NCBI GenBank assembly: GCA_902826225.1
Contig: CADEED010000006.1
Location: forward strand, 1 to 64,000
DNA length: 64,000 nt
Source of the DNA: an uncultured Pseudomonadota bacterium
Lineage (GTDB): Bacteria; Pseudomonadota; Gammaproteobacteria; Steroidobacterales; Steroidobacteraceae
Direction of reading: 5' to 3'
Part shown: in pieces, positions 1 through 64,000 of the stretch
Layout: each line of letters begins with the position of its first letter
Numbering within the stretch: position 1 is the first letter of the stretch
Made by a program: the position numbers and the translations under genes
Notes under the pieces: model-generated
Databases searched by the model: none
What the model was told of the DNA's origin: nothing
What the model saw: the letters and a program-made list of their open reading frames with translations, nothing else

Positions 1-126
1 GGCCGCCGCCCGCGCCTCGGCCTCCGCCAGCGCGTCGCGGGCCTTGCCGAGCTCCAGCGCCAGGTAGATGGACGTCCCCGCGAACACCGCGGTGGTACCG
101 AGCAGCGTGAGGGTGGCGAGTTTCAC
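1..126 (-). CDS. N-terminal fragment of a membrane-anchored hypothetical protein (runs off left edge)
   Basis: About 42 codons are visible on the minus strand before the window ends. The likely GTG start at 124-126 lies just downstream of the thioredoxin gene stop at 143, suggesting one operon. The translation begins with a hydrophobic segment (KLATLTLLGTTAVFAG...IYLAL), a signal anchor or single membrane helix. It continues into an Ala/Glu-rich heptad-like stretch (ELGKARDALAEAEARAAA) typical of a coiled coil. The product is not recognisable from this piece. The start has no strong Shine-Dalgarno, so an upstream start overlapping the previous gene is possible. Confidence 0.5.
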   Translation of the reverse strand, partial: MKLATLTLLGTTAVFAGTSIYLALELGKARDALAEAEARAAA

Positions 127-142
127 GCGGCGCCGTGCCGAA

Positions 143-1303
143 TCACTGCGCCGCCGCCTGGTTCGGCTTGACCGGACTCAACCCGCCCCAGGGCTTGATG
201 CGATCGAGTTCCGGCACGATCGCGCGACGCATCTTGAGGAACGACAGCGCGCCGAACTCCCGATACACGACCTCGCCCTTCTCGTTCACGATGATCGTGT
301 AGGGCAGCTGGCCCTTCCAGGTCTTCGCCGATTCAATCGCGTCCTGCAGCTCGTCCTTGTCGTTGCTCGCGAAGATGTAGTTCGTCATCGACGCGTGCTT
401 CTTCTGCAGGAACTCCTTCACGTCGCCCTCCATGTCGGGATACTCCGCGGCGATCGTGACGAGTTCGAACGGCCGGCCGCGAAAGCGCCAGTGGTGCTCC
501 ACGAGCTCGTCGAACTCCGCGATGCACGGCCCGCACCAGGTGGCCCACACGTTGATCATGCGCAGCTTGCCGGTGCCCTTGTTCTCGCGGATCTCGCGCA
601 GTTTCGCGGCGTCCGCCTTCGCGAGCGAGACCGGCTCCGCCTTCCAGCGTCGCAGGAACTCCGCCCCCTCGGCCATCTTGTCGGCCCACTTCACGGAGCA
701 CCCGAACACGCGCGTCGACGTCACCGGCGGCTCCTTGCCGGCGACGAGCGCGTCCAGGGCATTGCGGGTGTCGTGCCGGGTCGCCAGCGATTCGCGCTCG
801 GAGTCGTCGATGCGGCCTTCGAAGCGGAGCTTGCGTGCCTTGTCGAAGATGAAGACGTGCGGCGTCGCGACCGGCCCGTACTTGTGCGACACCTCTTGTT
901 TGGGACCGTCGTCGAGCCACACGAAGTTGAACTTCTCCATCTTCGCGCGCTCGACCATCTCCTCGAAGGAGTCGGAGAGGTCGCTGTAGCCGAGCTCGTC
1001 GAGCCGCACCGAGTCGGCGTGGTTCGGGTTGATCGCGATGATCGTCACGTTCTTCGGCTTGAAGTCGACGACGAGCTTCTTGATGCGCTCCTGGTAGGCC
1101 TGCGCCGTCGGGCAGTGCGCGCAGGTGAAGATGATCGCGAGGACGTCGGCCTTCGCGAAGCTCTTGTCGGTGTAGGTCTTGCCGTCGATGCCCGGCAGCG
1201 AGAAGGCCGGCAGCGGAGATCCGACGGCGAGCGTCGGCGGTTGTTCGGCGGCGTGGGCGAAGCCGCTCGCGAGGAGCAGCATGACGAGAAGTCCGCGGTT
1301 CAT
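143..1303 (-). CDS. Exported protein with two thioredoxin-fold domains (AhpC/TSA-like plus TlpA-like)
   Basis: This 386-residue protein starts at ATG 1303 with a Sec signal peptide (MNRGLLVMLLLASGFAHA, cleavage after about residue 18). Domain 1 (about 25-190) is peroxiredoxin/redoxin-like, with a C-A-H-C pair at residues 61-64. Domain 2 (about 225-370) is thioredoxin-like with the classic W-C-G-P-C motif, cysteines at 257 and 260. Two such domains in one periplasmic chain suggest thiol-disulfide exchange or electron delivery to an envelope substrate; this is inference. A longer open frame extends upstream but runs through the DUF1501 gene on the same strand. The signal peptide therefore decides the start. 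Confidence 0.8.
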   Translation of the reverse strand: MNRGLLVMLLLASGFAHAAEQPPTLAVGSPLPAFSLPGIDGKTYTDKSFAKADVLAIIFTCAHCPTAQAYQERIKKLVVDFKPKNVTIIAINPNHADSVRLDELGYSDLSDSFEEMVERAKMEKFNFVWLDDGPKQEVSHKYGPVATPHVFIFDKARKLRFEGRIDDSERESLATRHDTRNALDALVAGKEPPVTSTRVFGCSVKWADKMAEGAEFLRRWKAEPVSLAKADAAKLREIRENKGTGKLRMINVWATWCGPCIAEFDELVEHHWRFRGRPFELVTIAAEYPDMEGDVKEFLQKKHASMTNYIFASNDKDELQDAIESAKTWKGQLPYTIIVNEKGEVVYREFGALSFLKMRRAIVPELDRIKPWGGLSPVKPNQAAAQ

Positions 1304-1386
1304 GTCGAGTTTCCTGTTTCTCACCCCTTCGTGAGGCCGACAGGATAACCGGCGGACCGGCCTTCGCCGAGCCGTTCGCGTGCGCG

Positions 1387-2790
1387 TTAGACGAACCCCA
1401 GGTTGGTCGTGGGGAAACGCCCGATATTCGGCAGGATCCCGGCCAGTTCCGTCGGGCTGCAGCCGAACCATTGACCGAGCGTCGCCGCGAACTGGTCCAC
1501 CGACGTCGTCGGCAGCAATCGTCCCTGCCCCACCTGGTCCGTGCTCTGGAGCGACACGCGCGGCGCGGTGCCGTAATAGCGCCGGCCGTTGACCGCGCCA
1601 CCCATCACGAACTGGTGGCTGCCCCAGCCGTGATCCGACCCGTCCGCGTTCGACGCCAGCGTGCGTCCGAAGTCCGACGCGGTGAAGGTCGTCACGCGGT
1701 TCGCGATGCCGAGCTCCACCGTCGCCGCGTAGAACGCCGCCATCGCGTCGTTCACTCGCTGCAGGAGATTCGGATGGTCCTGCATCAGGAGATTGTGATT
1801 GTCGAAGCCGCCGAGCGACACGAAGAACACCTGGCGATGGAGGCCGAGCGCATTCCGGGCTGCGATCAGCCGCGCGACGATGCGCAGCTGCGCCGCGAGC
1901 GGATTGTTCGCCGGGAAGGGCGTCGCCAGCGGCCCCACGCCATTCAATGCGCCGTTCACGATGCCCTCCATCTCGATGGAGCGGCGCGTCACCACGGCGT
2001 ATTCGTTCTCGAGCACGTGCGCGCTCTGGCGGGTGATCAACGCCGTCATCGCGTCGCGCAGCGCCGCGTTGTTGAGCGGGTTGATCCGGATCGCGCCACC
2101 CGGGCTGATCTGGTACTGCAGCGCGTCGCGGCCGGCGACGAAAACCGCGTTGCCCGCGGCCGAGATGCACGTCAGCAGCGAGTTCGGGTTATTGCTCGAC
2201 ATCGCGATGTCGCCGATGCGGCCGCCCCAACCCGTCGTCGAGCCCTCGACACCGTTCGACTGCCACACCGACTGCTGGTCGTTGTGCGAGAACAGTTTCG
2301 GCGGCAGCGGGTTCGCGACGCGGTTCGTGCTCTGGTACTGCGCGAGCGTCGTCGGCTGGATCAGCGGTCCCACGTTGAGCTGGATCGCGAGCCGTCCCGC
2401 ATCCCAGATCGACTTCATCCCGGCGAGCTGCGGCGGCAGCGCGTACTGCAGGTCGTCGGTGAGCGTCTGCGGCTGCGCGGTGGTCAGCGCACCGGGGGCG
2501 AGCGCGGCCCGCGCGAGCGCAATGCCCGCCTGGTCTTCGCCCGCCGCGCCGGCGCGGATCTGGTGATAGAGCGCGTAGTTGGCGGCGTCGTAGGGCACGA
2601 CGGTGTTCGCGTAGTCGTTCCCGCCGTACAGGAACACGCACACCAGCGCCTTGTAGTCGGTGGCATCGAAGGCCGCCGCCTCGCTCATCGCCGCGAGGTT
2701 GATCGCGAGCGGTGCCGCGACGCCCATCGCGCCGAGCGACAGGCCGCGCTGCAGGACGACTCGTCGGGTCCACTTTTGAGGGTCGCTCAT
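1387..2790 (-). CDS. DUF1501 family secreted protein (Tat signal)
   Basis: This 467-residue protein is translationally coupled to the upstream DUF1800 gene through an ATGA overlap at 2787-2790, which fixes the start at MSDPQKW. The N-terminus carries a twin-arginine signal (TRRVVLQRGLSLGAMGVAA), so it is probably exported folded. Diagnostic DUF1501 blocks are visible: VFLYGGNDYANTVVPYD near the N-terminus, SLGGFDNH in the middle, and ASDFGRTL followed by DHGWGSHQFVMGG near the C-terminus. The fold is related to alkaline phosphatase/sulfatase enzymes. DUF1501 and DUF1800 proteins occur as a pair in many bacteria. Their biochemical role is not established. Confidence 0.88.
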   Translation of the reverse strand: MSDPQKWTRRVVLQRGLSLGAMGVAAPLAINLAAMSEAAAFDATDYKALVCVFLYGGNDYANTVVPYDAANYALYHQIRAGAAGEDQAGIALARAALAPGALTTAQPQTLTDDLQYALPPQLAGMKSIWDAGRLAIQLNVGPLIQPTTLAQYQSTNRVANPLPPKLFSHNDQQSVWQSNGVEGSTTGWGGRIGDIAMSSNNPNSLLTCISAAGNAVFVAGRDALQYQISPGGAIRINPLNNAALRDAMTALITRQSAHVLENEYAVVTRRSIEMEGIVNGALNGVGPLATPFPANNPLAAQLRIVARLIAARNALGLHRQVFFVSLGGFDNHNLLMQDHPNLLQRVNDAMAAFYAATVELGIANRVTTFTASDFGRTLASNADGSDHGWGSHQFVMGGAVNGRRYYGTAPRVSLQSTDQVGQGRLLPTTSVDQFAATLGQWFGCSPTELAGILPNIGRFPTTNLGFV

Positions 2791-4586
2791 TTCTGCACCA
2801 GGTATTCGGGCGAGCTCAGGAACAGCAGGCACGCGGTGGCCAGCATGTCGAGCTTGCTGTCGTTGCTGCTCGCCTGCGTGATCCCGAAGGCGTTCAGCAT
2901 GTTGCGGATGATCGTCAGCGAAACGTCCGACATTTGGTTCGCGGCGAGCCGCAGGTTCAGCCAGGCGACCACGGCGGGCACGTCGTGCGCGATCGGCAGC
3001 AGATCCGCGTAGGTCGGACGGACGTCGTTATACCCAACGCGCGTGACCCACTGCAGGAAGTTGATGTACCCGGCTGTCGTCGTCTCGTTGTGCAGCTGGA
3101 ACTCGGGCGCCTGCTTGTTGGCCGTCGCGATCGCCGTGTTGGGCGGCACGTAGCCAGGCCGGAAGAAGTTGAACACCGAGGGCGAGCGCACCGGACTCTG
3201 GCCGAGCGCCTGGTCGGCGCCGGAGAGATCGTAGATCTCGTACGCGCCGGTCGTGGACGTCACGCCCGCCGTGCGCCACCACTGCACGAAACGTACGACC
3301 GGTTCGCGCAGCTTCCCCGACATCGTGTCCGACGCCGCGGGCAGCGTGCGAGCCTCGGTGTCGGTGAGTATGGCCGTCCACACCGCCCTGAGATCGCCGC
3401 GCGTGCCACTGCCGTTGTTGGCGAACGCCGCGGCGACGCGGCCCACGTAGGCGGGCGACGGATTGCTCGTCACCAGACGCTGGATCATCTGCCGCGCGAA
3501 GAACGGTCCGACGTTCGGGTGATTGAAGAGATGATCGAGCGCGAGGCGCAGCGCCTCCGGGCCGGCGGTGTTCGCCGGAATCGTCAGGCCCAGGAAGGTG
3601 ACCGCGAGGTTCGAATGGTCGGCGGCGCGGAAGTGCATCGGGTTCGTCGCGAAACGCGTGTTCGGCACGTCGTAGTCGTGCCAGGCGACGTCGGTGAAGG
3701 TGCCGCCGTTCGAGAGATAGTCCCAGTCGTATCCCGTGAAGACCCGCGCGAGATTCGTGATGTCGCTCTGGCCGTAGGTCTCGATGGGCTGGCTGTTGGC
3801 GTCGAGGCGCGGCGTGCCGTCCTGGTTGAGCTCGAGCAGGCCGATGGTGAAGAGCTGCATCACCTCGCGCGCGTAGTTCTCGTCGGGCTGCCGGCCATTG
3901 CTGTCTTCGCGCAGGTTGCCCTTCGTGTTGAGGAAGAACCCCATGGCCGCGTTGAGCGTGATGCGTTCGAGGAGCTGGCGGAAGTTGCCGAAAGCCTGCG
4001 CGCACAGCGTGTCCCAGTACGCGGCGATGACGTACGGCGGATAGAACCCGTCGATCGGGCTCAACGACACCACGAAGAACTCCGACAGCGCCAGCGCGAT
4101 GCGCTTGCGCATCTGGTCCGGGCCCGCGAGCAGCTGGTTCCAGATCATGAAATCGCCGAACTGCGGCCAGAAGTAGCGCTGTTCGCTCGTGATCGAGTTG
4201 TGTCCGCGAGAGTCGAGCCAGGCCACGCCGGTCTGGCCGAGCGCGGCGTTGTAGTTAGTGGTGAGCCAGGCGGAGTAGCCGTTCGCCTTGACCGCGGCGA
4301 GATCCGCGTTCGTCACCGAGAACTGCGCCTGCGCGAGGAAGCGTGCGGCTTCGGCGTCTGAGGGTGTGGGTGGCGGTGGTGGTGGCGGTGGTGGCGGCGG
4401 TGGCGTCGCGGACGAACCCCCTCCCCCGCAGGCCGTCAGCGCGAGTGCGCCGAGCGCGGCCGCGACGGCCACTCCGCCGCCGTTTTCCCCGCCCACGGTT
4501 TCCCCGCCCACGGTTTCCCCGTCCACGGTTTCCCCGTCCACGGTTTCCGTCGACGCCGGTTCGGTGTCGCGATCGAGTTCCTGCAC
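2787..4586 (-). CDS. DUF1800 family lipoprotein-like protein
   Basis: This 599-residue protein starts at GTG 4586, six bases after a strong AAGGGGG site. The first ~35 residues are low-complexity (repeated TVDGE/TVGGE) and are encoded by a 15-bp tandem repeat. A hydrophobic segment ends in L-T-A-C-G-G-G-G, a plausible lipobox although unusually far from the N-terminus, followed by a 12-proline linker. The remainder is a DUF1800 domain, with the segments FLNTKGNLREDSNG, NYAREVMQLFTIGL and HPNVGPFFARQMIQRLV all typical. It is co-translated with the DUF1501 gene downstream. The two probably act together at the cell surface, substrate unknown. Confidence 0.87.
   Translation of the reverse strand: MQELDRDTEPASTETVDGETVDGETVGGETVGGENGGGVAVAAALGALALTACGGGGSSATPPPPPPPPPPPPTPSDAEAARFLAQAQFSVTNADLAAVKANGYSAWLTTNYNAALGQTGVAWLDSRGHNSITSEQRYFWPQFGDFMIWNQLLAGPDQMRKRIALALSEFFVVSLSPIDGFYPPYVIAAYWDTLCAQAFGNFRQLLERITLNAAMGFFLNTKGNLREDSNGRQPDENYAREVMQLFTIGLLELNQDGTPRLDANSQPIETYGQSDITNLARVFTGYDWDYLSNGGTFTDVAWHDYDVPNTRFATNPMHFRAADHSNLAVTFLGLTIPANTAGPEALRLALDHLFNHPNVGPFFARQMIQRLVTSNPSPAYVGRVAAAFANNGSGTRGDLRAVWTAILTDTEARTLPAASDTMSGKLREPVVRFVQWWRTAGVTSTTGAYEIYDLSGADQALGQSPVRSPSVFNFFRPGYVPPNTAIATANKQAPEFQLHNETTTAGYINFLQWVTRVGYNDVRPTYADLLPIAHDVPAVVAWLNLRLAANQMSDVSLTIIRNMLNAFGITQASSNDSKLDMLATACLLFLSSPEYLVQK
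4485..4544. repeat. Four 15-bp tandem repeats in the 5' end of the DUF1800 gene
   Basis: Four consecutive 15-bp units of the form TTCCCCGYCCACGGT cover 4485-4544. The first two have GCCC and the last two GTCC. The unit length is a multiple of three, so copy-number change would lengthen or shorten the protein by five residues without breaking the frame. Confidence 0.9.
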
Positions 4587-4764
4587 GAGACCCCCTTATG
4601 CGCCGCAGACGGTAGCCCAAGCCTGCCCGCCGCGGCAAACATCATGATCCAGGACCGGCTAACAGGTTTGACGTCGCGTACCGCCGACATGTCCGATACT
4701 TCGTCAAATCGGGCGCCGTCGAGCGGGTAGGGAAATTCGGGCCCTCTGCGCCCTACCATGCGGC

Positions 4765-5367
4765 ATGAAACGTGGCCGGCCTCCCCATGCGGACCTCCTG
4801 ACCCCCGCCGAGTGGCGCACGGTCTACGCGATCCAGCATGGCCTCACGAATGCCGAAGTTGCCCGGCGCCGCGGCATCAGCGTCAATGCCGTGAAATTCC
4901 ACGTCTCGAATGCACTGGCCAAGCTCGGACTGCCCGACCGGCGAGCGTTGCGCGCCTGGTTCCGGGCGCCACGGAGTTCCACCATGAACGAATCGAAGCT
5001 CGGTCCCATCGCGCAGATCGCGCGCTCGGTCGGCGATACCGCAGCCTCGGAGCAGTGGTACCGGGACGTCCTCGGACTGCCGCACCTCTTCACCTTCGGC
5101 ACGCTCGCCTTCTTCGACTGCGCCGGCACGCGGCTCATGCTCAGCAGCGAGGGCGGCGCCAGGCCCGAGTCGATTCTCTATTTCCGGGTCGCCGACATCA
5201 CCGCCGCGCACAAACGGCTGACAGCGCGCGGCGTGAAGTTCACGCATGCGCCACACCTGATCCATCAGCACGCCGACGGCACCGAGGAGTGGCTGGCGTT
5301 CTTCGAGGATCCGGACGCCCGGCCGCTGGCGCTCGCTGCACGGGTCGCACCGAAAGCGACCGGCTGA
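4765..5367 (+). CDS. LuxR-type HTH fused to a VOC (glyoxalase-like) domain
   Basis: This 200-residue protein has a LuxR/FixJ-type helix-turn-helix at residues 10-65 (LTPAEWRTVYAIQHGLTNAE..., then ISVNAVKFHVSNALAKLGLPDRR). A vicinal-oxygen-chelate domain follows at about 78-195 (IAQIARSVGDTAASEQWYRDVLGLP, FFDCAGTRLML, EEWLAFFEDPDARPLAL). The second half resembles metal- or ligand-binding glyoxalase/bleomycin-resistance folds. The order suggests a one-component regulator in which the VOC domain senses a small molecule, or a DNA-binding module appended to an enzyme. It is transcribed away from the DUF1800/DUF1501 operon. There is no phosphoacceptor domain. Confidence 0.8.
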   Translation: MKRGRPPHADLLTPAEWRTVYAIQHGLTNAEVARRRGISVNAVKFHVSNALAKLGLPDRRALRAWFRAPRSSTMNESKLGPIAQIARSVGDTAASEQWYRDVLGLPHLFTFGTLAFFDCAGTRLMLSSEGGARPESILYFRVADITAAHKRLTARGVKFTHAPHLIHQHADGTEEWLAFFEDPDARPLALAARVAPKATG

Positions 5368-5520
5368 ACCGCGCGACGTCATCGCGATCGCGTTTCTTCA
5401 CATATTTTTCGTGAATGCGGCGCGACAACGTTCGCGGCTGCGAAGTGCGACACGGTTCTCACCTCCGCGCGCGGCGCAATCTACGCCTCGCTTCGCGGTG
5501 GAGCGACGGAGGTGGTGGTG

Positions 5521-5886
5521 ATGAGCAATGCGCAGGTGACCAGCGAGCGCACGTCGGTCTTCGGTCCGACGTTGCGGTTCAAGGGCGAACTCAAGGCCCA
5601 GGAAGACATCAAGATCGAGGGCCGCATCGAGGGTTCGATCATTCATCAGCAGAAAGTGATCGTCGGTTCCAAGGGCGAAGTCGTCGCGACGGTGCAGGCG
5701 GCACAGATCGACGTGGACGGCAAGGTCCAGGGCGACATGAGCGCGAAGAAGAGCATCAAGGTCAGTCAGACGGCGGTGGTGCGCGGCAACATCCGCGCGC
5801 CGAGCGTCAGCATCACAGAGGGAGCGAACTTCAATGGCGGAGTCACCATGGAACCGAATGCTGGGCCGGCCAGCACGGCCCGCTGA
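5521..5886 (+). CDS. Bactofilin family cytoskeletal protein (first of two)
   Basis: This 121-residue protein starts at ATG 5521, eight bases after GGAGG (5508-5512). It is a single bactofilin (DUF583) domain. The repeating beta-helix pattern is visible as LRFKGELKAQEDIKIEGRIEG, VIVGSKGEVVATVQA, IDVDGKVQGDMSA and VVRGNIRAPSV. Bactofilins polymerise without nucleotide and organise envelope or cell-wall enzymes on the inner membrane. A second paralogue starts 13 bp downstream, so the two are co-transcribed and may co-polymerise. Confidence 0.88.
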   Translation: MSNAQVTSERTSVFGPTLRFKGELKAQEDIKIEGRIEGSIIHQQKVIVGSKGEVVATVQAAQIDVDGKVQGDMSAKKSIKVSQTAVVRGNIRAPSVSITEGANFNGGVTMEPNAGPASTAR

Positions 5887-5899
5887 ACCGGAGCCCACG

Positions 5900-6361
5900 A
5901 TGAACAAGACATTCGGTGACACCAAGCTGGCGCCGCCGGCTCCCGCCGCCCAGCCCGCGTCGAACACCACCTGCGTGCTCGGGCCAACGCTGCATTTCAA
6001 GGGCGAGCTCTACGGCGAGGAGGACCTCGAATTCCAGGGCCAGCTCGAAGGCACGATCGAGCACACGCGCAGCCTGTCGATCGGCAAGGAAGGCGGCGTC
6101 ACGGGCAACATCCGCGCGAAATTCGTGATCGTCGAAGGACGGGTGGAGGGCGACATCTATGCCACGGAATCGGTCTCGATCCGGCAGACCGCGAAGGTCG
6201 TGGGCAACGTGTTCGCGCCGCGCGTCGGCATCGCCGACGGCGCGCAGTTCAGTGGCCGCATCGACATGAACCACAAACAGGCGCAGACCGCGCGCCCGGC
6301 GACCATCCCCGTGACGCTCAGCGAACCGGCGGCGGAGAAGCTGCTGACGAAGCAGGCGTAG
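5900..6361 (+). CDS. Bactofilin family cytoskeletal protein (second of two)
   Basis: This 153-residue protein starts at ATG 5900 with GGAG six bases upstream. An unstructured Pro/Ala-rich N-terminal tail (about 30 residues) precedes the beta-helical bactofilin core (LHFKGELYGEEDLEFQGQLEG, LSIGKEGGVTGNIRA, IVEGRVEGDIYATESV, VVGNVFAPRVGI). It also has a C-terminal tail. The longer tails distinguish it from the upstream copy and may carry membrane- or partner-binding motifs. The last 44 bp overlap convergently with the serine-hydrolase-like gene on the other strand. Confidence 0.87.
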   Translation: MNKTFGDTKLAPPAPAAQPASNTTCVLGPTLHFKGELYGEEDLEFQGQLEGTIEHTRSLSIGKEGGVTGNIRAKFVIVEGRVEGDIYATESVSIRQTAKVVGNVFAPRVGIADGAQFSGRIDMNHKQAQTARPATIPVTLSEPAAEKLLTKQA

Positions 6362-7451
6362 CCGGCCGCAGCAGCGAGACGATCTGCTTGGACAAGGCGC
6401 GCAGGGACTCCTGCGCGCCGTCCGTCGCCTTGTTCGCGAGCAGCACGACGGCGATCTTCGCGTCCGGATACAGCTCGCAGGTGCTCGCGAATCCGTACGT
6501 CAATCCCGAGTGATAGAGCCGCCGGCCGTGCGGCGACTCCCCCATGATCCAGAAGAACCCGACGGACTGCCGGCCATCCGTCGTCGACCACGTGGCCTTG
6601 TGCGCGAGCTTCACCGACGCGTCGCGCTCGGCGAGTTGCCAGGCGGCGTACTTGAGCAGGTCATCCGTGCTGTACCGCAGGGATCCCCAGGTCTGCGCCA
6701 TGCGCGCGCCGAACGTCGGCAGCTCCTCCCCCGCCCTCGTGTAGCCCCGCGCGAGTAGTTTGGGGTTCGGCTGCGTGCCGCTCGCCATGCGCAGCGGCTT
6801 TTCGATCTCGCGCGCCAGGGTCACGTCGAACGGCTCCGCATACACCCTGGACAGGACCACCCCGAGCAGCATGCTCGCGACGTTCGACTGGGAAAGCTCG
6901 CTGCCGGGCACGCGGCGCGGACCCACGATCCGGAGCTGGCGCAGGAATTCGGGAACGCCGTACTGCTGGAGCACACGCATGCGCGCGACGGCGAGTGGCT
7001 CGCTTCCCGCCGGTCGCACCTGGCTCAGGTCGGGGATGGTGTCCGCGAGCTGCGAGGTCATGTTGACGAGATGCACCACGCGGATGCGCTCGCCGCCGAA
7101 CTCGAGGTTGGGGAACGGCTCGCCCAGATACTTCGCGACGTCATCCTGTGTCTCCACGCGGCCCTCGACGATGGCGCGCGCGAGCAACTGGCCCGTCATC
7201 GTCTTGGCGACGGCGCCGATCTCGTACACCGTGTCCCGGGTTGGCGGCCTGTCGGCGTCCTGGCGCGGCACGCCGGCATTGAAAAACAGCCGCTTGCCGT
7301 CGTCGTAGATGCCGATCGACAGCCCGACCCCGTCGTTGTCGGCGAGCCATGCGCTCATCTGCTGCTGGATGGCGGCCTCGGGCGTGACCGCCGTCGCCGG
7401 CAACGGCCCACCGAGCACGAAACAGATGGAGATCAGACGCCGGACATTCAT
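6318..7451 (-). CDS. Serine-hydrolase (class C beta-lactamase-like) homologue lacking the catalytic serine
   Basis: This 377-residue exported protein (signal peptide MNVRRLISICFVLGGPLPATA) has the overall pattern of the beta-lactamase/PBP4* family. However, the S-x-x-K nucleophile motif reads A80-V-A-K83 in YEIGAVAKTMTG; the codon is GCC. The usual Y-x-N motif is degraded to Q188-S-N190. The third box, H314-S-G316, is intact. By family knowledge the serine is essential for acylation, so I infer a non-hydrolytic binding protein or a decaying enzyme. It is divergent from the DUF418 gene, and its 3' end overlaps the second bactofilin gene by 44 bp. Confidence 0.8.
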   Translation of the reverse strand: MNVRRLISICFVLGGPLPATAVTPEAAIQQQMSAWLADNDGVGLSIGIYDDGKRLFFNAGVPRQDADRPPTRDTVYEIGAVAKTMTGQLLARAIVEGRVETQDDVAKYLGEPFPNLEFGGERIRVVHLVNMTSQLADTIPDLSQVRPAGSEPLAVARMRVLQQYGVPEFLRQLRIVGPRRVPGSELSQSNVASMLLGVVLSRVYAEPFDVTLAREIEKPLRMASGTQPNPKLLARGYTRAGEELPTFGARMAQTWGSLRYSTDDLLKYAAWQLAERDASVKLAHKATWSTTDGRQSVGFFWIMGESPHGRRLYHSGLTYGFASTCELYPDAKIAVVLLANKATDGAQESLRALSKQIVSLLRPATPASSAASPPPVR

Positions 7452-7506
7452 TCCGGGGGCATCCTCGCGCGTAGACTGCCGCGATACAACCGCGCAGGGG
7501 AGAATC

Positions 7507-8763
7507 ATGGATTCCACCGCCGCACCCACCGCCGCCAGCGAGCGGATCTACACCCTCGACGTGATACGCGGCTTCGCGCTGCTCGGCATCTTCATCATGA
7601 ACATGCCGTGGTTCAATACTTCGTTCTACGCCGGCGTCGACGGCACAGAGCAATGGCCGCAATGGTGGGACCGCTGGACGGCCACCGCGACCGACGTGAT
7701 GTTCGCCGGGAAGTTCAACAGCATGTTCAGCATGCTGTTCGCGGTCGGGTTCATCATCCTGCTGGACCGCCTGGAGGCGCGCGATCCGGCGCGCGCCATG
7801 ACTATCTACCTGCGGCGCATATTCTGGCTGTTCGTGTTCGGCGCGATCCACATGTGCGTGTTCTGGAACGGCGACGTGCTGCACATATACGCGCTCCTCG
7901 GACTCCTGCTGCTGGCACTGCGACGCGCGCCCGAGAAGCTGCTGTGGACCCTGTTCGGCTTGTGCCTCGTCTACCCGGTGGCAATGGGCGTGTATGCGTA
8001 CCTCACTTTCTCCCCGGAGCGGCGCGAGCACATCATCGCAGTCTCGAAGCTCTGGGAGGCCAGCAACAACGCCGCGTACGGGCACGGCTCGTTCCTCGCG
8101 GCCGCCGGCGAGCACGCGCGCGAAGCGATCTTCCTCTACACGAACTCGATCAACCTGCGGCCGATGCTCGGGTTCTTCGTGCTGGTGTTCTGCACGATGC
8201 TGCTGGGGCTCATCCTGGGTCGCCGGCGGTTCTTTCAGAACTCGGAGCGGTATCTGCCGCAGGTGCGGGCGTTCCAGTGGTGGTCGCTCGCGGGCGGCGT
8301 CGCCACGGGCGCGATCTTCGGCATCTGGCAAGCGACCGCGACGGATTTCCTCACGCCGACGCCGTTCCGGCTGGTCGCGAACGTCTGCTTCTGTCTGTGC
8401 AGGGTGCTCGTGATGACATTCTACGTCGCGACGATCGTGCGCGCGGTACACCACGCGACCTGGCGCCGCCGCCTCGAGCCCATGGCGATCGCCGGACGGA
8501 TGCCGCTCTCGAATTACCTGCTGCAAACGCTGCTCGCGACGACGCTCTTCTACGGCTGGGGCATCGGCCTCTGGGGCCGCGTGGGCCCGGCGCTCGATCT
8601 CGTGCTCGCGCTCGTGATCTTCTTCGCCGTCCAGGTTCCGCTGAGCCGTTGGTGGCTCGCGCGTTACGAGCTCGGACCAATGGAGTGGGTATGGCGACGC
8701 CTCACGTACGGGAGACTGGGGGCGAAAAAGGGGTCAGATCTATTTTTCGGTCGGGCATCGTGA
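7507..8763 (+). CDS. DUF418 family multi-pass membrane protein (YeiB-like)
   Basis: This 418-residue polytopic protein starts at ATG 7507. It shows the family N-terminus YTLDVIRGFALLGIFIMNMPW and the segment FAGKFNSMFSMLFAVGF. The C-terminal DUF418 block is present (GRMPLSNYLLQTLLATTLFYG, followed by PLSRWWLARYELGPMEWVWRRLTYG). Eight or more hydrophobic helices are evident. The family is thought to be inner-membrane transport-related, but function is unproven. The last ~13 residues (KKGSDLFFGRAS) are encoded by a REP-like repeat at 8725-8748, so the native stop has been replaced. Confidence 0.85.
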   Translation: MDSTAAPTAASERIYTLDVIRGFALLGIFIMNMPWFNTSFYAGVDGTEQWPQWWDRWTATATDVMFAGKFNSMFSMLFAVGFIILLDRLEARDPARAMTIYLRRIFWLFVFGAIHMCVFWNGDVLHIYALLGLLLLALRRAPEKLLWTLFGLCLVYPVAMGVYAYLTFSPERREHIIAVSKLWEASNNAAYGHGSFLAAAGEHAREAIFLYTNSINLRPMLGFFVLVFCTMLLGLILGRRRFFQNSERYLPQVRAFQWWSLAGGVATGAIFGIWQATATDFLTPTPFRLVANVCFCLCRVLVMTFYVATIVRAVHHATWRRRLEPMAIAGRMPLSNYLLQTLLATTLFYGWGIGLWGRVGPALDLVLALVIFFAVQVPLSRWWLARYELGPMEWVWRRLTYGRLGAKKGSDLFFGRAS

Positions 8764-8804
8764 CCCCGCGCAAAAGGGTGGAAAAATAGATCTGACCCCT
8801 TTTT
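8725..8804. repeat. REP-like inverted repeat doublet (family A)
   Basis: Two perfect 24-bp inverted arms, 8725-8748 and 8781-8804, are separated by 32 bp. Each contains GGGGTCAGATCTATTTTT or its complement. The same arm recurs at 14394-14479 and 37604-37686. This is the architecture of REP doublets (REPINs) mobilised by RAYT transposases. No RAYT gene lies in this window. Confidence 0.85.
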
Positions 8805-8806
8805 GA

Positions 8807-9190
8807 TCACGTGAAGATTGCCATTGCCGTCGTCAACGGGCTGAATCCAAGCGCTCGGTAGAAGCCTTCCTTCCCCGCCGCCGCGTACAGCACCACCTTC
8901 CGATGCCCTTCGACGAGCCGGTACATCTGCTGCATCAGTTCGCGGCCCAGACCCTTGCCCTGGTAGTCGGGGTGGATCGCGACGTCCGCGATGTACGCGC
9001 AGTCGATGCCATCGGCGATCGCACGGCCGGCACCGACGAGCTTCTCTCCGTCGAACACGAACAACTTGTAGCGGCTGTTCGTGAACGCAATCCGCAGGTC
9101 GTCCGGCTTCTTGGTGCCGAGAGGCGCGATCCGGTAGAGCTCGGCGAGCTCGCTCCAGCGGATCGCGCCCTGCTCAAACACCCACTGCAC
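8807..9190 (-). CDS. GNAT family N-acetyltransferase
   Basis: This 127-residue protein starts at GTG 9190, with a GGAG about 7 bp upstream. The acetyl-CoA-binding motif A is clear: DVAIHPDYQGKGLGRELMQQM, with the Q/R-x-x-G-x-G/A loop as QGKGLG. The C-terminal YAAAGKEGFYRALGF motif B completes a compact GNAT fold. The substrate cannot be predicted. The start overlaps the end of the small membrane protein gene by 17 bp, indicating co-translation. The stop codon lies immediately beside a REP doublet. Confidence 0.87.
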   Translation of the reverse strand: MQWVFEQGAIRWSELAELYRIAPLGTKKPDDLRIAFTNSRYKLFVFDGEKLVGAGRAIADGIDCAYIADVAIHPDYQGKGLGRELMQQMYRLVEGHRKVVLYAAAGKEGFYRALGFSPLTTAMAIFT

Positions 9191-9374
9191 GGCCGGCTCC
9201 GAGGTTCTCGGCGACGGCGCGGAATTCGACGGGATTCTGCGCCGCCGCGTTCTGGTAGGGATGCGGAGCGACGGTCACGAGCACGAGCATCGCGGCGAGC
9301 CCCGAGAAGGCGGCGCTGAGACCGATGACTTCCCGCGGCTCCGGGACCGGCAGTTTGTTCTGATTCTGGGACAT
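9174..9374 (-). CDS. Small single-helix membrane protein, unknown
   Basis: This 66-residue reading frame starts at ATG 9374, preceded by a very good AAGGAG site. It contains one hydrophobic helix (VIGLSAAFSGLAAMLVLVTVA), then a polar tail rich in Asn and Glu. It overlaps the downstream GNAT gene by 17 bp, so the two form a small operon. That operon is divergent from the MocR-type regulator, which may control it. No family is recognised. Confidence 0.65.
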   Translation of the reverse strand: MSQNQNKLPVPEPREVIGLSAAFSGLAAMLVLVTVAPHPYQNAAAQNPVEFRAVAENLGAGRAVGV

Positions 9375-9469
9375 GGCTGTTCTCCTTGCGGCTGAGTGGT
9401 TTCGTCCTGGCACGGTCGAAATCATAGGAGTACGCTGGACCCATTAGATCGCCAGTTTCCGGAGATTCA

Positions 9470-10948
9470 ATGGAACCAGTTTTTCCACTCGACCTGAAGC
9501 TGCCGGCGCGCGGCGCGGGCCACATCACGCGCGACCTCCACCAACAGCTGCGCGACGCCATCGTCGAAGGCCGGCTCGCCGCCGGATTTCCCCTGCCCTC
9601 CACCCGCCGCGTCGCGGATTCGCTCGGCATCGGCCGCAACACGGCCGTCGCCGCCTATGACCTGCTGGTCGCAGAGGGTTACGTCCTGCCGCGACCGGGC
9701 GCCAAAGCCGTCGTCGCCGAGATCGCCGCGCGGCAGCGCACGGTGGCCCGCACCACCCGCTCCGTCGACCGAGCGAACTGGATCCACCCGGCGTGGGCCG
9801 CCTCCATTCCGTCCTTCGGATCACGAAAGGGACTGCCGGCGCGCAGCTTCCGCCTCGGTGTCCCCGAGCATCGCTACTTCCCGCACGCGCTCTGGCGTCG
9901 CCTCACCGCGCAGGTGCAGCGCCGCTACGCGCGTGCCGGTTTCGGTTTCGCGCCGACCGACGGAATGCCCGAGTTGCGCGCGGGCATCGCGCACCACATC
10001 GCGTTCGCGCGCGCCGTCGCCTGCTCCGCCGACGACATCATCGTCACCAGCTGCGCGCAGCAGGCCTTCTCGCTGATCGCGCTGGCGTTGATCACGCGCG
10101 AGCGGCGCTTCGTGGCGGTCGAGGACCCCGGCTATTCGCCGCTGCGCTCCGCGCTGCTCGGCGCGGGCGCAGAGCTCGTGCCCATTCCCGTCGACGACGA
10201 GGGAATGCAGGTCGATCGCATCCCGCCCAATGTCCGCATGATCTGCGTGACGCCTTCGCACCAGTCGCCCACCGGCGTCGCCTTGTCGCTGCGCCGGCGT
10301 GCCGCGCTGCTCGAGTTCGCCAGGGCCCATGACGCCGTGATCATCGAGGACGATTACGACGGCGAGTTCCGCTACGGCTCGCGGCCGCTCGATGCGTTGC
10401 AGACACTCGATCGAGACGCACGCGTGTTCTATGTCGGCACGTTCACCAAGAGCCTGTTCCCCGAACTGCGCAAGGGCTTCGTCGTCGCGCCGCGGTGGGC
10501 CGGGCCGGCACTCGTCGAGGTCAAGAACAAGACGGATTCGAACTGCGATGCGATCAACCAGTCCGTGCTCGCGGCATTCATCGCCGACGGACATCTCGCG
10601 CGCTACATGCGCCGCATGCGCAAGGTGTACGCCGAGCGGCACGCGGCGCTGGTCGAGGGACTCGAGCAGCAGCTCTCGCCCTGGCTCGAGACGATCCCCG
10701 CGGAAGCGGGTTTGCACGTCGCCGCGCGCATCCGCCGCAAACGCGACACGAATGCGATCTTCGAGGCGGCGCACCTGCACACGCCGGGCGTGGTGGCGAT
10801 GTCGAACTACTCGTGCGACCCGCAGGCCGCCAGGCGCGGCGCGGATGCCGTGGTCTTCGGGTTCGGGCTGATGGACGCGGGCGAGATCGGGCCGGCGCTG
10901 CTGAAGCTGCGCCGCGCGCTGGAGAAGACGGCGGCGGTCCGGGAGTGA
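9470..10948 (+). CDS. MocR/PdxR-type regulator (GntR HTH plus class I aminotransferase-like domain)
   Basis: This 492-residue protein starts at ATG 9470 after a CCGGAG site. Residues 15-80 form a GntR winged helix (LHQQLRDAIVEGRLAAGFPLPSTR..., AAYDLLVAEGYV). Residues ~120-490 are a fold-type I PLP domain with VEDPGYSPLR, TPSHQSPTG, IEDDYDGEFR and FTKSLFPELRKGF. The PLP Schiff-base lysine is predicted to be K327. Members sense PLP or amino-acid derivatives and usually regulate a divergent neighbour, which here would be the small membrane protein/GNAT pair. The specific effector is unknown. Confidence 0.9.
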   Translation: MEPVFPLDLKLPARGAGHITRDLHQQLRDAIVEGRLAAGFPLPSTRRVADSLGIGRNTAVAAYDLLVAEGYVLPRPGAKAVVAEIAARQRTVARTTRSVDRANWIHPAWAASIPSFGSRKGLPARSFRLGVPEHRYFPHALWRRLTAQVQRRYARAGFGFAPTDGMPELRAGIAHHIAFARAVACSADDIIVTSCAQQAFSLIALALITRERRFVAVEDPGYSPLRSALLGAGAELVPIPVDDEGMQVDRIPPNVRMICVTPSHQSPTGVALSLRRRAALLEFARAHDAVIIEDDYDGEFRYGSRPLDALQTLDRDARVFYVGTFTKSLFPELRKGFVVAPRWAGPALVEVKNKTDSNCDAINQSVLAAFIADGHLARYMRRMRKVYAERHAALVEGLEQQLSPWLETIPAEAGLHVAARIRRKRDTNAIFEAAHLHTPGVVAMSNYSCDPQAARRGADAVVFGFGLMDAGEIGPALLKLRRALEKTAAVRE

Positions 10949-10963
10949 GGGACAGTCCGCGGC

Positions 10964-11905
10964 CTATTTCTTCAGATACGGCGCGACATTCCCCTCGATC
11001 GCCTGGAACTCCACCTTCGCGAGCGGCAGCTTGCGGAACGCTTCCAGCATCACCTTCGCGGGCGGATCCGTGGGATCACCGCCGTCCGAGCCGTACAGGA
11101 TCCGCTTCGTGCCCATCTCGCGGATCTTCTGCACCACGTAGGCGGCGCGCGTGGGCGTGATATCCGCCGGCGCGACGAGTGCGGTGTCGAAGTACAGGTT
11201 CTTCACGCGCGGATCCCTGGCGGCGATCGCGGCCGCGAATACGCCGAGGGCTTCGTCTGCCGCCGGGTCGTCGGGATTCCCGCCGCCGGCGAAGTGCGCG
11301 ATCTGCACGACGACATCGGGCGCCGCCGTCATCAGCTCCTCGATGAACGCCGTCGCCTGAGCGGCTCCGAACGGGTGCGCCCGGCGAGTCCGCAGGTGCA
11401 CCACGATCGCGAGCTTGTTCGCGTTGGCGGCGCGGAACATGCGGCGCAGCATCGCCATGTCGGTCGGATCGTCGAGATCGACGTCGGAGTTGCCGAACTG
11501 CAGCTTGATTCCGCGGCCGAAACGTTTGTCGCGCGCGCAGCGCGCGAGCTCGCCGAGCGCGTACTCCTTGAGCGGGTTGAAACTGCAGAACGCGACGAGT
11601 CGCTGCGGGTACTTCGCTGCTTCGCGCGCCGTCCAGTCGTTTTCCTCGACGACTTTCGCGTACTCGTCGGTCGACCTCAGCGCCCCCGGACTGCCGTAGC
11701 GAAACGCGTTCGACAGCAGCACCGCGCGGCGGATGCCCGCGGCATCGAGCATCGCGATCATCGCCCTGGCGTCGATCGGCTTCTGGCCCTGCTCGGCCAT
11801 GTCTTTCGTGAGCAGGTGCTGGTGATGGTCCACCGGCGGACCGGGAGTCGCAGCCACCACGGCCGACGACAGGAAGACGAACAGCAATGTCGTTGAGAGT
11901 TTCAT
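10964..11905 (-). CDS. Exported amidohydrolase-family (TIM-barrel) metal-dependent hydrolase
   Basis: This 313-residue protein has a signal peptide (MKLSTTLLFVFLSSAVVAA). Metal-binding elements of the amidohydrolase_2 family follow: D-H-H-Q-H near residue 26, IKLQFGNSDVDLDD, IVVHLRTRR, QIAHFAGGG and, near the C-terminus, RILYGSDGGDPTD, where the Asp would be the catalytic/metal residue. It probably hydrolyses or decarboxylates a small carboxylic substrate in the periplasm. It starts 3 bp downstream of the GH9-like gene on the same strand and is presumably co-transcribed with it. Confidence 0.82.
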   Translation of the reverse strand: MKLSTTLLFVFLSSAVVAATPGPPVDHHQHLLTKDMAEQGQKPIDARAMIAMLDAAGIRRAVLLSNAFRYGSPGALRSTDEYAKVVEENDWTAREAAKYPQRLVAFCSFNPLKEYALGELARCARDKRFGRGIKLQFGNSDVDLDDPTDMAMLRRMFRAANANKLAIVVHLRTRRAHPFGAAQATAFIEELMTAAPDVVVQIAHFAGGGNPDDPAADEALGVFAAAIAARDPRVKNLYFDTALVAPADITPTRAAYVVQKIREMGTKRILYGSDGGDPTDPPAKVMLEAFRKLPLAKVEFQAIEGNVAPYLKK

Positions 11906-11908
11906 GAC

Positions 11909-14347
11909 TTACCGATTCAACACCTGGTCGGCTGCGAGCACGAGCAATAGATAGTCGGTGGTGCCGCGCCCCAGCACGTACTCCGTCTGCTGCCAGAAGA
12001 ACGGCCAGTGCTTGAGCTCCGGGAAGTCCGGCCGGATGAGCGCCGTGCCCGACGCGCTGCCGCCCGGAATGTGCGACCAGTCGGCGCGGTTGAATCCGTA
12101 CGCCGTCGTCAGCGACTTCGCGCCGACCCCGGATACGAACGACGCCGTGTTCGATCCCGGGTGCACGCCGAGGATGAAGCTCAGCGCCTGCAATGCGTAG
12201 GTTCGCGGGAACAGGTCCGGGAACGACAGATGCAACATCCACTGGTCCCAGCCGAAACGCTGGATGTTCCAGCCTGCGCCCCAGATGTCCGGCTTGTAGG
12301 GAACGCCATAGGGCGTTTCCCGCGCGAGCTGCTCCACTTTCATCCTGTAACCCGCCACGGCGTCGCGGATCGCCTTCGAGTACGCCGCATCTTTCACGAG
12401 CGGCAGCGAGCGGCCCACCATCCAGCCGACGTGATCGATGTTCGCCACGATGCCGTCGCGCTGCGAGATCAGCAGCTGGCGGTACTGGTCGTCTCTGGTC
12501 GCGAGCAGCAACTCCACGGCCGCTCCGACGCGAGCGACTTCCTTTTCCGGCCGCGCGCGCGCGTAGATCTCGATGGCCGCTTTCAGTGAGCGCGCGGCGA
12601 GAGCGTCGTTGTAGCCCTTGAGCGCCCGCGCCGTGGCGGCCAGCGCACCGGCGGTGAGCAGCTCGCGGCGCGGATTCTGTTCGGTGAACACCCAGCGGTC
12701 GTCGGGCGAACCGGGGAGCCCGACCGCGGGAGCGCCTGCCTCCGGCGTCTTCTTCGGATCGAAGACGAGGTTGTCCGTCATCAGCGCGCCATCGCCGAGG
12801 AACACGTACTGGCGCAGCGTGGGCTCGATGATGCCGCGGTACAGGCGGCCCAGCTTCTCGTAACCCGAGACGACCGACAGAGCCCCGTGCTCGAGCTGCT
12901 GCAGCACGTCGGGCTTGCCGTCCGGCTGGTGGATCTCGGTCACGAGATTCCTTTGATCGATGCTCGTGTTGTCGTAGTCGACGTGGAACAGCTCCCAGGC
13001 GAGCGCCAGCCCCATCATGGTGTCGGCCTGCGATTCGACGCGCATGTCCCAGTCACCGGCATCGTGCCAGCCGCCGCGGTTGAGATCCGCGATGGGCTCA
13101 CCCGGCTGATAGTGAGTGAGCGTCGACGCGCCCTGGGCGTAGCCGTCGAAGTGGACGTGATCGACCGGCGCCATGCGTGCGTCGTCCAGATGGCAGGCGC
13201 CGTGCCACAGGCGGTATTTCTCCAGCACCTTCATGTGGCACATCTGCGCCGGCAGGAAATACTCGAGTGTCGGCTGCCAGACTTCGCGCGCGAACACGTC
13301 GTCGCCGATGCGAAACGGATTCGAACGCAACTCGCCGTACTTCACCACGTAGAGGCCGGGCTCCTTCACCTCGCTGAAGTCGAGCACCGCGTACTGGTAG
13401 CGCAGGAACTGGCCCCACTCCGCGGGTTTGCGATCGATGATCGTCTTCACCTGCCCGACCTGGCCGATCTTCTGCAGGATCACGTGGGGCCGCGCCTCGT
13501 CGCGCCGATCGAGTTCGATGATCACCTGCTTGGGCTGCGCCGGGTGATAGCCGACCTGCGACACCTGGATCACGGGCGCGCGCATCCAGCCCGGCTTCGC
13601 CCGCGGCGTGATGCGCCACTCGATGGCGCCGGCCGTCGCGCCGGCCGGCGCCAGCGCGCGCGCGATGAACCAGCCATTGTTGTGATTGCCACGGCCGTCG
13701 AGTAACTCGATTTCGCCGCCTTTCAGCGATTCGATCGTCAGGTGGTAGAGCTCGGTTTCCGGAGCGACGTCGAGCCGCTTGCCGCGGGCGAGCGTCGGTA
13801 CCTCGCCGGGACCGCTGGGTTGCTGCTGGAAAACACCCTCGGCCTTTCCGAGCTGCCAGGACTTGCCGAACAGCAGCCCCGGAAACAGCTCGAGGTTGAA
13901 GCCGACCTTGCCGACCCAGTCCTTCGGGACGGGTTCGGTGAAGTCGACGCTCACGATGAGCGACTCGCCCTGCGGCCACGCGCGCACGGTGTACGCGAGT
14001 TTCAGATCCGGGTAGACGATGGGGTTGAAGCCCTTGCGATCGCGCTCCGGGTCCGGGTACGCCAGCGGCGCACGGATTTCCTGCTTCGCCGTGTCGACCT
14101 CGCGCTTGCCGGGTCTTGGAATCGGCGACCACTGTCCGGACGAGGGCTCGAGGCGCACGTCGCCGTTCGAGGCAATGCGCTCGTCGTGCATGATGATGCT
14201 GACGCCGCCCTGGTGGCCTTCCGGGTAGTAATCCTGGCCGACCATGATGTTGATGCCGGCGCGTTCGAAGTATTCGTGCGCGTTGAGTTTGAATTCGTCG
14301 GCGGCCGCGACCACCGGCAATAGTGCGATCAACCAGAATCCGCGCAT
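11909..14347 (-). CDS. Exported glycoside hydrolase family 9-type enzyme with N-terminal Ig-like domain
   Basis: This 812-residue protein starts at ATG 14347 after an AGGGGA site, with a short signal peptide (MRGFWLIALLPVVAAA). Residues ~20-255 are an extra beta-rich domain. An early-set CelD-N Ig-like domain begins near 262 (VSQVGYHPAQPKQVIIE) and leads into an (alpha/alpha)6 barrel. The family motif GGWHDAGDWD lies at 425-434, with the Asp pair expected to position the catalytic water. A C-terminal WQQTEYVLG could supply the acid glutamate. Known relatives act on beta-glucans, but the actual substrate is unclear. It heads a two-gene operon with the amidohydrolase. Confidence 0.83.
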   Translation of the reverse strand: MRGFWLIALLPVVAAADEFKLNAHEYFERAGINIMVGQDYYPEGHQGGVSIIMHDERIASNGDVRLEPSSGQWSPIPRPGKREVDTAKQEIRAPLAYPDPERDRKGFNPIVYPDLKLAYTVRAWPQGESLIVSVDFTEPVPKDWVGKVGFNLELFPGLLFGKSWQLGKAEGVFQQQPSGPGEVPTLARGKRLDVAPETELYHLTIESLKGGEIELLDGRGNHNNGWFIARALAPAGATAGAIEWRITPRAKPGWMRAPVIQVSQVGYHPAQPKQVIIELDRRDEARPHVILQKIGQVGQVKTIIDRKPAEWGQFLRYQYAVLDFSEVKEPGLYVVKYGELRSNPFRIGDDVFAREVWQPTLEYFLPAQMCHMKVLEKYRLWHGACHLDDARMAPVDHVHFDGYAQGASTLTHYQPGEPIADLNRGGWHDAGDWDMRVESQADTMMGLALAWELFHVDYDNTSIDQRNLVTEIHQPDGKPDVLQQLEHGALSVVSGYEKLGRLYRGIIEPTLRQYVFLGDGALMTDNLVFDPKKTPEAGAPAVGLPGSPDDRWVFTEQNPRRELLTAGALAATARALKGYNDALAARSLKAAIEIYARARPEKEVARVGAAVELLLATRDDQYRQLLISQRDGIVANIDHVGWMVGRSLPLVKDAAYSKAIRDAVAGYRMKVEQLARETPYGVPYKPDIWGAGWNIQRFGWDQWMLHLSFPDLFPRTYALQALSFILGVHPGSNTASFVSGVGAKSLTTAYGFNRADWSHIPGGSASGTALIRPDFPELKHWPFFWQQTEYVLGRGTTDYLLLVLAADQVLNR

Positions 14348-14393
14348 GAGGTCCCCTTCGTGTGCGAGGGGGAATGGTAGGGGAAAAGGGGTC

Positions 14394-14479
14394 GGAAAAA
14401 GGGGTCAGATCTATTTTTCGTCCGCTGCCAGCGAATTCTGCGCCGCCATGTCCGAAAAATAGATCTGACCCCTTTTTCC
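14394..14479. repeat. REP-like inverted repeat doublet (family A)
   Basis: Perfect 27-bp inverted arms, 14394-14420 and 14453-14479, share the GGGGTCAGATCTATTTTT core with the copies at 8.7 and 37.6 kb. A truncated extra copy of the arm (AAAAGGGGTCGG) lies immediately to the left at about 14384. The doublet sits between the GH9-like gene promoter region and the 3' end of the Zn peptidase gene. Confidence 0.87.
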
Positions 14480-14484
14480 CGTTC

Positions 14485-15522
14485 TCAGGCGGCGATCGTG
14501 CGCGGCGCCGCGCGGCGCGCGGCGCTCCGTACGACTTCGTGCACGAAGCGGAGTTTTCCGAGCACCGTCGGCGACAGCACGAAGGGATAGGCGTCCTTCA
14601 TGCCCATGCTGCGATTGAGGCTGTTCATCGCGAGCGTCACGGCATTCCAGCTCGCGGTCAGCGCATCGAAATCCGAGGTCGCGAGTCGCTCCGTCGAAAT
14701 CTTCTCGCCCGGCTGATCCGCCGCCGGCGCGCGCAGCGTGAGGCCGTGGCTGCGCGCGGTCTCCAGCGTATCGACCATATGCAGGTAGTGCGCCCAGGTC
14801 TCCGCCCAGTCTTCCCAAGGATGCATCGAGGCGTACGCGCTGATGAAACTCTCGTTCCAGTTCGCGGGCGGGCCCGATTCATAGTGCCGCGCGATCGCTT
14901 CTTCGTAGCTTTGCGATTCGTCGCCGAACAACGCGCGGAAGCCGTCGACGCGTTGGCCGTCCCGGATGATCCGGTCCCAGTAGTAGTGGCCGATCTCGTG
15001 CCGCAGGTGCCCGAGCACGGTTCGATACCCCTCGCCCATCTTCTCCCGCATGTTCTCGCGGAAGGCGAAATCCGCCTCGTCGACGTTGAGCGTGATCACG
15101 CCCTGCTCGTGCCCCGTCATGACCGGCTCTTCCGCCGTGCCCTTGAGGAACCGGAACGCAAGTCCCGTCGCCTCGTCGACCTTCCGGGAGACGACCGGTA
15201 GTTGGAGCGCGAACAGCGTGTACAACAGTCGGCGCTTGGCGGCTTCGATGCGCCGCCACGCCTGGTCGTTCGCCGGTTCCGACAGGTCCGGGATGACCTC
15301 GGACAGCCCGCAAGACACGCAGAAGTCGGGATCGCTGCTGACGGTCACGAGCCAGTTGCAGGCATCGTGATCCCGCCCGTTGCGACAGAGCAGTGCCGGC
15401 TCGAAGACTTGTACGAGGCGCGCGGCTTCCACGCTGTACGCCACGGCCACCCCGCAATGGACGCAACGGCTGTTCTCGAAGTACAGCGTTTGCTGACAAT
15501 TGTCGCAGGCGAAGAGGCGCAT
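14485..15522 (-). CDS. Zinc-ribbon plus zinc-binding metallopeptidase-like protein
   Basis: This 345-residue cytosolic protein begins with a treble-clef/zinc-ribbon (C6-x2-C9 and C20-x2-C23, plus C46, C55, C68 and C71). The C-terminal two thirds match the putative zinc-binding metallopeptidase family (PF10005 type), with H175-E-I-G-H179 as the gluzincin motif (GHLRHEIGHYYWDRII). The downstream block HPWEDWAETWAHYLHM would provide the third ligand. Full-length members are about this size. Peptidase activity has not been demonstrated for the family as far as I know. Confidence 0.85.
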   Translation of the reverse strand: MRLFACDNCQQTLYFENSRCVHCGVAVAYSVEAARLVQVFEPALLCRNGRDHDACNWLVTVSSDPDFCVSCGLSEVIPDLSEPANDQAWRRIEAAKRRLLYTLFALQLPVVSRKVDEATGLAFRFLKGTAEEPVMTGHEQGVITLNVDEADFAFRENMREKMGEGYRTVLGHLRHEIGHYYWDRIIRDGQRVDGFRALFGDESQSYEEAIARHYESGPPANWNESFISAYASMHPWEDWAETWAHYLHMVDTLETARSHGLTLRAPAADQPGEKISTERLATSDFDALTASWNAVTLAMNSLNRSMGMKDAYPFVLSPTVLGKLRFVHEVVRSAARRAAPRTIAA

Positions 15523-15687
15523 GGCGCGCGCATCGTGGGCGAGCGCAGTCCCCGGTGCAACCGGCGGGGCGAGCGCCGCTGGCGTGATGAATTCCTACGC
15601 GGGCGGGAACAGGCGCCCGGATCCCCGCCCCTCGTCGTTCGCGCGATTCCCCCGTGGGGCCACGCCCGATGCAACCGAAAGGACCGG

Positions 15688-16353
15688 ATGCCCGTCCAAG
15701 CCTGCATGAAAATGAGTTCCCTTGCCCTTGCACTGGTGGCGGTAGTGGCCTTCGCCGCGCCCACCGAGGCCCCCAGGCCCGAACGCGTCGTCGACGGCAC
15801 CACGGTGATTTCGGCACGCCATCCGCGGATGAACGTGAGCGTGCCGGCGGCCGCGCACTACGTTGGCGCGGAACGATGGAACCTCTACGACGTCGCGGAC
15901 TGCGAGATCCACGTGTTCGTCGAAGCCAATCGGCGGCGTGTCGTGCAGCGCTTCTACTGGGTGCAGTTCGAAGGCTACCTGCCGCACCTGCCATACAATC
16001 ACTACGACTACGCGAAGGACGCGCTGCGGCGCATCCAGGGACTCGACTTCCACGTCCGCGCGCGGTTCGGACCCACCGCCGAAACACCGCGACCGGACTC
16101 AGACTTCGAACGCGTCCGGAATCTGATCCTGGAGAGTGGCTACACGCTGCCGCCGCACATGATGAACGTGCGACTGGTCCACCTGCTCGACGGGAATCGC
16201 AAGGAATTGATGGTCATCTATTCGGAAGACCTCGCGCCGACCGGCTACACGTCCGAAGACCTGCGGGACGGAGACAAGCCGGCCGCCGCGTGGGGCGCCG
16301 TCGAGAAGGTACTGATCGAGCGGGCGTCGCGCCGCATCCGCTTCACTCACTGA
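15688..16353 (+). CDS. Exported hypothetical protein
   Basis: This 221-residue protein starts at ATG 15688 with GAAAGGA five bases upstream; an alternative ATG lies at 15706. The N-terminus is a signal peptide (MKMSSLALALVAVVAFAAP). The mature part is a mixed alpha/beta domain with no motif I recognise. Notable segments are VEANRRRVVQRFYWVQFEGYLP, MMNVRLVHLLDGNRKELMVIY and a C-terminal VEKVLIERASRRI. It is transcribed divergently from the Zn peptidase and converges on the halogenase gene, 3 bp away. Confidence 0.65.
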   Translation: MPVQACMKMSSLALALVAVVAFAAPTEAPRPERVVDGTTVISARHPRMNVSVPAAAHYVGAERWNLYDVADCEIHVFVEANRRRVVQRFYWVQFEGYLPHLPYNHYDYAKDALRRIQGLDFHVRARFGPTAETPRPDSDFERVRNLILESGYTLPPHMMNVRLVHLLDGNRKELMVIYSEDLAPTGYTSEDLRDGDKPAAAWGAVEKVLIERASRRIRFTH

Positions 16354-16356
16354 CGT

Positions 16357-17877
16357 TCACGGATTCCAGGCGCTCGCACTGGCGCCGCAATACTGCTTCA
16401 CGAAGTCCGCGTGGGTCGGCAACGCGTTCACGACCTGCGCGACGTGCGCGCGGTGCTTCGTCATGTACTCCTTGAGCTCACGATCGTTGACCTTGGCGAA
16501 GTGGTGATACGTCTCGGGCTTGATCCGCTGCCCCAGCATCACGGAGATCCAGGAGTCGACGGTGAAGAGTTCGCTGTCGTTCTTGTAGATGTATCCGCCC
16601 TTCCTGAAGAGATCGACGCGCTGGCGCAGCGAGTCCGGGATCTCCATGGATTTGCAGTGCCGCCAGAACGCCGTGTCCTCGCGCTCGGTGAAATGGTAGT
16701 GCATGCAGACGAAGTCGCGGATGCGTTCGATCTCGTAGCGCGACAGCTCGTTGTAGCGATCCGTCATCGGCTGGTTGACGCCGCCGAACGGGAAGAAGTG
16801 CGCGAGGCGCACCGCGGCGGTCATGATCATGTGGATGCTCGTCGACTCGAGCGGCTCGACGAAGCCGCTCGCGAGACCGAATGCGACCACGTTCCTGTTC
16901 CACGCCTTGAGACGCCGGCCCGCCTTGATCCGGATCAGCCAGGGATCCTTGACCGGCGTGCCGCCGGAATCCTGCAGTAGTTTGGCGCGCGCCTCGTCGT
17001 CGGACATGTACTTGCTGCAGAACACGACACCGTTGCCGACGCGATGCTGGACGGGGATGTTCCAGCGCCAACCCGCTTCGTGCGCGAAGCAGGCGGTGTA
17101 CGGTTCGGCGGGCCTGTCCACGATGGTCTGGAACGCGCAGGCGGAATCGCACGGCAGCCAGTGGTTCCAGTCCTCGAAGCCGGTCTTGAGCGCGCCCTCG
17201 ATGAGTACGCCGCGGAAACCCGTGCAGTCGATGAAGAATTCGCCCTCGACGAGGCGGCCGTCGGTCAGCTCGAGCGATTCGACGTCACCGGAGTTCTTCA
17301 GCCGCACGTCCTTGATCTTGCCCTCGAGACGCTTGACGCCCTTGGGCTCGGAGAGTTTGCGAAGATAGCGTGCGTAGAGCGCTGCGTCGAAGTGATACGC
17401 GTAGTTGATGCGCGGATTTTCGCGGAGCGCGAAGCGGTTCTTCATCGCCGCCAGCCACTCGTAGCAGTACTCGCCGATGTTGACCTGCGAGCCCTTCGCG
17501 ACGCTGTGGAGCCAGAAGTTGTGGAACTCCGCCATCCAGGTCGCCTGGCCATGACGGCCGAAGGGATGGATGTACTGATCGCCGATGCGCGCCCAGTTCT
17601 CGAACCAGATGCCCACCTTGAACGTGGCCGCGCACTCCGTCATGAAGTGCTTCTCGTCGATGCCCAGCAAATTGTGGAATGCGACGATGGGCGGAACGGT
17701 GGATTCACCGACGCCAACCGTGCCGATTTCCTCGGACTCGACCAGCGTGATGTCGAGCAGCTTGCCGAAGTGCGTGGACAGCGTCATCGCCGCCATCCAC
17801 CCCGCCGTGCCGCCGCCGGCAATGACGACTTTCTTGACCACGCCCGGCTGTGCCGGCGCGGATTCCACGTGGTTCAT
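16357..17877 (-). CDS. Flavin-dependent tryptophan-halogenase family protein (first)
   Basis: This 506-residue protein starts at ATG 17877 after an AAGGGGG site. The FADH2-binding G-G-G-T-A-G-W lies at 21-27 and the second flavin motif is GVGESTVPP. K87 is the expected halogenating lysine (PrnA K79 equivalent). The family signature W-x-W-x-I-P is W270-R-W-N-I-P275, and SGFVEPLESTSIH contains the active-site Glu. All key residues are kept. Halogenases of this branch in Sphingomonad/Steroidobacter-type loci often sit near glycan or TonB systems, and their substrates are mostly unknown. A flavin reductase partner is not in the window. Confidence 0.9.
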   Translation of the reverse strand: MNHVESAPAQPGVVKKVVIAGGGTAGWMAAMTLSTHFGKLLDITLVESEEIGTVGVGESTVPPIVAFHNLLGIDEKHFMTECAATFKVGIWFENWARIGDQYIHPFGRHGQATWMAEFHNFWLHSVAKGSQVNIGEYCYEWLAAMKNRFALRENPRINYAYHFDAALYARYLRKLSEPKGVKRLEGKIKDVRLKNSGDVESLELTDGRLVEGEFFIDCTGFRGVLIEGALKTGFEDWNHWLPCDSACAFQTIVDRPAEPYTACFAHEAGWRWNIPVQHRVGNGVVFCSKYMSDDEARAKLLQDSGGTPVKDPWLIRIKAGRRLKAWNRNVVAFGLASGFVEPLESTSIHMIMTAAVRLAHFFPFGGVNQPMTDRYNELSRYEIERIRDFVCMHYHFTEREDTAFWRHCKSMEIPDSLRQRVDLFRKGGYIYKNDSELFTVDSWISVMLGQRIKPETYHHFAKVNDRELKEYMTKHRAHVAQVVNALPTHADFVKQYCGASASAWNP

Positions 17878-17907
17878 CTTGAGCCCCCTTCCAGCCGGAT
17901 CATAGAT

Positions 17908-17939
17908 GGGGACATTCCTGATTTCCTAGGAAATGGGGA
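17908..17939. repeat. REP-like palindrome, family B
   Basis: This 32-bp element has GGGGA termini, a GACATTCCTGATTT arm and a self-complementary core ATTTCCTAGGAAAT. It is matched almost base for base by an inverted copy of equal length inside the YgiQ gene at 56414-56445. It lies about 30 bp upstream of the first halogenase start. Confidence 0.75.
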
Positions 17940-17962
17940 AGGGGCTCAAGAGGTACCCCGTA

Positions 17963-18040
17963 GCGAAGGCTGTCTTTCCGATTTTTCTGAAGCGCTCAGA
18001 GAGATCGCACTTCGGAGAGATCGGAAAGACAAGCCTTCGC
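17963..18040. repeat. Long inverted repeat between the two halogenase genes
   Basis: The 20-bp arm at 17963-17982 (GCGAAGGCTGTCTTTCCGAT) pairs with 18020-18040, where the reverse complement differs by one inserted base. The loop is 37 bp. The hairpin occupies the 240-bp gap between the two halogenase genes. A degenerate inverted family-B fragment (about 18064-18090) and a family-A half-site lie next to it. It could be a transcription terminator or attenuator for the upstream halogenase gene, or a mobile-repeat remnant. No U-tract is present. Confidence 0.75.
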
Positions 18041-18097
18041 TTCCGCGTCGCCGCCACCGCTAGCCGGACAATCAGGAAACTCCCGTTTCCCTGCGGT

Positions 18098-18120
18098 CGA
18101 AAATAGGTCTGACCCCTTTA
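18098..18120. repeat. REP-like half-site, family A
   Basis: The sequence GAAAATAGGTCTGACCCC plus TTTA is a single diverged arm of the family-A repeat. Its last three bases form the TAA stop codon of the second halogenase gene. Confidence 0.7.
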
Positions 18121-19614
18121 CGCTGTCTGGGTCTTGAGGAATTGCTCGTGCGTCGGCAGATGCTCGACCATGCCGGCGATCGCCGCCTTTGCGTTCTTGA
18201 GCGTCTGCTCGATCTGCGCGTACTCGAGGTTCTCCACGCGCGGGCTGTGGCTCGCCGGCCGGATTCCCATTCCCTCGAACACCGATTGCCAGCTCGACGC
18301 GCGGAAGAGTTCGTCCACGCCCTCGCGCATCGTGCCGTGCGCCTTGAACAGCTCGATGCGCTCGCGCAGTGAATCCGGCAAAGGCAGGTTTTTGCAGTGC
18401 TGCCAGAACGGCGTGTCGTCGCGCTGCGTGGCCGAGTAGTGCAGCACGATGAAATCGCGCACTTCTTCGAAATCCGCCGTCATGCGCCGGTTGTACTCGC
18501 GGATCAGCGCGGGATCGCAGTCACGGTCCGGCATGAAGCGCAGGAAGAAATCCATGCCGCGCGCGATCAGGTGGATGGAGGTGGCCTCGAGCGGCTCGAT
18601 GAACCCGCTCGAGAGGCCCACCGCCAGGCAATTCTTCTTCCAGAACTGCTTGCGGTGGCCGGTGCTGTAGGGAATCACACGCGGTTCGTCGAGCGCCGCC
18701 GAATCCAGCGCGCGCAGCAGCGTCGCGCGCGCCGTCGCGTCGTTCGCGAACTGGCTCGAGTACACGTAGCCATTGCCGACGCGGTGCTGCAGCGGAATGC
18801 GCCAGCTCCAGCCGGCCGGCTGCGCCGCCGCGCGCGTGTAGGGCAGGAGTTCGCCCTTGCTCGCCGTCTTGCAGGCGACCGCGCGATCGCAGGGTAGATA
18901 GTTCGACCAGTCGACACTGTCGACGCCGAGCGAACCGCCGATGAGCACGCCCTTGAAACCGGTGCAATCGATGAAGAAGTCCCCGCGCACCTCGGCGCCG
19001 CCGGCGAGCTTCAGGCTCTCGATGAAGCCATCCGCGCACTTCACGACTTCGACGACCTTGCCCTCGGTGCGCCTGAGTCCGCGCGCCTCCGCGTAGCCGC
19101 GCAGGTATTTCGCGACGAGCAGCGCGTCCACGTGCAGCGCGTAGTTGGCGCCGCCGATCGGGGTGTTGCGCGCCTTCGCGGGATGGAAGAACCGGTTCTT
19201 CTCCGCCATGACGTTGCAGGGCGAATATTCCTGCAACGCCGAGGTGTCACCCTGCGAGCGCGCCTTGAGCCAGCACTGGTAGAAGTCGTGGTTGCCGATC
19301 GGCTTGCCGATGACGCCGAACGGATGAAAGTACGAGTCACTGCGTTCGTGCCAGCCGACGAACTTGATGCCGAGCTTGTACGTGCCGTCGGTGGCGCGGA
19401 CGAACTCGTTCTCGTCGATGCCCAGGCGGTGGATCAATCCCACGAACGGCGGCACCGTGGATTCACCGACGCCGATCGTGCCGATTTCGTCCGACTCGAT
19501 GAGCTCGATCTCGCACAGCTCGCGCTTCAGGTGATGGCACAGCATGGCCGCGGAGATGTATCCCGCGGAACCGCCGCCGACGACCACGATCTTTGAAATC
19601 TGCTTCACGGACAC
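18118..19614 (-). CDS. Flavin-dependent tryptophan-halogenase family protein (second)
   Basis: This is a 498-residue protein from GTG 19614; an in-frame ATG at 19662 inside the LysR gene would add 16 residues. The GTG is preferred because the flavin motif VVVGGGSAGY then falls at the usual distance. Conserved features are GVGESTVPPF, K80 (PrnA K79 equivalent), GWSWRIPLQH (W-x-W-x-I-P) and SSGFIEPLEATSIH. It is clearly paralogous to the neighbouring halogenase but diverged, so the substrates may differ. It lies 10 bp downstream of the LysR gene on the same strand and is probably co-transcribed with it. Confidence 0.88.
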   Translation of the reverse strand: MSVKQISKIVVVGGGSAGYISAAMLCHHLKRELCEIELIESDEIGTIGVGESTVPPFVGLIHRLGIDENEFVRATDGTYKLGIKFVGWHERSDSYFHPFGVIGKPIGNHDFYQCWLKARSQGDTSALQEYSPCNVMAEKNRFFHPAKARNTPIGGANYALHVDALLVAKYLRGYAEARGLRRTEGKVVEVVKCADGFIESLKLAGGAEVRGDFFIDCTGFKGVLIGGSLGVDSVDWSNYLPCDRAVACKTASKGELLPYTRAAAQPAGWSWRIPLQHRVGNGYVYSSQFANDATARATLLRALDSAALDEPRVIPYSTGHRKQFWKKNCLAVGLSSGFIEPLEATSIHLIARGMDFFLRFMPDRDCDPALIREYNRRMTADFEEVRDFIVLHYSATQRDDTPFWQHCKNLPLPDSLRERIELFKAHGTMREGVDELFRASSWQSVFEGMGIRPASHSPRVENLEYAQIEQTLKNAKAAIAGMVEHLPTHEQFLKTQTA

Positions 19615-19624
19615 GCGGGCTTCA

Positions 19625-20599
19625 TCACCAGTTCCGGTTCTCCACCATGACGCCCGGGGCATCGGTCGACCGGCCGGTATTGTAGTTCCAGTACGCCGAG
19701 CTGCTCGCCTGGATCGCGCGGCGCAGCAGGTCGATCGCCTTATGTCGCGGGAAGCTCACGCGCCACGCCAACGCCAGGCTCCGCCTGGGCACCGGCGCCG
19801 CGAACGGCCGCGTGATCAGCAGGCTCGGCGCATACAACGGCGCTTCGGCCGCGGACTGCGGCAGGATCGTGATGCCCAAGCGCGAAGCCACCATGTGACG
19901 GAGAGTCTCCAACGTCGCGCCCTGCGTGAACGTGCGCACGCCGCCGGCGCCGGCCGCGCCGCCGGGATCGAGGTGCGGGAACGCGGCGAGAATCTGCGCG
20001 CGCATCGCATCGCCCTCGCCCAGCAACAGCAGCTCTTCGGCACGGAGGTCGCCCGCGGCGATCTGCACCTTCACGGCGAGCCGGTGACCCGCCGGCATCA
20101 GGACCACGTACGGCTCTTCGAACAGCGGCTGCGTGACGACGTCGGCTTCCACGAACGGCGCCGTGATCAGGATCGCGTCGAGATCGCCGTTGCGCAGCTT
20201 CGTCGCGAGCTCCGACGTCGTCCCTTCCTCGACATAGAGCGCGAGCTTGCTGGCCGTCTCCTGCAGCAGCGGGATGAACTGCGGCAGTAGATAGGGACCG
20301 ATCGTGGGCAGCGTGCCGAGCGCGATCGGGCCCTCGAGCTGGTCCTTGTCGGCATCGGCGACGTCCTTGATGGCCGCGGCCTGCTCGAGCACGCGCGAGG
20401 CCATCGCGACGATCTTGTCGCCGAGCGGCGTCGGCAGGACCTTCTGCTTGCCGCGCTCGAACAGCACGCCGAGCTCCTCTTCGAGCTTCTTGACCGCGAT
20501 GGAGAGCGTCGGCTGGCTCACGTGGCAGCGCTCGGCGGCACGGCCGAAGTGCTGCTCCTGGGCCAGCGCGACGATGTAACGGAGCTCGGTGAGGGTCAT
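19625..20599 (-). CDS. LysR-family regulator, OxyR-like but without the redox cysteines
   Basis: This 324-residue protein has an N-terminal LysR winged helix (MTLTELRYIVALAQEQHFGRAAERCHVSQPTLSIAVKKLEEELG, residues 1-60 in pieces). Its effector domain resembles OxyR closely: LPTIGPYLLPQFIPLL, FEEPYVVLMPAGHRLA and QGATLETLRHMVASRLGITILP. In OxyR the peroxide-sensing cysteines lie in G-H-C-L-R-D-Q. Here the equivalent LLLGEGDAMRAQILAAF has Ala and Phe at those positions, and the regulatory domain has no cysteine. It therefore cannot use the OxyR disulfide switch. It is linked to the second halogenase gene. Confidence 0.87.
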   Translation of the reverse strand: MTLTELRYIVALAQEQHFGRAAERCHVSQPTLSIAVKKLEEELGVLFERGKQKVLPTPLGDKIVAMASRVLEQAAAIKDVADADKDQLEGPIALGTLPTIGPYLLPQFIPLLQETASKLALYVEEGTTSELATKLRNGDLDAILITAPFVEADVVTQPLFEEPYVVLMPAGHRLAVKVQIAAGDLRAEELLLLGEGDAMRAQILAAFPHLDPGGAAGAGGVRTFTQGATLETLRHMVASRLGITILPQSAAEAPLYAPSLLITRPFAAPVPRRSLALAWRVSFPRHKAIDLLRRAIQASSSAYWNYNTGRSTDAPGVMVENRNW

Positions 20600-20668
20600 T
20601 CGGCGGTCATCTTTGCGCGATCGGACCCGGCACTCAAGGAATCGGGTCGCGGCGCGCGATCTGGCCGG

Positions 20669-22858
20669 TCACGGGGGCGAAACGAGGCCTTCGCTGCGCA
20701 CCACCCAACCCGCCTTCGGGAACAGGTCCTTGGACGCCATCATCCCAACCGCTAACAACAGCGCGCCGTTGGATGGAAAGTAGGTCTCGGCGACCCGCCG
20801 ATACCCGGGCTCGTCAGCGGTGCCCGCCGCATGTGGCGCATCGTCCGCCGCGATGTGCACGCGCGGCGTCATGCCGCTCACCCCGAACTGGAAATTCTTC
20901 GCGGGAGTCGAACTCAGGAAAGTCACCGCGCGCTCTCCGTCGCCGAGCCGCGCGGCGGTCATCGCCAGCATCGGCCAGTCCCAACCCCAGGTCTGACGCA
21001 GATCCCAATCCGTCACCACCGCATCGAGCGTGCGACGCATCCGGTCGCGATCGACGCCAGGCCCCGGCAAGAGTCCGTATGAGGCGACGAACGATGGGTG
21101 ATCGCGGTTCGGGCATTCGGGAACAGTCTTCGGGCTCTGGCACTGCGCCTGCCGCGAGCGCGCCCAGAGGTCGAGCTGCGAACCCGCGGCCACATAGAGA
21201 GCGCCTTCCACGGGCAACGGCGCGAGATTGCGCGCGACCTCGTCCCAGCGTCGCTCGCGTTTCAGCCCGAGCCGTTCGCGCCACGCGTTCGCCGTCTCGA
21301 GCCCGAACCGGAAGTACTCGATCTCGAAGGTCGGATTGAATGTCGTGAGCGGCGGAAAATTTTCCTGCGCCGGAATCAGCGGCGGCCCGAGGTCGTACTC
21401 GCCGCTCTTGTCCTTGTGCGGCCAACTCGCCAGCAGATCCGCGGTGGCGAACACGAGTGCCGAATACTTCTCGAGCGTCGCGCGCTCGGGCTTCGCGCGG
21501 TAGATGATCTCCGCAAGGTAGATAGGATGCGGCTGCTGCCACATGATGAACGGGTTCACCGTGCTCGGGCTCTCGCGCCCCTCGGGACCCACCATCTTCG
21601 GCCACCACGCGCCGCGCACCTTGTGCGACTTCGCGCGCGCTTGCGCTTCCTTCAGATGATCGAGATACCACTGCATGCTGCGCTCGAGCAGTTCCGGCCG
21701 TCCCCACACCGCGAAATGCGCCGAGTGCCATGCATGCATCTCGAGGTGGAACTTGCCGTTCCAGCTGTTCGAGAAGAGCCCCTCCTCCTGCGGTGGCACG
21801 CTGCCCGCGGAGTTGAGCGCCATGAGGTATTGCGACAGCACGACGCGCCGTTCGAGTTCTGTCGCGCGCGGATCCGTGCTGCCGGAGAAATCCACGATGC
21901 CGCCTTTCGACCAGTAGCTCTCCCAGGCCTTCGCGACGTCGGCGCGCGCGGCCTCCGGCGCCGGCAGCGCTCCGCCCGGCTGCGGCGAGAATTCGACCAG
22001 CAACGTCAGCTGCGTCGACCCCGGCGCGGCGAGCCGGTACACGTGCGGCACATCGTTCCTGATGTCGAGCTCGCGGTCCGCGCCGACCTTCACGGAGTAG
22101 CGTGTGTCGTCGACCTGGCGCGCGAGCGTGAGGCCGCCCGCATCGCGCGTCACTTCCATCGTCGAATGTTTGTCGGGGTTGTTCCAGTCCGCGGGATCGG
22201 GATTCAGTTTCGCGCTCACGCCGGGGAACTTGAGGTCGACGCCGAGCCGCCCATCGAACAGCAGCGGCGAACGCAGGCGCACGATGACCACATCGCGAAC
22301 CGGATGCACCGAAGTCTCCACTTCGACGGTCTCGCCGTCGATGGCGAAGCGGCTCGAGAGGCGTCCCATCCACAGATCGAGAGTCTGGCGCGTATCGACC
22401 AGATCCGCGAAGACCGCGTGCGAACCGTCCGCGCGCAGAAGATGCAGACCGATGCGGCCCAAGGAAAAGCGATGCGGGTTCTCGCGCAGCCACTGGACGT
22501 TCGGCTTCTTCGCCTCGTCCCAGTTCGTGAGGTAGGGATACTTCTGCGGCTTGCCGCGCACGTCGATCGGCACTTCCGCGGACGACAACGAGTAGTCACC
22601 GGGAAAGCTGTGCCACGACCACTGTGCCTGCGTCATGAATGGCACGAGTGGCGAGTACTGCGCCGGAAAAGTCTGCAGGCCGGTGATGTCCGCCGTGAAG
22701 CCGATGCTGCCGTTGCCCACCATGAGCGGCGCGGACCGGTCGACGCGCGTGAGCGTCGGATTGTGCCGCGTGACGAGCGCCTGCCGGTCGATCGGCTGCG
22801 CCGCCTCCGCAGTCGCCATGAGCAGGCCCGGCAAAATCAGCAGCGAAATCCGCGTCAT
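20669..22858 (-). CDS. Exported six-hairpin glycosidase-like protein (GH95/GH65-like)
   Basis: This 729-residue protein starts at ATG 22858 after a GGGGGA site, with a signal peptide (MTRISLLILPGLLMATAEA). Residues ~25-270 are a beta-sandwich (NGSIGFTADITGLQTFP..., DTRQTLDLWMGRLSSRF). Residues ~300-730 form an alpha/alpha barrel with WNGKFHLEMHAWHSAHFAVWGRPELLERS, QTWGWDWPMLAMTAARLGDGERAV and ETYFPSNGALLLAVGMM. This layout matches the GH65/GH95 clan, but I cannot assign the family firmly. The open frame extends further upstream. The signal peptide and RBS decide the start. Confidence 0.78.
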   Translation of the reverse strand: MTRISLLILPGLLMATAEAAQPIDRQALVTRHNPTLTRVDRSAPLMVGNGSIGFTADITGLQTFPAQYSPLVPFMTQAQWSWHSFPGDYSLSSAEVPIDVRGKPQKYPYLTNWDEAKKPNVQWLRENPHRFSLGRIGLHLLRADGSHAVFADLVDTRQTLDLWMGRLSSRFAIDGETVEVETSVHPVRDVVIVRLRSPLLFDGRLGVDLKFPGVSAKLNPDPADWNNPDKHSTMEVTRDAGGLTLARQVDDTRYSVKVGADRELDIRNDVPHVYRLAAPGSTQLTLLVEFSPQPGGALPAPEAARADVAKAWESYWSKGGIVDFSGSTDPRATELERRVVLSQYLMALNSAGSVPPQEEGLFSNSWNGKFHLEMHAWHSAHFAVWGRPELLERSMQWYLDHLKEAQARAKSHKVRGAWWPKMVGPEGRESPSTVNPFIMWQQPHPIYLAEIIYRAKPERATLEKYSALVFATADLLASWPHKDKSGEYDLGPPLIPAQENFPPLTTFNPTFEIEYFRFGLETANAWRERLGLKRERRWDEVARNLAPLPVEGALYVAAGSQLDLWARSRQAQCQSPKTVPECPNRDHPSFVASYGLLPGPGVDRDRMRRTLDAVVTDWDLRQTWGWDWPMLAMTAARLGDGERAVTFLSSTPAKNFQFGVSGMTPRVHIAADDAPHAAGTADEPGYRRVAETYFPSNGALLLAVGMMASKDLFPKAGWVVRSEGLVSPP

Positions 22859-22984
22859 CCGTCCCCCTTCGCGTCCGAGTATGCGGCGTTGCGAATCGTT
22901 CGCAAATGACCGATAGGGTGAAACACACGGTATCGTCGCGTCAGACGCGCTCAAGTCCGATCTTTGACGATCGCGGGGGTAGAG

Positions 22985-24415
22985 ATGAGTGATTCGATCA
23001 ACCGTCGCACGGTGTTGAAGAGCGCTGGCGGCATGGCCGTCGGACTGGCAGCCACCACGTATGCCGCGGGTCGCAAGCGCAAGTTCGTGAACGTCGGGGT
23101 GGGTTCGCGCTCGCGCATGTACCTCACGGCGATCACCAAGACCTTCCCGCAGGGCAACGAGCTCGTCGGGATCTGCGATACGAACCCCGGCCGCATGGAC
23201 GTCGCAGAGCAGTTCGTCACGCCTAACGGCGCAAAGCCGAAGAAGTATCTCGCGAAGGACTTCGACAAGATGTTGAAGGACCTGAAGCCGGACTGCGTCA
23301 TCGTCACGTGCCCCGACGGCTTCCACCACGACTACATCATCCGCTCGCTCGACGCGGGGCTCGACGTCGTCACCGAGAAACCGCTGACGACGACGCCGGA
23401 GAAGGCGCAGCAGATCCTCGATGCCTGCAAGCGCAACGACCGCCACCTGCGCGTGCTGTTCAATTACCGCTACTCGCCGCCGCGCACGCAGGTGAAGGAC
23501 CTGCTGATGAGTGGCGCCATCGGCGACATCATGTCGGTCGACTTCCACTGGCTGCTGAACACCGTGCATGGCGCCGACTACTTCCGCCGCTGGCACAGCC
23601 AGAAGGCGGTCTCCGGCGGTTTGATGGTGCACAAGGCGACGCATCACTTCGACCTCGTGAACTGGTGGTTAGGCAGCGATCCGGAGATCGTGCAGGCCTA
23701 CGGCAAGCGCGAGTTCTACACGCCGAAGATGGCCAAGCGCATGGGGCTGACGAGCCACCACGAGCGCTGCCGCACTTGCCCCGAGAAGGACAAGTGCACG
23801 TTCTTCCTCGACATCACGGCGGACAAGAATTTCAAGTTGCTCTACGCCGACAACGAGCAGCACGACGGCTACTTCCGCGACCGTTGCGTGTTCCGCCCGG
23901 ACATCGACATCGAAGACACGATGAACGTCATCGTGAAATACAAGACGGGCGCGACGCTGTCGTATTCGCTCAACGCGTTCAACGCGTGGGAGGGCTACAC
24001 CGTCGCGTTCAACGGTACGAAGGGCCGCATCGAGCATCGCATCGTGGAAGGCAGTCAGGTCTCCGCCGGCGCCGCCAACTACCAGGGCGAGGATAGTGAT
24101 GCCGTCACGACGTACCTGATTCCGTTGCGCGGCAAGCCGCAGAAGCTGGACGTGTGGACCGGCACGGGCGGCCACGGCGGCGGCGACAACCTCATGCTGA
24201 CCGAGCTGTTCGGCACTTCCGAACCGGACAAGTACAAGCGCGCGGCGGACGAGCGCAGCGGCCTTTATTCGATCCTGATCGGCGCGGCCGCGAACCGCTG
24301 CTTCGAGACAGGCAACTCCGTGAGGATCGACGACCTGGTCAAAGGCCTGAGCTCGCCGGTGTTCGCGCCGATGCCGACCCGCAACGATCCGGTACCGATG
24401 CCCGTGAAAGCCTGA
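22985..24415 (+). CDS. Tat-exported Gfo/Idh/MocA family oxidoreductase
   Basis: This 476-residue protein starts at ATG 22985 after GGGGGTAGAG. The N-terminus carries a Tat-like signal (NRRTVLKSAGGMAVGLAATTYAAG). A Rossmann fold begins near 33 (KFVNVGVGSRSRMYLTAI), with the family E-K-P triad at 131-133 (VVTEKPLTTTPEKA). A C262-x2-C265-x5-C271 cluster (CRTCPEKDKC) lies in the C-terminal domain; similar clusters occur in some periplasmic family members. It probably uses tightly bound NAD(P)+ on a sugar or cyclitol derivative outside the cytoplasm. It is divergent from the six-hairpin glycosidase gene. Confidence 0.87.
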   Translation: MSDSINRRTVLKSAGGMAVGLAATTYAAGRKRKFVNVGVGSRSRMYLTAITKTFPQGNELVGICDTNPGRMDVAEQFVTPNGAKPKKYLAKDFDKMLKDLKPDCVIVTCPDGFHHDYIIRSLDAGLDVVTEKPLTTTPEKAQQILDACKRNDRHLRVLFNYRYSPPRTQVKDLLMSGAIGDIMSVDFHWLLNTVHGADYFRRWHSQKAVSGGLMVHKATHHFDLVNWWLGSDPEIVQAYGKREFYTPKMAKRMGLTSHHERCRTCPEKDKCTFFLDITADKNFKLLYADNEQHDGYFRDRCVFRPDIDIEDTMNVIVKYKTGATLSYSLNAFNAWEGYTVAFNGTKGRIEHRIVEGSQVSAGAANYQGEDSDAVTTYLIPLRGKPQKLDVWTGTGGHGGGDNLMLTELFGTSEPDKYKRAADERSGLYSILIGAAANRCFETGNSVRIDDLVKGLSSPVFAPMPTRNDPVPMPVKA

Positions 24416-24513
24416 AACCGGCGCGGACTCTGTCTTTGTTTGTCAATACAGTTGGCGCGTTGCTCCAGCTGCCGGGTCGTGACCGGCCCGGCGGCGCCGG
24501 CTAACCTCGCAAC

Positions 24514-25134
24514 ATGGACCTGAACATCTTCCTCCTCTATCTCGCGACCTGGACCCTTGTCGCGATTTCCCCCGGCCCCGCCGTCATGTTCGTCATGGCG
24601 GAAGGCGCGCGCTACGGCAATCGCGGCGCCATCGCGGGCACCGGCGGCATCCTCATCGGGCACCTCGTGTGCTTCACTTGCGTGGCATTCGGTTTGGCCG
24701 CGTTGCTCGCGAGCGTGAGCGGCGCGATGACCGTCATCCGCATCGTGGGCGCGCTCTATCTCATGTACCTCGGCGCGCGGATGATCCTGTCGAAGACGAA
24801 ACGGACGGAAGCGGTGCCGGCCGCCGCGGCGCCGCCGGCGCACGGCGGCATCGTGCTGCAGGGCCTGCTGGTGCAGCTCACGAACCCGAAGAACCTGTTG
24901 TTCGTGCTCGCGCTGCTGCCGCAGTTCATCCGGCCCGATCACCCATTGCTGACGCAGCTCGCGATCATGCTCGCCGTCACGATGGTGATCGACGGCATCG
25001 CACTCCTCGCCTACGCGCAGGTCGCCGTGCGCGGCGCCCGGGCGCTCAAGGGCTCGCCCGTGATCACGTGGCTCGAGCGCGTGCTCGGCGCGGCCATGGT
25101 CTTCTTCGGGATCAAGCTCATCACGAGCAAGTAG
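24514..25134 (+). CDS. LysE family amino-acid exporter
   Basis: This 206-residue inner-membrane protein has about six helices. The LysE/RhtB signatures are present: TWTLVAISPGPAVMFVMAEGARYGNRGAIAGTGGI at the N-terminus in the usual place, ALYLMYLGARMI in the middle, and QLTNPKNLLFVLALLPQFI starting the second half. Length and topology are normal for the family. It probably exports an amino acid or homoserine-lactone-like metabolite. It lies 33 bp upstream of the HAD hydrolase gene. Confidence 0.9.
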   Translation: MDLNIFLLYLATWTLVAISPGPAVMFVMAEGARYGNRGAIAGTGGILIGHLVCFTCVAFGLAALLASVSGAMTVIRIVGALYLMYLGARMILSKTKRTEAVPAAAAPPAHGGIVLQGLLVQLTNPKNLLFVLALLPQFIRPDHPLLTQLAIMLAVTMVIDGIALLAYAQVAVRGARALKGSPVITWLERVLGAAMVFFGIKLITSK

Positions 25135-25167
25135 GCGAGCGGCCGGGCGCGGGCGATACTATGGGCG

Positions 25168-25782
25168 ATGCCCATCCGCAATGTGATCTTCGACGTCGGC
25201 GGCGTTCTTCTCGAGTGGAATCCGCCGGCGGTCATCGCGCGCCTGCACCCGGACCCGGCCTTGCAGGCCAACATCCGCCGCCAGATGTTCGAGCACGACG
25301 ACTGGCTCGAGTTCGACCGTGGCACGTTCAGTGAACAGCAGGCCGCGAATCACTTCGCGAACCTCACCGGGCTCAGCCCGGCGCAGACGCTGGCGCTGAT
25401 CCGCGCCACGCGCGAATCGCTGCAGCCCATCCCGGGCACGATCCAGCTGGTCGAAGACCTCGCCGCCGCGGGCGTCCATCTCTACCTGCTGTCGAACATG
25501 CCCGTGAGCACTTTCGAATACCTCATCCAGCACCAGCGCTTCTTCGAGCGCTTTCGGCACCGCGTGATCTCGGGCGCGATCCTCGTGGTCAAGCCCGAGC
25601 CGGCCATCTACAAGCATCTCGTCGCGGAGACCGGCATCGTGCCGGCCGAGAGCGTCTTCATCGACGACCTGCTCAAGAACATCGTCGCCGCGCGCGAGTG
25701 CGGCCTGCATGCAATCCAGTTCCGCAGCCCCGACGGTGTCCGCGCCGAACTGCGCAACTATCTGCCCGACGCCGGTCTATAG
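25168..25782 (+). CDS. HAD-superfamily hydrolase
   Basis: This 204-residue protein carries all HAD motifs. Motif I is FDVGGVLLEWNP, an atypical D-x-G rather than D-x-D (as in the YihX/epoxide-hydrolase-like subgroup). Motif II is LLSNMP, the lysine lies in VVKPEPAIYKHL, and motif IV is VFIDDLLKN. A helical cap occupies about residues 15-80. This suits a small phosphatase of the alpha-D-glucose-1-phosphate or sugar-phosphate type, but the substrate is not predictable. It is probably co-transcribed with the LysE exporter and the DUF1349 gene. Confidence 0.88.
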   Translation: MPIRNVIFDVGGVLLEWNPPAVIARLHPDPALQANIRRQMFEHDDWLEFDRGTFSEQQAANHFANLTGLSPAQTLALIRATRESLQPIPGTIQLVEDLAAAGVHLYLLSNMPVSTFEYLIQHQRFFERFRHRVISGAILVVKPEPAIYKHLVAETGIVPAESVFIDDLLKNIVAARECGLHAIQFRSPDGVRAELRNYLPDAGL

Positions 25783-25804
25783 CCGCTTTTCATGGGAGCC
25801 CGCC

Positions 25805-26461
25805 ATGCACCCGACCCGACGCGACTTTCTCGGAGCCACCGCCGCGACGCTCGCGGCGCCCGCGGTGCTCGCCAACAGCACTGTGCAGCCGCGCACCGGC
25901 GGCGAGCTGCTCACGCGCATGACGTGGCTCAATCCGCCGGCGCGCGAGTCGTACGCCGACGGCGGCGTCAGCGTGCGCTCGAAGGGCAAGACCGATTTCT
26001 GGCGCAAGACTTACTACGGCTACATCACCGACAACGGCCATTTCCTGCACACGCCGGTGAAGGGCGAATTCCAGTTCACCGCACGCGTGAGCGGCAACTA
26101 CGCGGCGCTCTACGACCAGGCCGGCGTCATGGTGCGCTTCGACGAGCGCATCTGGGTAAAGTGCGGCTCGGAGGTTTTCGAAAACAGGCGCTGGGCGAGC
26201 GTCGTGTTCACGCGCGACTTCTCGGACTGGTCGACCATGAACGACCTCTCCCAGAATGCGCCTGTCTACTGGCGGGTGAAGCGCGTGAAGGATTCGATCG
26301 AAGCCCAATGCTCGCTGGACGGCGACAAGTTCGTCACCACCCGGCAGGGCTACTTCCCCGCGGACGTTCCGGTCGAAGTGGGCATCATGTGCGCCGCGCC
26401 CGAGGGGCCCGGCTTCGACGCGCAGTTCGACCAGCTGCTGCTGGAGCCGCTACCCAGGTGA
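25805..26461 (+). CDS. DUF1349 family protein with Tat-type signal
   Basis: This 218-residue protein starts at ATG 25805, 22 bp after the HAD gene. The N-terminus (MHPTRRDFLGATAATLAAPA) is a Tat signal. The rest is a concanavalin-like DUF1349 domain: LTRMTWLNPP, KGKTDFWRKTYYGYITDNG, FTARVSGNYAALYDQAGVMVRFDE, WASVVFTRDFSDWS and IMCAAPEGPGFDAQFDQL. Known relatives (e.g. YeaB-like regulators of carbohydrate loci) bind or respond to glycans. The Tat signal suggests periplasmic location here. Confidence 0.82.
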   Translation: MHPTRRDFLGATAATLAAPAVLANSTVQPRTGGELLTRMTWLNPPARESYADGGVSVRSKGKTDFWRKTYYGYITDNGHFLHTPVKGEFQFTARVSGNYAALYDQAGVMVRFDERIWVKCGSEVFENRRWASVVFTRDFSDWSTMNDLSQNAPVYWRVKRVKDSIEAQCSLDGDKFVTTRQGYFPADVPVEVGIMCAAPEGPGFDAQFDQLLLEPLPR

Positions 26462-26625
26462 GAATCTGTCGGTCGCGCGCAACGACCGGCAGTTTTGAGA
26501 CGCAGGTCAGCCGACTATCCACACTCCGCGGCCGGCTACCGCTACCATCTCCGGGCATACGCTGCGTGGCGAAGTCGCCCCGCAAGCGCGCCAGATAACT
26601 AGAAATTCTCCGGGGTCTTCAGGGT

Positions 26626-27216
26626 ATGGATTTCATTCCGGGAGGTGAGCTGTCGCGACGCATTCGCGAGGGCGACGTCACCGCCGAAAGCGAACTCATT
26701 CGCCAGTTCGAGCCGGGCCTGCGAGTCATCCTGCGCCGGCGCACGGGTGGCGATCATGGCCTGTTGCAGGACCTCGTCCAGGAAACTCTGCTCATCATCC
26801 TGCAACGCCTGCGGGGCGGCGGCATCGACGATCCGCATCGCCTGGCCGCATTCGCCGCGCAAACCGCGAGAAATCTCGCAATTGCGTCACTGCGGAAGGC
26901 CGAGCGACAGAGAACCGATATCGACAGTGAGGCGACCGAGCGGAATCCCGACCCCAAGGTCGTGGTCGAGGCGCAGGCGTCGGATCACGAAGCGGCGCTC
27001 GCGGTGCGTGCGCTGCTTCGCGAACTACCGCACCCCAGGGATCGCCTGATGCTCAAGAGGTTCTATCTAGATGATGATGACAAGGCGCTGATTTGCAGCG
27101 AGCTCAATCTCACCGAGGCCGCGTTCAACCAGGCGTTGAGCCGTGCGCGGCGCCGATTCCGGCAGATTCTGGAGGAGCGCGGCTTTTCGAAGCGCGATCT
27201 CCTGAGCGCGTCATGA
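26626..27216 (+). CDS. ECF-type RNA polymerase sigma factor
   Basis: This 196-residue protein has region 2 at about 20-85 (ESELIRQFEPGLRVILRRR, LLQDLVQETLLIILQRLR) and region 4 at about 128-185 (LRELPHPRDRLMLKRFYLDDDDKALICSELNLTEAAFNQALSRARRRF). This is a helix-turn-helix for the -35 element. Its 3' end overlaps the following membrane protein gene by four bases (ATGA at 27213-27216), the usual arrangement for a sigma factor and its anti-sigma factor. The 164 bp upstream contain no other gene and presumably hold its promoter. Confidence 0.87.
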   Translation: MDFIPGGELSRRIREGDVTAESELIRQFEPGLRVILRRRTGGDHGLLQDLVQETLLIILQRLRGGGIDDPHRLAAFAAQTARNLAIASLRKAERQRTDIDSEATERNPDPKVVVEAQASDHEAALAVRALLRELPHPRDRLMLKRFYLDDDDKALICSELNLTEAAFNQALSRARRRFRQILEERGFSKRDLLSAS

Positions 27217-27836
27217 ACCAGGATCAGATCGAACGGTATCTCGCCGGGAGGATGGCCGGGGAGGAAGCCGAGGCCTTCGAGGCGTATTGCGTGGCGAATC
27301 CCGAATTCGCCAGGCGAGTGGAGTTCGAGCAGCGCCTGCGCGCGGGAATTCGCGAAGTCGGCAGCGGCTCGTCCGCGGAGTTCGTGCGCTCGCGCAATCC
27401 ACGCGGTGCGCAACTCGCCATCGCCGCGAGTCTCGTGCTGGTCGTCGGCGCCGCATTTCTAGTCTGGAAGCACGCCCGGCCGGAACGGCACCCTCTGCTC
27501 GGCGCCGTCACCGAGGTCCGGCACACGGGGCCCGTGCTGCGGCTCGCCCTGGAACGCGGCGCCCACACCGTCCCCCGGTTGCCGGCCGGCTTCGTGCGGA
27601 TCGAGATTGCCGGACTCTTCGATACGAATGCCCACTACTCGATTTCGCTCGAACGGATCGAGCGGCAGAAGAGCGTCGAAACGCTCGCCACGGTATACGG
27701 ACAGCACCCCGCCTCGCCCACCGGGCTCGCGCTGGTGATCGACAGCGACGCGTTGCGTCCCGGCGCCTATTCATTGCGGCTGCGCAGACAGGCGTCGGAC
27801 GAGCAACCCCTCGACTTCGAGTTCCGTAAAGACTGA
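27213..27836 (+). CDS. Probable anti-sigma factor, single-pass membrane protein
   Basis: This 207-residue protein is coupled to the sigma gene by ATGA. The N-terminal ~60 residues (MNQDQIERYLAGRMAGEEAEAFEAYCVANPEFARRVE) resemble the sigma-binding domain of anti-sigma factors, but without the zinc H-x3-C-x2-C motif. A single helix (AQLAIAASLVLVVGAAFLVW) at about 72-91 separates it from a ~115-residue periplasmic beta-rich domain. The role as an anti-sigma factor is inferred from position and topology. Confidence 0.7.
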   Translation: MNQDQIERYLAGRMAGEEAEAFEAYCVANPEFARRVEFEQRLRAGIREVGSGSSAEFVRSRNPRGAQLAIAASLVLVVGAAFLVWKHARPERHPLLGAVTEVRHTGPVLRLALERGAHTVPRLPAGFVRIEIAGLFDTNAHYSISLERIERQKSVETLATVYGQHPASPTGLALVIDSDALRPGAYSLRLRRQASDEQPLDFEFRKD

Positions 27837-27884
27837 AGTTGTCACGGTCCGGCGTTTCGCCGCAGAAGAGCCGGGATATCGACG

Positions 27885-28250
27885 TCAGCGAACGAGGACT
27901 TCGGAGATCGTCCGCAGCAGGAGATCCGGCGAGCAAGGCTTGGCGAGGACGGCATCGAACAGTTCGCGCGAGCCGCTGATCACCGCGGGTTGCGCCGTCT
28001 GCGCGATGACGGGAATGCGCCGCAGTTCGGGTTCGTCGCGCAGCGCGCGCGTCGCGGTCAGCCCGTCCATGTTCGGCATGAACATGTCCATGACGATCAC
28101 CGCCGGCTTCTTCGTGCGCGCCGCGTCGAGTGCTTCCAGGCCGTCGCGCGCTTCGAGCACTTCGAAGCCCGCCGACTGCAGGATCATCGTCATGATGTCG
28201 CGCGCGTCGTCGTAGTCCTCGGCGATCAGGACTTTCGTGGGATTCGCCAT
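27885..28250 (-). CDS. Stand-alone response-regulator receiver protein
   Basis: This 121-residue CheY-like receiver domain has the acidic pair E11-D12, phosphoacceptor D55 (VIVMDMFMPNMDG), switch T85 and conserved K104 (VLAKPCSPDLL). There is no output domain, so it acts by protein interaction or in a phosphorelay. It starts one base inside the stop of the histidine kinase gene (TGATG at 28248-28252), so the two are co-translated and likely a cognate pair. Confidence 0.9.
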   Translation of the reverse strand: MANPTKVLIAEDYDDARDIMTMILQSAGFEVLEARDGLEALDAARTKKPAVIVMDMFMPNMDGLTATRALRDEPELRRIPVIAQTAQPAVISGSRELFDAVLAKPCSPDLLLRTISEVLVR

Positions 28251-29530
28251 CAGTGCACCGGCGACAGCTTGCGCAGCGCTTCGCCCAGGACTTCGCTGCC
28301 CGGCTTCGGCGGCTCCGCCACCGCGAATTCGAGGCGGATGGTCGTCCCCTGGTTGGGACCGGGGCTGTCGGCGCTCACCGTTCCGCCGTGCAGCGCCATC
28401 AGCTCGCGCACGATCGTGAGCCCCAGGCCGAGGCCGCCCTGCTTTCGCGTCATGCCGCCTTCGGCCTGGCGGAAGCGGTCGAACATGTGCGGCAGGAAAT
28501 CGGGCGCGACGCCCGGGCCGTTGTCCTTCACCGAGATGATCGCGCGCGGTCCGTTGCGCGCCACGTGCACGTCCACGCGGCCGCCGCGGTCGGAGAACTT
28601 GATCGCATTCGAGATCACGTTCCACAACACCTGGTGAAGCCGGTCGGGGTCGCCCCAGATGCGCGGACTGTCGCCCGGCAACAGGTCGAGCGCGATCGAC
28701 TTGTCGCGGGCCGCCGCCTGGCCGTTATCCACGGCCGTGACGCACAGCGCGCCCAGGTCGACCAGCTTCGAATCGATCGACAGTTTGCCGGCGGCGGCGC
28801 GCGAAACATCGAGCAGATCGTCGACGAGCCTGGCCTGCAACGCCGTGTTTCGCTCGATGACGGCGAGCGCCTTGCGCAGCACGTCCGGCGGCGTCTTCGT
28901 GCCCTGCCTGAGCTGCCACAACCAGTTGTTGATGACGTGCAAAGGCGTACGCAGTTCGTGCGAGAGCAGCGCGAGGAATTCGTCCTTCAGCTTGTTCGAA
29001 CTCTCCGCGGACTCGCGCGCGTCGCGCTCCTGCCGCAGGGCGGCCTTGAGGTCCGTGTTGAGCTGGACGTTGTTGAGCGCGAGGGACGCCGCGTCGGCGA
29101 GACTCTGGAGCACGCCGATCTCGACGGGCGTCGCCAGGTGATTCCTCGCCCAGTACGCACCGATCGCGGCGATCGGATCCTCGCGCCGCACCGGCATCAT
29201 CAGCAGGCTCTTCACGAACGTCGGGCGGTAGGCGTCGTGGGGAATGCGCTCGTCGGCATAGATGTCCGGGATCGCCGCGTACCTCTTGTTCAGCATCGTC
29301 CAGCCGGAGATGCACGACTCGAGGGGGAAGCGCCTGCCCTTCCACAGGGGCGCGATGGCATCCTCGTCCGCGTAGTAGCAGTGACTTCCCTGGCGGAGCA
29401 CGAAGGTGACCCCGTCCGCGGCAGTGAGCTCGCGCGCGGCGCGGCGCACGATGGCGCACACGGTGATTTCGTCCCGCGCCGAAGCCAACGCCGTCACGGC
29501 GTCGAGTAGTGGGTCCCTGACGAGTTCCAT
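28250..29530 (-). CDS. Cytosolic GAF-domain sensor histidine kinase
   Basis: This 426-residue protein has no membrane helix. Residues ~10-155 form a GAF domain (AARELTAADGVTFVLRQGSHCYYA, FPLESCISGWTMLNKR, VEIGVLQSLADAASLALNNV). A short coiled coil leads to HisKA with H191 (LLSHELRTPLHVINNWLW). The ATPase follows, with N box WNVISNAIKFSD, G1 VKDNGPGVA and G2 GGLGLGLTIVRELM. The GAF domain is of the phytochrome-related type, and a ligand or redox signal is likely. It is paired with the adjacent receiver protein. Confidence 0.92.
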   Translation of the reverse strand: MELVRDPLLDAVTALASARDEITVCAIVRRAARELTAADGVTFVLRQGSHCYYADEDAIAPLWKGRRFPLESCISGWTMLNKRYAAIPDIYADERIPHDAYRPTFVKSLLMMPVRREDPIAAIGAYWARNHLATPVEIGVLQSLADAASLALNNVQLNTDLKAALRQERDARESAESSNKLKDEFLALLSHELRTPLHVINNWLWQLRQGTKTPPDVLRKALAVIERNTALQARLVDDLLDVSRAAAGKLSIDSKLVDLGALCVTAVDNGQAAARDKSIALDLLPGDSPRIWGDPDRLHQVLWNVISNAIKFSDRGGRVDVHVARNGPRAIISVKDNGPGVAPDFLPHMFDRFRQAEGGMTRKQGGLGLGLTIVRELMALHGGTVSADSPGPNQGTTIRLEFAVAEPPKPGSEVLGEALRKLSPVH

Positions 29531-29589
29531 CGACCCTTAGGATGCCGGTGTTGCATCGCGGCGGCAATTCACCTCGGCGTGAAATGAGA

Positions 29590-29885
29590 TCAGTGACCGT
29601 GCTTGTCCATCCAGTCCAGCACGCGGTACCAGCCGTTCGCCACGGCAAAGCAGCGGTACGAGTAGTCCTCGTCTGACATTTTCGATAGATCGGCGCCCGC
29701 CTCGATCAGGAGTCAGGGCTTTCACTCCCTCGATCGTGAGGCGCGTCCACTGCTTCGTGCCGGCCGACTCGTCGATGAGAGGCGTTGTCCGGCGTAGTCG
29801 TAGATCTTGCGTTCCTTCTTGCCGAATGCGATCGACACGCTCGTCGACGGGTTGTCGGATATCGCGGCCACGTAGCTCCTCTGAG
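29590..29885 (-). pseudogene. Decayed DUF6438/ankyrin-type gene fragment with two frameshifts
   Basis: Conceptual translation needs three frames. From the 5' end: SYVAAISDNPSTSVSIAFGK...IYDYAG, then a shift to PLIDESAGTKQWTRLTIEGV, then a shift to LIEAGADLSKMSDEDYSYRC and a genuine-looking C-terminus ending DWMDKHGH before TGA at 29590. The first part resembles the DUF6438 pattern (SDNPxTxVSI) and the last an ankyrin-like repeat; both are from memory of the families. No start codon or N-terminus survives. The remaining gap up to 29979 holds no other gene. Confidence 0.6.
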
Positions 29886-29979
29886 CTTCGGCCCCGACGG
29901 CGAGGATTCATCGCGGCGAAACGAGACGTTCATCCGCGAAGCGGACCATTCGCGGCCTCGTTTCATGCGGGAGAGCGCC

Positions 29980-31608
29980 GTGCTCACATCTGTCACTCGT
30001 CGCGACTTCATCGCCGCAGCTGCTGCCGTGGCGGCAACGACGTCCACCCTCGTGCGCGCGCACGGCCAGGAGCGCAACGACGCGTTCGTTCACGGCGTCG
30101 CGAGCGGCGATCCGTTGCAGGATCGCGTGATCCTGTGGACCCGCGTGACGCCGAAGAAGCTGCATGACGACGTCGACGTGAAGTGGGTCATCGCGAAGGA
30201 CCCTTCGTTGAAGCGCGTGGTCGCCGCCGGCCGCGAACGCACCGACATCCGGCGCGACTTCACCGTGAAGGTCGACGCCGACGGACTCGAGCCGGGCCGC
30301 ATCTACTACTACCAGTTCACTGCCAATGGCGATCGTTCACCGATCGGCCGCACGCGAACTCTGCCCCAAGGGCGTGTGGATGCCGCCCGGCTCGCGCTGG
30401 CGTCGTGCTCGAACCTGCCATACGGATTGTTCAACGTGTACGCGCTCATCGCGCGTCGCAACGACCTCGATGCCGTGCTGCACCTGGGCGACTACGTCTA
30501 CGAATACGCCAATGCGCAGTACGGCGACGGCACACTGCTCGATCGCGTTCCGATGCCTGATCGGGAGATCGTTTCGCTCGCCGACTACCGGCAACGTCAC
30601 GCGCAGTACAAGACGGATCCCGATCTGCAGGATGCGCATCGTCAGCATCCTTTCATCTGCGTATGGGACGACCACGAGATCACGAACGACTCGTGGACCG
30701 ACGGCGCCGAAAACCACAACGAGGATGCGGGCGAAGGCGACTACGCCGTCCGCAAACGTGCAGCGATCCGTGCATATTTCGAATGGATGCCTGTTCGCGA
30801 GTTCGAGTGGCGGCCGAAGTCCCGCATCTTCCGCTCGTTCCGTGTCGGCTCTCTCCTCGACCTCATCATGCTGGACACTCGTCACTTCGGTCGTGCGCAG
30901 CAGTCGGGTGTGCCGCCGATCAGCCCCACGGCCGGCTACCCCGCGAACGACCCGACCGTGAACGACCCGACGCGCAGCCTGCTCGGCCTCGAACAGGAGT
31001 CATGGCTGGATGAGCGGCTCGTGCATTCGCAGCAGCGGGGCGCGAAATGGCGACTGTTGGGACAGCAGGTGATGATGGCGCAACTGTCGCCCAGCGGCGG
31101 TCAAACGCTGTTCAGCCTGGATCAGTGGGATGGCTATCGGCCAGCACGCGAAAGGCTGTTCTCGACGCTGCGCGATAACAACATCGACAACGTCGTCGTC
31201 GTCACCGGCGACATTCATTCGTCATGGGCCAACGAGCTCACGAGCAATCCCTGGAACCCGGCTTCGTACGATCCGGTCACCGGCAAGGGCATCGTCGGCG
31301 TCGAGTTCGTGACCCCGGGCGTCACCTCGCCCGGGATCGAAAATCCGGTGGAAGCTGCCCAGACCGCGGCGTTCATCCGCAGCGTGTCGCCGCACATGAA
31401 ATTCGCCGAGCTCAACAAGCGCGGCTACGTGTTGCTCGACATCGACCGCGAGCGCGTGCAAGCCGACTTCTGGCATGCCGCGACCATCGCCGAAAAGAGC
31501 CGGGTCGAAACACTCGCGGCAGCATTCGTCACTGAGGCGGGCGCGAACCGCCTGGTGCCGGCGCTTTCGGCCAGTGCCGCTCGCGATGCGAGCGATCCTG
31601 CGCCCTGA
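29980..31608 (+). CDS. PhoD-type alkaline phosphatase/phosphodiesterase, Tat-exported
   Basis: This is a 542-residue protein from GTG 29980, chosen because GGGAGAG lies five bases upstream and it places the Tat signal (VTRRDFIAAAAAVAAT) at the N-terminus; ATG 29965 is the alternative. The N-terminal Fn3-like domain (FVHGVASGDPLQDRVILWTRVTP) and calcineurin-like core are typical of PhoD. Visible elements are ALASCSN, LHLGDYVYEYAN, VWDDHEITNDSW, LDTRH and VVTGDIHSSWA. It would bind Fe/Ca and release phosphate from phosphodi/monoesters in the periplasm. Phosphate regulation is likely from family knowledge; no Pho box was identified. Confidence 0.88.
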   Translation: MLTSVTRRDFIAAAAAVAATTSTLVRAHGQERNDAFVHGVASGDPLQDRVILWTRVTPKKLHDDVDVKWVIAKDPSLKRVVAAGRERTDIRRDFTVKVDADGLEPGRIYYYQFTANGDRSPIGRTRTLPQGRVDAARLALASCSNLPYGLFNVYALIARRNDLDAVLHLGDYVYEYANAQYGDGTLLDRVPMPDREIVSLADYRQRHAQYKTDPDLQDAHRQHPFICVWDDHEITNDSWTDGAENHNEDAGEGDYAVRKRAAIRAYFEWMPVREFEWRPKSRIFRSFRVGSLLDLIMLDTRHFGRAQQSGVPPISPTAGYPANDPTVNDPTRSLLGLEQESWLDERLVHSQQRGAKWRLLGQQVMMAQLSPSGGQTLFSLDQWDGYRPARERLFSTLRDNNIDNVVVVTGDIHSSWANELTSNPWNPASYDPVTGKGIVGVEFVTPGVTSPGIENPVEAAQTAAFIRSVSPHMKFAELNKRGYVLLDIDRERVQADFWHAATIAEKSRVETLAAAFVTEAGANRLVPALSASAARDASDPAP

Positions 31609-31611
31609 CGA

Positions 31612-33486
31612 TCAGAACGGCCCGAGCACCGTCGCGGGATTCTGCCAGCGGCTCGACCAAACCTGACCATCGCGCACGTACCAGACGGTATCGCCATCGA
31701 TGAATGACCGGTTCTGGGACGCCGCCGGGGCCGGCGCATTCGCGGGGAACACGGCGCCGGCGTCGCGCAGCTGCGCGCTGGCCGGCAACTGCTTGCCCAC
31801 GACTTCGTACTGACGCAGCTCGCTGTGCGACGTGATCACCTGCCCGGCATCGCGGTCGACGAGCAGGGCCGGGAAGGCCATGCGATCCGTCTCGCCCGGC
31901 AGATAGGTGAATGCGTGGCGGTCGTAGGTCGCCTCGGAGTACGAGGTGTAATTGCCGAGCGTGAACGAGCCGCGCGAGACCGGGTTCGAGATCACGGACG
32001 CGTCGAAGAGCTCGAGCTTGATGCGGCCGTCCAGGGTGCCGAGGCCGAGCAGCAGGTCGGCCGACACGGGATGCAGGTAGTCGGACCGCCCCGGGATCTC
32101 CAGCTCTCCCGCGATGCGCGGGTCTGCGGGATTCGTCAGGTCGAACACGTAGAGCGGGTCGACGACCTGGAACGTGATGCCGTACGCACGATCGCCGGCG
32201 AAGCGCACGCCGTAGAGCCGTTCGTTGGGCTTGCCGATCTCGCTGGGGCGCAGGTCGTTGGGCAGGCTGCCGACCACTTCGAGCGCCGGCTCCGCCGCCT
32301 TCTGCCGCAGCACGTAGAGCCGCGTGTCGAATCCGTCGCCCGCCTCCGGCTTCCATTCCGTGGTGAAGACCCGCAGGTACCCGTCCTGCTCGTTCATGCG
32401 GTAGTCGCTCTGCCCGCCGACCCACACGGAACCCATCACTTCGACGGAGCCCGAGTAGTGGGTGCCGCCGTTCGTCAGCGCGAACTTGTGGATGCGCGTG
32501 ACCGCCGACGGCTCGCCGGTGAGACGCGGCTGCGAGATGTACAGCGCCGTGCGCGACGCATACACGCCGTCCGCCGGTTCGTTGTAGCAGGTGCTCACGA
32601 GGGTGCCGGGGTCCTGCAACGTGAACATGGTGATCGTCGTGATCACGGGATAGCCGGGCCGTTCGGCGTCGTTGGTGACGTAGCAGTTGGTCGCGTTCAC
32701 GAGCGCAGATTCGCGCCCGGCGATGCGCACCTTCGGCAGCAGACCCGCGAGGGTCATCTGCGCGAGCTGCGGCCGGTCCGCGGGATCGACCAGCGCGCGC
32801 GGCGTATGCCGGCTCACGAGGTAGACACGATCGTCGATGCGGCGGCTCGCGACGAACACGCCGTCGATCTCGGCGGAGGTCAGCGCCCGCGGCTGCGCGG
32901 GGTTCGCGACGTCGTAGACATGCACGGCCATGCGTGTCGGCGCCCAGATCGTGATCGAGTTCCACAACGCGCCGAACGGCATGAAATAGACCTCGCTCGT
33001 GAGCACGACGAGCCGGCCGTTCGCGACGACCAGGCCCTGCAGCATCTTTCCGGCGGCGAGCGTGATCGTGCTCACGGGCACGGCCTGCCCGGTCGCGGCA
33101 TCCGTGCGCAGGATGCGGATCGTCTGCGGCTCGCTGAATCCGCCGCCACCGGCGACGTAGAGATACGAGCCGTCGTACCGGACCTCGTCGAACTCGTCGA
33201 CCCCCGATTCCACGGTATTCGTCGTCAAGAACGCCGACGCGTCCACCGCGGGCATGACCACCGGTCCCGCGCCCGCGCCGTTGGCGGCGGCGCTCTGCAG
33301 CGAGGACTTGAGCGAGGTTTCGAACTCAGTTGCGCTCGTGACCTTGCGCAGCATGCCCGACACCGCGGGCGGGTCCTCTCCGCCCACGGTGTCGGTACCG
33401 CCGCCGCCACACCCTGACAGCGCCAGTCCAAGGACGAGAGAAATGGAGAAAACGGAGACCGTCAGCCGATGATTTGAGCGACGCAT
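31612..33486 (-). CDS. Beta-propeller domain lipoprotein (PF09826-like)
   Basis: This 624-residue protein starts at ATG 33486 after AGGGAG. A lipoprotein signal ends in L-A-L-S-G-C-G-G-G-G, with the acylated Cys near residue 25. The body is a beta-propeller protein of the secreted Beta_propel family: VDEFDEVRYDGSYLYVAGGG, AVHVYDVANPAQPRAL, AERPGYPVITTITMFTL, PLYVFDLTNPADPRIAGELE and SDYLHPVSADLLLGLGT. In archaea and bacteria these are surface proteins of unknown function. It converges on the PhoD gene with a 3-bp gap. Confidence 0.82.
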   Translation of the reverse strand: MRRSNHRLTVSVFSISLVLGLALSGCGGGGTDTVGGEDPPAVSGMLRKVTSATEFETSLKSSLQSAAANGAGAGPVVMPAVDASAFLTTNTVESGVDEFDEVRYDGSYLYVAGGGGFSEPQTIRILRTDAATGQAVPVSTITLAAGKMLQGLVVANGRLVVLTSEVYFMPFGALWNSITIWAPTRMAVHVYDVANPAQPRALTSAEIDGVFVASRRIDDRVYLVSRHTPRALVDPADRPQLAQMTLAGLLPKVRIAGRESALVNATNCYVTNDAERPGYPVITTITMFTLQDPGTLVSTCYNEPADGVYASRTALYISQPRLTGEPSAVTRIHKFALTNGGTHYSGSVEVMGSVWVGGQSDYRMNEQDGYLRVFTTEWKPEAGDGFDTRLYVLRQKAAEPALEVVGSLPNDLRPSEIGKPNERLYGVRFAGDRAYGITFQVVDPLYVFDLTNPADPRIAGELEIPGRSDYLHPVSADLLLGLGTLDGRIKLELFDASVISNPVSRGSFTLGNYTSYSEATYDRHAFTYLPGETDRMAFPALLVDRDAGQVITSHSELRQYEVVGKQLPASAQLRDAGAVFPANAPAPAASQNRSFIDGDTVWYVRDGQVWSSRWQNPATVLGPF

Positions 33487-33673
33487 GCGAACTCCCTGGC
33501 TTCTGGGCGGAACCCTACGCCCGCCCGGAAGGTCGATTTGTCGCATTCGTTCAGCGATTTCGTGGAATTCTGTGCCCCGGCCGACGCAGTCGATGCGGGT
33601 ACACTTTTTCACACTTTCGATACGGCTTTCGGCGAGCGCTGCCGGTGGCCGGACGGGCAAAATAACGAAGTAC

Positions 33674-34588
33674 ATGAAGACATTGCGCCACATCGCCGTC
33701 ACCGGCGTTTTCACTTCGCTCGCCGGGCTCGCACTCGGCGCGCAGAACACGGCTGCGCCTCCGTTGACGACGGACGCGACCCCGCCCGCTCCCGTCGCGG
33801 CGCCCCCCGTGGTGTTGCCGCCCGAGCGCAACTGGCGCTTCGGCCTCGCGGCCGGTTACGGCTCGCGCACGAATCCGCTGATCCAGTCCGACGACATCCC
33901 GGTCATCGTCGACGTCGATCTCGCGTGGTTCGGCAAGCGCTGGTTCTTCGACAACGGGGACGTCGGCTTCTCCGTCATCGACAACGACCACTTCACCACG
34001 AACCTCATCGCGCGGGTGAACAGCGATCGCGCATTCTTCAGCAGGACGAACACGAAGTACGTGACGTTCATGCAGCTGAGCGGCAACGTGCAGGCGCCGG
34101 CCTTCGACATCACCGGTTCGCCGCTGGTGACTCCCGAGCCCTTGAAACCGCCGAAGCGCGACTACGCGATCGAGGCCGGCATCGAGACGCTGCTCGACGG
34201 CGACTGGGGCGCGGCCACGCTGCGCGCCTTCCACGACGTCAGCGGCACGCACGACGGCTACGAGATCTCGGTCGCGTACGACTACCGCATCACGCGCGGC
34301 CGCTTCTCGTTCTCGCCGTCGCTGGGCATCGCCTGGAAGGACACGGCGATGTCGACCTACTACTGGGGCGTGCACCCCGGCGAGTCCAGCAACGTGCTGC
34401 AGAGTTACGAGGCCCGCGGGGGAATCAGCTGGGAAGCGGGCGTGCGCGGCAGCTACTACCTCAGCGAGCATTTCCGCGTCGCCTTGTCCGCCAACTACGA
34501 GCGCCTCCAGCACAGCGTGGCCAACAGCCCGATCGTCGAGGATCCATACGTGCTCGGATATTTCGCGGGAGTCGCATGGTCATTCTGA
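33674..34588 (+). CDS. MipA/OmpV family outer-membrane protein
   Basis: This 304-residue protein starts at ATG 33674. A signal peptide (MKTLRHIAVTGVFTSLAGLALGA) and a Pro/Ala linker precede a beta-barrel of alternating strands (WRFGLAAGYGSRTNPLIQSDD, YDYRITRGRFSFSPSLGIAWK, TYYWGVHPGES). The last residues end in aromatic F (GYFAGVAWSF), the BAM recognition signature. It is the first gene of a four-gene run with a DUF3019 protein and a two-component system, a combination seen in other gammaproteobacteria. Confidence 0.88.
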   Translation: MKTLRHIAVTGVFTSLAGLALGAQNTAAPPLTTDATPPAPVAAPPVVLPPERNWRFGLAAGYGSRTNPLIQSDDIPVIVDVDLAWFGKRWFFDNGDVGFSVIDNDHFTTNLIARVNSDRAFFSRTNTKYVTFMQLSGNVQAPAFDITGSPLVTPEPLKPPKRDYAIEAGIETLLDGDWGAATLRAFHDVSGTHDGYEISVAYDYRITRGRFSFSPSLGIAWKDTAMSTYYWGVHPGESSNVLQSYEARGGISWEAGVRGSYYLSEHFRVALSANYERLQHSVANSPIVEDPYVLGYFAGVAWSF

Positions 34589-35004
34589 CTTTCCGGCGCG
34601 CGTTCGCCGCCGCGGCACTCGTCGCCAGCGTCTCGCTCTTCCCCGCGTACGCGCAGGACCCGCCGATGACGCTCACCGTGCGGCCGCTGCTGTGCGTGCT
34701 CGACAAGGCCGCCACGAATTGCATGATGACCTTCGACATCCGCTGGAAAAGCCTCACCGCCGGCGAGTTCTGCCTCAACGACACGCTGCAGGTGGGTCCG
34801 CGAATCTGCTGGGGCAATCCAGCCAACCCCGCGGAATCGGGCAATACCAGCGAGCAGCGTCAGGTCAGCGAAGAGTTCATGTACTGGATCGGCGCGCCCT
34901 CTGGCACTGAACGCCTCGCCGAGGTGAAAATCTCGGTCCTGCGCGTGGGTTCGACCGATCGTCGGCGCGAGCGGCGCACGCGACACGTCTGGGACGTCCT
35001 ATGA
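34576..35004 (+). CDS. DUF3019 family exported protein
   Basis: This 142-residue protein starts at ATG 34576, overlapping the MipA gene end by 13 bp. The signal peptide (FRRAFAAAALVASVSLFPAYAQ) is followed by the DUF3019 core: LTVRPLLCVLDKAATNCMM, W-K-S, GEFCLNDTLQ and RICWGNPA. Four cysteines are spaced as expected for two disulfides. DUF3019 proteins typically sit beside MipA/OmpV and a two-component pair. They may be periplasmic sensors or modulators, though their function is undefined. Confidence 0.82.
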   Translation: MVILTFRRAFAAAALVASVSLFPAYAQDPPMTLTVRPLLCVLDKAATNCMMTFDIRWKSLTAGEFCLNDTLQVGPRICWGNPANPAESGNTSEQRQVSEEFMYWIGAPSGTERLAEVKISVLRVGSTDRRRERRTRHVWDVL

Positions 35005-35723
35005 ATTCCACCAGCATCGACATCCTGCTCGTCGAAGACGACGCGCGGCTGGCCGAGCTCACGGCCACCTACCTCGAACAGAATGGTCTGCGCGTGGCGG
35101 TCGAGGCTCGCGGCGAACGGGCGCTCGAGCGTTTCACGACCGAGAAGCCGCGGCTCGTGCTGCTCGACCTGCTGCTGCCCGGCAAGGACGGGCTCACGAT
35201 CTGCCGCGAGATGCGCAAGATCAACGAAGTGCCGATCCTCATCCTCACCGCGAAGGACACGGATCTCGATCACGTCGTGGGCCTCGAGGCCGGCGCGGAC
35301 GACTACGTCATGAAGCCCGTCGACCCGATGGTGCTGCTCGCGCGCGTGCGGGCGCTGCTGCGCCGGTCCGAACGCGTCGCCGGCACGCCCGCCGAGCGCA
35401 AGCCCGACGTCACGCTCGGCGATCTGCGCATCAGCGAAACCTCGCGCGAGGTGTGGCTGCGCGGAACGGCCGTGCCGCTCACGACGCAGGAGTTCGAGCT
35501 GCTGATCCTGCTCGCGCGCCGCGCGGGCGAGCTGGTGAGCCGCGACGAAGTCTTCCGCGCGATGCGCGGCATCGACTACGACGGTCTCGACCGCTCCATC
35601 GACGGCCGCGTCTCGAAGCTGCGCCGCAAGCTCGGCGACGACGCGGCGGCGCCGACCCGCATCAAGACCGTGTGGGGCAAGGGATACCTGCTCGTGCCGG
35701 ACGCGTGGGAAAACGTCGCTTGA
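35001..35723 (+). CDS. OmpR/PhoB-family response regulator
   Basis: This 240-residue protein is coupled to the DUF3019 gene through ATGA at 35001-35004. The receiver has E12-D13-D14, phosphoacceptor D56 (LLDLLLPGKDGL) and the lysine in ILTAKDTDLDHV. The winged-helix output (about 140-235) shows LTTQEFELLILLARRAGELVSRDEVF and DRSIDGRVSKLRRKLGDD. It most resembles the RstA subgroup. It probably controls its own operon, including the outer-membrane protein. Confidence 0.92.
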   Translation: MNSTSIDILLVEDDARLAELTATYLEQNGLRVAVEARGERALERFTTEKPRLVLLDLLLPGKDGLTICREMRKINEVPILILTAKDTDLDHVVGLEAGADDYVMKPVDPMVLLARVRALLRRSERVAGTPAERKPDVTLGDLRISETSREVWLRGTAVPLTTQEFELLILLARRAGELVSRDEVFRAMRGIDYDGLDRSIDGRVSKLRRKLGDDAAAPTRIKTVWGKGYLLVPDAWENVA

Positions 35724-35733
35724 GCGCGCCTGC

Positions 35734-37020
35734 TTGAAGGAGTGGCTAGCAACCCGCCATCGCGGGTTGTTCATCCGCTCCTATCTATTCCTCGCCGGCG
35801 GCCTGCTGGTCGCGGCGATACTCCTCGATCTCGGATTCGACGCTTTGCAATCGCGGCAGGTCCGCGCCGCCGACCCGTGGCTGGTTTCGACCTTCCGGCT
35901 CATGGAGACCGAGCTCGCGGCGGCGCCTGCCGCGGCGCGCGCGCCGCTGACCGCGGATCTCTCGCGGCGGCTTCACCTCGAAGTCACGTTCCTCGATGCC
36001 GCGGAGATCACGGGGCTCTCGCCCGGCGAGTCCCAGCCGCGCGAGCTCGTCGACGACGACGGCAACATCTACTACCTGTGGTCGTCGAAGGCCTTGGGCG
36101 GTGTCATCCGCCTGGGTCCGTTCGTGCCGCCGCAGGAGAGTCTGCTGGTCCGCTTCGTGCCGTTCGTGTTCTATGGTTCGATTCTCGCGCTCGTCGGCCT
36201 GTGGCTGCGCCCGCTGCTGTCCGACCTGCACGTGCTGACGAGCGCGGCGCAGAAATTCGCCGGCGACTACCGCGAACCGACGCACACCGCCGCGGAAACG
36301 ACGCAGCTCACGAGCCTCGCGACCAACCTCGACGACATGTCGGCGCGCGTGAGCCAGCTCATCCAGTCGCAGAAGGAAATGACGGCGGCGTTGTCGCACG
36401 AGATGCGCACGCCGCTCGCGCGCGTGCGCTTCGCGGCGGCCGTGCTGGAAGGGGAAGTCGACGAGAGCCTGCGGGGCCAGTTGCGCGCGCTGAACGCGGA
36501 CGTGCAGCAGCTCGACGACCTGATCTCCGACATGCTCGACTACGCGCGCCTCGATCATCCCGGCTTGCGCATGGAAATCCAGGCGACGCCGCTCGAGCCG
36601 TGGCTGCGCCAGGTGATCTCCACGTGCCCGCCGCACCAGAAACGCGTGACGACGGCGCGCGCGGACGAACTCGAGGCGGCCTCGATGGAGCCGCGCCTCA
36701 TGGAGCTCGCGGTGAGCAACCTGCTCGCGAACGCGTTGCGTTACGCGAAGCAGGAAGTCCGGGTGACCGCGCAACGCCAGGCGGACGTCTACCGCATCGT
36801 CGTCGAGGATGACGGCGAAGGCATTCCCGTAGGCGAGCGCTCGAATGTCTTTCGCGCGTTCGCGCGGCTCGATACCAGCCGCAATCGCGGCACCGGCGGC
36901 TTCGGCCTGGGACTCGCGATCGTCGCGCGCATCGCCGGGCTGCATCGCGGCCGCGCGATCGCCGACGCAAGCGCCGCGCTCGGCGGCGCGCGCATGTCCA
37001 TCGAGTGGCCGGCCGCCTGA
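35734..37020 (+). CDS. Membrane sensor histidine kinase (RstB-like)
   Basis: This is a 428-residue protein. TTG 35734 is the only plausible in-frame start near the regulator stop; no ATG or GTG in frame precedes the first membrane helix. Helices at about 14-31 and 137-157 flank a ~105-residue periplasmic sensor. A HAMP-like linker leads to HisKA H222 (ALSHEMRTPLARVRFA), N box NLLANALRYA, G1 EDDGEGIPVGE and G2 GGFGLGLAIVARIAG. It is cognate to the upstream regulator. The ligand is unknown, possibly presented by DUF3019/MipA. Confidence 0.9.
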   Translation: MKEWLATRHRGLFIRSYLFLAGGLLVAAILLDLGFDALQSRQVRAADPWLVSTFRLMETELAAAPAAARAPLTADLSRRLHLEVTFLDAAEITGLSPGESQPRELVDDDGNIYYLWSSKALGGVIRLGPFVPPQESLLVRFVPFVFYGSILALVGLWLRPLLSDLHVLTSAAQKFAGDYREPTHTAAETTQLTSLATNLDDMSARVSQLIQSQKEMTAALSHEMRTPLARVRFAAAVLEGEVDESLRGQLRALNADVQQLDDLISDMLDYARLDHPGLRMEIQATPLEPWLRQVISTCPPHQKRVTTARADELEAASMEPRLMELAVSNLLANALRYAKQEVRVTAQRQADVYRIVVEDDGEGIPVGERSNVFRAFARLDTSRNRGTGGFGLGLAIVARIAGLHRGRAIADASAALGGARMSIEWPAA

Positions 37021-37152
37021 GCCGACCGCGTCGGCCGACCCCGCGGCCCCGAAGCGCTGACAGTCTCCGGTGACGTCGTCCTATGGGGCGGAAACGCCCA
37101 CGCGCTTACCTTGCGGCCTCACATCAGGACCAAACCAGATCGGAGAGCATCC

Positions 37153-37509
37153 ATGACCACCGCAAGCGGCCACACCGAAGTGATCCGTGCCAAGAAAGTG
37201 ATCGGCACGAGCGTGAAGAATTCCGCCGGTGAGAAGATCGGCACCGTCGAAGACATCGTCCTCGACAAGCTGTCGAACAACATCGTGTACGCCGTGGTTG
37301 GTTTCGGCGGGTTCCTGGGCATGAACGAGAAGTACCACCCGGTGCCGTGGTCGGCGCTCGACTACGTCGAGAGCGAGGACAGCTACGTGGTGCCGTTCAC
37401 CAAGGAACAGCTGGAAGCCGCGCCCGCGGATTCGCTCGAGAAGCTGACGAAGGCCGACGGCGTCGGTTCGTATCGCGACCGCGTCACGGACTACTACTCC
37501 AAGCACTGA
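37153..37509 (+). CDS. PRC-barrel domain protein
   Basis: This 118-residue protein starts at ATG 37153, with GGAGAG six bases upstream. A PRC-barrel spans about 10-80 (VIRAKKVIGTSVKNSAGEKIGTVEDIVLDKLSNNIVYAVVGFGG, KYHPVPWSALDYV). The C-terminus ends RDRVTDYYSKH. Such stand-alone PRC-barrel proteins are common stress-associated cytosolic proteins of unclear role. Two C-terminal halves of this type are often found beside membrane-stress genes, but no such link is visible here. Confidence 0.9.
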   Translation: MTTASGHTEVIRAKKVIGTSVKNSAGEKIGTVEDIVLDKLSNNIVYAVVGFGGFLGMNEKYHPVPWSALDYVESEDSYVVPFTKEQLEAAPADSLEKLTKADGVGSYRDRVTDYYSKH

Positions 37510-37603
37510 CCGTTTTCCGGGGGCCGCCAGGCCGAAGCTCAACGACTCGGCCCGGCAACGCGAGCGGACGATCTCCCACGGACGCTCGCGCGCCCCATCT
37601 TCC

Positions 37604-37686
37604 CCGGGAACGGAAAAAGGGGTCAGATCTATTTTTTGGCGGGCAGCCCGCCAAAAAATAGATCTGACCCCTTTTTCCGTTCCCGG
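37604..37686. repeat. Perfect 83-bp REP hairpin (family A)
   Basis: The arms 37604-37643 and 37647-37686 are perfectly complementary over 40 bp, with a 3-base loop. The outer CCGGGAACGG extends the shared GGGGTCAGATCTATTTTT core, and the inner part is TTGGCGGG. The element sits in the 246-bp gap between the PRC-barrel gene and the zincin gene. Perfect pairing over this length suggests recent insertion. Confidence 0.92.
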
Positions 37687-37755
37687 AACGCTTTCGTGCC
37701 GAAATGTGTTCAGACCGGTGCAATTTTCCCCGGTTTGGGAGCAACATCCGGGTAA

Positions 37756-38640
37756 ATGAAGCGGCAACCCTTGGGTCTGGGGTCATGCTTGGTGCTCCTC
37801 TTCGCGAGCGCTCCCGTCGTTTACGCCGATCCTCTGCTCGATGCCTACAGCGAGCGCATCCAGGCCGTTTCGCACGTCGTGTTCGACGACATCCGCCCCG
37901 CACTGGATGAAGACGCACGCGAGGTGATCGACCGGATCTCCGTGGAATCGCCGAATTCCTGGATCACGAACGCGGCGGCCTGGCGCGGGACGCATCGCCG
38001 GCGCGTGGTGGAGTTCAACGCAGGCCTGCTCGCCATCACCGACTGGCTCGCCCTCTCGATGATCGCCGAGCACGAAGGCCACTCCGGTTGCCTGCGCGAG
38101 TACTCCACCTACCTCGTGCGCAATTCCCGCAAGAACTCCAAGCGCATCCTGCGCGGCCACGTGCATTCGCCGATGCTGGATTTCGAGGCCTACGCGCGCG
38201 CCACCAAGGGCGCGTGCGAACAGGCGCACGTCGACGTCGGCGGCGAGGAAAACATCGAGTTCCGCGAGCGCATCCTCAACGGCGTGATCGCCACCGTGCT
38301 GCTGCACGAAGCCGCGCACCACGTGCTCGGCCACGTCGACTCCGACAAGCGCGGCTCGATCCTCGTGCACATGCGGGAAGCCGCTGCGGACCAGTGGGCG
38401 ATTCGCATCGCGAGCAAGGCGGATTACGACCTGCGCGCGGCGGTGCCGCTGTTCCTGTTCCTGGCGGCCTCCGGTGGCGGCTCGCTCGAGGACGACATCC
38501 GCAGCACGCATCCTTCCGGACTGCGCCGCGTGCGGGATCTGTTGACCATGACACGCGAGTACATGAGCGCGAAGGACCCCGTGAGCGCGCGGCTCATGGA
38601 CGTGTCGATCGACGAGCTCAACCGCACGTTCCTGCAGTGA
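37756..38640 (+). CDS. Exported zincin-type metalloprotease-like protein
   Basis: This 294-residue protein has a signal peptide (MKRQPLGLGSCLVLLFASAPVVYA). The zinc motif H184-E-A-A-H188 (TVLLHEAAHHVLGHV) is followed about 20 residues later by E208 in REAAADQWAIRIA, the E-x3-D arrangement of M48-like gluzincins. An additional H-x-G-H pair occurs near 106-109 (EHEGH). The sequence diverges from standard HtpX/Oma1 and lacks membrane helices after the signal. Peptidase activity is plausible but not assured. Confidence 0.75.
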   Translation: MKRQPLGLGSCLVLLFASAPVVYADPLLDAYSERIQAVSHVVFDDIRPALDEDAREVIDRISVESPNSWITNAAAWRGTHRRRVVEFNAGLLAITDWLALSMIAEHEGHSGCLREYSTYLVRNSRKNSKRILRGHVHSPMLDFEAYARATKGACEQAHVDVGGEENIEFRERILNGVIATVLLHEAAHHVLGHVDSDKRGSILVHMREAAADQWAIRIASKADYDLRAAVPLFLFLAASGGGSLEDDIRSTHPSGLRRVRDLLTMTREYMSAKDPVSARLMDVSIDELNRTFLQ

Positions 38641-38649
38641 TCCATTGAA

Positions 38650-38677
38650 AAGCCGGCGGTGTTTCCACCGCCGGCTT
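38650..38677. terminator. Strong 12-bp stem hairpin between convergent genes
   Basis: AAGCCGGCGGTG and its perfect complement enclose a TTTC loop. On the minus strand the stem is followed by TTTTC, so it suits termination of the 38705-39316 gene. On the plus strand it lies 9 bp after the zincin stop and could act there as well. Confidence 0.8.
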
Positions 38678-38704
38678 CGCTTCACTTCAAATTCCGCGAC
38701 GCGA

Positions 38705-39316
38705 TCAATCGCGATAGCGGTCGCGCTTGCCCGCGATGATGCCTGCAGCGAACCACGCGCCCGGTGTCGCCGGCGCGCCCGTGGTCGGATTCGCCGGGGT
38801 GACCGAGCGGACCAGCAGGATGGGACGATTGTCGAGCGAGTCGCCGCAGGTCAGCGGCGGGGTCGCGCCGGTGGCGTCCGTCAACCAGCCTCTCACGCTG
38901 AAGTCGCCGTCCTCGTCGAGATCGACGGGCTGCGAGTTGAACGGCACGAGGTTCAACGCGCCGGCCGAGGCCGGCGGCGTGACCGGGCCGCGGCAGAACA
39001 GCGAGAGGATCACCTGGCGCGGGCCGGCGCGGGTGCCGATGCCATCGGCGCCCCACAGCAGCACGCCCGTACCGCGCGCGCGAATTTCACCGGTGTCCTT
39101 GATGACCGCCGTGAAGGAGGTGATGCCCCAGGGCGCGCCGCCCGGCGGAACGCCGGCGACCGTGTTCAGCACCGGCGCCCCGGCCTGGCTGCGGAAGGGC
39201 TGATTGCCCGTGCCGCCGTCGAATACGAACAGTACGCCCCGGTTTCCACCGTCGTGGCCGGCGAACGCGGTCCCCGCCGCGAGGAGTCCCGCGAGCAATG
39301 CATGTGAAATCTTCAT
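38705..39316 (-). CDS. Exported hypothetical protein
   Basis: This 203-residue protein starts at ATG 39316 with AGGAG eight bases upstream. The signal peptide is MKISHALLAGLLAAGTAFA. The mature sequence is Gly/Pro-rich and beta-prone (GGNRGVLFVFDGGTGNQPFRS, WGITSFTAVIKDTGEIRARGTGVLL). There are two cysteines (about 126 and 160) that could form a disulfide. A short acidic DLDEDGDF segment resembles a Ca-binding loop. No family is recognised. Confidence 0.65.
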   Translation of the reverse strand: MKISHALLAGLLAAGTAFAGHDGGNRGVLFVFDGGTGNQPFRSQAGAPVLNTVAGVPPGGAPWGITSFTAVIKDTGEIRARGTGVLLWGADGIGTRAGPRQVILSLFCRGPVTPPASAGALNLVPFNSQPVDLDEDGDFSVRGWLTDATGATPPLTCGDSLDNRPILLVRSVTPANPTTGAPATPGAWFAAGIIAGKRDRYRD

Positions 39317-39392
39317 TAGAAGCTCCTGGCTCTTTTTGGAATGGATGGTGCCGAACCCCCATGAGTACCGGGGGTCGGGCAACCGGTTCCCA

Positions 39393-39518
39393 TCAGGCGC
39401 CTGGAGCGATGTACACGAAGGCGGCGACGATGCTCAGGACGAAGGCCAGCACGGACAGCGCCCGCGTGGCGATGATGAGTTCCTGATAGACCGCGGCGTG
39501 GTTGATTTCAGGTTCCAT
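39393..39518 (-). CDS. 41-residue single-helix membrane peptide
   Basis: ATG 39518 follows GGGGAGT by about nine bases and reads MEPEINHAAVYQELIIATRA, then a hydrophobic helix (LSVLAFVLSIVAAFVYIA) and PGA before TGA at 39393. The amphipathic N-terminus plus one C-terminal helix is typical of small regulatory membrane peptides. It lies 76 bp upstream of the exported hypothetical protein gene on the same strand. It is too short for family assignment. Confidence 0.6.
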   Translation of the reverse strand: MEPEINHAAVYQELIIATRALSVLAFVLSIVAAFVYIAPGA

Positions 39519-39628
39519 GTCATTCGACTCCCCGTTCAAGGTCGGCGACTCTCCGCGCTTGCCGCAGCGCGGGACATGGTTTGCGGCTGACTTGGCGCTG
39601 ACTTCGAGCGGGTCAGATCAACCGGGGC

Positions 39629-39817
39629 TCAAAGAGGCGCGAACGGGGCAATGCTGCGGTCCAGTTCTTCGACCGGATTGACCACGGGAATGTCTTCGTC
39701 GTCGACCGGGGGCCGGGCGTTGGATTCCCGCCACGCCACCGACCGCTCCACCCTCAGTGCACAAACGATGGCGCCGACGAGCGCCCCAGCGAGACCGATG
39801 CGTACCCAGTTGTTCAT
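39629..39817 (-). CDS. Small single-pass membrane protein, unknown
   Basis: This 62-residue frame starts at ATG 39817 (MNNWVRIGLAGALVGAIVCALRVERSVAW...). There is one N-terminal helix and an acidic, Pro-rich tail (PPVDDEDIPVVNPVEELD). No family is recognised. It sits between the VIT-type transporter gene and the 41-residue peptide, all on the minus strand. Support comes from the coherent topology. Coding status is less certain than for longer genes. Confidence 0.45.
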   Translation of the reverse strand: MNNWVRIGLAGALVGAIVCALRVERSVAWRESNARPPVDDEDIPVVNPVEELDRSIAPFAPL

Positions 39818-39875
39818 GGGCGAAGCGTAGTCGGCGGTTGGACGGGTTTCCGTCAGCGGGCGCCGACTTCGTGCT

Positions 39876-40577
39876 TCACACCATGACGCCGAAGGCGCGC
39901 CCGATCGCCGCTGTGACGCCGAGCGCCAGGACTCCCCAGAACGTCACGCGGAGGGCGGCCTTGCCCATCGGCGCCCCGCCCACCCGCGCGGCGAGGCTGC
40001 CCAGGATCGCGAGCAGCACCAGCGTCGCGGCGGCAACGACCGGGAGGAGCACCGCGGGTGGGGAGAGCGCGACCACGATCAACGGGATCAGCGCGCCGGC
40101 CGTGAAGCTCGCGGACGACGACAGGGCGGCCTGCAGCGGGCGCGGCGCCTGTTCATCGGTGATGCCCAGCTCGTCGCGGGCGTGCGCGGCAAGCGCGTCA
40201 TGGGCCGTCAGCTGCTCGGCCACCTGTCTCGCGAGCTCCAGCTTGAGACCGCGCGTCACGTAGATCTTCTCGAGTTCGCGCAGCTCGGCTTCCGGTTCTT
40301 CGCGCAGCTCCCGCCTCTCGGTGGCGAGATCCGCCTTTTCCGCATCCGCCTGGGAGTGAACCGAGACGTATTCGCCGGCGGCCATCGACATGGCGCCCGC
40401 GACCAGGCCGGCGACGCCGCTCAACAGGATTGTCTCCTTCGCGGTGCCCGCGGCGGCAACGCCGACGATCAGCGCGGCCGTCGAAACGATGCCGTCATTC
40501 GCGCCGAGCACGGCGGCGCGCAGCCAGCCGACGCGGCCGGTGGCGTGGTGTTCCTTGTGATGACGGCGCTTGGGCAT
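39876..40577 (-). CDS. VIT1/CCC1-family membrane transporter (iron/manganese type)
   Basis: This 233-residue protein starts with a His-rich tail (MPKRRHHKEHH). The VIT/CCC1 fold follows: GWLRAAVLGANDGIVSTAALIVGVAAAGT, SGVAGLVAGAMSMAAGEYVSVHSQADAEKADLATERRELREEPEAELRELEKIY (shown as adjacent conserved segments), and three C-terminal helices. The acidic cytosolic insert is the metal-binding domain. It probably moves Fe2+/Mn2+ out of the cytosol. Length and topology (five helices) are normal. Confidence 0.88.
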   Translation of the reverse strand: MPKRRHHKEHHATGRVGWLRAAVLGANDGIVSTAALIVGVAAAGTAKETILLSGVAGLVAGAMSMAAGEYVSVHSQADAEKADLATERRELREEPEAELRELEKIYVTRGLKLELARQVAEQLTAHDALAAHARDELGITDEQAPRPLQAALSSSASFTAGALIPLIVVALSPPAVLLPVVAAATLVLLAILGSLAARVGGAPMGKAALRVTFWGVLALGVTAAIGRAFGVMV

Positions 40578-40741
40578 GGCAGGACGCTACCGCGTTGCGG
40601 GATTTTTACAAGCCTTGCGCTGCGGGGCGCCCTGCGCTTGACCTCGCGACGCCCCTTTCTCTCATTCCTGACACCCGCGCTGGCGCTCGCGGCGTTGCGG
40701 TAGATAGTTATTGGTACGTTCGCTCGCCAAGGGAGGGGAGC

Positions 40742-40963
40742 ATGCCGCGCACGCTGGTTGTTTGTTTGCTGATGGCGTTCGCCGGCCTCACTACTGCCGG
40801 GGCTGGCGAGTTCTACGTGGGACTCGACGCCGGCCGCTCGGAGTCCGAGGTCGACATGACCGATTTCACTTTCGGACCGGGAACCGTCCGGGCCCAGGGC
40901 AAGGCAACCGGGTTCCGGCTGCGCGCCGGCTTCCAGGGGCGGGGATACAAGGCGTCTGGCTGA
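40742..40963 (+). pseudogene. Truncated N-terminus of an outer-membrane beta-barrel protein
   Basis: A good signal peptide (MPRTLVVCLLMAFAGLTTAGA) leads into the start of an OmpA/opacity-like barrel (EFYVGLDAGRSESEVDM, then VRAQGKATGFRLRAGFQ). The frame terminates after 73 residues where such barrels normally continue for 150 or more. No matching continuation is visible in the other frames before the BlaI gene. It is likely a remnant cut off by rearrangement just upstream of the BlaI/M56 module. Confidence 0.55.
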
Positions 40964-40992
40964 GGCCAGACCCTCAAGTACGAAAGTCTTCG

Positions 40993-41019
40993 TTGACACT
41001 ACGAAGTTCTTCGTAGTAG
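40993..41019 (+). promoter_or_regulatory. Promoter with BlaI-type palindromic operator
   Basis: A consensus -35 TTGACA (40993-40998) is followed by a perfect inverted repeat, ACTACGAAGTTCTTCGTAGT at 40998-41017 (9-bp arms, TT spacer). This overlaps the region where the -10 would sit (TAGTAG near 41014). A second, imperfect half (TACGAAAGTCTTCG) lies just upstream at about 40979. BlaI/MecI/CopY repressors bind TACA/TGTA-type palindromes across their own promoters, so this is the predicted autoregulatory operator. Confidence 0.75.
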
Positions 41020-41030
41020 CGTCTCGGCCC

Positions 41031-41420
41031 ATGAAGCCCGAGATCAAAAGCCAGCCCACGCCCTCGGAACTCGAGATCCTCCACATCCTCTGGACGCGCG
41101 GCGCCTCGACGGTGCGTGAGATCCACGATGTGCTGTCGGAAGCGAAGGAAGTCGGCTACACCAGCGCGCTCAAGCTGCTGCAGATCATGACGGCGAAAGG
41201 CCTCGTGACCCGCACCGAGGATCAGCGCGCGCACGTCTACTCCGCCACACAGCCGGCGGAAACCACCAAGCAACAATTCGCGACGGACGTCCTGCAGCGC
41301 GTGTTCCGCGGTTCCGCGAGCCAGCTCATGCAGCACGTCCTGTCCGGCAAGCGGGGCTCGCAGGAAGAGATCGACGAGATCCGCCGGCTGCTCGACGAAC
41401 ACGAGAGGACGCTCAAATGA
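41031..41420 (+). CDS. BlaI/MecI/CopY-family winged-helix repressor
   Basis: This 129-residue protein has the family winged helix at about 8-80 (PTPSELEILHILWTRGASTVREIHDVLSEAKEVGYTSALKLLQIMTAKGLVTRTEDQRAHVY, seen as consecutive blocks). A dimerisation helix region follows (QLMQHVLSGKRGSQEEIDEIRRLLDEHE). Its start is 11 bp after the palindromic operator, and it overlaps the M56 gene by ATGA at 41417-41420. By analogy with BlaI it would be cleaved or released when the M56 partner is activated. Confidence 0.92.
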   Translation: MKPEIKSQPTPSELEILHILWTRGASTVREIHDVLSEAKEVGYTSALKLLQIMTAKGLVTRTEDQRAHVYSATQPAETTKQQFATDVLQRVFRGSASQLMQHVLSGKRGSQEEIDEIRRLLDEHERTLK

Positions 41421-43543
41421 TCTCCGCCGAACTCCTGAATACTCTCGCCTGGTCGCTCGTGCACTTCCTGTGGCAGGGCGCCGCCATCGCCGCGCTCGCC
41501 GCCGCGCTGTTCCTCGTGTTCCGTACGCCGGCCACGCGTTACGTCATCGGCATCGGCGCGCTCGCCGCGATGCTCGCCTCGTTCGTCGTGACCTTTTCGC
41601 TGCTCTCGGGCCCGCAGACCCCGCCAGAACAGCTCGCTCCTGCCAGAGCGCCGGCCGCCGCTCTCGCCTCCCCTGCCAGGGATGCGATCGTGACTCGAGT
41701 TGCGATGCTCGATGAGTCACGCGCGGCCACTGCTTCCGACGAATTCCTGTGGGTCGCGCGCGGCTGGTTGGCCGGCGTCTTCGTGCTCGCGCTGCGGATC
41801 GCGCTGGGGTTGCTCGTGCTCGAGCATCTGCGCCGGCGCAACCTGCTGACATTGCCCCGCCCCCTCGTCGCCCGCTTCGAGTCATTGCAGGCGCGGCTGG
41901 GGCTGTACCGCGACGTACGCTACCGCGAGTGCCGCCTCGTGCCCGTGCCCGCCGTCATCGGGTTCTTCCGGCCCATCGTGCTGCTGCCGATGCGCGCGCT
42001 TACCGGCCTCTCGCCGGAGCAGCTCGACGCCGTGATCGCGCACGAGCTCGCGCACATCAAGCGCTTCGACGTCGCCGTCAATTTCTTCCAGGTGATCGCC
42101 GAGACGCTGTTCTTCTTCCATCCCGCCGTGTGGTGGCTCAACAAGCGCATCCGCGCGGATCGCGAAGACTGCTGCGACGACGTCGCCGTCGCGGCGAGCG
42201 GCTCGCGTGTCAGCTACGCCCGCGCCCTCGCCACCATGGAAGACTGGCGCGGCTTGCCGAACCTGGCGATGGCCGCCACCGGGAGCCCGATCGCCGCACG
42301 AGTCGCGCGCTTGTTAGGCGTTCGCCAGAACGCCACCGCGGCGCGCACGGCCGGCGTCGTGACGGCGTCGCTCGTGCTCACGATGGCGGTCGTTGCCGGT
42401 GCCGTGTCGCTGGGACTCGCGCAGCCCGTGCTGGCGCAAACCCAGGCCGACCGCGTCGTTCCGCCGCCGGGGCCGCCGATTCCGGACCCCGCCGTGCCGA
42501 ACCCGCCGCCGCCGCCCGTCAAGGTGCCGATAGTGTCGCCGCCGAAGGCGCCAAGTCCGCCGACGCCGGTGACGCCTGAGTCCCCGGTCGAGCCAGTCGC
42601 TTCACCAGAACCCGTGGCTCCCGCAGCGTCGGCCGCGAGAGCGGCGGCGGCTGCGCCAGCGGCCGCCGCGGCGCCGGCTGCGGCTCCCGTCACCAACTCG
42701 TACATCAGGACCATGACGACAGTGATCAACCACGAGCTCGAGATCGAAGATCTCGTCGCGCTCAAGGCCCACGACGTCACGCCCGCGTTCGTCGAAGAGA
42801 TGCGCAACATCGACGTGAACATCGACACGAACGAGATCATCGCGATGAAGGTCCAGGGCGTCACGAAAGAGTTCGCGCGCGAGATGCGCAGCACCGGCTA
42901 CAAGGCGGATGCGGAACAGCTCATCGCGATGCGTGTCCACGACGTGACACCCGCGTTCGTGAAGGGGCTGCAGGACCTGAACCTGGAGTTCGACACGGAC
43001 GAGATGATCGCGATGAAGGTGCACGACGTGACGCCCGAGTACGTGAAAGGCCTCGGCAACCTCGGTCTGAACCCCGACACCGGCGAGATCATCGGCTTCA
43101 AGGTGCACGGCGTCTCGCCGGAGTTCGTGAAGCAGGTGCGCGATCTCGGATTCCAGGTGGACGCCGGCTCGATCATCGCGATGAAGTCGCAGGGCCTCAC
43201 GGCGGACTACGTGAAGAGCATGCGCGGGCTCGGCTTCAAGCCCGATGGCGACGAGATCGTCGCCATGAAGGTGCACGACGTGTCGCCCGAGTACGTGAGC
43301 CAGATTCGCGCGGCCGGCTTGCAGCCGGACACCGACGAGATCATCGCGATGAAGGTGCACGGCGTCACGCCCGAGTATGCGAAAGCGCTCGAGCAAGCCG
43401 GTTTCAAGCCGAATGTCGATCAGGTCATCCAGGCCAAGGCGATGGGCCTCGACGAGGCGTTCATCGAGAAGGCCCGAAAGCACGGCTTCAAGGATCTGAC
43501 GATCGAGAAGCTAATCGCGCTCAAGAACGCCGACATCATCTAA
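41417..43543 (+). CDS. BlaR1-type M56 metallopeptidase with C-terminal tandem 28-residue repeats
   Basis: This 708-residue protein has an N-terminal M56 module: helices at about 12-35, 43-63 and 112-135, then the cytosolic protease with zinc motif H209-E-L-A-H213 (LDAVIAHELAHIKRFD), FFHPAVWWLNKRI and a third-ligand candidate E250. A fourth helix (about 312-335) crosses the membrane. A long Pro/Ala-rich tether (345-425) follows. Instead of the penicillin-binding sensor of BlaR1, residues 446-708 are nine and a third 28-residue repeats with consensus IIAMKVHDVTPEYVKGLRDL plus GFKPDTDE. No S-x-x-K box is present there. The predicted site of the repeats is periplasmic. The trigger is unknown. Confidence 0.9.
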   Translation: MISAELLNTLAWSLVHFLWQGAAIAALAAALFLVFRTPATRYVIGIGALAAMLASFVVTFSLLSGPQTPPEQLAPARAPAAALASPARDAIVTRVAMLDESRAATASDEFLWVARGWLAGVFVLALRIALGLLVLEHLRRRNLLTLPRPLVARFESLQARLGLYRDVRYRECRLVPVPAVIGFFRPIVLLPMRALTGLSPEQLDAVIAHELAHIKRFDVAVNFFQVIAETLFFFHPAVWWLNKRIRADREDCCDDVAVAASGSRVSYARALATMEDWRGLPNLAMAATGSPIAARVARLLGVRQNATAARTAGVVTASLVLTMAVVAGAVSLGLAQPVLAQTQADRVVPPPGPPIPDPAVPNPPPPPVKVPIVSPPKAPSPPTPVTPESPVEPVASPEPVAPAASAARAAAAAPAAAAAPAAAPVTNSYIRTMTTVINHELEIEDLVALKAHDVTPAFVEEMRNIDVNIDTNEIIAMKVQGVTKEFAREMRSTGYKADAEQLIAMRVHDVTPAFVKGLQDLNLEFDTDEMIAMKVHDVTPEYVKGLGNLGLNPDTGEIIGFKVHGVSPEFVKQVRDLGFQVDAGSIIAMKSQGLTADYVKSMRGLGFKPDGDEIVAMKVHDVSPEYVSQIRAAGLQPDTDEIIAMKVHGVTPEYAKALEQAGFKPNVDQVIQAKAMGLDEAFIEKARKHGFKDLTIEKLIALKNADII
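42752..43540 (+). repeat. 84-bp coding tandem repeats in the M56 gene
   Basis: Nine full copies and one partial copy of an 84-bp (28-codon) unit encode residues 446-708. The copies have diverged at the DNA level but keep a strict 28-residue period and the motif A-M-K-V-H-x-V-T-P-E-Y/F-V. Related 28-29-residue units recur in the next gene (43950-44501). Confidence 0.9.
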
Positions 43544-43559
43544 CTTTCAGGAGATTCCC

Positions 43560-44504
43560 GTGAAAACATGCAAGGCGATTGCCGCCACGCTCTTCCTTTG
43601 TCTCGCGTTTGCGCAGGTCCCGGCAGCGGCTGTCGCGGAAGACTTCCGCGGCAGCTGGACGGTGTCGCCGTCCGCGCAGCCGGGCCACGTGCAGCTCGGG
43701 CTGCACATCCGCCGGCCCGGCACGAACATGATGAGCCAGAGCGACTGGCAGACCAGCAAGCTGCAGGGTCTCGACCTCGCCACCGCCGCGAAGCACGACG
43801 TGCAGTGGGCCATCGTGGGCGACGCGGGCCGCGTCGATGCGAAGGGGTACATCGAGAAGGGCGAAGGCGCCGGCACCTTCCAGTTCACGCCCGACGCGAA
43901 GTTCGTCGGCGCCATGCGCGCCATCGGCTTCGACGGCATCGACGACGGCAAGCAGTTCGCGATGGCCTTGCACGACATCAGCCTCGATTACGCGCGGCAG
44001 ATGAAAGCCGAGAAGCTCGAGGGATTGAGCACCGACCAGCTCATCGCCTTCGGCATCTTCAAGGTGACTGGCGCGTACATCCGTGAACTGCGCGCCGAGG
44101 GCATCTCGGCCACAAAGGCCGACCAGATCATCGCCTTTCGCGTCCACGACATCTCACCCGCGTACATCCGCGGCGTGAAGGCGTGGGGCTTGAAGCCCAG
44201 CGAGGATCAGCTCGTCGCCATGAAGATCCACGGCGTGACGCCCGAGTGGGCGCAGCAGATGGCCGGCAACGGCTACGCGGATCTCAGCATCGATTCGATG
44301 ATCGCGTTCCGCATCCACGAGGTGACGCCGGAGTTCATCGAGAAGGTCCAGGGGATGGGGTTCAAGCATCCCGAGCCGGACGACCTTGTGGCGATGCGCA
44401 TCCACGAAGTGACGCCGGAATACATCGAGCAGCTGAAAGCGCGCGGCTTGAAGGACCTGACGATCGACAAGCTCGTGAGCCTGAAGATCCACGGAATCGA
44501 CTGA
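43560..44504 (+). CDS. Exported protein built from the same 28-29-residue repeats as the M56 sensor
   Basis: This 314-residue protein starts at GTG 43560 after AGGAG, 16 bp downstream of the M56 gene. A signal peptide covers residues 1-26 (ending AAAVA). Residues 28-130 are a beta-rich domain (FRGSWTVSPSAQPGHVQLGL, WAIVGDAGRVDAKGYIEKGE). Residues 131-304 contain six repeats such as LVAMKIHGVTPEWAQQM and LVAMRIHEVTPEYIEQL. The C-terminus KDLTIDKLVSLKIHGID nearly matches that of the M56 protein (KDLTIEKLIALKNADII). The shared repeat suggests the two bind each other or a common ligand in the periplasm. Confidence 0.85.
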   Translation: MKTCKAIAATLFLCLAFAQVPAAAVAEDFRGSWTVSPSAQPGHVQLGLHIRRPGTNMMSQSDWQTSKLQGLDLATAAKHDVQWAIVGDAGRVDAKGYIEKGEGAGTFQFTPDAKFVGAMRAIGFDGIDDGKQFAMALHDISLDYARQMKAEKLEGLSTDQLIAFGIFKVTGAYIRELRAEGISATKADQIIAFRVHDISPAYIRGVKAWGLKPSEDQLVAMKIHGVTPEWAQQMAGNGYADLSIDSMIAFRIHEVTPEFIEKVQGMGFKHPEPDDLVAMRIHEVTPEYIEQLKARGLKDLTIDKLVSLKIHGID

Positions 44505-44515
44505 CGGCAGACGCG

Positions 44516-45697
44516 TCAGGCGTTCGTCGGGACCTGCGATGCCAGGGACTGTCCAAGTGCTTCCGTCGCTGCCGGCGCGGTCTCGTCGCTCGACGGCGCC
44601 GCGGCGGAGAGCGCGCTCACGAGGAAGTCCACCTTCCAGCTCAGCGAGAATCGCGCGTGTTCCGCGTCGGCCGCCGAAAGCCGCGCAAGCACCGACTTCG
44701 TGAAGCTCGCAATCGTGTCGCGCGCGCTGGTCGGCGCGGGTGCGGGGGCGGGAACTGTCGGCACGTCCGTGGGCGCGATGACGACTTCCGTGGGCGTGAT
44801 GTCAGGGGTCGGCGCCGTTTCGACGGCCGCAGGCGCGGGGCCCGTCGGTTCGCGCGGCGCCGGTGCGGACTTCGCCGTCGTCACCGCGGGTAGCCGCTGC
44901 ACGTCGCTGTATCGCTGGGCCAACGAGATGCTGCGCGAATAACTCATCCTGAGATCGAACGCGCTGAGCGCATCAGACTCGATACCGACGCGCGCAGCCG
45001 CGGCGAATGCCGCCTCCACGTCTCCGCCGAAGAACTCGCCGGCGACGGCGTCGACATCGTCGAGCAGGTCGTTGATGGCCGCGAGCTCGTCGGCGTTGAG
45101 CTCGCCGTCGACTTCGATCGCGATGCGGCCGCGTGACAGCACGTTGACGCTCGCCGCCGTTGCCGTGCCCGCCTCGCCCGATACCTGCGCGACAGCGGCG
45201 GACGTGACTTCCTTCGAACGGAAGCGGATCGATACGCGATCGCCCTCGGTGGTCAGTATGTCGAGCGACAGGCGATTCTTGACGACTTCGCGCGCCGCCA
45301 CCGCGGATTTCGTGGTCTCCGCAGCGGATGAACCCGCCGCGTCCGCGAGTGCGTTGACCTCCGCGGCAAGCTGGCTCTTGAACGTCGAGACCGCGGTGTC
45401 GATGTCCTCCGCGGAAACACCTTCCGCGCGCAACGAGCGCGTGAGATCGAGCAGTGAGTGATCGAGGTTGAACTCGATGTCCGCGGCCGAGGTGCCGCGC
45501 TCGAGCTTGGCGCGGAATTTTTCGGCGAGCCCGCGCAATCCCGATTCGTCGTCGACGCGATGCGCGGCCAATGCGGCATCGCGAAACATGCGGACGAGCC
45601 CGGTCTGGGAGCGCGTTTCACGCGGGTCGCGGTCGCCCGCGACGGGTGTTCCGAGGATTGGATTCCGGGGGGAATCCTTGACTGTCATCGTGGACAT
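44516..45697 (-). CDS. Hypothetical protein with Pro/Ala linker (DUF5610-like?)
   Basis: This 393-residue protein has no signal peptide. Residues ~30-150 are helical (LRGLAEKFRAKLERGTSAADIEFNLDHSLL). A small beta domain spans ~150-200 (LSLDILTTEGDRVSIRFRSKE). Residues ~205-270 contain LNADELAAINDLLDDVDAVA and LSAFDLRMSYSRSISLAQRY. A Pro/Thr/Val linker (280-330) precedes a C-terminal helix pair. The pattern reminds me of DUF5610-type proteins, but this is uncertain. It converges on the repeat-protein gene with an 11-bp gap. Confidence 0.65.
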   Translation of the reverse strand: MSTMTVKDSPRNPILGTPVAGDRDPRETRSQTGLVRMFRDAALAAHRVDDESGLRGLAEKFRAKLERGTSAADIEFNLDHSLLDLTRSLRAEGVSAEDIDTAVSTFKSQLAAEVNALADAAGSSAAETTKSAVAAREVVKNRLSLDILTTEGDRVSIRFRSKEVTSAAVAQVSGEAGTATAASVNVLSRGRIAIEVDGELNADELAAINDLLDDVDAVAGEFFGGDVEAAFAAAARVGIESDALSAFDLRMSYSRSISLAQRYSDVQRLPAVTTAKSAPAPREPTGPAPAAVETAPTPDITPTEVVIAPTDVPTVPAPAPAPTSARDTIASFTKSVLARLSAADAEHARFSLSWKVDFLVSALSAAAPSSDETAPAATEALGQSLASQVPTNA

Positions 45698-45799
45698 GAG
45701 TCGTTCCCAGGGCCGCTGCGCGGCCAGCAGATTATGTCGCCACTCTGGGGAACGGCCGGGCGCGGGAAAACTTGAGGGTTTCCGCGCCCGGTCGGGGAC

Positions 45800-46798
45800 T
45801 CAGCGGGAGTTCTGTCGGGTCAGGATGCCGTCGAGGTAGCTGGCCGCTTCCGGCGAATCCGACTGCGCGAGCCAGAAAAGCGCCTTCTTGCGTTGCTCGG
45901 CCGACAGCGTCCGATCCTGCGCGGCTGCGACCAACGCCTTCGTCGAGCGATCGTCCGGCAACTGTGACAGCGCGAAGATCGCGTGCTCTCGGACGGAGTC
46001 GTCCTGGTCGTTCTTTGCCGCAGCGAGGAGCGGCTCCTCGGAGTTGGGCACGCCCGATTGCGCGAGCCAGAACCAGGCTTGCTGGCGCACGTCGCTGTCG
46101 TGGTCGGTGGTGCCCTGCTTGATGAGTTCGGCCGCGATGCGCGGCGACTTGGACTGCGTGATCGCGAACGCGGCATGCTTTCGAACTTCCGGATCCTTGT
46201 CGTTGAACATGGCATTCGAGGTGAGGTCCGCGCCGGGCTGGCCGCGCAGCATCGCCACCCAGAAGATCGCGCGCTTGCGGTATTCGACCTCGGCGTCGCC
46301 GCGCGCCATCGCGCTCAGCGCGTCGAACGCCACCTTGCCGCGATGCATCGCAAGCGCGGCGAGCGCCTGCTCGTCGAGGTCGTGGCGCGACGTCGGCGTG
46401 TCACGCAGCTGTTTGTGGACGGAGAGAGTCCAGCGCGCGCTATCGTCCGTGGCGATGTTCTCGAGCTCCTGCACCGGCGCCTTCGACTCGACCGGACACG
46501 ACGCGGCCAGCGCGCGGATGCTCGCGAGCTTGCCGCCGGACGTCCTCGCGTAGATGCGAATCGAATCCGTCTTCGCGCCGTCCTTTGAGCCGTAGCCGAA
46601 GCGTTCGTCGTCGAGGTCGCACTTCGTGAACTCGTTTGGGCGGTTGTTCCAGCAACACCACGCCGGCGAGCCTTCGACCGCATCCACCTTCCAGCTTGTC
46701 CAGCCTTCCTTCGGCAGAACGAACTCGGCCGCGGACAACGGCGAGACGACCGAAGCCGCAAGCATCAGGGCGGCCGCCCGGATCATTTTCGTGTTCAT
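45800..46798 (-). CDS. Exported HEAT-repeat protein (downstream copy)
   Basis: This 332-residue protein starts at ATG 46798, coupled to the preceding gene by TGATG. The signal peptide (MIRAAALMLAASVVSPLSA) is followed by a ~100-residue domain with paired cysteines (AWCCWNNRPNEFTKCDL). At least five HEAT-like repeats of ~31 residues follow, e.g. RKHAAFAITQSKSPRIAAEL, RQQAWFWLAQSGVPNSEEPL, REHAIFALSQL and RKKALFWLAQSDSPEAASYL. Such alpha-solenoids are protein-binding platforms. It is the last gene of the sigma/anti-sigma/HEAT operon. Confidence 0.85.
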   Translation of the reverse strand: MNTKMIRAAALMLAASVVSPLSAAEFVLPKEGWTSWKVDAVEGSPAWCCWNNRPNEFTKCDLDDERFGYGSKDGAKTDSIRIYARTSGGKLASIRALAASCPVESKAPVQELENIATDDSARWTLSVHKQLRDTPTSRHDLDEQALAALAMHRGKVAFDALSAMARGDAEVEYRKRAIFWVAMLRGQPGADLTSNAMFNDKDPEVRKHAAFAITQSKSPRIAAELIKQGTTDHDSDVRQQAWFWLAQSGVPNSEEPLLAAAKNDQDDSVREHAIFALSQLPDDRSTKALVAAAQDRTLSAEQRKKALFWLAQSDSPEAASYLDGILTRQNSR

Positions 46799-47712
46799 CA
46801 CTTCTTCTCCAGCGTCTGGTCGATCACCTGCAGTGCCGCGTCGCCGTCCATCGTCATGATCATGCGCAACAGCGCGCGCTTCTCTTCGGTGGTCTTCGCG
46901 ACCTTGTAGAGTTCGAGCATCCCCTTGTCGTCTTCCGCGATCATCATGCCGTGCATCGCGGCGTCCTTGATCTCCTTGTCTGCCGACTTTGTGTAGATCT
47001 CGCGCAGCGCCACCTTTGCCGCGTCGGTGTCGATGATGCCGATGCGCTGGACCGCGTCGACGCGCAGCGACTTCTCGCCGGTGCCATCCGCGATCTTGCG
47101 CAGGCTCTCGAGATCGCCGCTGATCGCGTAGGCCTCGAGCAGGCCGCGTGTCGCCCTGGCGTTGCCGTTGAGCTTGCGCAGTTCTTCCGTCGCGCCCATG
47201 GCGCCGAGGAGCTGGATCGCCTCCGAGGCTTCTTCTTCCGTCTTCGCGGTCGTCGCCACTTCGAAGAGGCCCGACTTGTACTCGGAGATCATCCAGGCCT
47301 CCAGGACGTTCTTCTTCACGTCCGCCGAGCCGGTGTTGTAGACGTCCTTGAGCTTGGCCAACGCGGCCGGGTCGCCGCCAATGCCGATGCTGCGGATCGC
47401 TTCGCCACGCAGCTCGGCATTCGTCGAGCGCGCCGTCTCCAGCAGTATGCCCTGCGCTTCCGGCGTTTCGATCTGACCGAGCACGAACAGCGCGCGGCGC
47501 TTCACGAGCGTCGTCTGGTTGCCGGCGAGCACTTTCTTGAGGATGGGCAGCGAGCGATTCGAATCCTGCGACATGAGGCCTTCGAGGGCCGCGATGGCGA
47601 GTTCTTCGTCGTCGGTGGGGGCACGGTCTTCCGCGTCGGGCTTGGGTGCCGCCTGCGCAGCCGCCGCGGCGGCGAGCATCAGTGCGAGCATCAGGTTTCG
47701 GGCGAGTTTCAT
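46798..47712 (-). CDS. Exported HEAT-repeat protein (upstream copy)
   Basis: This 304-residue protein starts at ATG 47712 with GAGG eight bases upstream; TTG 47718 is an alternative. The signal peptide (MKLARNLMLALMLAAAAAAQA) precedes roughly eight helical repeats: LVKRRALFVLGQIETPEAQGIL, LRGEAIRSIGIGGDPAALAKL, VKKNVLEAWMISEYKSGL and SLRVDAVQRIGIIDTDAAKVAL. It lies 15 bp downstream of the anti-sigma gene, so it is in that operon. With its neighbour it probably forms a periplasmic scaffold or sensor for the sigma switch (inference). Confidence 0.85.
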   Translation of the reverse strand: MKLARNLMLALMLAAAAAAQAAPKPDAEDRAPTDDEELAIAALEGLMSQDSNRSLPILKKVLAGNQTTLVKRRALFVLGQIETPEAQGILLETARSTNAELRGEAIRSIGIGGDPAALAKLKDVYNTGSADVKKNVLEAWMISEYKSGLFEVATTAKTEEEASEAIQLLGAMGATEELRKLNGNARATRGLLEAYAISGDLESLRKIADGTGEKSLRVDAVQRIGIIDTDAAKVALREIYTKSADKEIKDAAMHGMMIAEDDKGMLELYKVAKTTEEKRALLRMIMTMDGDAALQVIDQTLEKK

Positions 47713-47727
47713 GATCAATACCTCGAA

Positions 47728-48444
47728 CTACAAAGTGGTTGTTTGGGGTTTGGATGCGGGCGGCGCGGCGCCGAGACGGCCCTGCATCACGCGGAGTTCG
47801 AAGGCGAGCTGAGCGACGCTTCCGGACGTGTCGCTGCCTTCGGACTGCAGACTTTCGAGAACGGGTGAGAACGCGCGCAGCACGCGCGCGAGCTGCGGCT
47901 CGCCGGCCTTCTCGGCGGCGAGCGCGAACATGCGGTTCTGCTCGATGATCGTGTCGACGAGGCGCTTTCGCTCCTCGGGCGTCGAGCTTTCGAGCGAGGC
48001 GAGCTGGCGTTCCGTGGTTGCGAGATGCGACTTCAAGCCGCGTTCATAAGGAGTGGTGCCACCGCCGGTAGCAGCCGGCGGCGGCGTCACGTCGGCAGTC
48101 TGCACCGCAGGCTGCCGGGTGAACTGGTAGACCACGCTGATCGAGAGCACCGCAGCCGCCGCGGCCGCGAGCCAGGGCGTGGTGTTGAAGCGGCGGCGAG
48201 TAGTCTGCGCGGCGGTAGTTTGGTGGGTGGCGGCCAGCGCGAGCGCCGTGCGCCAGCGCTGCTGGACGGCGTCCGGCACGTCAACTTCCGGGATCGCCGC
48301 GGCCGCGTCGAGCTTGCCGACGAGCTTGTGCAGACGCTGCGCGAGCTCCGGCTGTTCGGCGAGGGCCGAGCCGACCCGGGCGCGCTCGGCGGGGCCGAGG
48401 CCGTCGCGGTAGTAGTAGAGCAGCAGGTCTTCGTCGGAAATCAT
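47728..48444 (-). CDS. Probable anti-sigma factor, single-pass membrane protein
   Basis: This 238-residue protein starts at ATG 48444, overlapping the sigma gene stop by ATGA (48441-48444). The N-terminal cytosolic domain (MISDEDLLLYYYRDGLGPAERARVG...LAQRLHKLVGKLDAA) would bind the sigma factor. A helix at about 95-112 (PWLAAAAAAVLSISVVYQF) crosses the membrane. The periplasmic part is helical/coiled-coil (TTERQLASLESSTPEERKRL). No zinc-binding H-C-C motif is present. The role is assigned from gene order and topology. Confidence 0.75.
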   Translation of the reverse strand: MISDEDLLLYYYRDGLGPAERARVGSALAEQPELAQRLHKLVGKLDAAAAIPEVDVPDAVQQRWRTALALAATHQTTAAQTTRRRFNTTPWLAAAAAAVLSISVVYQFTRQPAVQTADVTPPPAATGGGTTPYERGLKSHLATTERQLASLESSTPEERKRLVDTIIEQNRMFALAAEKAGEPQLARVLRAFSPVLESLQSEGSDTSGSVAQLAFELRVMQGRLGAAPPASKPQTTTL

Positions 48445-48977
48445 GATTCGCTCCGCCAGATGTGCATATCGACGCGCAGTTTTCGGACAGCGCGGAACAA
48501 CATGCTTTTGACGTTGTTGACGTTGGTTTGGGTGCTCTCGGCGATTTCTTCCAGCTTCCAGCCCTCGACGTGCTTGAGCAGGAAGGCCTGGCGCTCGATG
48601 GCGGAGAGACGTTGCATCGCGACGCCGAGGTCGCGGTCGAGCTCTTCGCGGAACATGTCGCGGTCGGGGGTGGAGTTGCTGGAGTCCGCCTCGAAGGCTT
48701 CGGGGTCGTACGCGTCCTCGGCGAGTCGCTTGCGGCGGCGCGTGAGGTCGATCGCCGCGTTGAGCGCGATGCGATGGATCCAGGTGTCGAGCGCGGCGTC
48801 GCCGCGGAATTCGGCGCGGCGATCCCAGGCTTTGAGGAGCGCGGTCTGGACGGCGTCCGCGGCCATGTCGGGGTCGCGGGTGATGCGCAGGCAGGCGTTG
48901 TACCAACGCTTGGAGCGCTCGGCGAGGAGGAGTTGGAAGGCGTCGGGTTCCGCGCGGGGCTTTGGCACACTGAGCAC
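48441..48977 (-). CDS. ECF-type RNA polymerase sigma factor
   Basis: This 178-residue protein starts at GTG 48977; a second GTG at 48968 is possible. Region 2 spans about 12-85 (RSKRWYNACLRITRDPDMAADAVQTALLKAWDRRAEFRGDAALDTWIHRIALNAAIDLTRRRKR, as consecutive blocks). Region 4 spans about 118-170 (LSAIERQAFLLKHVEGWKLEEIAESTQTNVNNVKSMLFRAVRKLR, likewise). It is translationally coupled to its presumed anti-sigma factor and heads the four-gene sigma/anti-sigma/HEAT operon. Autoregulation from the ~200-bp upstream gap is likely. Confidence 0.92.
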   Translation of the reverse strand: MLSVPKPRAEPDAFQLLLAERSKRWYNACLRITRDPDMAADAVQTALLKAWDRRAEFRGDAALDTWIHRIALNAAIDLTRRRKRLAEDAYDPEAFEADSSNSTPDRDMFREELDRDLGVAMQRLSAIERQAFLLKHVEGWKLEEIAESTQTNVNNVKSMLFRAVRKLRVDMHIWRSES

Positions 48978-49186
48978 GGGGAATTGGACGGCGGCGCGTC
49001 AGGAAAAGTTAGTCAGGCGATGATGATCACCGCAAAAACAAAGGCTTAGGTGTTAGTAGGCCGACATCAGACATGAGAGAGAACCGTCTCGCGCGCACAG
49101 TAAGTTGAATATTCGATTCCACCGCCCCAGCAGAAGCTCTCGAATCCGAACATCGAATTGATGAAGACGTGGCAGAGATGGGTCAA

Positions 49187-50593
49187 TTAGCGCTTTGAGC
49201 GCTTCGAAGGGAAAAGTGGGCGCTGAGGGCCATTCCGACGGCCACCCTTCTCCTCGACAAGCGCCCCGACTGCGACAGTTAATCTCTCTAAAGCACTTCG
49301 AATTTCCGAAACGACTTCGGCGTCTTTTCGAGAAAAGTCCGCCTCATCTGGAGCTGACTTCGAAGAGTTTACCGTCGAGTAAATACCAGGAGCGAGCTCG
49401 ACAATTGCACCACCGCTGGTTCCAGTAGGTATGCCATCGAGCGCATTGTGACGTGTGCGTCCGATTGCAACGAGCTCCGAGAAGGAGATATCGCAGTTTG
49501 GTGGTGATAGAAAGTCTTCCCTCCGGTGCAATTCGCGCAATATCCGCCGCGCACTTGTTGGAAGCTCAAGTCCCCCGCTCTCAGATCGCGAGAGGTCTAA
49601 TCGACTATCTGCAGCCAATCCGGCGAAGAATCCGTACCACATACTCGCTGTTGGGGCGGCTGCCGCGATCGGTTCGAGCAGCTGCGCATGCTGAATGGAG
49701 CCAGGAGCAATCCGGCTAACTAGATAGCCAAGCATTGCCGCGCGCAAATCCTCTTCTTGCGAACTCACAGCCGGAACACTACGAACAAACTCGACAAATG
49801 CCATGACGCGCTGCTCTCGGGGCCCATGCATTTGCGCCTCAGCAACTTCGAATGCTTGGAACGCCATAAACACAGATGGAGGACGCCCTCCAGTTCGAAG
49901 CATTTCCCGACATGCACTTCGCAACGGAGTTTCTTGTGACTTCGATAGCTCATACGTGTTGTGAGAGCCCGCAGCGTCAATGATGATTGCCACGACACGC
50001 GCCACTGTGCCTACATCGAGCGGTCTTGAACGCTGGCCAGTCATCCGGCGAACGGAGTCCCAAGACTCAACGAGCTGATTCCAGTCCCTAAACTCGGGGT
50101 AGAGTGCGGCGGCACGAAACATCGCAAAAGAAAGAGTGCTCATGAATGACGATGCGGGAAGTGACTCGAGAGCCACATCCGATATCTTCGATGACGCCAG
50201 CACCTCTCCCATGACTGTTCCGACTCCCGGCCAAGTCAGATGTCCAAGAGATGGTTCTTTTCGTGCGCTTGCGGTGGCTTCGAACTCTGACCTGGTGAGT
50301 AAGCGAACATACGCAGTGAAGGGTCGAATCTTCGCCGCGTAAGTTGTAATCCACGCCGCCCAGTCACTCGCGGAGCCGTCTTCGCAGACAAGCATCTCTG
50401 GCAAGTGCGAAGGAGCCTCGAAAATGTCTTTGGACCAGACCGCGATAACTTCGGTAGGCCTAAGGCGACGGCTCGCAATTTCGGCGTAACCAGTTACAGG
50501 ACGAAGTCGAAGCTGTGACGGCCGACCAACGGCGAGGAGATCGCCAAAGTCTGCTCGTTCTACAACAGCGCTGTACGGAACTGACTCGATCAC
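49187..50593 (-). CDS. Unknown protein, third gene of the kinase-helicase operon
   Basis: This 468-residue protein is coupled to the helicase gene by ATGA at 50590-50593. It has no signal peptide or membrane helix. The N-terminal half contains beta-prone and aromatic-rich segments (AWITTYAAKIRPFTAYVRLLTR). The middle is helical (SFAMFRAAALYPEFRDWNQLVESW, CREMLRTGGRPPSVFMAFQAFEVAEAQ). A C-terminal GTSGGA (391-396) superficially recalls a serine-protease box, but without a supporting His/Asp order. I recognise no family. It shares the low GC of its operon and is presumably the operon-specific effector or adaptor. Confidence 0.75.
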   Translation of the reverse strand: MIESVPYSAVVERADFGDLLAVGRPSQLRLRPVTGYAEIASRRLRPTEVIAVWSKDIFEAPSHLPEMLVCEDGSASDWAAWITTYAAKIRPFTAYVRLLTRSEFEATASARKEPSLGHLTWPGVGTVMGEVLASSKISDVALESLPASSFMSTLSFAMFRAAALYPEFRDWNQLVESWDSVRRMTGQRSRPLDVGTVARVVAIIIDAAGSHNTYELSKSQETPLRSACREMLRTGGRPPSVFMAFQAFEVAEAQMHGPREQRVMAFVEFVRSVPAVSSQEEDLRAAMLGYLVSRIAPGSIQHAQLLEPIAAAAPTASMWYGFFAGLAADSRLDLSRSESGGLELPTSARRILRELHRREDFLSPPNCDISFSELVAIGRTRHNALDGIPTGTSGGAIVELAPGIYSTVNSSKSAPDEADFSRKDAEVVSEIRSALERLTVAVGALVEEKGGRRNGPQRPLFPSKRSKR

Positions 50594-51741
50594 TTTTTCC
50601 CCTTTTTCGGGAACAGGTCCGCCAGATCTGGCTTCGACTTCGGCGGCTCGACTGCTACCCGCGCCTTCTCAAGATATCCCGGAATGTTCCCGTCCGAGTA
50701 TATCGACAGCGTGGTCTTCGCTCTCGTTATGGCTGTGTAGGCAATTCTCTTCTGGTTTTCCCCAAGCCTTGAGAGATGTTGCATCAGCCCCAGATGCATC
50801 GCTCGAAACTCGAGCCCCTTTATGTCTTGCAAGTGGGATATGTAGATCAGGCGCTCGGCCTCGTCACTACCCGATTCTCTATGCGGAAGCAGATTATTCA
50901 CCAAGGACGTGGACTCAAGGAACCCGCGGATGGCATCTCGATCAACTTTTCTGGGAGCTGCCACACCCAAGAGCTCACCAGGGTAAGCAGCAAGCTGAAT
51001 CTTCAGCGTCTTTTCCATGGCTTCCATTTGCCCCTGATCACTAGAACATTGGAAGAAGTGCACTGCTGACGCCGGCCCCTTGTAGTTGCAGTTCTGCCCA
51101 ACCGACTCGAGACCCGCCGCTGCCCCTACAGCGTCAGCAGCGCGGCAGATTTCATGACTTATGCGGTAGTGCGTCTTGAGCTCGATTTTCTTTGCCTTCG
51201 CGCCAACTAAACCGAGCGCGTCGTCTGCGCTGAAGATCCTTTGCTTTGAGTCACCAGCGAAGCAGACATTCTTTGCGCACTTGAAGAAGACTTCGACTTC
51301 CTCGGCCAGGCAATCCTGAGCCTCGTCGATCAGCAAACAGTCGACGTGTCCTTCTAGGGCGGGTTTGCTTTCAATGAGCGCTAGAACGCGCTTTGCGATC
51401 GTTCTTCGCTTCTCAACCAGCGATACATCGTCCAAGTCGTCGACCTCAACGGCGTTCTCCCGAAGGAGCACTATCTCCCAAGACAACATCTTTCGAATCT
51501 TGTTGCGCGGCACGTCGTAGTGCACGCCGCCTCTGACCACGAAGTCGTGTAGAGCTTCGTTGAACATCAACACGAACACATTTGGCATGTCCGACCGAAT
51601 CAGATACTCGGCGCGTATCAAAAGAAGATTCGTCTTTCCCGATCCTGGCGGCCCCACCAGCAAGTAGTTTCCCTTTGCCGGCAGGCCAATAGCGCGCTTT
51701 TGATCGGGATCGAGATCTGCAATGTCGAGCCACCAGCTCAT
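50590..51741 (-). CDS. Compact superfamily 1 (UvrD/Rep-like) helicase
   Basis: This 383-residue protein carries SF1A motifs: Q-like motif DLDPDQKRAIGL, Walker A G30-P-P-G-S-G-K-T37, Walker B D139-E-A-Q-D143, motif III GDSKQRIF (163-170), motif IV/V KGLEF (308-312) and motif VI AYTAITRAK (334-342). At half the size of UvrD it lacks most of the 1B/2B insertions, similar to minimal ATPases found in defence and toxin systems. It overlaps both neighbours by ATGA, so the three proteins are made in fixed ratio. The C-terminus is Lys/Pro-rich. Confidence 0.88.
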   Translation of the reverse strand: MSWWLDIADLDPDQKRAIGLPAKGNYLLVGPPGSGKTNLLLIRAEYLIRSDMPNVFVLMFNEALHDFVVRGGVHYDVPRNKIRKMLSWEIVLLRENAVEVDDLDDVSLVEKRRTIAKRVLALIESKPALEGHVDCLLIDEAQDCLAEEVEVFFKCAKNVCFAGDSKQRIFSADDALGLVGAKAKKIELKTHYRISHEICRAADAVGAAAGLESVGQNCNYKGPASAVHFFQCSSDQGQMEAMEKTLKIQLAAYPGELLGVAAPRKVDRDAIRGFLESTSLVNNLLPHRESGSDEAERLIYISHLQDIKGLEFRAMHLGLMQHLSRLGENQKRIAYTAITRAKTTLSIYSDGNIPGYLEKARVAVEPPKSKPDLADLFPKKGKK

Positions 51742-53123
51742 TTCTCGCCCCTTACATCAATCCAACGAATTGACTCCAGCGAAGCTTCCGTTTCTTGCAA
51801 AGCTTGCGCGTAGGCGAGAATGAGGCTTTGCTGCACTTGAGTGCGAATGTCCTGGTCAATCAGTGCGCCTCTCACCTCTCGTACGATAGCTTCCTTCGTG
51901 GCCTCTGCTGGAATCTGATCACGATTACCAGCGACGCAAGAAGATAGCCCAAGCAAGTGAATGGAGCCAGCCGGGTCGACCACTTGGCTGAAGCAGTAGA
52001 ATGCGAACCACACCTCAAGACCATCTGTAACACTTGGCTCAAACAGGATTCTTAAGAGAAATGGATCTGGGTCCCTAATAACCTGTGTTGAGTACCGAGG
52101 CAAACTCTCGCTGTTTATCGTCGACACCACCGCTGCCTGGATAGCCGTGCGTAGTGAGTAAGCCTGCTGCGCCACTTGATCTGTTAGTTCGTTCTCGCCA
52201 ACCGCAGCGATGCGAGCGGCACCGCGCCTAGCCGCAATCTTCCTACGCGCAGAGTCGAGCGGATCGGCGACGTGCGATTCTTGAAAGTGCTCCCATTTCA
52301 CTGTGTTGAGTCTATGAGTTGGCGACTTCGCAAGGCAGTTGAGAGCCAAGAGTCTTAACTCCGAGTCAATTCCGACTCCATCAAGGCGCGGCGATTTTTC
52401 GCCTACTGCGCGGACAAGGCGCCCGTATGGAGTGCTCTCTTCCAAGAACAACGGCCGAAGCGTCAGTAGGTCGTGCAAGACCGCACCAAGTTGATAGAAG
52501 GTGATAGCCCTCCAAGCTTCTACCGATTGCTCTTCTTCGCGAAAGAGAAGCTCCGGTGGACTGTATTGAAGCGTTCCAATGAAAAGCTTTTGGTCACCCT
52601 CATCGGTAACATTGCTTAGGTCCAGCGGACGAATCACGCCGAGATCTAACAATTTAGCTGTAGAGAGGTCTGGAGCGACCCCAATGTTGGCCGGTTTGAT
52701 ATCGCGATGCGCAAATGCACACGACTCCAAGAACTGTGCCGCAGATGCTATTTGCGCAATTAACGGTCTTACTCGATCCGCGGTGATGCGCGTCAATGAG
52801 TCCGCGAGGTTAGAACCCGGGAACAGCTCCATTGAGACAAACAAGTATCCACGCTCTTCCCCGCCGCCGAATACACACACAAGGTTCGGATGGCTTCGCC
52901 CGATGAGTTGCTTCTCACGTTCAATTCTTTTCAGCTGGGCTTCTCGCCCGAACCTGGCCACCAGGGCGGGGTCGAAGACTTTGACCGCGACATCGCCGGT
53001 CGAACTAGATCCACGAAGTACTACCGCGGATTTCCCGTGGTTAATGTACTCGGTTAGCTGCCAACCCCCGAGCGTCGATCCAACAAGCTTGGCGGCCAAA
53101 CTCCGCGCGTACTCGTCATCCAT
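51738..53123 (-). CDS. Eukaryotic-like Ser/Thr protein kinase with unique C-terminal domain
   Basis: This 461-residue protein has a kinase domain at about 20-285: Gly-loop INHGKSAVVLRG, ATP lysine K48 (DVAVKVFD), catalytic loop H139-R-D-I-K-P-A-N-I147 with D141, and metal-binding D160-L-G in place of DFG. The activation-segment end is GTLQYSPPELLF. Key catalytic residues are retained, so it is probably active. Residues ~290-461 are an unassigned helical/beta domain (FAFYCFSQVVDPAGSIHLLGL). There is no membrane helix or PASTA domain, so it is cytosolic. It is the first gene of the low-GC operon, preceded by a palindromic operator. Confidence 0.9.
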   Translation of the reverse strand: MDDEYARSLAAKLVGSTLGGWQLTEYINHGKSAVVLRGSSSTGDVAVKVFDPALVARFGREAQLKRIEREKQLIGRSHPNLVCVFGGGEERGYLFVSMELFPGSNLADSLTRITADRVRPLIAQIASAAQFLESCAFAHRDIKPANIGVAPDLSTAKLLDLGVIRPLDLSNVTDEGDQKLFIGTLQYSPPELLFREEEQSVEAWRAITFYQLGAVLHDLLTLRPLFLEESTPYGRLVRAVGEKSPRLDGVGIDSELRLLALNCLAKSPTHRLNTVKWEHFQESHVADPLDSARRKIAARRGAARIAAVGENELTDQVAQQAYSLRTAIQAAVVSTINSESLPRYSTQVIRDPDPFLLRILFEPSVTDGLEVWFAFYCFSQVVDPAGSIHLLGLSSCVAGNRDQIPAEATKEAIVREVRGALIDQDIRTQVQQSLILAYAQALQETEASLESIRWIDVRGEK

Positions 53124-53140
53124 CTAACTGTTTTCTCCCT

Positions 53141-53165
53141 AACTAAGGCTACAGCTACCTTAGTT
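53141..53165 (-). promoter_or_regulatory. Palindromic operator upstream of the kinase operon
   Basis: The perfect 8-bp inverted arms AACTAAGG (53141-53148) and CCTTAGTT (53158-53165) are separated by CTACAGCTA. They lie 18-42 bp upstream of the kinase ATG, a position where a bound repressor would block transcription. The neighbouring broken Xre-type gene is the obvious candidate for the original binder. The RBS AGGGAG follows at about 53135. Confidence 0.6.
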
Positions 53166-53306
53166 TGAAATGTAAGTCAAACTGCATAGTTAGCGACCGA
53201 GACAACCGTCCCAGTGCTCGCTTCTTACTAGTTGGAGTCGTCGACGGATGCATCGCGGCAGTCTCAGTCAAGGCGATCGACTCATGTGATAGTCGCGCCG
53301 GCGATG

Positions 53307-53512
53307 TCAGGCGCTCTGGTACTCCAGGATGTCTCCGGGCTGACAATCCAGCTCTCGGCAAATCGTCTGGAGCGTGGAGAACCAAACCGCCCGAACTTTC
53401 CCGTTCTCCAGGAGGGACAGATTGGCATCTTGATCCCTACCCTCTCGGACAGCTCCGTCACGCTCATCTTCCGCTTCGCCATCGCCACATCCAGATTCAC
53501 GATCAACGGCAT
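53307..53512 (-). pseudogene. Frameshifted Xre/Cro-type (YozG-like) HTH regulator
   Basis: From ATG 53512 the frame reads MPLIVNLDVAMAKRKMSVTE, then LSERVGIKM, then drifts. Deleting-frame correction by one base after ATGCCAAT (normally ATGGCCAAT) restores NLSLLENGKVRAVWFSTLQT and ICRELDCQPGDILEYQSA before TGA at 53307, a complete ~68-residue YozG/HTH_26 protein. The 206-bp length is one base short of a whole number of codons. It lies upstream of the kinase operon on the same strand and probably once repressed it. A sequencing error cannot be excluded. Confidence 0.8.
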
Positions 53513-53661
53513 ACCCGCATCATCATACCGTCAAATCGTTTTCTGACTTGATGTCCACAGCGCTCAGCACCGTGCGCTCGACATGTGACGGAGGAGAAGA
53601 AGCTGCCGCATTGACGGCGGCAATCGCTTGAGCTCTTGACAGGTGGGATACGCTCGCAGGC

Positions 53662-54279
53662 ATGAGCACCGTACCTGTCTATCCAAGCGACGTCGCTTTC
53701 ACCGATGCGGTTAAGGCACAGCAGACCCGGCTGGGTTCGCGGCGTGCCTACGCGCACATGGAAGAGTCTTCCGGGTGGCAGACGCGCATCACGCCTGAGC
53801 TCGAAGCATTCATCGCGGCGCGCAACAGCATGTATCTCGCGACGTCGAACGTCGCGGGGCAGCCGTACATCCAGCATCGCGGCGGGCCGCCGGGCTTTCT
53901 GCGCGTGATCGACGAGCAGTCATTCGGTTTCGCGGACTTCGCCGGGAACAAGCAGTACATCACCCTGGGGAACATCCAGGAGAACCCGAAGGCGCACGTG
54001 TTCCTGATGGACTACGCGCATCGACGGCGAATCAAGATCTGGGGAGAGCTCTCCGCGGTCGGGGGGAATGCGGAGCTCAACCAGCGGATGAAGCCGGAGG
54101 GCTACAAGGCGCGGGTCGAACGGGTGATGGTGGTGAAGGTGGCGGCCTGGGATACGAACTGCCCGCAACACATTCCGATCAAGGTGGATATCGAGGATGT
54201 GCGGGAGGCGATCGAGAGTCGGGACAAGAAGATTGCGGAACTCGAAGCGGAGTTACAGAAGCTGCGCGCTCCTGGTTGA
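53662..54279 (+). CDS. Pyridoxamine 5'-phosphate oxidase-like flavin-binding protein
   Basis: This 205-residue protein has a split-barrel FMN fold: residues ~40-165 include TPELEAFIAARNSMYLATSNVAGQPYIQHRGGPPGFLRV (as consecutive blocks), DFAGNKQYITLGNIQENPKAHVFLMDY and RRRIKIWGELS. The C-terminus is a coiled coil (IESRDKKIAELEAELQKLR). Family members reduce or bind flavins/F420-type cofactors or small ligands, and the specific reaction is unknown. High GC returns here, marking the end of the low-GC segment. Confidence 0.87.
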   Translation: MSTVPVYPSDVAFTDAVKAQQTRLGSRRAYAHMEESSGWQTRITPELEAFIAARNSMYLATSNVAGQPYIQHRGGPPGFLRVIDEQSFGFADFAGNKQYITLGNIQENPKAHVFLMDYAHRRRIKIWGELSAVGGNAELNQRMKPEGYKARVERVMVVKVAAWDTNCPQHIPIKVDIEDVREAIESRDKKIAELEAELQKLRAPG

Positions 54280-54322
54280 CCCGGTGCAAAAGGTGTCTCA
54301 AAGCGTTTTTGTTCCGAGGTGC

Positions 54323-54352
54323 CGCCGGAGTGGGTGCTAAACCGCTCCGGCG
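54323..54352. terminator. Hairpin between convergent genes
   Basis: CGCCGGAG and CTCCGGCG (8 bp) enclose a 14-base loop, between the PNPOx-like gene stop (54279) and the convergent 54363 gene. It is weakly T-rich afterwards (CCTTCTTT). It could terminate either gene. Confidence 0.45.
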
Positions 54353-54362
54353 ACGCCTTCTT

Positions 54363-54851
54363 TCAGAACGGCGCGTAGGGACCTAACGGACCGAGCTCGA
54401 ATAGCTTGATCAGCCAGTTGAGCTGGTCATGCTCCGGCTCAAACGTTCGCAGGACTTGTCCATCCACAGGAAACTGGCGTCCACCGGTGCGGACGGTCGC
54501 GGAAAAAGCCTTCTCTATCCCATCTACGCGCCAATCGTCCTGAATGGCCGGACCAGCCGCCGCAGCTTGCCAGGCGAGCTGATCGGCGATCGGATAGCCC
54601 GCCGCCCAAATGGTCAGCTTCCCTTTGTGCTCGCCGACGGCGTACAAATTCGATAGCGCCTTCGGACTCCGAAAATAGACACTCAGGACGGCGGCGAGCA
54701 CGCGCTCATCATTGTCCTCATCCCATTGAACAGCGAACCGCCGCTCTTGCACGGCAGGAGCGGATCCATCGTGCTGAATCGAAACAGGCATCGAGTAGAT
54801 GGTCCACGGCATTGCGGGTCGCAAGTCATGGACGACACGTAAGGGATACAT
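54363..54851 (-). CDS. Hypothetical protein
   Basis: This is a 162-residue protein from ATG 54851, chosen because GGAG lies six bases upstream; a TTG at 54962 would add 37 poorly conserved-looking residues. It is soluble and beta-rich (MYPLRVVHDLRPAMPWTIYS, VQERRFAVQWDEDNDERVLAAVLSVYF, EHKGKLTIWAAGYPIADQLA). Two segments near the C-terminus are acidic. No signal peptide or known family is recognised. The base composition is slightly lower in GC than the flanking YgiQ gene. Confidence 0.6.
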   Translation of the reverse strand: MYPLRVVHDLRPAMPWTIYSMPVSIQHDGSAPAVQERRFAVQWDEDNDERVLAAVLSVYFRSPKALSNLYAVGEHKGKLTIWAAGYPIADQLAWQAAAAGPAIQDDWRVDGIEKAFSATVRTGGRQFPVDGQVLRTFEPEHDQLNWLIKLFELGPLGPYAPF

Positions 54852-54996
54852 AGAAAACTCCACGGCCTTTTCGGGGCCAGCTATGGACCGGCTTTCGGCC
54901 GGGCTGCACTGAGGATCAGCTGCAGCGGTTGTTACTTGACCACTTTCGAGAGTAGAACTCAATCACTACGAGAGGTGCTGAGTCCGTCTCGCCTCA

Positions 54997-57231
54997 CTAT
55001 CTTTGATTGCCGGTTCGTCGCCGACGAATCGACGGCACCTTCGGTAATCCCGTGTGCTGAGTCTTGAAAGGGCGGTGCTGGCTGCCGCCCCGCTTCCCTT
55101 CCGCCGCATCACCCGTCCCCGCCGGCTGGTAGCTCGGAATGAGCTGCTGCTTGCCGTTCCCGATCAGGTCGACGCGGCCCATCTTTCGCAGCGCTTCGCG
55201 CAACACCGGCCAGTTGTTAGGGTCGTGATACCGCAGGAACGCCTTGTGCAGTCGCCGCTGCTTCAACCCCTTCGGAATCGTCACCTCTTCGCTCTCGCGC
55301 GTGACCTTCCGCAACGGGTTCTTCAGCGTGTGATACATCGCCGTCGCCGTCGCCATCGGTGACGGCAGGAACGCCTGCACCTGGTCCGCCCGAAATCCGT
55401 TCTTCTTCAGCCACAACGCCAGCTCGAGCATGTCCTCGTCCGTCGTGCCCGGATGCGCGGCGATGAAGTACGGGATCAGGTACTGCTCCTTCCCCGCCGC
55501 CTTCGACGCCTTGTCGAACATCTCCTTGAATTTGTAGTAAGTCCCGACACCCGGCTTCATCATTTTCGAGAGCGGTCCTTCGCCGATCGCCTCGGGCGCG
55601 ATCTTGAGATAGCCGCCGACATGATGGGTCGCGAGTTCCTTCACGTATTCCGGTGACTCGCTTGCAAGGTCGTAGCGCACGCCGCTCGCGATCAGGATCT
55701 TCTTCACGCCCGGCAGCGCGCGCGCCTTGCGGTAGAGCTGGATCAGCGCGGAGTGGTCGGTGTTGAGGTTCGGGCAGATGCCGGGGAACACGCAGCTCGG
55801 TTTGCGGCAGGCGCTTTCGATCTCGCGGCTCTTGCACGCGATGCGATACATGTTCGCAGTCGGGCCGCCGAGATCGCTGATGACGCCGGTGAAGCCGGGC
55901 ACGCTGTCGCGGATCTTCTCGATCTCGTTGAGCACGCTCTTCTCGGAGCGGTTCTGGATGATGCGTCCTTCGTGCTCGGTGATGGAGCAGAACGTGCAGC
56001 CGCCGAAGCAGCCGCGCTGGATCGCGATCGAGAACTTGATCATCTTGTACGCGGGGATCTCGGCGTTGCCGTACGACGGATGCGGCACGCGCGCGTACGG
56101 CAGCTCGTAGATCCAATCCATGTCGCGCGTGGTGAGCGGCACGGGCGGCGGGTTCAGCCACACGTCGCTGTCGCCGTGACGCTGCACGAGGGCGCGCGCA
56201 TTGCCGGGGTTGCTCTCGAGGTGGAGGATGCGGCTCGCGTGGGCGTAGAGCACGGGGTCGGCGACCACCTGCTCGAAGCTCGGCATGCGGATGACGCTGC
56301 GCTCGCGGTCTTCGGACTTCACGCGGCGGGCGAACTTCACGACGACTTCCTGGACGGGGGCAGCTTCGCCGGCTTCCACGGCGGCGGCCTGAGCAGCCGC
56401 GGCGTCAGGTGCGTCCCCTTTTGCTAGCAAATCAGGAATGTCCCCATTTAGTTCGTTCGCCTTTCTGATCTCCGGCTCCATCGCGTAGGGGTCGATCGGC
56501 GGGTTGAGCTTTCCGGGGGTGTCGACATGCGTGGAATCGATTTCGATGTAGTCGTGTTTCTTGCGCACGAATGCGGTGCCGCGCAGGTCGGTGATCTCGT
56601 CGATCTTCTCGCCGCCTGCGAGGCGGTGCGCGATCTCGACGATCTGCCGCTCGGCGTTGCCGAACACGAGGATGTCGGCCTTCGCGTCGAGCAGCGCAGA
56701 GCGGCGCACCTTCTCGCTCCAGTAGTCGAAGTGCGCGATGCGGCGCAGCGACGCTTCGATGCCGCCGACGACGATCGGCACATCCTTGAACGCTTCGCGT
56801 GCGCGCTGCGCGTAGACAACCAGGCTGCGGTCGGGGCGCTTGCCGCCCTGGCCGCCGGGCGTGTACGCGTCGTCGGAGCGGATGCGCTTGTCGGAGGTGT
56901 AGCGGTTCACCATGGAATCCATGTTGCCCGCGGTGATACCGAAGAAGAGGTTCGGGCGGCCTAACTGCTTGAAGGGCTCGGCGCTCTGCCAGTCCGGCTG
57001 CGCGATGATGCCGACACGGAAGCCTTGCGCCTCGAGCACGCGGCCGATGATGGCCATGCCGAAGCTCGGGTGGTCCACGTAGGCGTCGCCGGTGACGATG
57101 ATGATGTCGCAGCTGTCCCAGCCGAGCTGCTCCATCTCCGCGCGGGTCATCGGCAGGAACGGGGCGACGCCGAAACGGGCGGCCCAGTACTTGCGGTAGC
57201 TAGTGAGGTCTTTGACGGCGGCGGCGGACAT
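54997..57231 (-). CDS. ygiQ: YgiQ-family radical SAM protein
   Basis: This 744-residue protein is close to the E. coli length. The N-terminal cobalamin-binding-like UPF0313 region ([40 protein letters not shown]) and the C-terminal UPF0313 block ([21 protein letters not shown]) are clear. The radical-SAM cluster motif C-x3-C-x2-C is visible in [18 protein letters not shown]. Its reaction is unknown. Residues ~263-273 ([11 protein letters not shown]) are encoded by an in-frame family-B REP element absent from the normal family pattern. A structured leader precedes the start. Confidence 0.92.
56414..56445. repeat. Family-B REP-like palindrome inside ygiQ
   Basis: This 32-bp element has TCCCC termini, core TTTGCTAGCAAA and arm AATCAGGAATGTCCCC. 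It is the inverted near-copy of 17908-17939. It lies within the coding region in an Ala/Glu-rich loop and preserves the reading frame. Confidence 0.78.
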
Positions 57232-57235
57232 CTTT

Positions 57236-57363
57236 CAACTCCACGAGACAGGAGTTGGCCGTCGCGGAGGCTGACGACACCTCAGCTGTGTCTGCTCGGG
57301 ACGAAACGCACCGGGACTTACGCCGGCCAACACCTGCCTGATTTACAGGCACCCCCGGGTTGG
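57236..57363 (-). promoter_or_regulatory. Structured 5' leader of ygiQ with RBS-sequestering hairpin
   Basis: Reading the minus strand, a stem CCAAC/GTTGG (57359-57363 with 57327-57331) encloses a perfect 6-bp hairpin TGCCTG-TAAAT-CAGGCA. A 5-bp GACAC/GTGTC hairpin follows. Immediately before the start codon CAACTCC (57251-57257) pairs with GGAGTTG (57236-57242), burying the GGAG ribosome site four bases before AAAG-ATG. This looks like translational control. I could not match it to a known riboswitch. Confidence 0.5.
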
Positions 57364-57502
57364 TCGAAACCTCGCCAAGGGCTGGATGGGCGGCAGTTTA
57401 GGGATGGCGGGCGGGAAGTCAAAAATGGACGCTGAAATCGCTAAAAGAGGCCCGAAACGGCCATTGCCAGCTATTGAAGGCTAGTGCTACGTTCGTGCCA
57501 CT

Positions 57503-57784
57503 ATGTCTGAAACCACGACAATCCGTCTTCCCCCCAAGCTGCGTGCCCGTCTTCGCAGTATCGCCAAGGAGACCGACCGATCGGTCCACAGCCTCATTGT
57601 CGAGGCGGTCGAGAAACACGCCGCTTATGAAGAACAGATGCGGGCCTTCGTGAAGGACGCTCTCGACGCCGGAGAGGAGATCGATCGCACCGGCGAGGTT
57701 TATCGAGCAGAAGACGTGCACGCCTGGATGGATCGGCTCGCACAAGGCGTCGCCAGCCCCAAACCGAAGCCGTGGCGGAAGTAG
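57503..57784 (+). CDS. Ribbon-helix-helix (CopG/ParD-like) antitoxin
   Basis: This 93-residue protein begins SETTTIRLPPKLRARLRSIA and continues ETDRSVHSLIVEAVEKHAAY, a textbook RHH DNA-binding domain with the beta-strand TTTIRLPP. The C-terminal region (EEQMRAFVKDALDAGEEIDR, VYRAEDVHAWMDRLA) would wrap the toxin. It overlaps the toxin gene by 13 bp, the standard order of antitoxin then toxin. It should repress its own promoter. Confidence 0.88.
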   Translation: MSETTTIRLPPKLRARLRSIAKETDRSVHSLIVEAVEKHAAYEEQMRAFVKDALDAGEEIDRTGEVYRAEDVHAWMDRLAQGVASPKPKPWRK

Positions 57785-58065
57785 TTTATTCGCCGCGCGC
57801 GGCGGATCAGATCGAGCGCGCGATCGCGAAGTTGATTGAGACGAACCCGGCAGCAGCGATTGCCGCGGCGACGGCGATTCGCAGTGCGGTCGAGAATCTC
57901 GCGGCACATCCTCTCGTGGGGCGGCGCATCGAGGGCGATGTTCGGGAACTCGTTGTTTCGTTTGGAGCGACGGGATACATCGCGCTCTATCGATTCGCAG
58001 TCCGGCAAGGGCAAGTACAGGTTCTCGCCCTGCGACATCAGCGTGAGGTCGGCTACTTACCCTGA
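57772..58065 (+). CDS. RelE/ParE-superfamily toxin
   Basis: This 97-residue protein starts VVYSPRAADQIERAIAKLIE and has the ParE-type helices (AAAIAAATAIRSAVENLAAHPLVGR). The C-terminal strands are RELVVSFGATGYIALYRFAV and QVLALRHQREVGY, including the conserved Arg-His near the end. By family knowledge ParE-like toxins poison gyrase and RelE-like toxins cut mRNA. The ALRHQRE ending favours the ParE type. The stop codon TGA is immediately followed by a family-A REP half-site. Confidence 0.88.
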   Translation: MAEVVYSPRAADQIERAIAKLIETNPAAAIAAATAIRSAVENLAAHPLVGRRIEGDVRELVVSFGATGYIALYRFAVRQGQVQVLALRHQREVGYLP

Positions 58066-58085
58066 AAAGGTGTCTGACCCCTTTA

Positions 58086-58470
58086 TTCGCGCCAGCAGCT
58101 GCCTCATCAGCTTTCCATCCCTGCCCTGCTCCTGCACCTGGAACGGGCGTTCGGAGAACGCGTCTTCGACGCCACCGAAGACTTGCAGCAAGACCATCGA
58201 CGCCCAGATGAACTGCGAGTCCACTTTCCGGACGCGGGTGATCACGGCCACGCTTCGCTCTTCGGCTCGTCGATGAGCTCGCGCAACTCGTCGAGCTGGC
58301 GCATGAGAATGCCCTCGGGATCGCTGCCGAAATCTCGCGCGAGGCCGGCGTCGGCTCGTCGATCGCGGCGTAGATCGCCTGGATATCCGTCATTTCGGCG
58401 GCGGATCCGTCGGCAGCGGCGCGATGCCGGCCCACTTGTTCAGATAGAAGCTGGCTACGCGCACGACATC
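58086..58470 (-). pseudogene. Remnants of one or two small genes, frames interrupted
   Basis: On the minus strand a C-terminus reads RVASFYLNKWAGIAPLPTDP plus PPK and stops at 58392. An ATG at 58393 then begins MTDIQAIYAAIDEPTPAS. The sequel lies in another frame (RDFGSDPEGILMRQLDELRE, then LIDEPKSEAWP and stop). A third piece reads FIWASMVLLQVFGGVEDAFS. The reading frames are coherent in pieces but interrupted. No family is identified. Confidence 0.45.
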
Positions 58471-58471
58471 G

Positions 58472-58717
58472 ATGCGGATCGCGTGGATCTGCTCGAGCCG
58501 GCGCGCGGGCGCGATGATCGCCTGCAGCTGCGGACTCGAAGAGGCATTCAACGCGGCGATGGCGAGCAAGCGCGGCGTGACGCTCTACGTAAACGGCCAG
58601 ACGATCGGCGGCGCGATCACGAAGATCGAGGCAGGCAAGTACGTGGAGCTCAAGAACTAGGAGTTCGGCAAGATCGTCGTGCGCTGGGACAGCATCGACG
58701 GCATCGCGCTGCCCTAA
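58472..58717 (+). pseudogene. Gene fragment with in-frame stop
   Basis: The plus-strand frame reads ASKRGVTLYVNGQTIGGAIT and KIEAGKYVELKN, then a TAG at 58658-58660. It continues in frame EFGKIVVRWDSIDGIALP to TAA at the REP boundary. The phrase GKIVVRWDSIDGIAL looks like the natural C-terminus of a small beta-rich protein. Read-through of one stop restores it. Confidence 0.5.
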
Positions 58718-58735
58718 AGAGGACAGACACCTTTT

Positions 58736-59446
58736 TCAGTTCAGCGACGCCATCCAGTGGCCCACCGACTCCCACGCCGGCGTCCGCGCAAACCAGGCCC
58801 GTAGCGGCCACGAGAGCACGAGCAGCGTGCCGCCGAACGCGTAGATGGGATGCACGGTCCGGTGCCGCACCCAGTCGGCCACGAGGCAGCCGATGACGAA
58901 CGCCGCGGCGATCGACGTCTGCACCGCCAGGAAGTGCACGCGCAGATCAGGCATCAGCAGCAGGATGCGCGCGACCGGCGCACCCAGCACGGCGATCATC
59001 GCGAGCATCATGAGCCGGCGATGGATGTTCGATTGCTCGCGGTAGGACACGGCGGCGGCCACGCGCACGGCGAACATTCCGATGGCCACGGTCGGCAGCA
59101 GCGTGAACTGCTCTGCCGTCATGCCCATCGGCCGCGGCCGCGTCGTCACCGCCGATACGACGGTGGCCCATAGCCCGAACACCACGACGAGCACGGCCAC
59201 CGCCACGCCTGCGACGCCGAGCCGCATGTGCGTCTGGTATGCGCGCTTCGAAATGAGCGTGGCCTGGGTCACGAAGAGCGCCACCCACACCGTGAATACG
59301 AGACTGTGCAGATGCATCAGCTTCGTGATGGGCGGGACGTCGAACCAGTAGCGCAAATAGTACGTGCGCGCGAAGGCGACGACGATGAACCCGGCCAGCG
59401 CGAGTGCCAGCACGAGATAGGAACGATTGCGAACGACCGCCGCCAT
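58736..59446 (-). CDS. Seven-helix membrane protein, paralogue 1 of 4
   Basis: This 236-residue protein has helices at about 9-30, 43-65, 75-100, 118-136, 146-166, 174-195 and 203-222. Conserved His residues shared with the paralogues are LMHLHSLVFTVWVALFVTQA (helix 2), the H before the third helix (THMRLG) and NIHRRLMMLAMIAVLGAPVAR (helix 5). Such intramembrane His pairs suggest heme or metal coordination, but no family is firmly recognised. The stop codon lies within a REP half-site. Confidence 0.75.
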   Translation of the reverse strand: MAAVVRNRSYLVLALALAGFIVVAFARTYYLRYWFDVPPITKLMHLHSLVFTVWVALFVTQATLISKRAYQTHMRLGVAGVAVAVLVVVFGLWATVVSAVTTRPRPMGMTAEQFTLLPTVAIGMFAVRVAAAVSYREQSNIHRRLMMLAMIAVLGAPVARILLLMPDLRVHFLAVQTSIAAAFVIGCLVADWVRHRTVHPIYAFGGTLLVLSWPLRAWFARTPAWESVGHWMASLN

Positions 59447-59558
59447 GACGACTCCCCGGGGATTCTGTCGCGGACGCTATCCCTGCGCGCAGGCCGGAAC
59501 AATAGCCCGCGGGAGTATTTTTCCGGATGGCCGGTTTGCCGGGTGCTTGCTGTGACAT

Positions 59559-60278
59559 CTAGATCAACCCTGCCCCCGCGCGCGCCACCCACTCGCCGAC
59601 GGGCTGCCACCATTCGGTGCGCCCCATCATCTGGCGCAGGGGCCACGACGCCAGGATGACGGCGCCGCCGATGACGTAGACCGCATGCACGCATCGCGAA
59701 GCCCGCCAGTCCGCGAGCAAACACCAGCCGAGAAACAACGCCGGGACCATCAGCTGAACCAGCGTCGCCTGCGCGCGCAGATCCAGCCACGCGATCAGGC
59801 GGGATGCGGCCGGCGCGAGCACCGCGATCATCGCCAGCACCATGAACCGCTTGTGAAGCGCGGCGCGTCGTCGCAGCGCGATTCCCAGCGCCACGAACAC
59901 CGCGAACAACGTGATCGTCGTCATCGGAATCGCCGCGAACTCGACCCCGGTGAGCCCCGACGGCCGCACCGGCCGCGCGGCCACCGCGCCCGCCGCCGCG
60001 GCGAACCCCACCGCGACGACCAGCACCGCCAATCCGACGCTCGTGTATCCCAGCTTCATGTGCAGATCGATGCGGTGATTGGCCACCAGGCGCGTCTGCA
60101 CGACGAACACCAACAGCCACGCGGTGAACACCGCGCCATGTACTTGCATGAGCACGCCGAGCGGCGGCAGATCCGACAACGGCCGCAGGTAGTAAGTCCG
60201 CGCGAACGCGATGACCACGAACGCAGTCAGCGCGATCGCGGCGACTCCAAAGAAACGGGGGCGTGCGACGGCGCTCAT
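59559..60278 (-). CDS. Seven-helix membrane protein, paralogue 2 of 4
   Basis: This 239-residue protein starts at ATG 60278, overlapping the next paralogue's stop by ATGA (60275-60278). It shares the family pattern: AFARTYYLRPLSDLPPLGVL at the first loop, MQVHGAVFTAWLLVFVVQTR, DLHMKLGYTSVGLAVLVVAV, ALHKRFMVLAMIAVLAPAAS and VHAVYVIGGAVILASWPLRQ. A longer open frame upstream is only the shadow of paralogue 3. It is co-translated with paralogue 3. Confidence 0.78.
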   Translation of the reverse strand: MSAVARPRFFGVAAIALTAFVVIAFARTYYLRPLSDLPPLGVLMQVHGAVFTAWLLVFVVQTRLVANHRIDLHMKLGYTSVGLAVLVVAVGFAAAAGAVAARPVRPSGLTGVEFAAIPMTTITLFAVFVALGIALRRRAALHKRFMVLAMIAVLAPAASRLIAWLDLRAQATLVQLMVPALFLGWCLLADWRASRCVHAVYVIGGAVILASWPLRQMMGRTEWWQPVGEWVARAGAGLI

Positions 60279-60985
60279 GAGTGCACGCCCACGATCCACT
60301 GCGCGATCGGCGTCCACCACGCCTGCATCCCCACCCACGCGCGCAGCGGAACGGACACGGCGAGCAAGCTGCCGCAGTACAGATAGGCCGGATGCACCCG
60401 CCCGCGCTTGCGCCAGTCGTCCCACCACGCCCAGGCCACGAATGCCACCGTGAGAATCACCGCGATCTTTCGCCGGGGCATGCCGAGCGGCGCGAGCATC
60501 GAGTCGAATCGCCCCGCCGCGGGCACCAGCAGCGCGAGCGTCGCGAGGAACATCAGCCGCTTGTGCCACTCCCGCTTGCGTCGCAGCGCGAGCGCGGCCA
60601 CCAGGAACACCAGGAACATCGACATGGTGCCGATCGGTACCGACAGGAACTGCAGCGGATCGCGTCCCGGCGGCGCCCGCCCTGCGGCCACGTTGGTGAT
60701 CCCCAGGTCCAGCGCCTGGGCTGCCAGCACGAACCCCACGCAGGCGGCGAAGATGCCGAGCCGCTTGTGGATGTCCGCACGGTGCGCCGCGATGAGCCGC
60801 GCCTGGGTGTAGTGGAGCGCGATCCACAGCGTGGCGAGCACGCCGTGCACGTGCGCCATCACCGTGAGCGGCGACGCGTCGAACAGGTAGCGCAGGTAGT
60901 ACGTCCGGGCGAAGCCGAGGAAGACGACGGCTCCCAGGGCGATGACCACGACGACGGGGAAGCGATTGCGGATGATGGCGTTCAT
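60275..60985 (-). CDS. Seven-helix membrane protein, paralogue 3 of 4
   Basis: This 236-residue protein starts at ATG 60985. It is first in the pair with paralogue 2 and divergent from the winged-helix/TPR regulator gene. Family landmarks are FARTYYLRYLFDASPLTVMA, HVHGVLATLWIALHYTQARL, DIHKRLGIFAACVGFVL, EWHKRLMFLATLALLVPAAG and VHPAYLYCGSLLAVSVPLRA. The intergenic region contains direct GCTTATCAT repeats that may bind the divergent regulator. Confidence 0.8.
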   Translation of the reverse strand: MNAIIRNRFPVVVVIALGAVVFLGFARTYYLRYLFDASPLTVMAHVHGVLATLWIALHYTQARLIAAHRADIHKRLGIFAACVGFVLAAQALDLGITNVAAGRAPPGRDPLQFLSVPIGTMSMFLVFLVAALALRRKREWHKRLMFLATLALLVPAAGRFDSMLAPLGMPRRKIAVILTVAFVAWAWWDDWRKRGRVHPAYLYCGSLLAVSVPLRAWVGMQAWWTPIAQWIVGVHS

Positions 60986-61041
60986 GCATCCGCAAACTAT
61001 CCACGGCGCGTCCGGGCACAATGAAAGCTCGCTTAAACGCG

Positions 61042-61070
61042 GCTTATCATTCGCTGATCGCGCTTATCAT
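61042..61070. promoter_or_regulatory. Direct repeats GCTTATCAT in the divergent promoter
   Basis: Two copies of GCTTATCAT, at 61042-61050 and 61062-61070, are spaced 20 bp start to start (two helical turns). A partial GCTTAAACG lies upstream at 61031. OmpR/CadC-type winged helices bind direct repeats of this spacing, so it is a candidate site for the adjacent regulator. The last repeat lies 9 bp before its GTG start. Confidence 0.5.
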
Positions 61071-61078
61071 CAACGCAA

Positions 61079-62551
61079 GTGACTGACCCACAACACATTC
61101 GCTTCGACGGCTGGACGCTCGATCGCACGTCCGGCGAGCTCACGCGCGACGGAAAGACGCAGCGTCTGCCGCCCCAGCCGCTCGCCATGCTGGTTGCCTT
61201 GATCGATCGCGCCGGCGAAGTCGTGACGCGCGAGGACCTGGTGAAGGTGCTCTGGCCGAAAGGCGTCGTGGATTTCGACAACAGCCTGAACGCGGCGGTG
61301 CGCAAGCTGCGCGTGGTGCTGGGCGACGACTCGGAGAAGCCGCGCTACATCGAGACGCTGCCGCGCATCGGGTATCGGTTCGTGGGGAAAGTGGAAGGCG
61401 CCTCGACGCCGGCCCCCGCACCGGACGCGCCGACGCTGGTGCCCGCTTCCTCCAAACCGCCGTGGATCTCCCGTGGACCGCTGCTCATGGCCGCTGCGCT
61501 GGTCATCATGGCCGTGCTCGCCTGGGTGAAGTGGCCGGGCGAGCAGCCGGCGCCCGCCGCCGCGACCTCCGATGTGCCGGGCAAGCCGACTCGCCGAACG
61601 ACGAACGAGCGTGCGTACGAAGCCTATTTACAAGGGACGTTCAATCGTTCGCGGCGCGACATCAACGGCAACGCGCTGTCCCTCGCCAACTTCGAGACGG
61701 CGCTGAAGGAAGACCCGTACTACGCCGACGCGTACGCGGGTCTCGCGGAGACGCTGTACGGCTCGGTGATGACTCAGCCCGCACCGCCGACCGCGCCGAC
61801 CTACGAACGCGCGAAGACGGCGGCGCTTCGCGCGATCGAGCTCGACGACCAGCTCGGTCACGGGCACGCGGCGCTGGCGCACATTGCGATGATGTACGAC
61901 CACGATTTCAAACGCGCCGAGCGCGAGAACGAGATCGCGCGCCGGCTCGACCCCGACTACTCGCGCAACTGGCACACGCTCGGTGTCATGCGCGCCTTCC
62001 AGGGCCGGCTGCCGGAGGCACTGGAGGCAATGCGGCGCGCACGCGAGATCGAGCCGATGAATCTGCTGTTCACGTCGAACTACGGCGTGCTGCTCTACAA
62101 CTCGCGGCGGTACGATGACGCGATCGCCCATGCACGAGCGCTGCTCGCGAGCCAGCCGCGGCTCGATCAGGCGCGCAGCCTGCTGATACGTTCGTTCATC
62201 GCGAAGGGTGACGTGCCGTCCGCGCTCGAGCAGCTGTCGACGCGGCACAGCGAGCAACCGCACCTGGCGGACGCGGGCTTCATCTATGCGCACGCCGGCC
62301 GGCGTGCCGAGGCGCTCGCGGAAGTCGAGCGCATCGAGCGGATGGGAAAAGACGGCAAGATCGGCGTCGGGTTCGATGTCGCGATCATCCAGGCGGCGCT
62401 GGGCGATGTGCCCGCGGCGTGCACCGCGTTGAAACGCACGGTGCGCGACCACTCGCGGATGGCTCTGTGGATGCGCTCGGATCCGCGCATGGACCCAGTG
62501 CGCGAGCAGCCCTGCTTCGCCGAAGTCGTGCGCGAACTGTACGGAGAGTGA
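61079..62551 (+). CDS. CadC-like regulator: winged helix, membrane helix, TPR repeats (copy 1)
   Basis: This is a 490-residue protein from GTG 61079. Residues 5-102 are an OmpR-type winged helix (IRFDGWTLDRTSGELTRDGK, PPQPLAMLVALIDRAGEVVTREDLVKVLWPKGVVDFDNSLNAAVRKLR, GYRFVGKV). A Pro/Ala linker leads to one membrane helix (GPLLMAAALVIMAVLAWVKW, about 133-152). Residues ~175-485 are TPR-like helical repeats outside the cytoplasm (EDPYYADAYAGLAETLYGSV, LDPDYSRNWHTLGVMRAFQGRLPEALEAMRRA). There is no receiver domain. It probably regulates the divergent membrane protein pair. Confidence 0.88.
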   Translation: MTDPQHIRFDGWTLDRTSGELTRDGKTQRLPPQPLAMLVALIDRAGEVVTREDLVKVLWPKGVVDFDNSLNAAVRKLRVVLGDDSEKPRYIETLPRIGYRFVGKVEGASTPAPAPDAPTLVPASSKPPWISRGPLLMAAALVIMAVLAWVKWPGEQPAPAAATSDVPGKPTRRTTNERAYEAYLQGTFNRSRRDINGNALSLANFETALKEDPYYADAYAGLAETLYGSVMTQPAPPTAPTYERAKTAALRAIELDDQLGHGHAALAHIAMMYDHDFKRAERENEIARRLDPDYSRNWHTLGVMRAFQGRLPEALEAMRRAREIEPMNLLFTSNYGVLLYNSRRYDDAIAHARALLASQPRLDQARSLLIRSFIAKGDVPSALEQLSTRHSEQPHLADAGFIYAHAGRRAEALAEVERIERMGKDGKIGVGFDVAIIQAALGDVPAACTALKRTVRDHSRMALWMRSDPRMDPVREQPCFAEVVRELYGE

Positions 62552-62560
62552 CGGGGCGCG

Positions 62561-62587
62561 TGGGGACAGGGGACTGTCCCCCTTTAC
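62561..62587. repeat. Short palindromic repeat, possible third REP-like variant
   Basis: TGGGGACAGGGGACTGTCCC and CCTTTAC contain the palindrome GGGGACTGTCCCC. They share the purine-rich GGGGACAG/CTTT flavour of the other repeats. It forms the stop codon of paralogue 4 (TAA at 62584-62586). Confidence 0.5.
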
Positions 62588-63306
62588 CCAAACATCCCCC
62601 GCGCAATTCGCGCAACCTCTTCCCCGATCGGGAAATACCACTCGCTGCGCCCCACCATCAGCCGCAGCGGCCACGACGCGACGATCGCGAGCCCGCCGAT
62701 CGCATACACCGGATGCACGACCCGGTACTTCCGCCAGTCATGTACCAGGCACGCGGTAATGAACAACGCCGCGCACAGCGGAATGAGCGCATCCCGATAC
62801 GCCTGCACATCCAGCAGCCGCAAAATGCGCGCCGTCGCCGGACTGAGGGATGCGATGAACCCCAGCACCATGAACCGCCGATGCAGCGCCGGCTGCTTGC
62901 GGTACACGACGCCCAGCGCGATGAACGCGCCGAACAACCCGATCGACGTGAACCCGATGATCGTGAACTGGGGCGGCTTGAGCCCGGACGGGCTCACATG
63001 ATTGGAGATGGCGGTCTGGAACACGCTGAGCACGCCCACCGCGAACACCACCAACGCGAAGACGGCGCTCAGGATCCCCAGCTTGCGGTGCAGATCGACG
63101 CGATGCGCCGCCACGAGCCAGGCCTGCGCGATGAACAGCCCCAGCCACGCGGTGAAGACGATTACGTGCGCATGCAGCAGCAGGGTCAGCGGCGGCAGCC
63201 CCGTGAACACCTTCAGGTAGTAGCTCTTCGAGAATCCGGCGATGACGAAGGCGGCGAGCGCGAACGTGATGAGCAGGTAGAAACGCGGACGGAGGACGGC
63301 GGACAT
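62584..63306 (-). CDS. Seven-helix membrane protein, paralogue 4 of 4
   Basis: This 240-residue protein starts at ATG 63306. The same landmarks as the other paralogues are present: GFSKSYYLKVFTGLPPLTLL, HAHVIVFTAWLGLFIAQAWL, DLHRKLGILSAVFALVVFAV, ALHRRFMVLGFIASLSPATA and VHPVYAIGGLAIVASWPLRL. It is divergent from a second winged-helix/TPR gene, reproducing the regulator-membrane protein arrangement seen at 60-61 kb. Its stop codon lies in a short palindromic repeat. Confidence 0.8.
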   Translation of the reverse strand: MSAVLRPRFYLLITFALAAFVIAGFSKSYYLKVFTGLPPLTLLLHAHVIVFTAWLGLFIAQAWLVAAHRVDLHRKLGILSAVFALVVFAVGVLSVFQTAISNHVSPSGLKPPQFTIIGFTSIGLFGAFIALGVVYRKQPALHRRFMVLGFIASLSPATARILRLLDVQAYRDALIPLCAALFITACLVHDWRKYRVVHPVYAIGGLAIVASWPLRLMVGRSEWYFPIGEEVARIARGMFG

Positions 63307-63407
63307 GACAGGCTCCCTGGTGAACGGCTGCCCGCAAAATCCTCCGCCGGGGGTTGTTGAGCCATTAACGAGCCCTTGGCTTCGCCTTAACTCTTTATTA
63401 TTCGCGC

Positions 63408-64000
63408 GTGGCGGCTGAAACAACCCTTCAGTTCGATGGCTGGACGGTGAATCGCGTCTCGGGCGAGATCGCGCGCGAGGATCGCACGGCGCGCCTGCCC
63501 CAGCAGCCGCTGCGCATCCTGCTCGAGCTGGCGGACCGCGCGGGCGACATCGTGACGCGCGAGCAACTCGTGAAAGCGCTGTGGCCGCAGGGCGTGGTCG
63601 ACTGCGACAACGGGCTCAATGTCGCGGTGCGCAAGCTGCTGCTGGGCCGCGACGACGTCGGCGATACCCCGAAGTACATCGAGACTTTGCCCAGGGTGGG
63701 GTACCGGTTCGTGGGCAAAGTCGGTGCCGCCAAACCCCTCGTGCGCGGTCCGCGGCCCTTGCCGGCGTGGTGGATCGTGGCGGTCATCGCCATCGGGGTG
63801 CTCTCGAGCGTCTTCGTGTGGTGGTGGCAGAGTTCTCAATCGCGGGCCGCGGCGCCCGCCGCACGGCATGTGCCGAGTCCGCGCGCGCAGGAGCTGTACG
63901 TGCAGGGCATGCACGAGCGCTCGCGTCGCGACGTCGATGCCACTGCCCTGGCGCTCGAGAAGCTCGAAGCCGCGATCAAGGAAGACCCCGAGTACGCGGA
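63408..64000 (+). CDS. CadC-like regulator: winged helix, membrane helix, TPR repeats (copy 2, runs off right edge)
   Basis: From GTG 63408, about 197 residues are visible. A winged helix spans 5-103 (LQFDGWTVNRVSGEIAREDR, LPQQPLRILLELADRAGDIV, TREQLVKALWPQGVVDCDNG, YIETLPRVGYRFVGKVG). A Pro-rich linker precedes a membrane helix (WWIVAVIAIGVLSSVFVWWW), followed by the start of the TPR region (AQELYVQGMHERSRRDVDAT). It is clearly paralogous to the 61079 gene. The C-terminus lies beyond the window. It probably controls the divergent paralogue 4. Confidence 0.87.
   Translation, partial: MAAETTLQFDGWTVNRVSGEIAREDRTARLPQQPLRILLELADRAGDIVTREQLVKALWPQGVVDCDNGLNVAVRKLLLGRDDVGDTPKYIETLPRVGYRFVGKVGAAKPLVRGPRPLPAWWIVAVIAIGVLSSVFVWWWQSSQSRAAAPAARHVPSPRAQELYVQGMHERSRRDVDATALALEKLEAAIKEDPEYA

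Follow-up and report, generated by a model that had tools for sequence, protein, structure and literature searches.

The locus described here, positions 58736 to 64814 of the contig, contains four paralogous genes for seven-helix membrane proteins (P1–P4) and two genes for winged-helix/TPR regulators (R1 and R2). The window, i.e. the whole stretch of 64,000 nucleotides that was analysed, covers it except for the last part of R2, which runs past the window end.

58736..59446, minus strand: P1, ORF for a seven-helix membrane protein of 236 aa, ends the P3-P2-P1 run
59559..60278, minus strand: P2, ORF for a seven-helix membrane protein of 239 aa, start within the P3 stop (ATGA)
60275..60985, minus strand: P3, ORF for a seven-helix membrane protein of 236 aa, divergent from R1
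61030..61062, plus strand: candidate operator between P3 and R1, three 11-bp units whose core is TTA-like
61065..61070, plus strand: TATCAT, -10-like, 8 nt ahead of the R1 GTG; the mRNA may be leaderless
61079..62551, plus strand: R1, membrane-anchored regulator of 490 aa (winged helix-turn-helix 27–101, one transmembrane helix at about 133–151, TPR part about 175–488)
62584..63306, minus strand: P4, ORF for a seven-helix membrane protein of 240 aa, divergent from R2; predicted structure with pLDDT 94.5
63361..63393, plus strand: candidate operator between P4 and R2, three 11-bp units of which the middle one is degenerate (CTTG)
63396..63401, plus strand: TATTAT, -10-like, 6 nt before the R2 GTG
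63408..64000 in the window, continuing to contig position 64814 (L001:6815), plus strand: R2, membrane-anchored regulator of 468 aa

This layout agrees with a sequence-only reading of the DNA, which had described four paralogous seven-helix proteins and two regulators, each divergent from a paralogue. All four seven-helix genes lie on the minus strand and their products share about 33–49% pairwise identity, while R1 and R2, on the plus strand, are divergent from P3 and P4, respectively. P3 and P2 have 4 nt in common (ATGA), and P1 follows 112 nt further on. The assembly contains no seven-helix copies besides these four; P2 has its nearest paralogue within its own genome in P4 (49% identity), and R1 and R2 are likewise paralogous.

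Both regulators carry an OmpR-type winged helix (PF00486; 59.1 bits in R1, 43.8 bits in R2), which in R1 matches the CadC, ToxR and OmpR domains (for CadC, PDB entry 5ju7, E 5.6e-10). A single hydropathy peak indicates one transmembrane helix in each protein, at 133–151 in R1, where model confidence is low, and at 120–138 in R2. In the R1 model the helical part starts about 24 residues beyond the transmembrane helix, and no sandwich strands are predicted (low confidence across 109–215).

A membrane-bound winged-helix/TPR regulator divergent from a seven-helix gene occurs at 3 of 71 loci (four pairs, divergent in every case), all from one bacterial family, and most members of the seven-helix family have no such regulator in the flank examined. 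The conserved linkage suggested earlier is thus local and not a trait of the family, but where the pair exists it is, as judged from sequence identities, inherited together: in L132, which belongs to another genus, R2 has a counterpart with 74.6% identity and P4 one with 73.8%. P3 has an orthologue in L025 (54% identity, clade support 99), and the P1 orthologue in G001 (66%) adjoins a radical-SAM gene and is without a regulator. The two module types, R1/P3 and R2/P4, are each also present in another genome, and because relatives carry one or the other, both look older than the genome studied here. Of the idea that the modules were amplified by duplication, the paralogy of R1/R2 and P2/P4 is borne out, but the duplication looks old. 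Among open-licence PubMed Central papers on CadC-like TPR regulators, titles and abstract openings contained nothing on this pair.

Across the family no common partner was found among 79 nearest neighbours, where the families recurring most are TPR (6/79) and radical-SAM (3/79), and no oxidase or copper family is among the 25 commonest. The count derives from 80 picked genes, less the known regulator of L025; it omits neighbours shorter than 125 aa as well as L042 and L059, which have no gene calls near the match, and it is based on a home-made caller that also yields some shadow ORFs. One family member, from Sphingobium, adjoins genes for a TonB receptor and a PepSY protein.

The seven-helix protein might be a co-sensor that gates the regulator, by binding a ligand or sensing redox state, rather than an output enzyme. 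Divergent pairing and co-inheritance would suit such a role, LysP is reported to be a co-sensor for CadC (PMC5430869), and the single transmembrane helix and periplasmic TPR part of R1 could touch a membrane partner. However, as most members have no such regulator nearby, and the extra copies P1 and P2 none of their own, sensing for this regulator cannot be the general role of the family, and we consider this explanation unlikely.

The intergenic regions of all four pairs contain three TTA units phased at 11 bp; the same phase carries on into a TATNAT that resembles a -10 and immediately precedes the start of the regulator. When a single common offset was left free, and the background treated equally, a phased score of at least 8/9 was obtained upstream of TATNAT in 4/4 pairs and in none of the other 96 (103 TATNAT entries); an earlier version of the score with mistaken offsets gave 3/9 in 3/4 regions. 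The motif TTAW-N7-TTAW occurs twice in the 64 kb, once each in the P3/R1 and P4/R2 intergenic regions, and in L025 it is also confined to the intergenic region. The R2 array is identical to that of L132 at 35 of 42 positions, compared with only 14 of 53 in the stretch upstream. The pattern was originally derived from three of the four regions, and the 11-bp autocorrelation by itself is significant in one of three. A scan of the G000 genome with the 3-unit pattern returned 2 hits (3 in the reversed control) and missed the R2 array; as the pattern is no commoner than in the control, it is location alone that speaks for the array. The earlier suggestion had been that the regulators might bind repeats of GCTTATCAT. 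This sequence is found twice in the window (61042 and 61062; 0.14 expected), both times before R1, where it forms part of the phased array, but it is absent before R2, and as a candidate operator it is superseded by the array. The repeats adjoining the -10 could also be simply a promoter.

The seven-helix family was compared in 51 relatives from several phyla, which are 19–49% identical to P4. Three histidines, H47, H73 and H142 (P4 numbering), are invariant in 51/51, as are W54, Q61, G77, R144 and R160. Lack of histidine conservation in the wider family had been named beforehand as an outcome that would refute the sequence-only reading, and with all three kept throughout, that refutation did not arise. 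Its motifs fared unevenly. H-K/R-R is shared by all four paralogues, and its His and last Arg are among the invariant residues; H-x-H is present in three of them, with Q-x-H in P2, and its first His in just 37 of 51 relatives. The His of a V-H-P motif is present in 35/50, and there is no invariant Cys or Met cluster in the 51. Nor are the motifs within the membrane, as had been thought; they sit at its faces. The topology of P4 follows the positive-inside rule and its predicted structure is confident; topology and model put H47 in helix 2, close to its periplasmic end, and H73 and H142 in helices 3 and 5, each at the cytoplasmic end. That the latter two share a membrane face follows from topology only. 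In a profile search with the six locus proteins, nothing in Pfam or NCBIfam reached its cut-off for the seven-helix family, and its annotated plasmid homologues are all named 'hypothetical protein'. P1–P4 represent a family of small inner-membrane proteins with seven helices that is widespread and as yet unnamed. Binding of heme or a metal would be compatible with these observations.

Below the cut-offs, the strongest kinship is to DUF2306 (PF10067). P4 reaches 19.3 bits (gathering score 31.6 bits), and 5/51 members match at E ≤ 0.01 (best 4.5e-4). Profile-profile comparison (hhalign) gave 86.5% with E 4.6e-6 (reversed profiles: 0.2%) and superposes the columns H, Q, H-xxx-G, H-x-R-x-M and R in the same order, the DUF2306 columns being taken from 14 relatives. 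On the strength of these profiles, the seven-helix family is a distant relative of DUF2306. Kinship to the heme A synthase CtaA/Cox15 (PF02628) was rejected, as the profiles gave no signal (1.9% vs 0.2% reversed). A PDB sequence search remained at noise (best E 0.19), and a Foldseek search of the PDB with the P4 model gave nothing at E ≤ 0.001. The VIA-align matches, with Z 9.6 at best, are background such as GPCRs and helical bundles; the PDB fold matches listed include no structure of a cytochrome, of CtaA or of a DUF2306 protein, which excludes nothing.

For DUF420 (PF04238), P4 scores 13.8 bits, short of the whole-protein threshold of 30.5 bits, and 8/51 members have sub-threshold matches (E ≤ 0.01, best 1.5e-4). 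The profile match, using 9 of 11 DUF420 rows (L125, a faulty ORF, and the short L124 were left out), gave 32.8% and E 4.6e-4 against 0.7% reversed. Coordinates of the Pfam match had prompted the idea of a circular permutation, which was rejected since the best alignment in a doubled-profile test is collinear. These matches would favour a family that handles copper or iron in the manner of CtaM/DUF420 rather than performing organic catalysis; CtaM has been proposed as a copper exporter (PMC13344008), and the TonB-receptor and PepSY neighbours in Sphingobium point the same way. Such a role is nevertheless improbable, as the DUF420 match is far weaker than that to DUF2306, an invariant Cys or Met cluster is absent and oxidase and copper families are missing from the 25 commonest among the 79 neighbours. 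We also doubt that these are unremarkable hypothetical membrane proteins whose His/Arg network is structural, with no cofactor and a typical CadC-like local regulator: homologues are annotated as hypothetical, neighbours are not conserved and conserved histidines at helix ends can be structural, but the alignment columns concerned are conserved in DUF2306 as well, and three invariant histidines at such low identity would seem to exceed the usual need for helix capping.

Of the possible explanations we favour, tentatively, an autoregulated one-component module that controls a DUF2306-like membrane protein, probably with a histidine-bound cofactor (heme or metal). Gene order, histidine conservation, DUF2306 kinship, co-inheritance of the pair and the phased array are the observations on which it builds. 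The cofactor, the reaction, the signal, binding of the regulator to DNA and the direction of regulation are what we infer. H47 and R160 would face the periplasm and H73, H142 and R144 the cytoplasm; the histidines would most likely hold heme b or a metal, and the protein would act by redox chemistry on a substrate dissolved in the membrane. Some family members in this group of bacteria may have come under an activator of their own, a membrane-anchored one-component protein. Its TPR part would sense a periplasmic state and its cytoplasmic winged helix would bind the three phased TTA repeats between the genes, so driving the regulator's own promoter, where the repeats abut the -10 (compare PhoB sites over the -35), and the divergent seven-helix gene. 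A more specific form of this model is rather speculative: the proteins would be oxygenases or redox enzymes of the membrane that form a sister family of DUF2306, with a cofactor held by three invariant histidines split across the membrane faces, and in this lineage each enzyme would be under its own membrane-anchored TPR sensor through a dedicated three-unit PhoB-like operator common to both divergent promoters.

A bacterial sister family of DUF2306 that shares its histidine pattern, has a built-in regulator and yields a compact, confident model offers an accessible system for studying what the histidines bind and do. The regulator pairs supply a concrete, testable candidate operator for membrane-anchored TPR regulators, and together with the shared phased site they make the chemistry of the family testable.

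Among known systems, DUF2306 shares the order of the conserved motifs, although the alignment spans helices 1–5 only and leaves the remainder, including V-H-P, unmatched. The fungal DUF2306 protein PraC, of the pramanicin pathway, is reported to be required in vivo for terminal epoxidation and is presented as the first of its family given a function, as an epoxidation factor of unknown mechanism (PMC12895699); for the seven-helix family the link is one of sequence kinship, with a match below the Pfam cut-off. DUF420/CtaM resembles the seven-helix family in the weak collinear match, including an H-R-xx-M-type motif, but is smaller and also matches below cut-off, and the seven-helix genes show no link to those for cytochrome oxidase. 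Like CadC and ToxR, R1 and R2 combine a cytoplasmic OmpR-type winged helix, one transmembrane helix and a helical (TPR) part beyond it; CadC, however, has an alpha-beta sandwich, for which R1 and R2 have no room, and the gene divergent from them is not of the cadBA type that CadC targets. Pho boxes share the 11-bp period of the array. Tandem PhoB/OmpR promoters resemble it in having direct repeats over the -35 region, and PhoB sites are described as overlapping the -35 at pho boxes (PMC3348028), whereas here the three TTA-core units of the candidate site reach into the -10. In VtrA/VtrC and ToxR/ToxS, too, the gene for a membrane-bound winged-helix regulator lies next to that of a membrane partner. 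In VtrA/VtrC that partner, reported as a periplasmic lipocalin-fold protein (PMC9214523), is encoded by the next gene downstream on the same strand, whereas the partner of R1 and R2 is a seven-helix protein encoded divergently.

Two genes for membrane-anchored regulators with winged-helix and TPR domains (R1, R2) and four paralogous seven-helix membrane genes (P1-P4) lie on a contig of 77.6 kb, of which the window is positions 1-64000, within an assembly of 4.0 Mb in 194 contigs. No fifth family copy was found in the assembly.

Genes of the cluster
58736-59446, minus strand: P1, seven-helix membrane gene
59559-60278, minus strand: P2, seven-helix membrane gene, starting inside the P3 stop
60275-60985, minus strand: P3, seven-helix membrane gene, divergent from R1
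61079-62551, plus strand: R1, regulator gene
62584-63306, minus strand: P4, seven-helix membrane gene apart from P3-P2-P1, divergent from R2
63408 to contig position 64814 (past the window end), plus strand: R2, regulator gene

The cluster is adjoined by two ORFs that overlap (93 aa and 97 aa; 57503-58065, plus strand), one ribbon-helix-helix-like (RHH_1, 19.9 bits, slightly below cut-off), the other of the ParE toxin family (48.3 bits), which are probably a type II toxin-antitoxin pair. The gene at 53662-54279 (plus strand) encodes a member of the pyridoxamine 5'-phosphate oxidase family (PNPOx_N, 47.5 bits).

The sequence-only reading had proposed a duplicated module of regulator and seven-helix protein. 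As a family-wide rule the pairing fails. The 71 loci surveyed contain 80 ORF pieces of the family (22 loci, L133-L154, have flanks of at most ~1.5 kb), and a membrane-bound winged-helix/TPR regulator is divergent from a seven-helix gene at just three of these loci: the window, with two pairs, L025 of the same genus, and L155/L132 of another genus of the bacterial family. What holds is joint inheritance: identity to the L132 pair is 74.6% for R2 and 73.8% for P4, and identity to the L025 pair is 51% for R1 and 54% for P3. Judged from these comparisons, R1/P3 and R2/P4 are two module types, each inherited as a pair and both present in this genome. By SH-aLRT, a quick method, P3 groups with L025 (support 99), while P1, P2, P4 and a gene of genome G001 form a group (98) that includes P2+P4 (91); the P1 orthologue in G001 (66%) has no regulator. 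An S9-family peptidase adjoins the regulator in both congeneric genomes (L001:6943-9324, on the window's contig, vs L025:1317-3353; 82.5% identical), and the order regulator, seven-helix gene, S9 gene is common to both. Tandem seven-helix pairs in other bacteria (L031, L032, L033, L039) indicate that members of the family have been duplicated locally more than once. Elsewhere, a two-component response regulator is divergent from the seven-helix gene (L046), or a regulator lies 1.15 kb away with another gene intervening (L026). On a Sphingobium plasmid (L159:4484-6744) the homologue is immediately 3' of genes for a TonB receptor, PepSY and PepSY-TM, which may point to a role in iron or redox metabolism there.

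The divergent gaps are short (93 bp for P3/R1, 101 bp for P4/R2), and all four pairs carry 11-bp units with a TTA core, in phase with a downstream -10-like TATNAT, from which the start codon of the regulator is only 6-9 nt away (TATNAT at 61065, 63396 and the counterparts in L025 and L132). TTAW-N7-TTAW occurs twice in the 64-kb window (0.17 expected), once per intergenic region, and in L025 is confined to the intergenic region; an exact match is absent from L132. When 103 TATNAT entries from loci of at least 60% GC were scored for phasing, at least 8/9 was reached at the four sites only (seven entries including duplicates; the other 96 reach at most 6), the pattern being derived from the first three regions and L132 found later, yet the score fixed after L132. 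Between R2 and L132, 35/42 array positions are identical vs 14/53 upstream (Fisher p 3e-8). Two results speak against the array. Autocorrelation at 11 bp, taken alone, was significant in 1/3 regions, and a scan of the whole assembly with a 3-unit pattern (at most 1 mismatch) gave 2 hits vs 3 for the reversed control, so for this pattern location alone is telling. The closeness of TATNAT to the start codons suggests leaderless regulator mRNAs, and we infer such starts together with positive autoregulation.

None of P1-P4 (4/4 tested) has a Pfam or NCBIfam match reaching cut-off. Forty relatives (match in 16) and GTDB contigs (27 loci) yielded 55 ORF pieces, of which 51 were aligned after exclusion of four pieces from two genes (L048; L056 in G011) broken by stops or frame change. 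The family is matched in 67/200 genomes of the bacterial family and in five plasmid records, four of them annotated, all as 'hypothetical protein'. Invariant in 51/51 are H47, H73, H142, F25, W54, Q61, G77, R144 and R160 (P4 numbering), although F25, W54 and Q61 lie inside the GTDB-contig search patterns and are thus conserved partly by selection; H47, H73 and H142 lie outside them. For these three the earlier claim of conserved histidines is supported. H45 is retained in 37/51 and H199 in 35/50.

The family profile matches 14 DUF2306 proteins of related genomes (86.5%, E 4.6e-6; reversed profiles 0.2%), whose conserved columns align with H47, H73-xxx-G77, H142-x-R-x-M and R160. The DUF420 match is weaker and collinear (32.8%, E 4.6e-4; reversed 0.7%), and comparison with the CtaA profile gave no kinship signal. 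As Pfam cut-offs are unmet, we regard the family, on profile similarity, as a distant relative of DUF2306 rather than a member. Among DUF2306 proteins, PraC from a fungus is needed for the epoxidation of pramanicin in vivo (PMC12895699), and CtaM (DUF420) is a proposed copper exporter (PMC13344008).

The AlphaFold2 model of P4 (34 sequences; pLDDT 94.5, pTM 0.90) has seven long helices followed by a C-terminal helix; PDB searches by sequence and fold gave no clear relative. Averaged over the 51 sequences, the N terminus and the loops 2-3, 4-5 and 6-7 carry a net charge of +1.8 to +3.8, the remaining segments one of -0.4 to +0.6. This places the N terminus inside, with H73, H142, R144 and H199 facing the cytoplasm and H47 and R160 the periplasm. 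Most likely, the regulator would sense a periplasmic condition and turn on its own gene and that of the divergent membrane protein, which would hold heme or metal, as had been suggested, through its histidines and use it in redox chemistry on a compound dissolved in the membrane. Alternatively, the protein may be a co-sensor of the regulator or may serve metal handling, or the conserved histidines may be structural.

R1 and R2 comprise an OmpR-type winged helix, one hydrophobic helix and a TPR part (R1 model: mean pLDDT 65.8). A third winged-helix regulator with a TM helix lies at the contig end (L001:18814-19554); its DNA-binding domain and the R2 one share 59% identity, and beyond the TM helix it is unlike R1/R2, with no TPR match up to the contig end. 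In layout the candidate operator, the array of 11-bp units, resembles pho boxes, which have an 11-bp period. PhoB sites there overlap the -35 element (PMC3348028). The DNA-binding domain of R1/R2 is similar to that of CadC and ToxR, whereas in place of the alpha-beta sandwich of CadC (domain order as in PMC9214523) R1 has ~24 residues.
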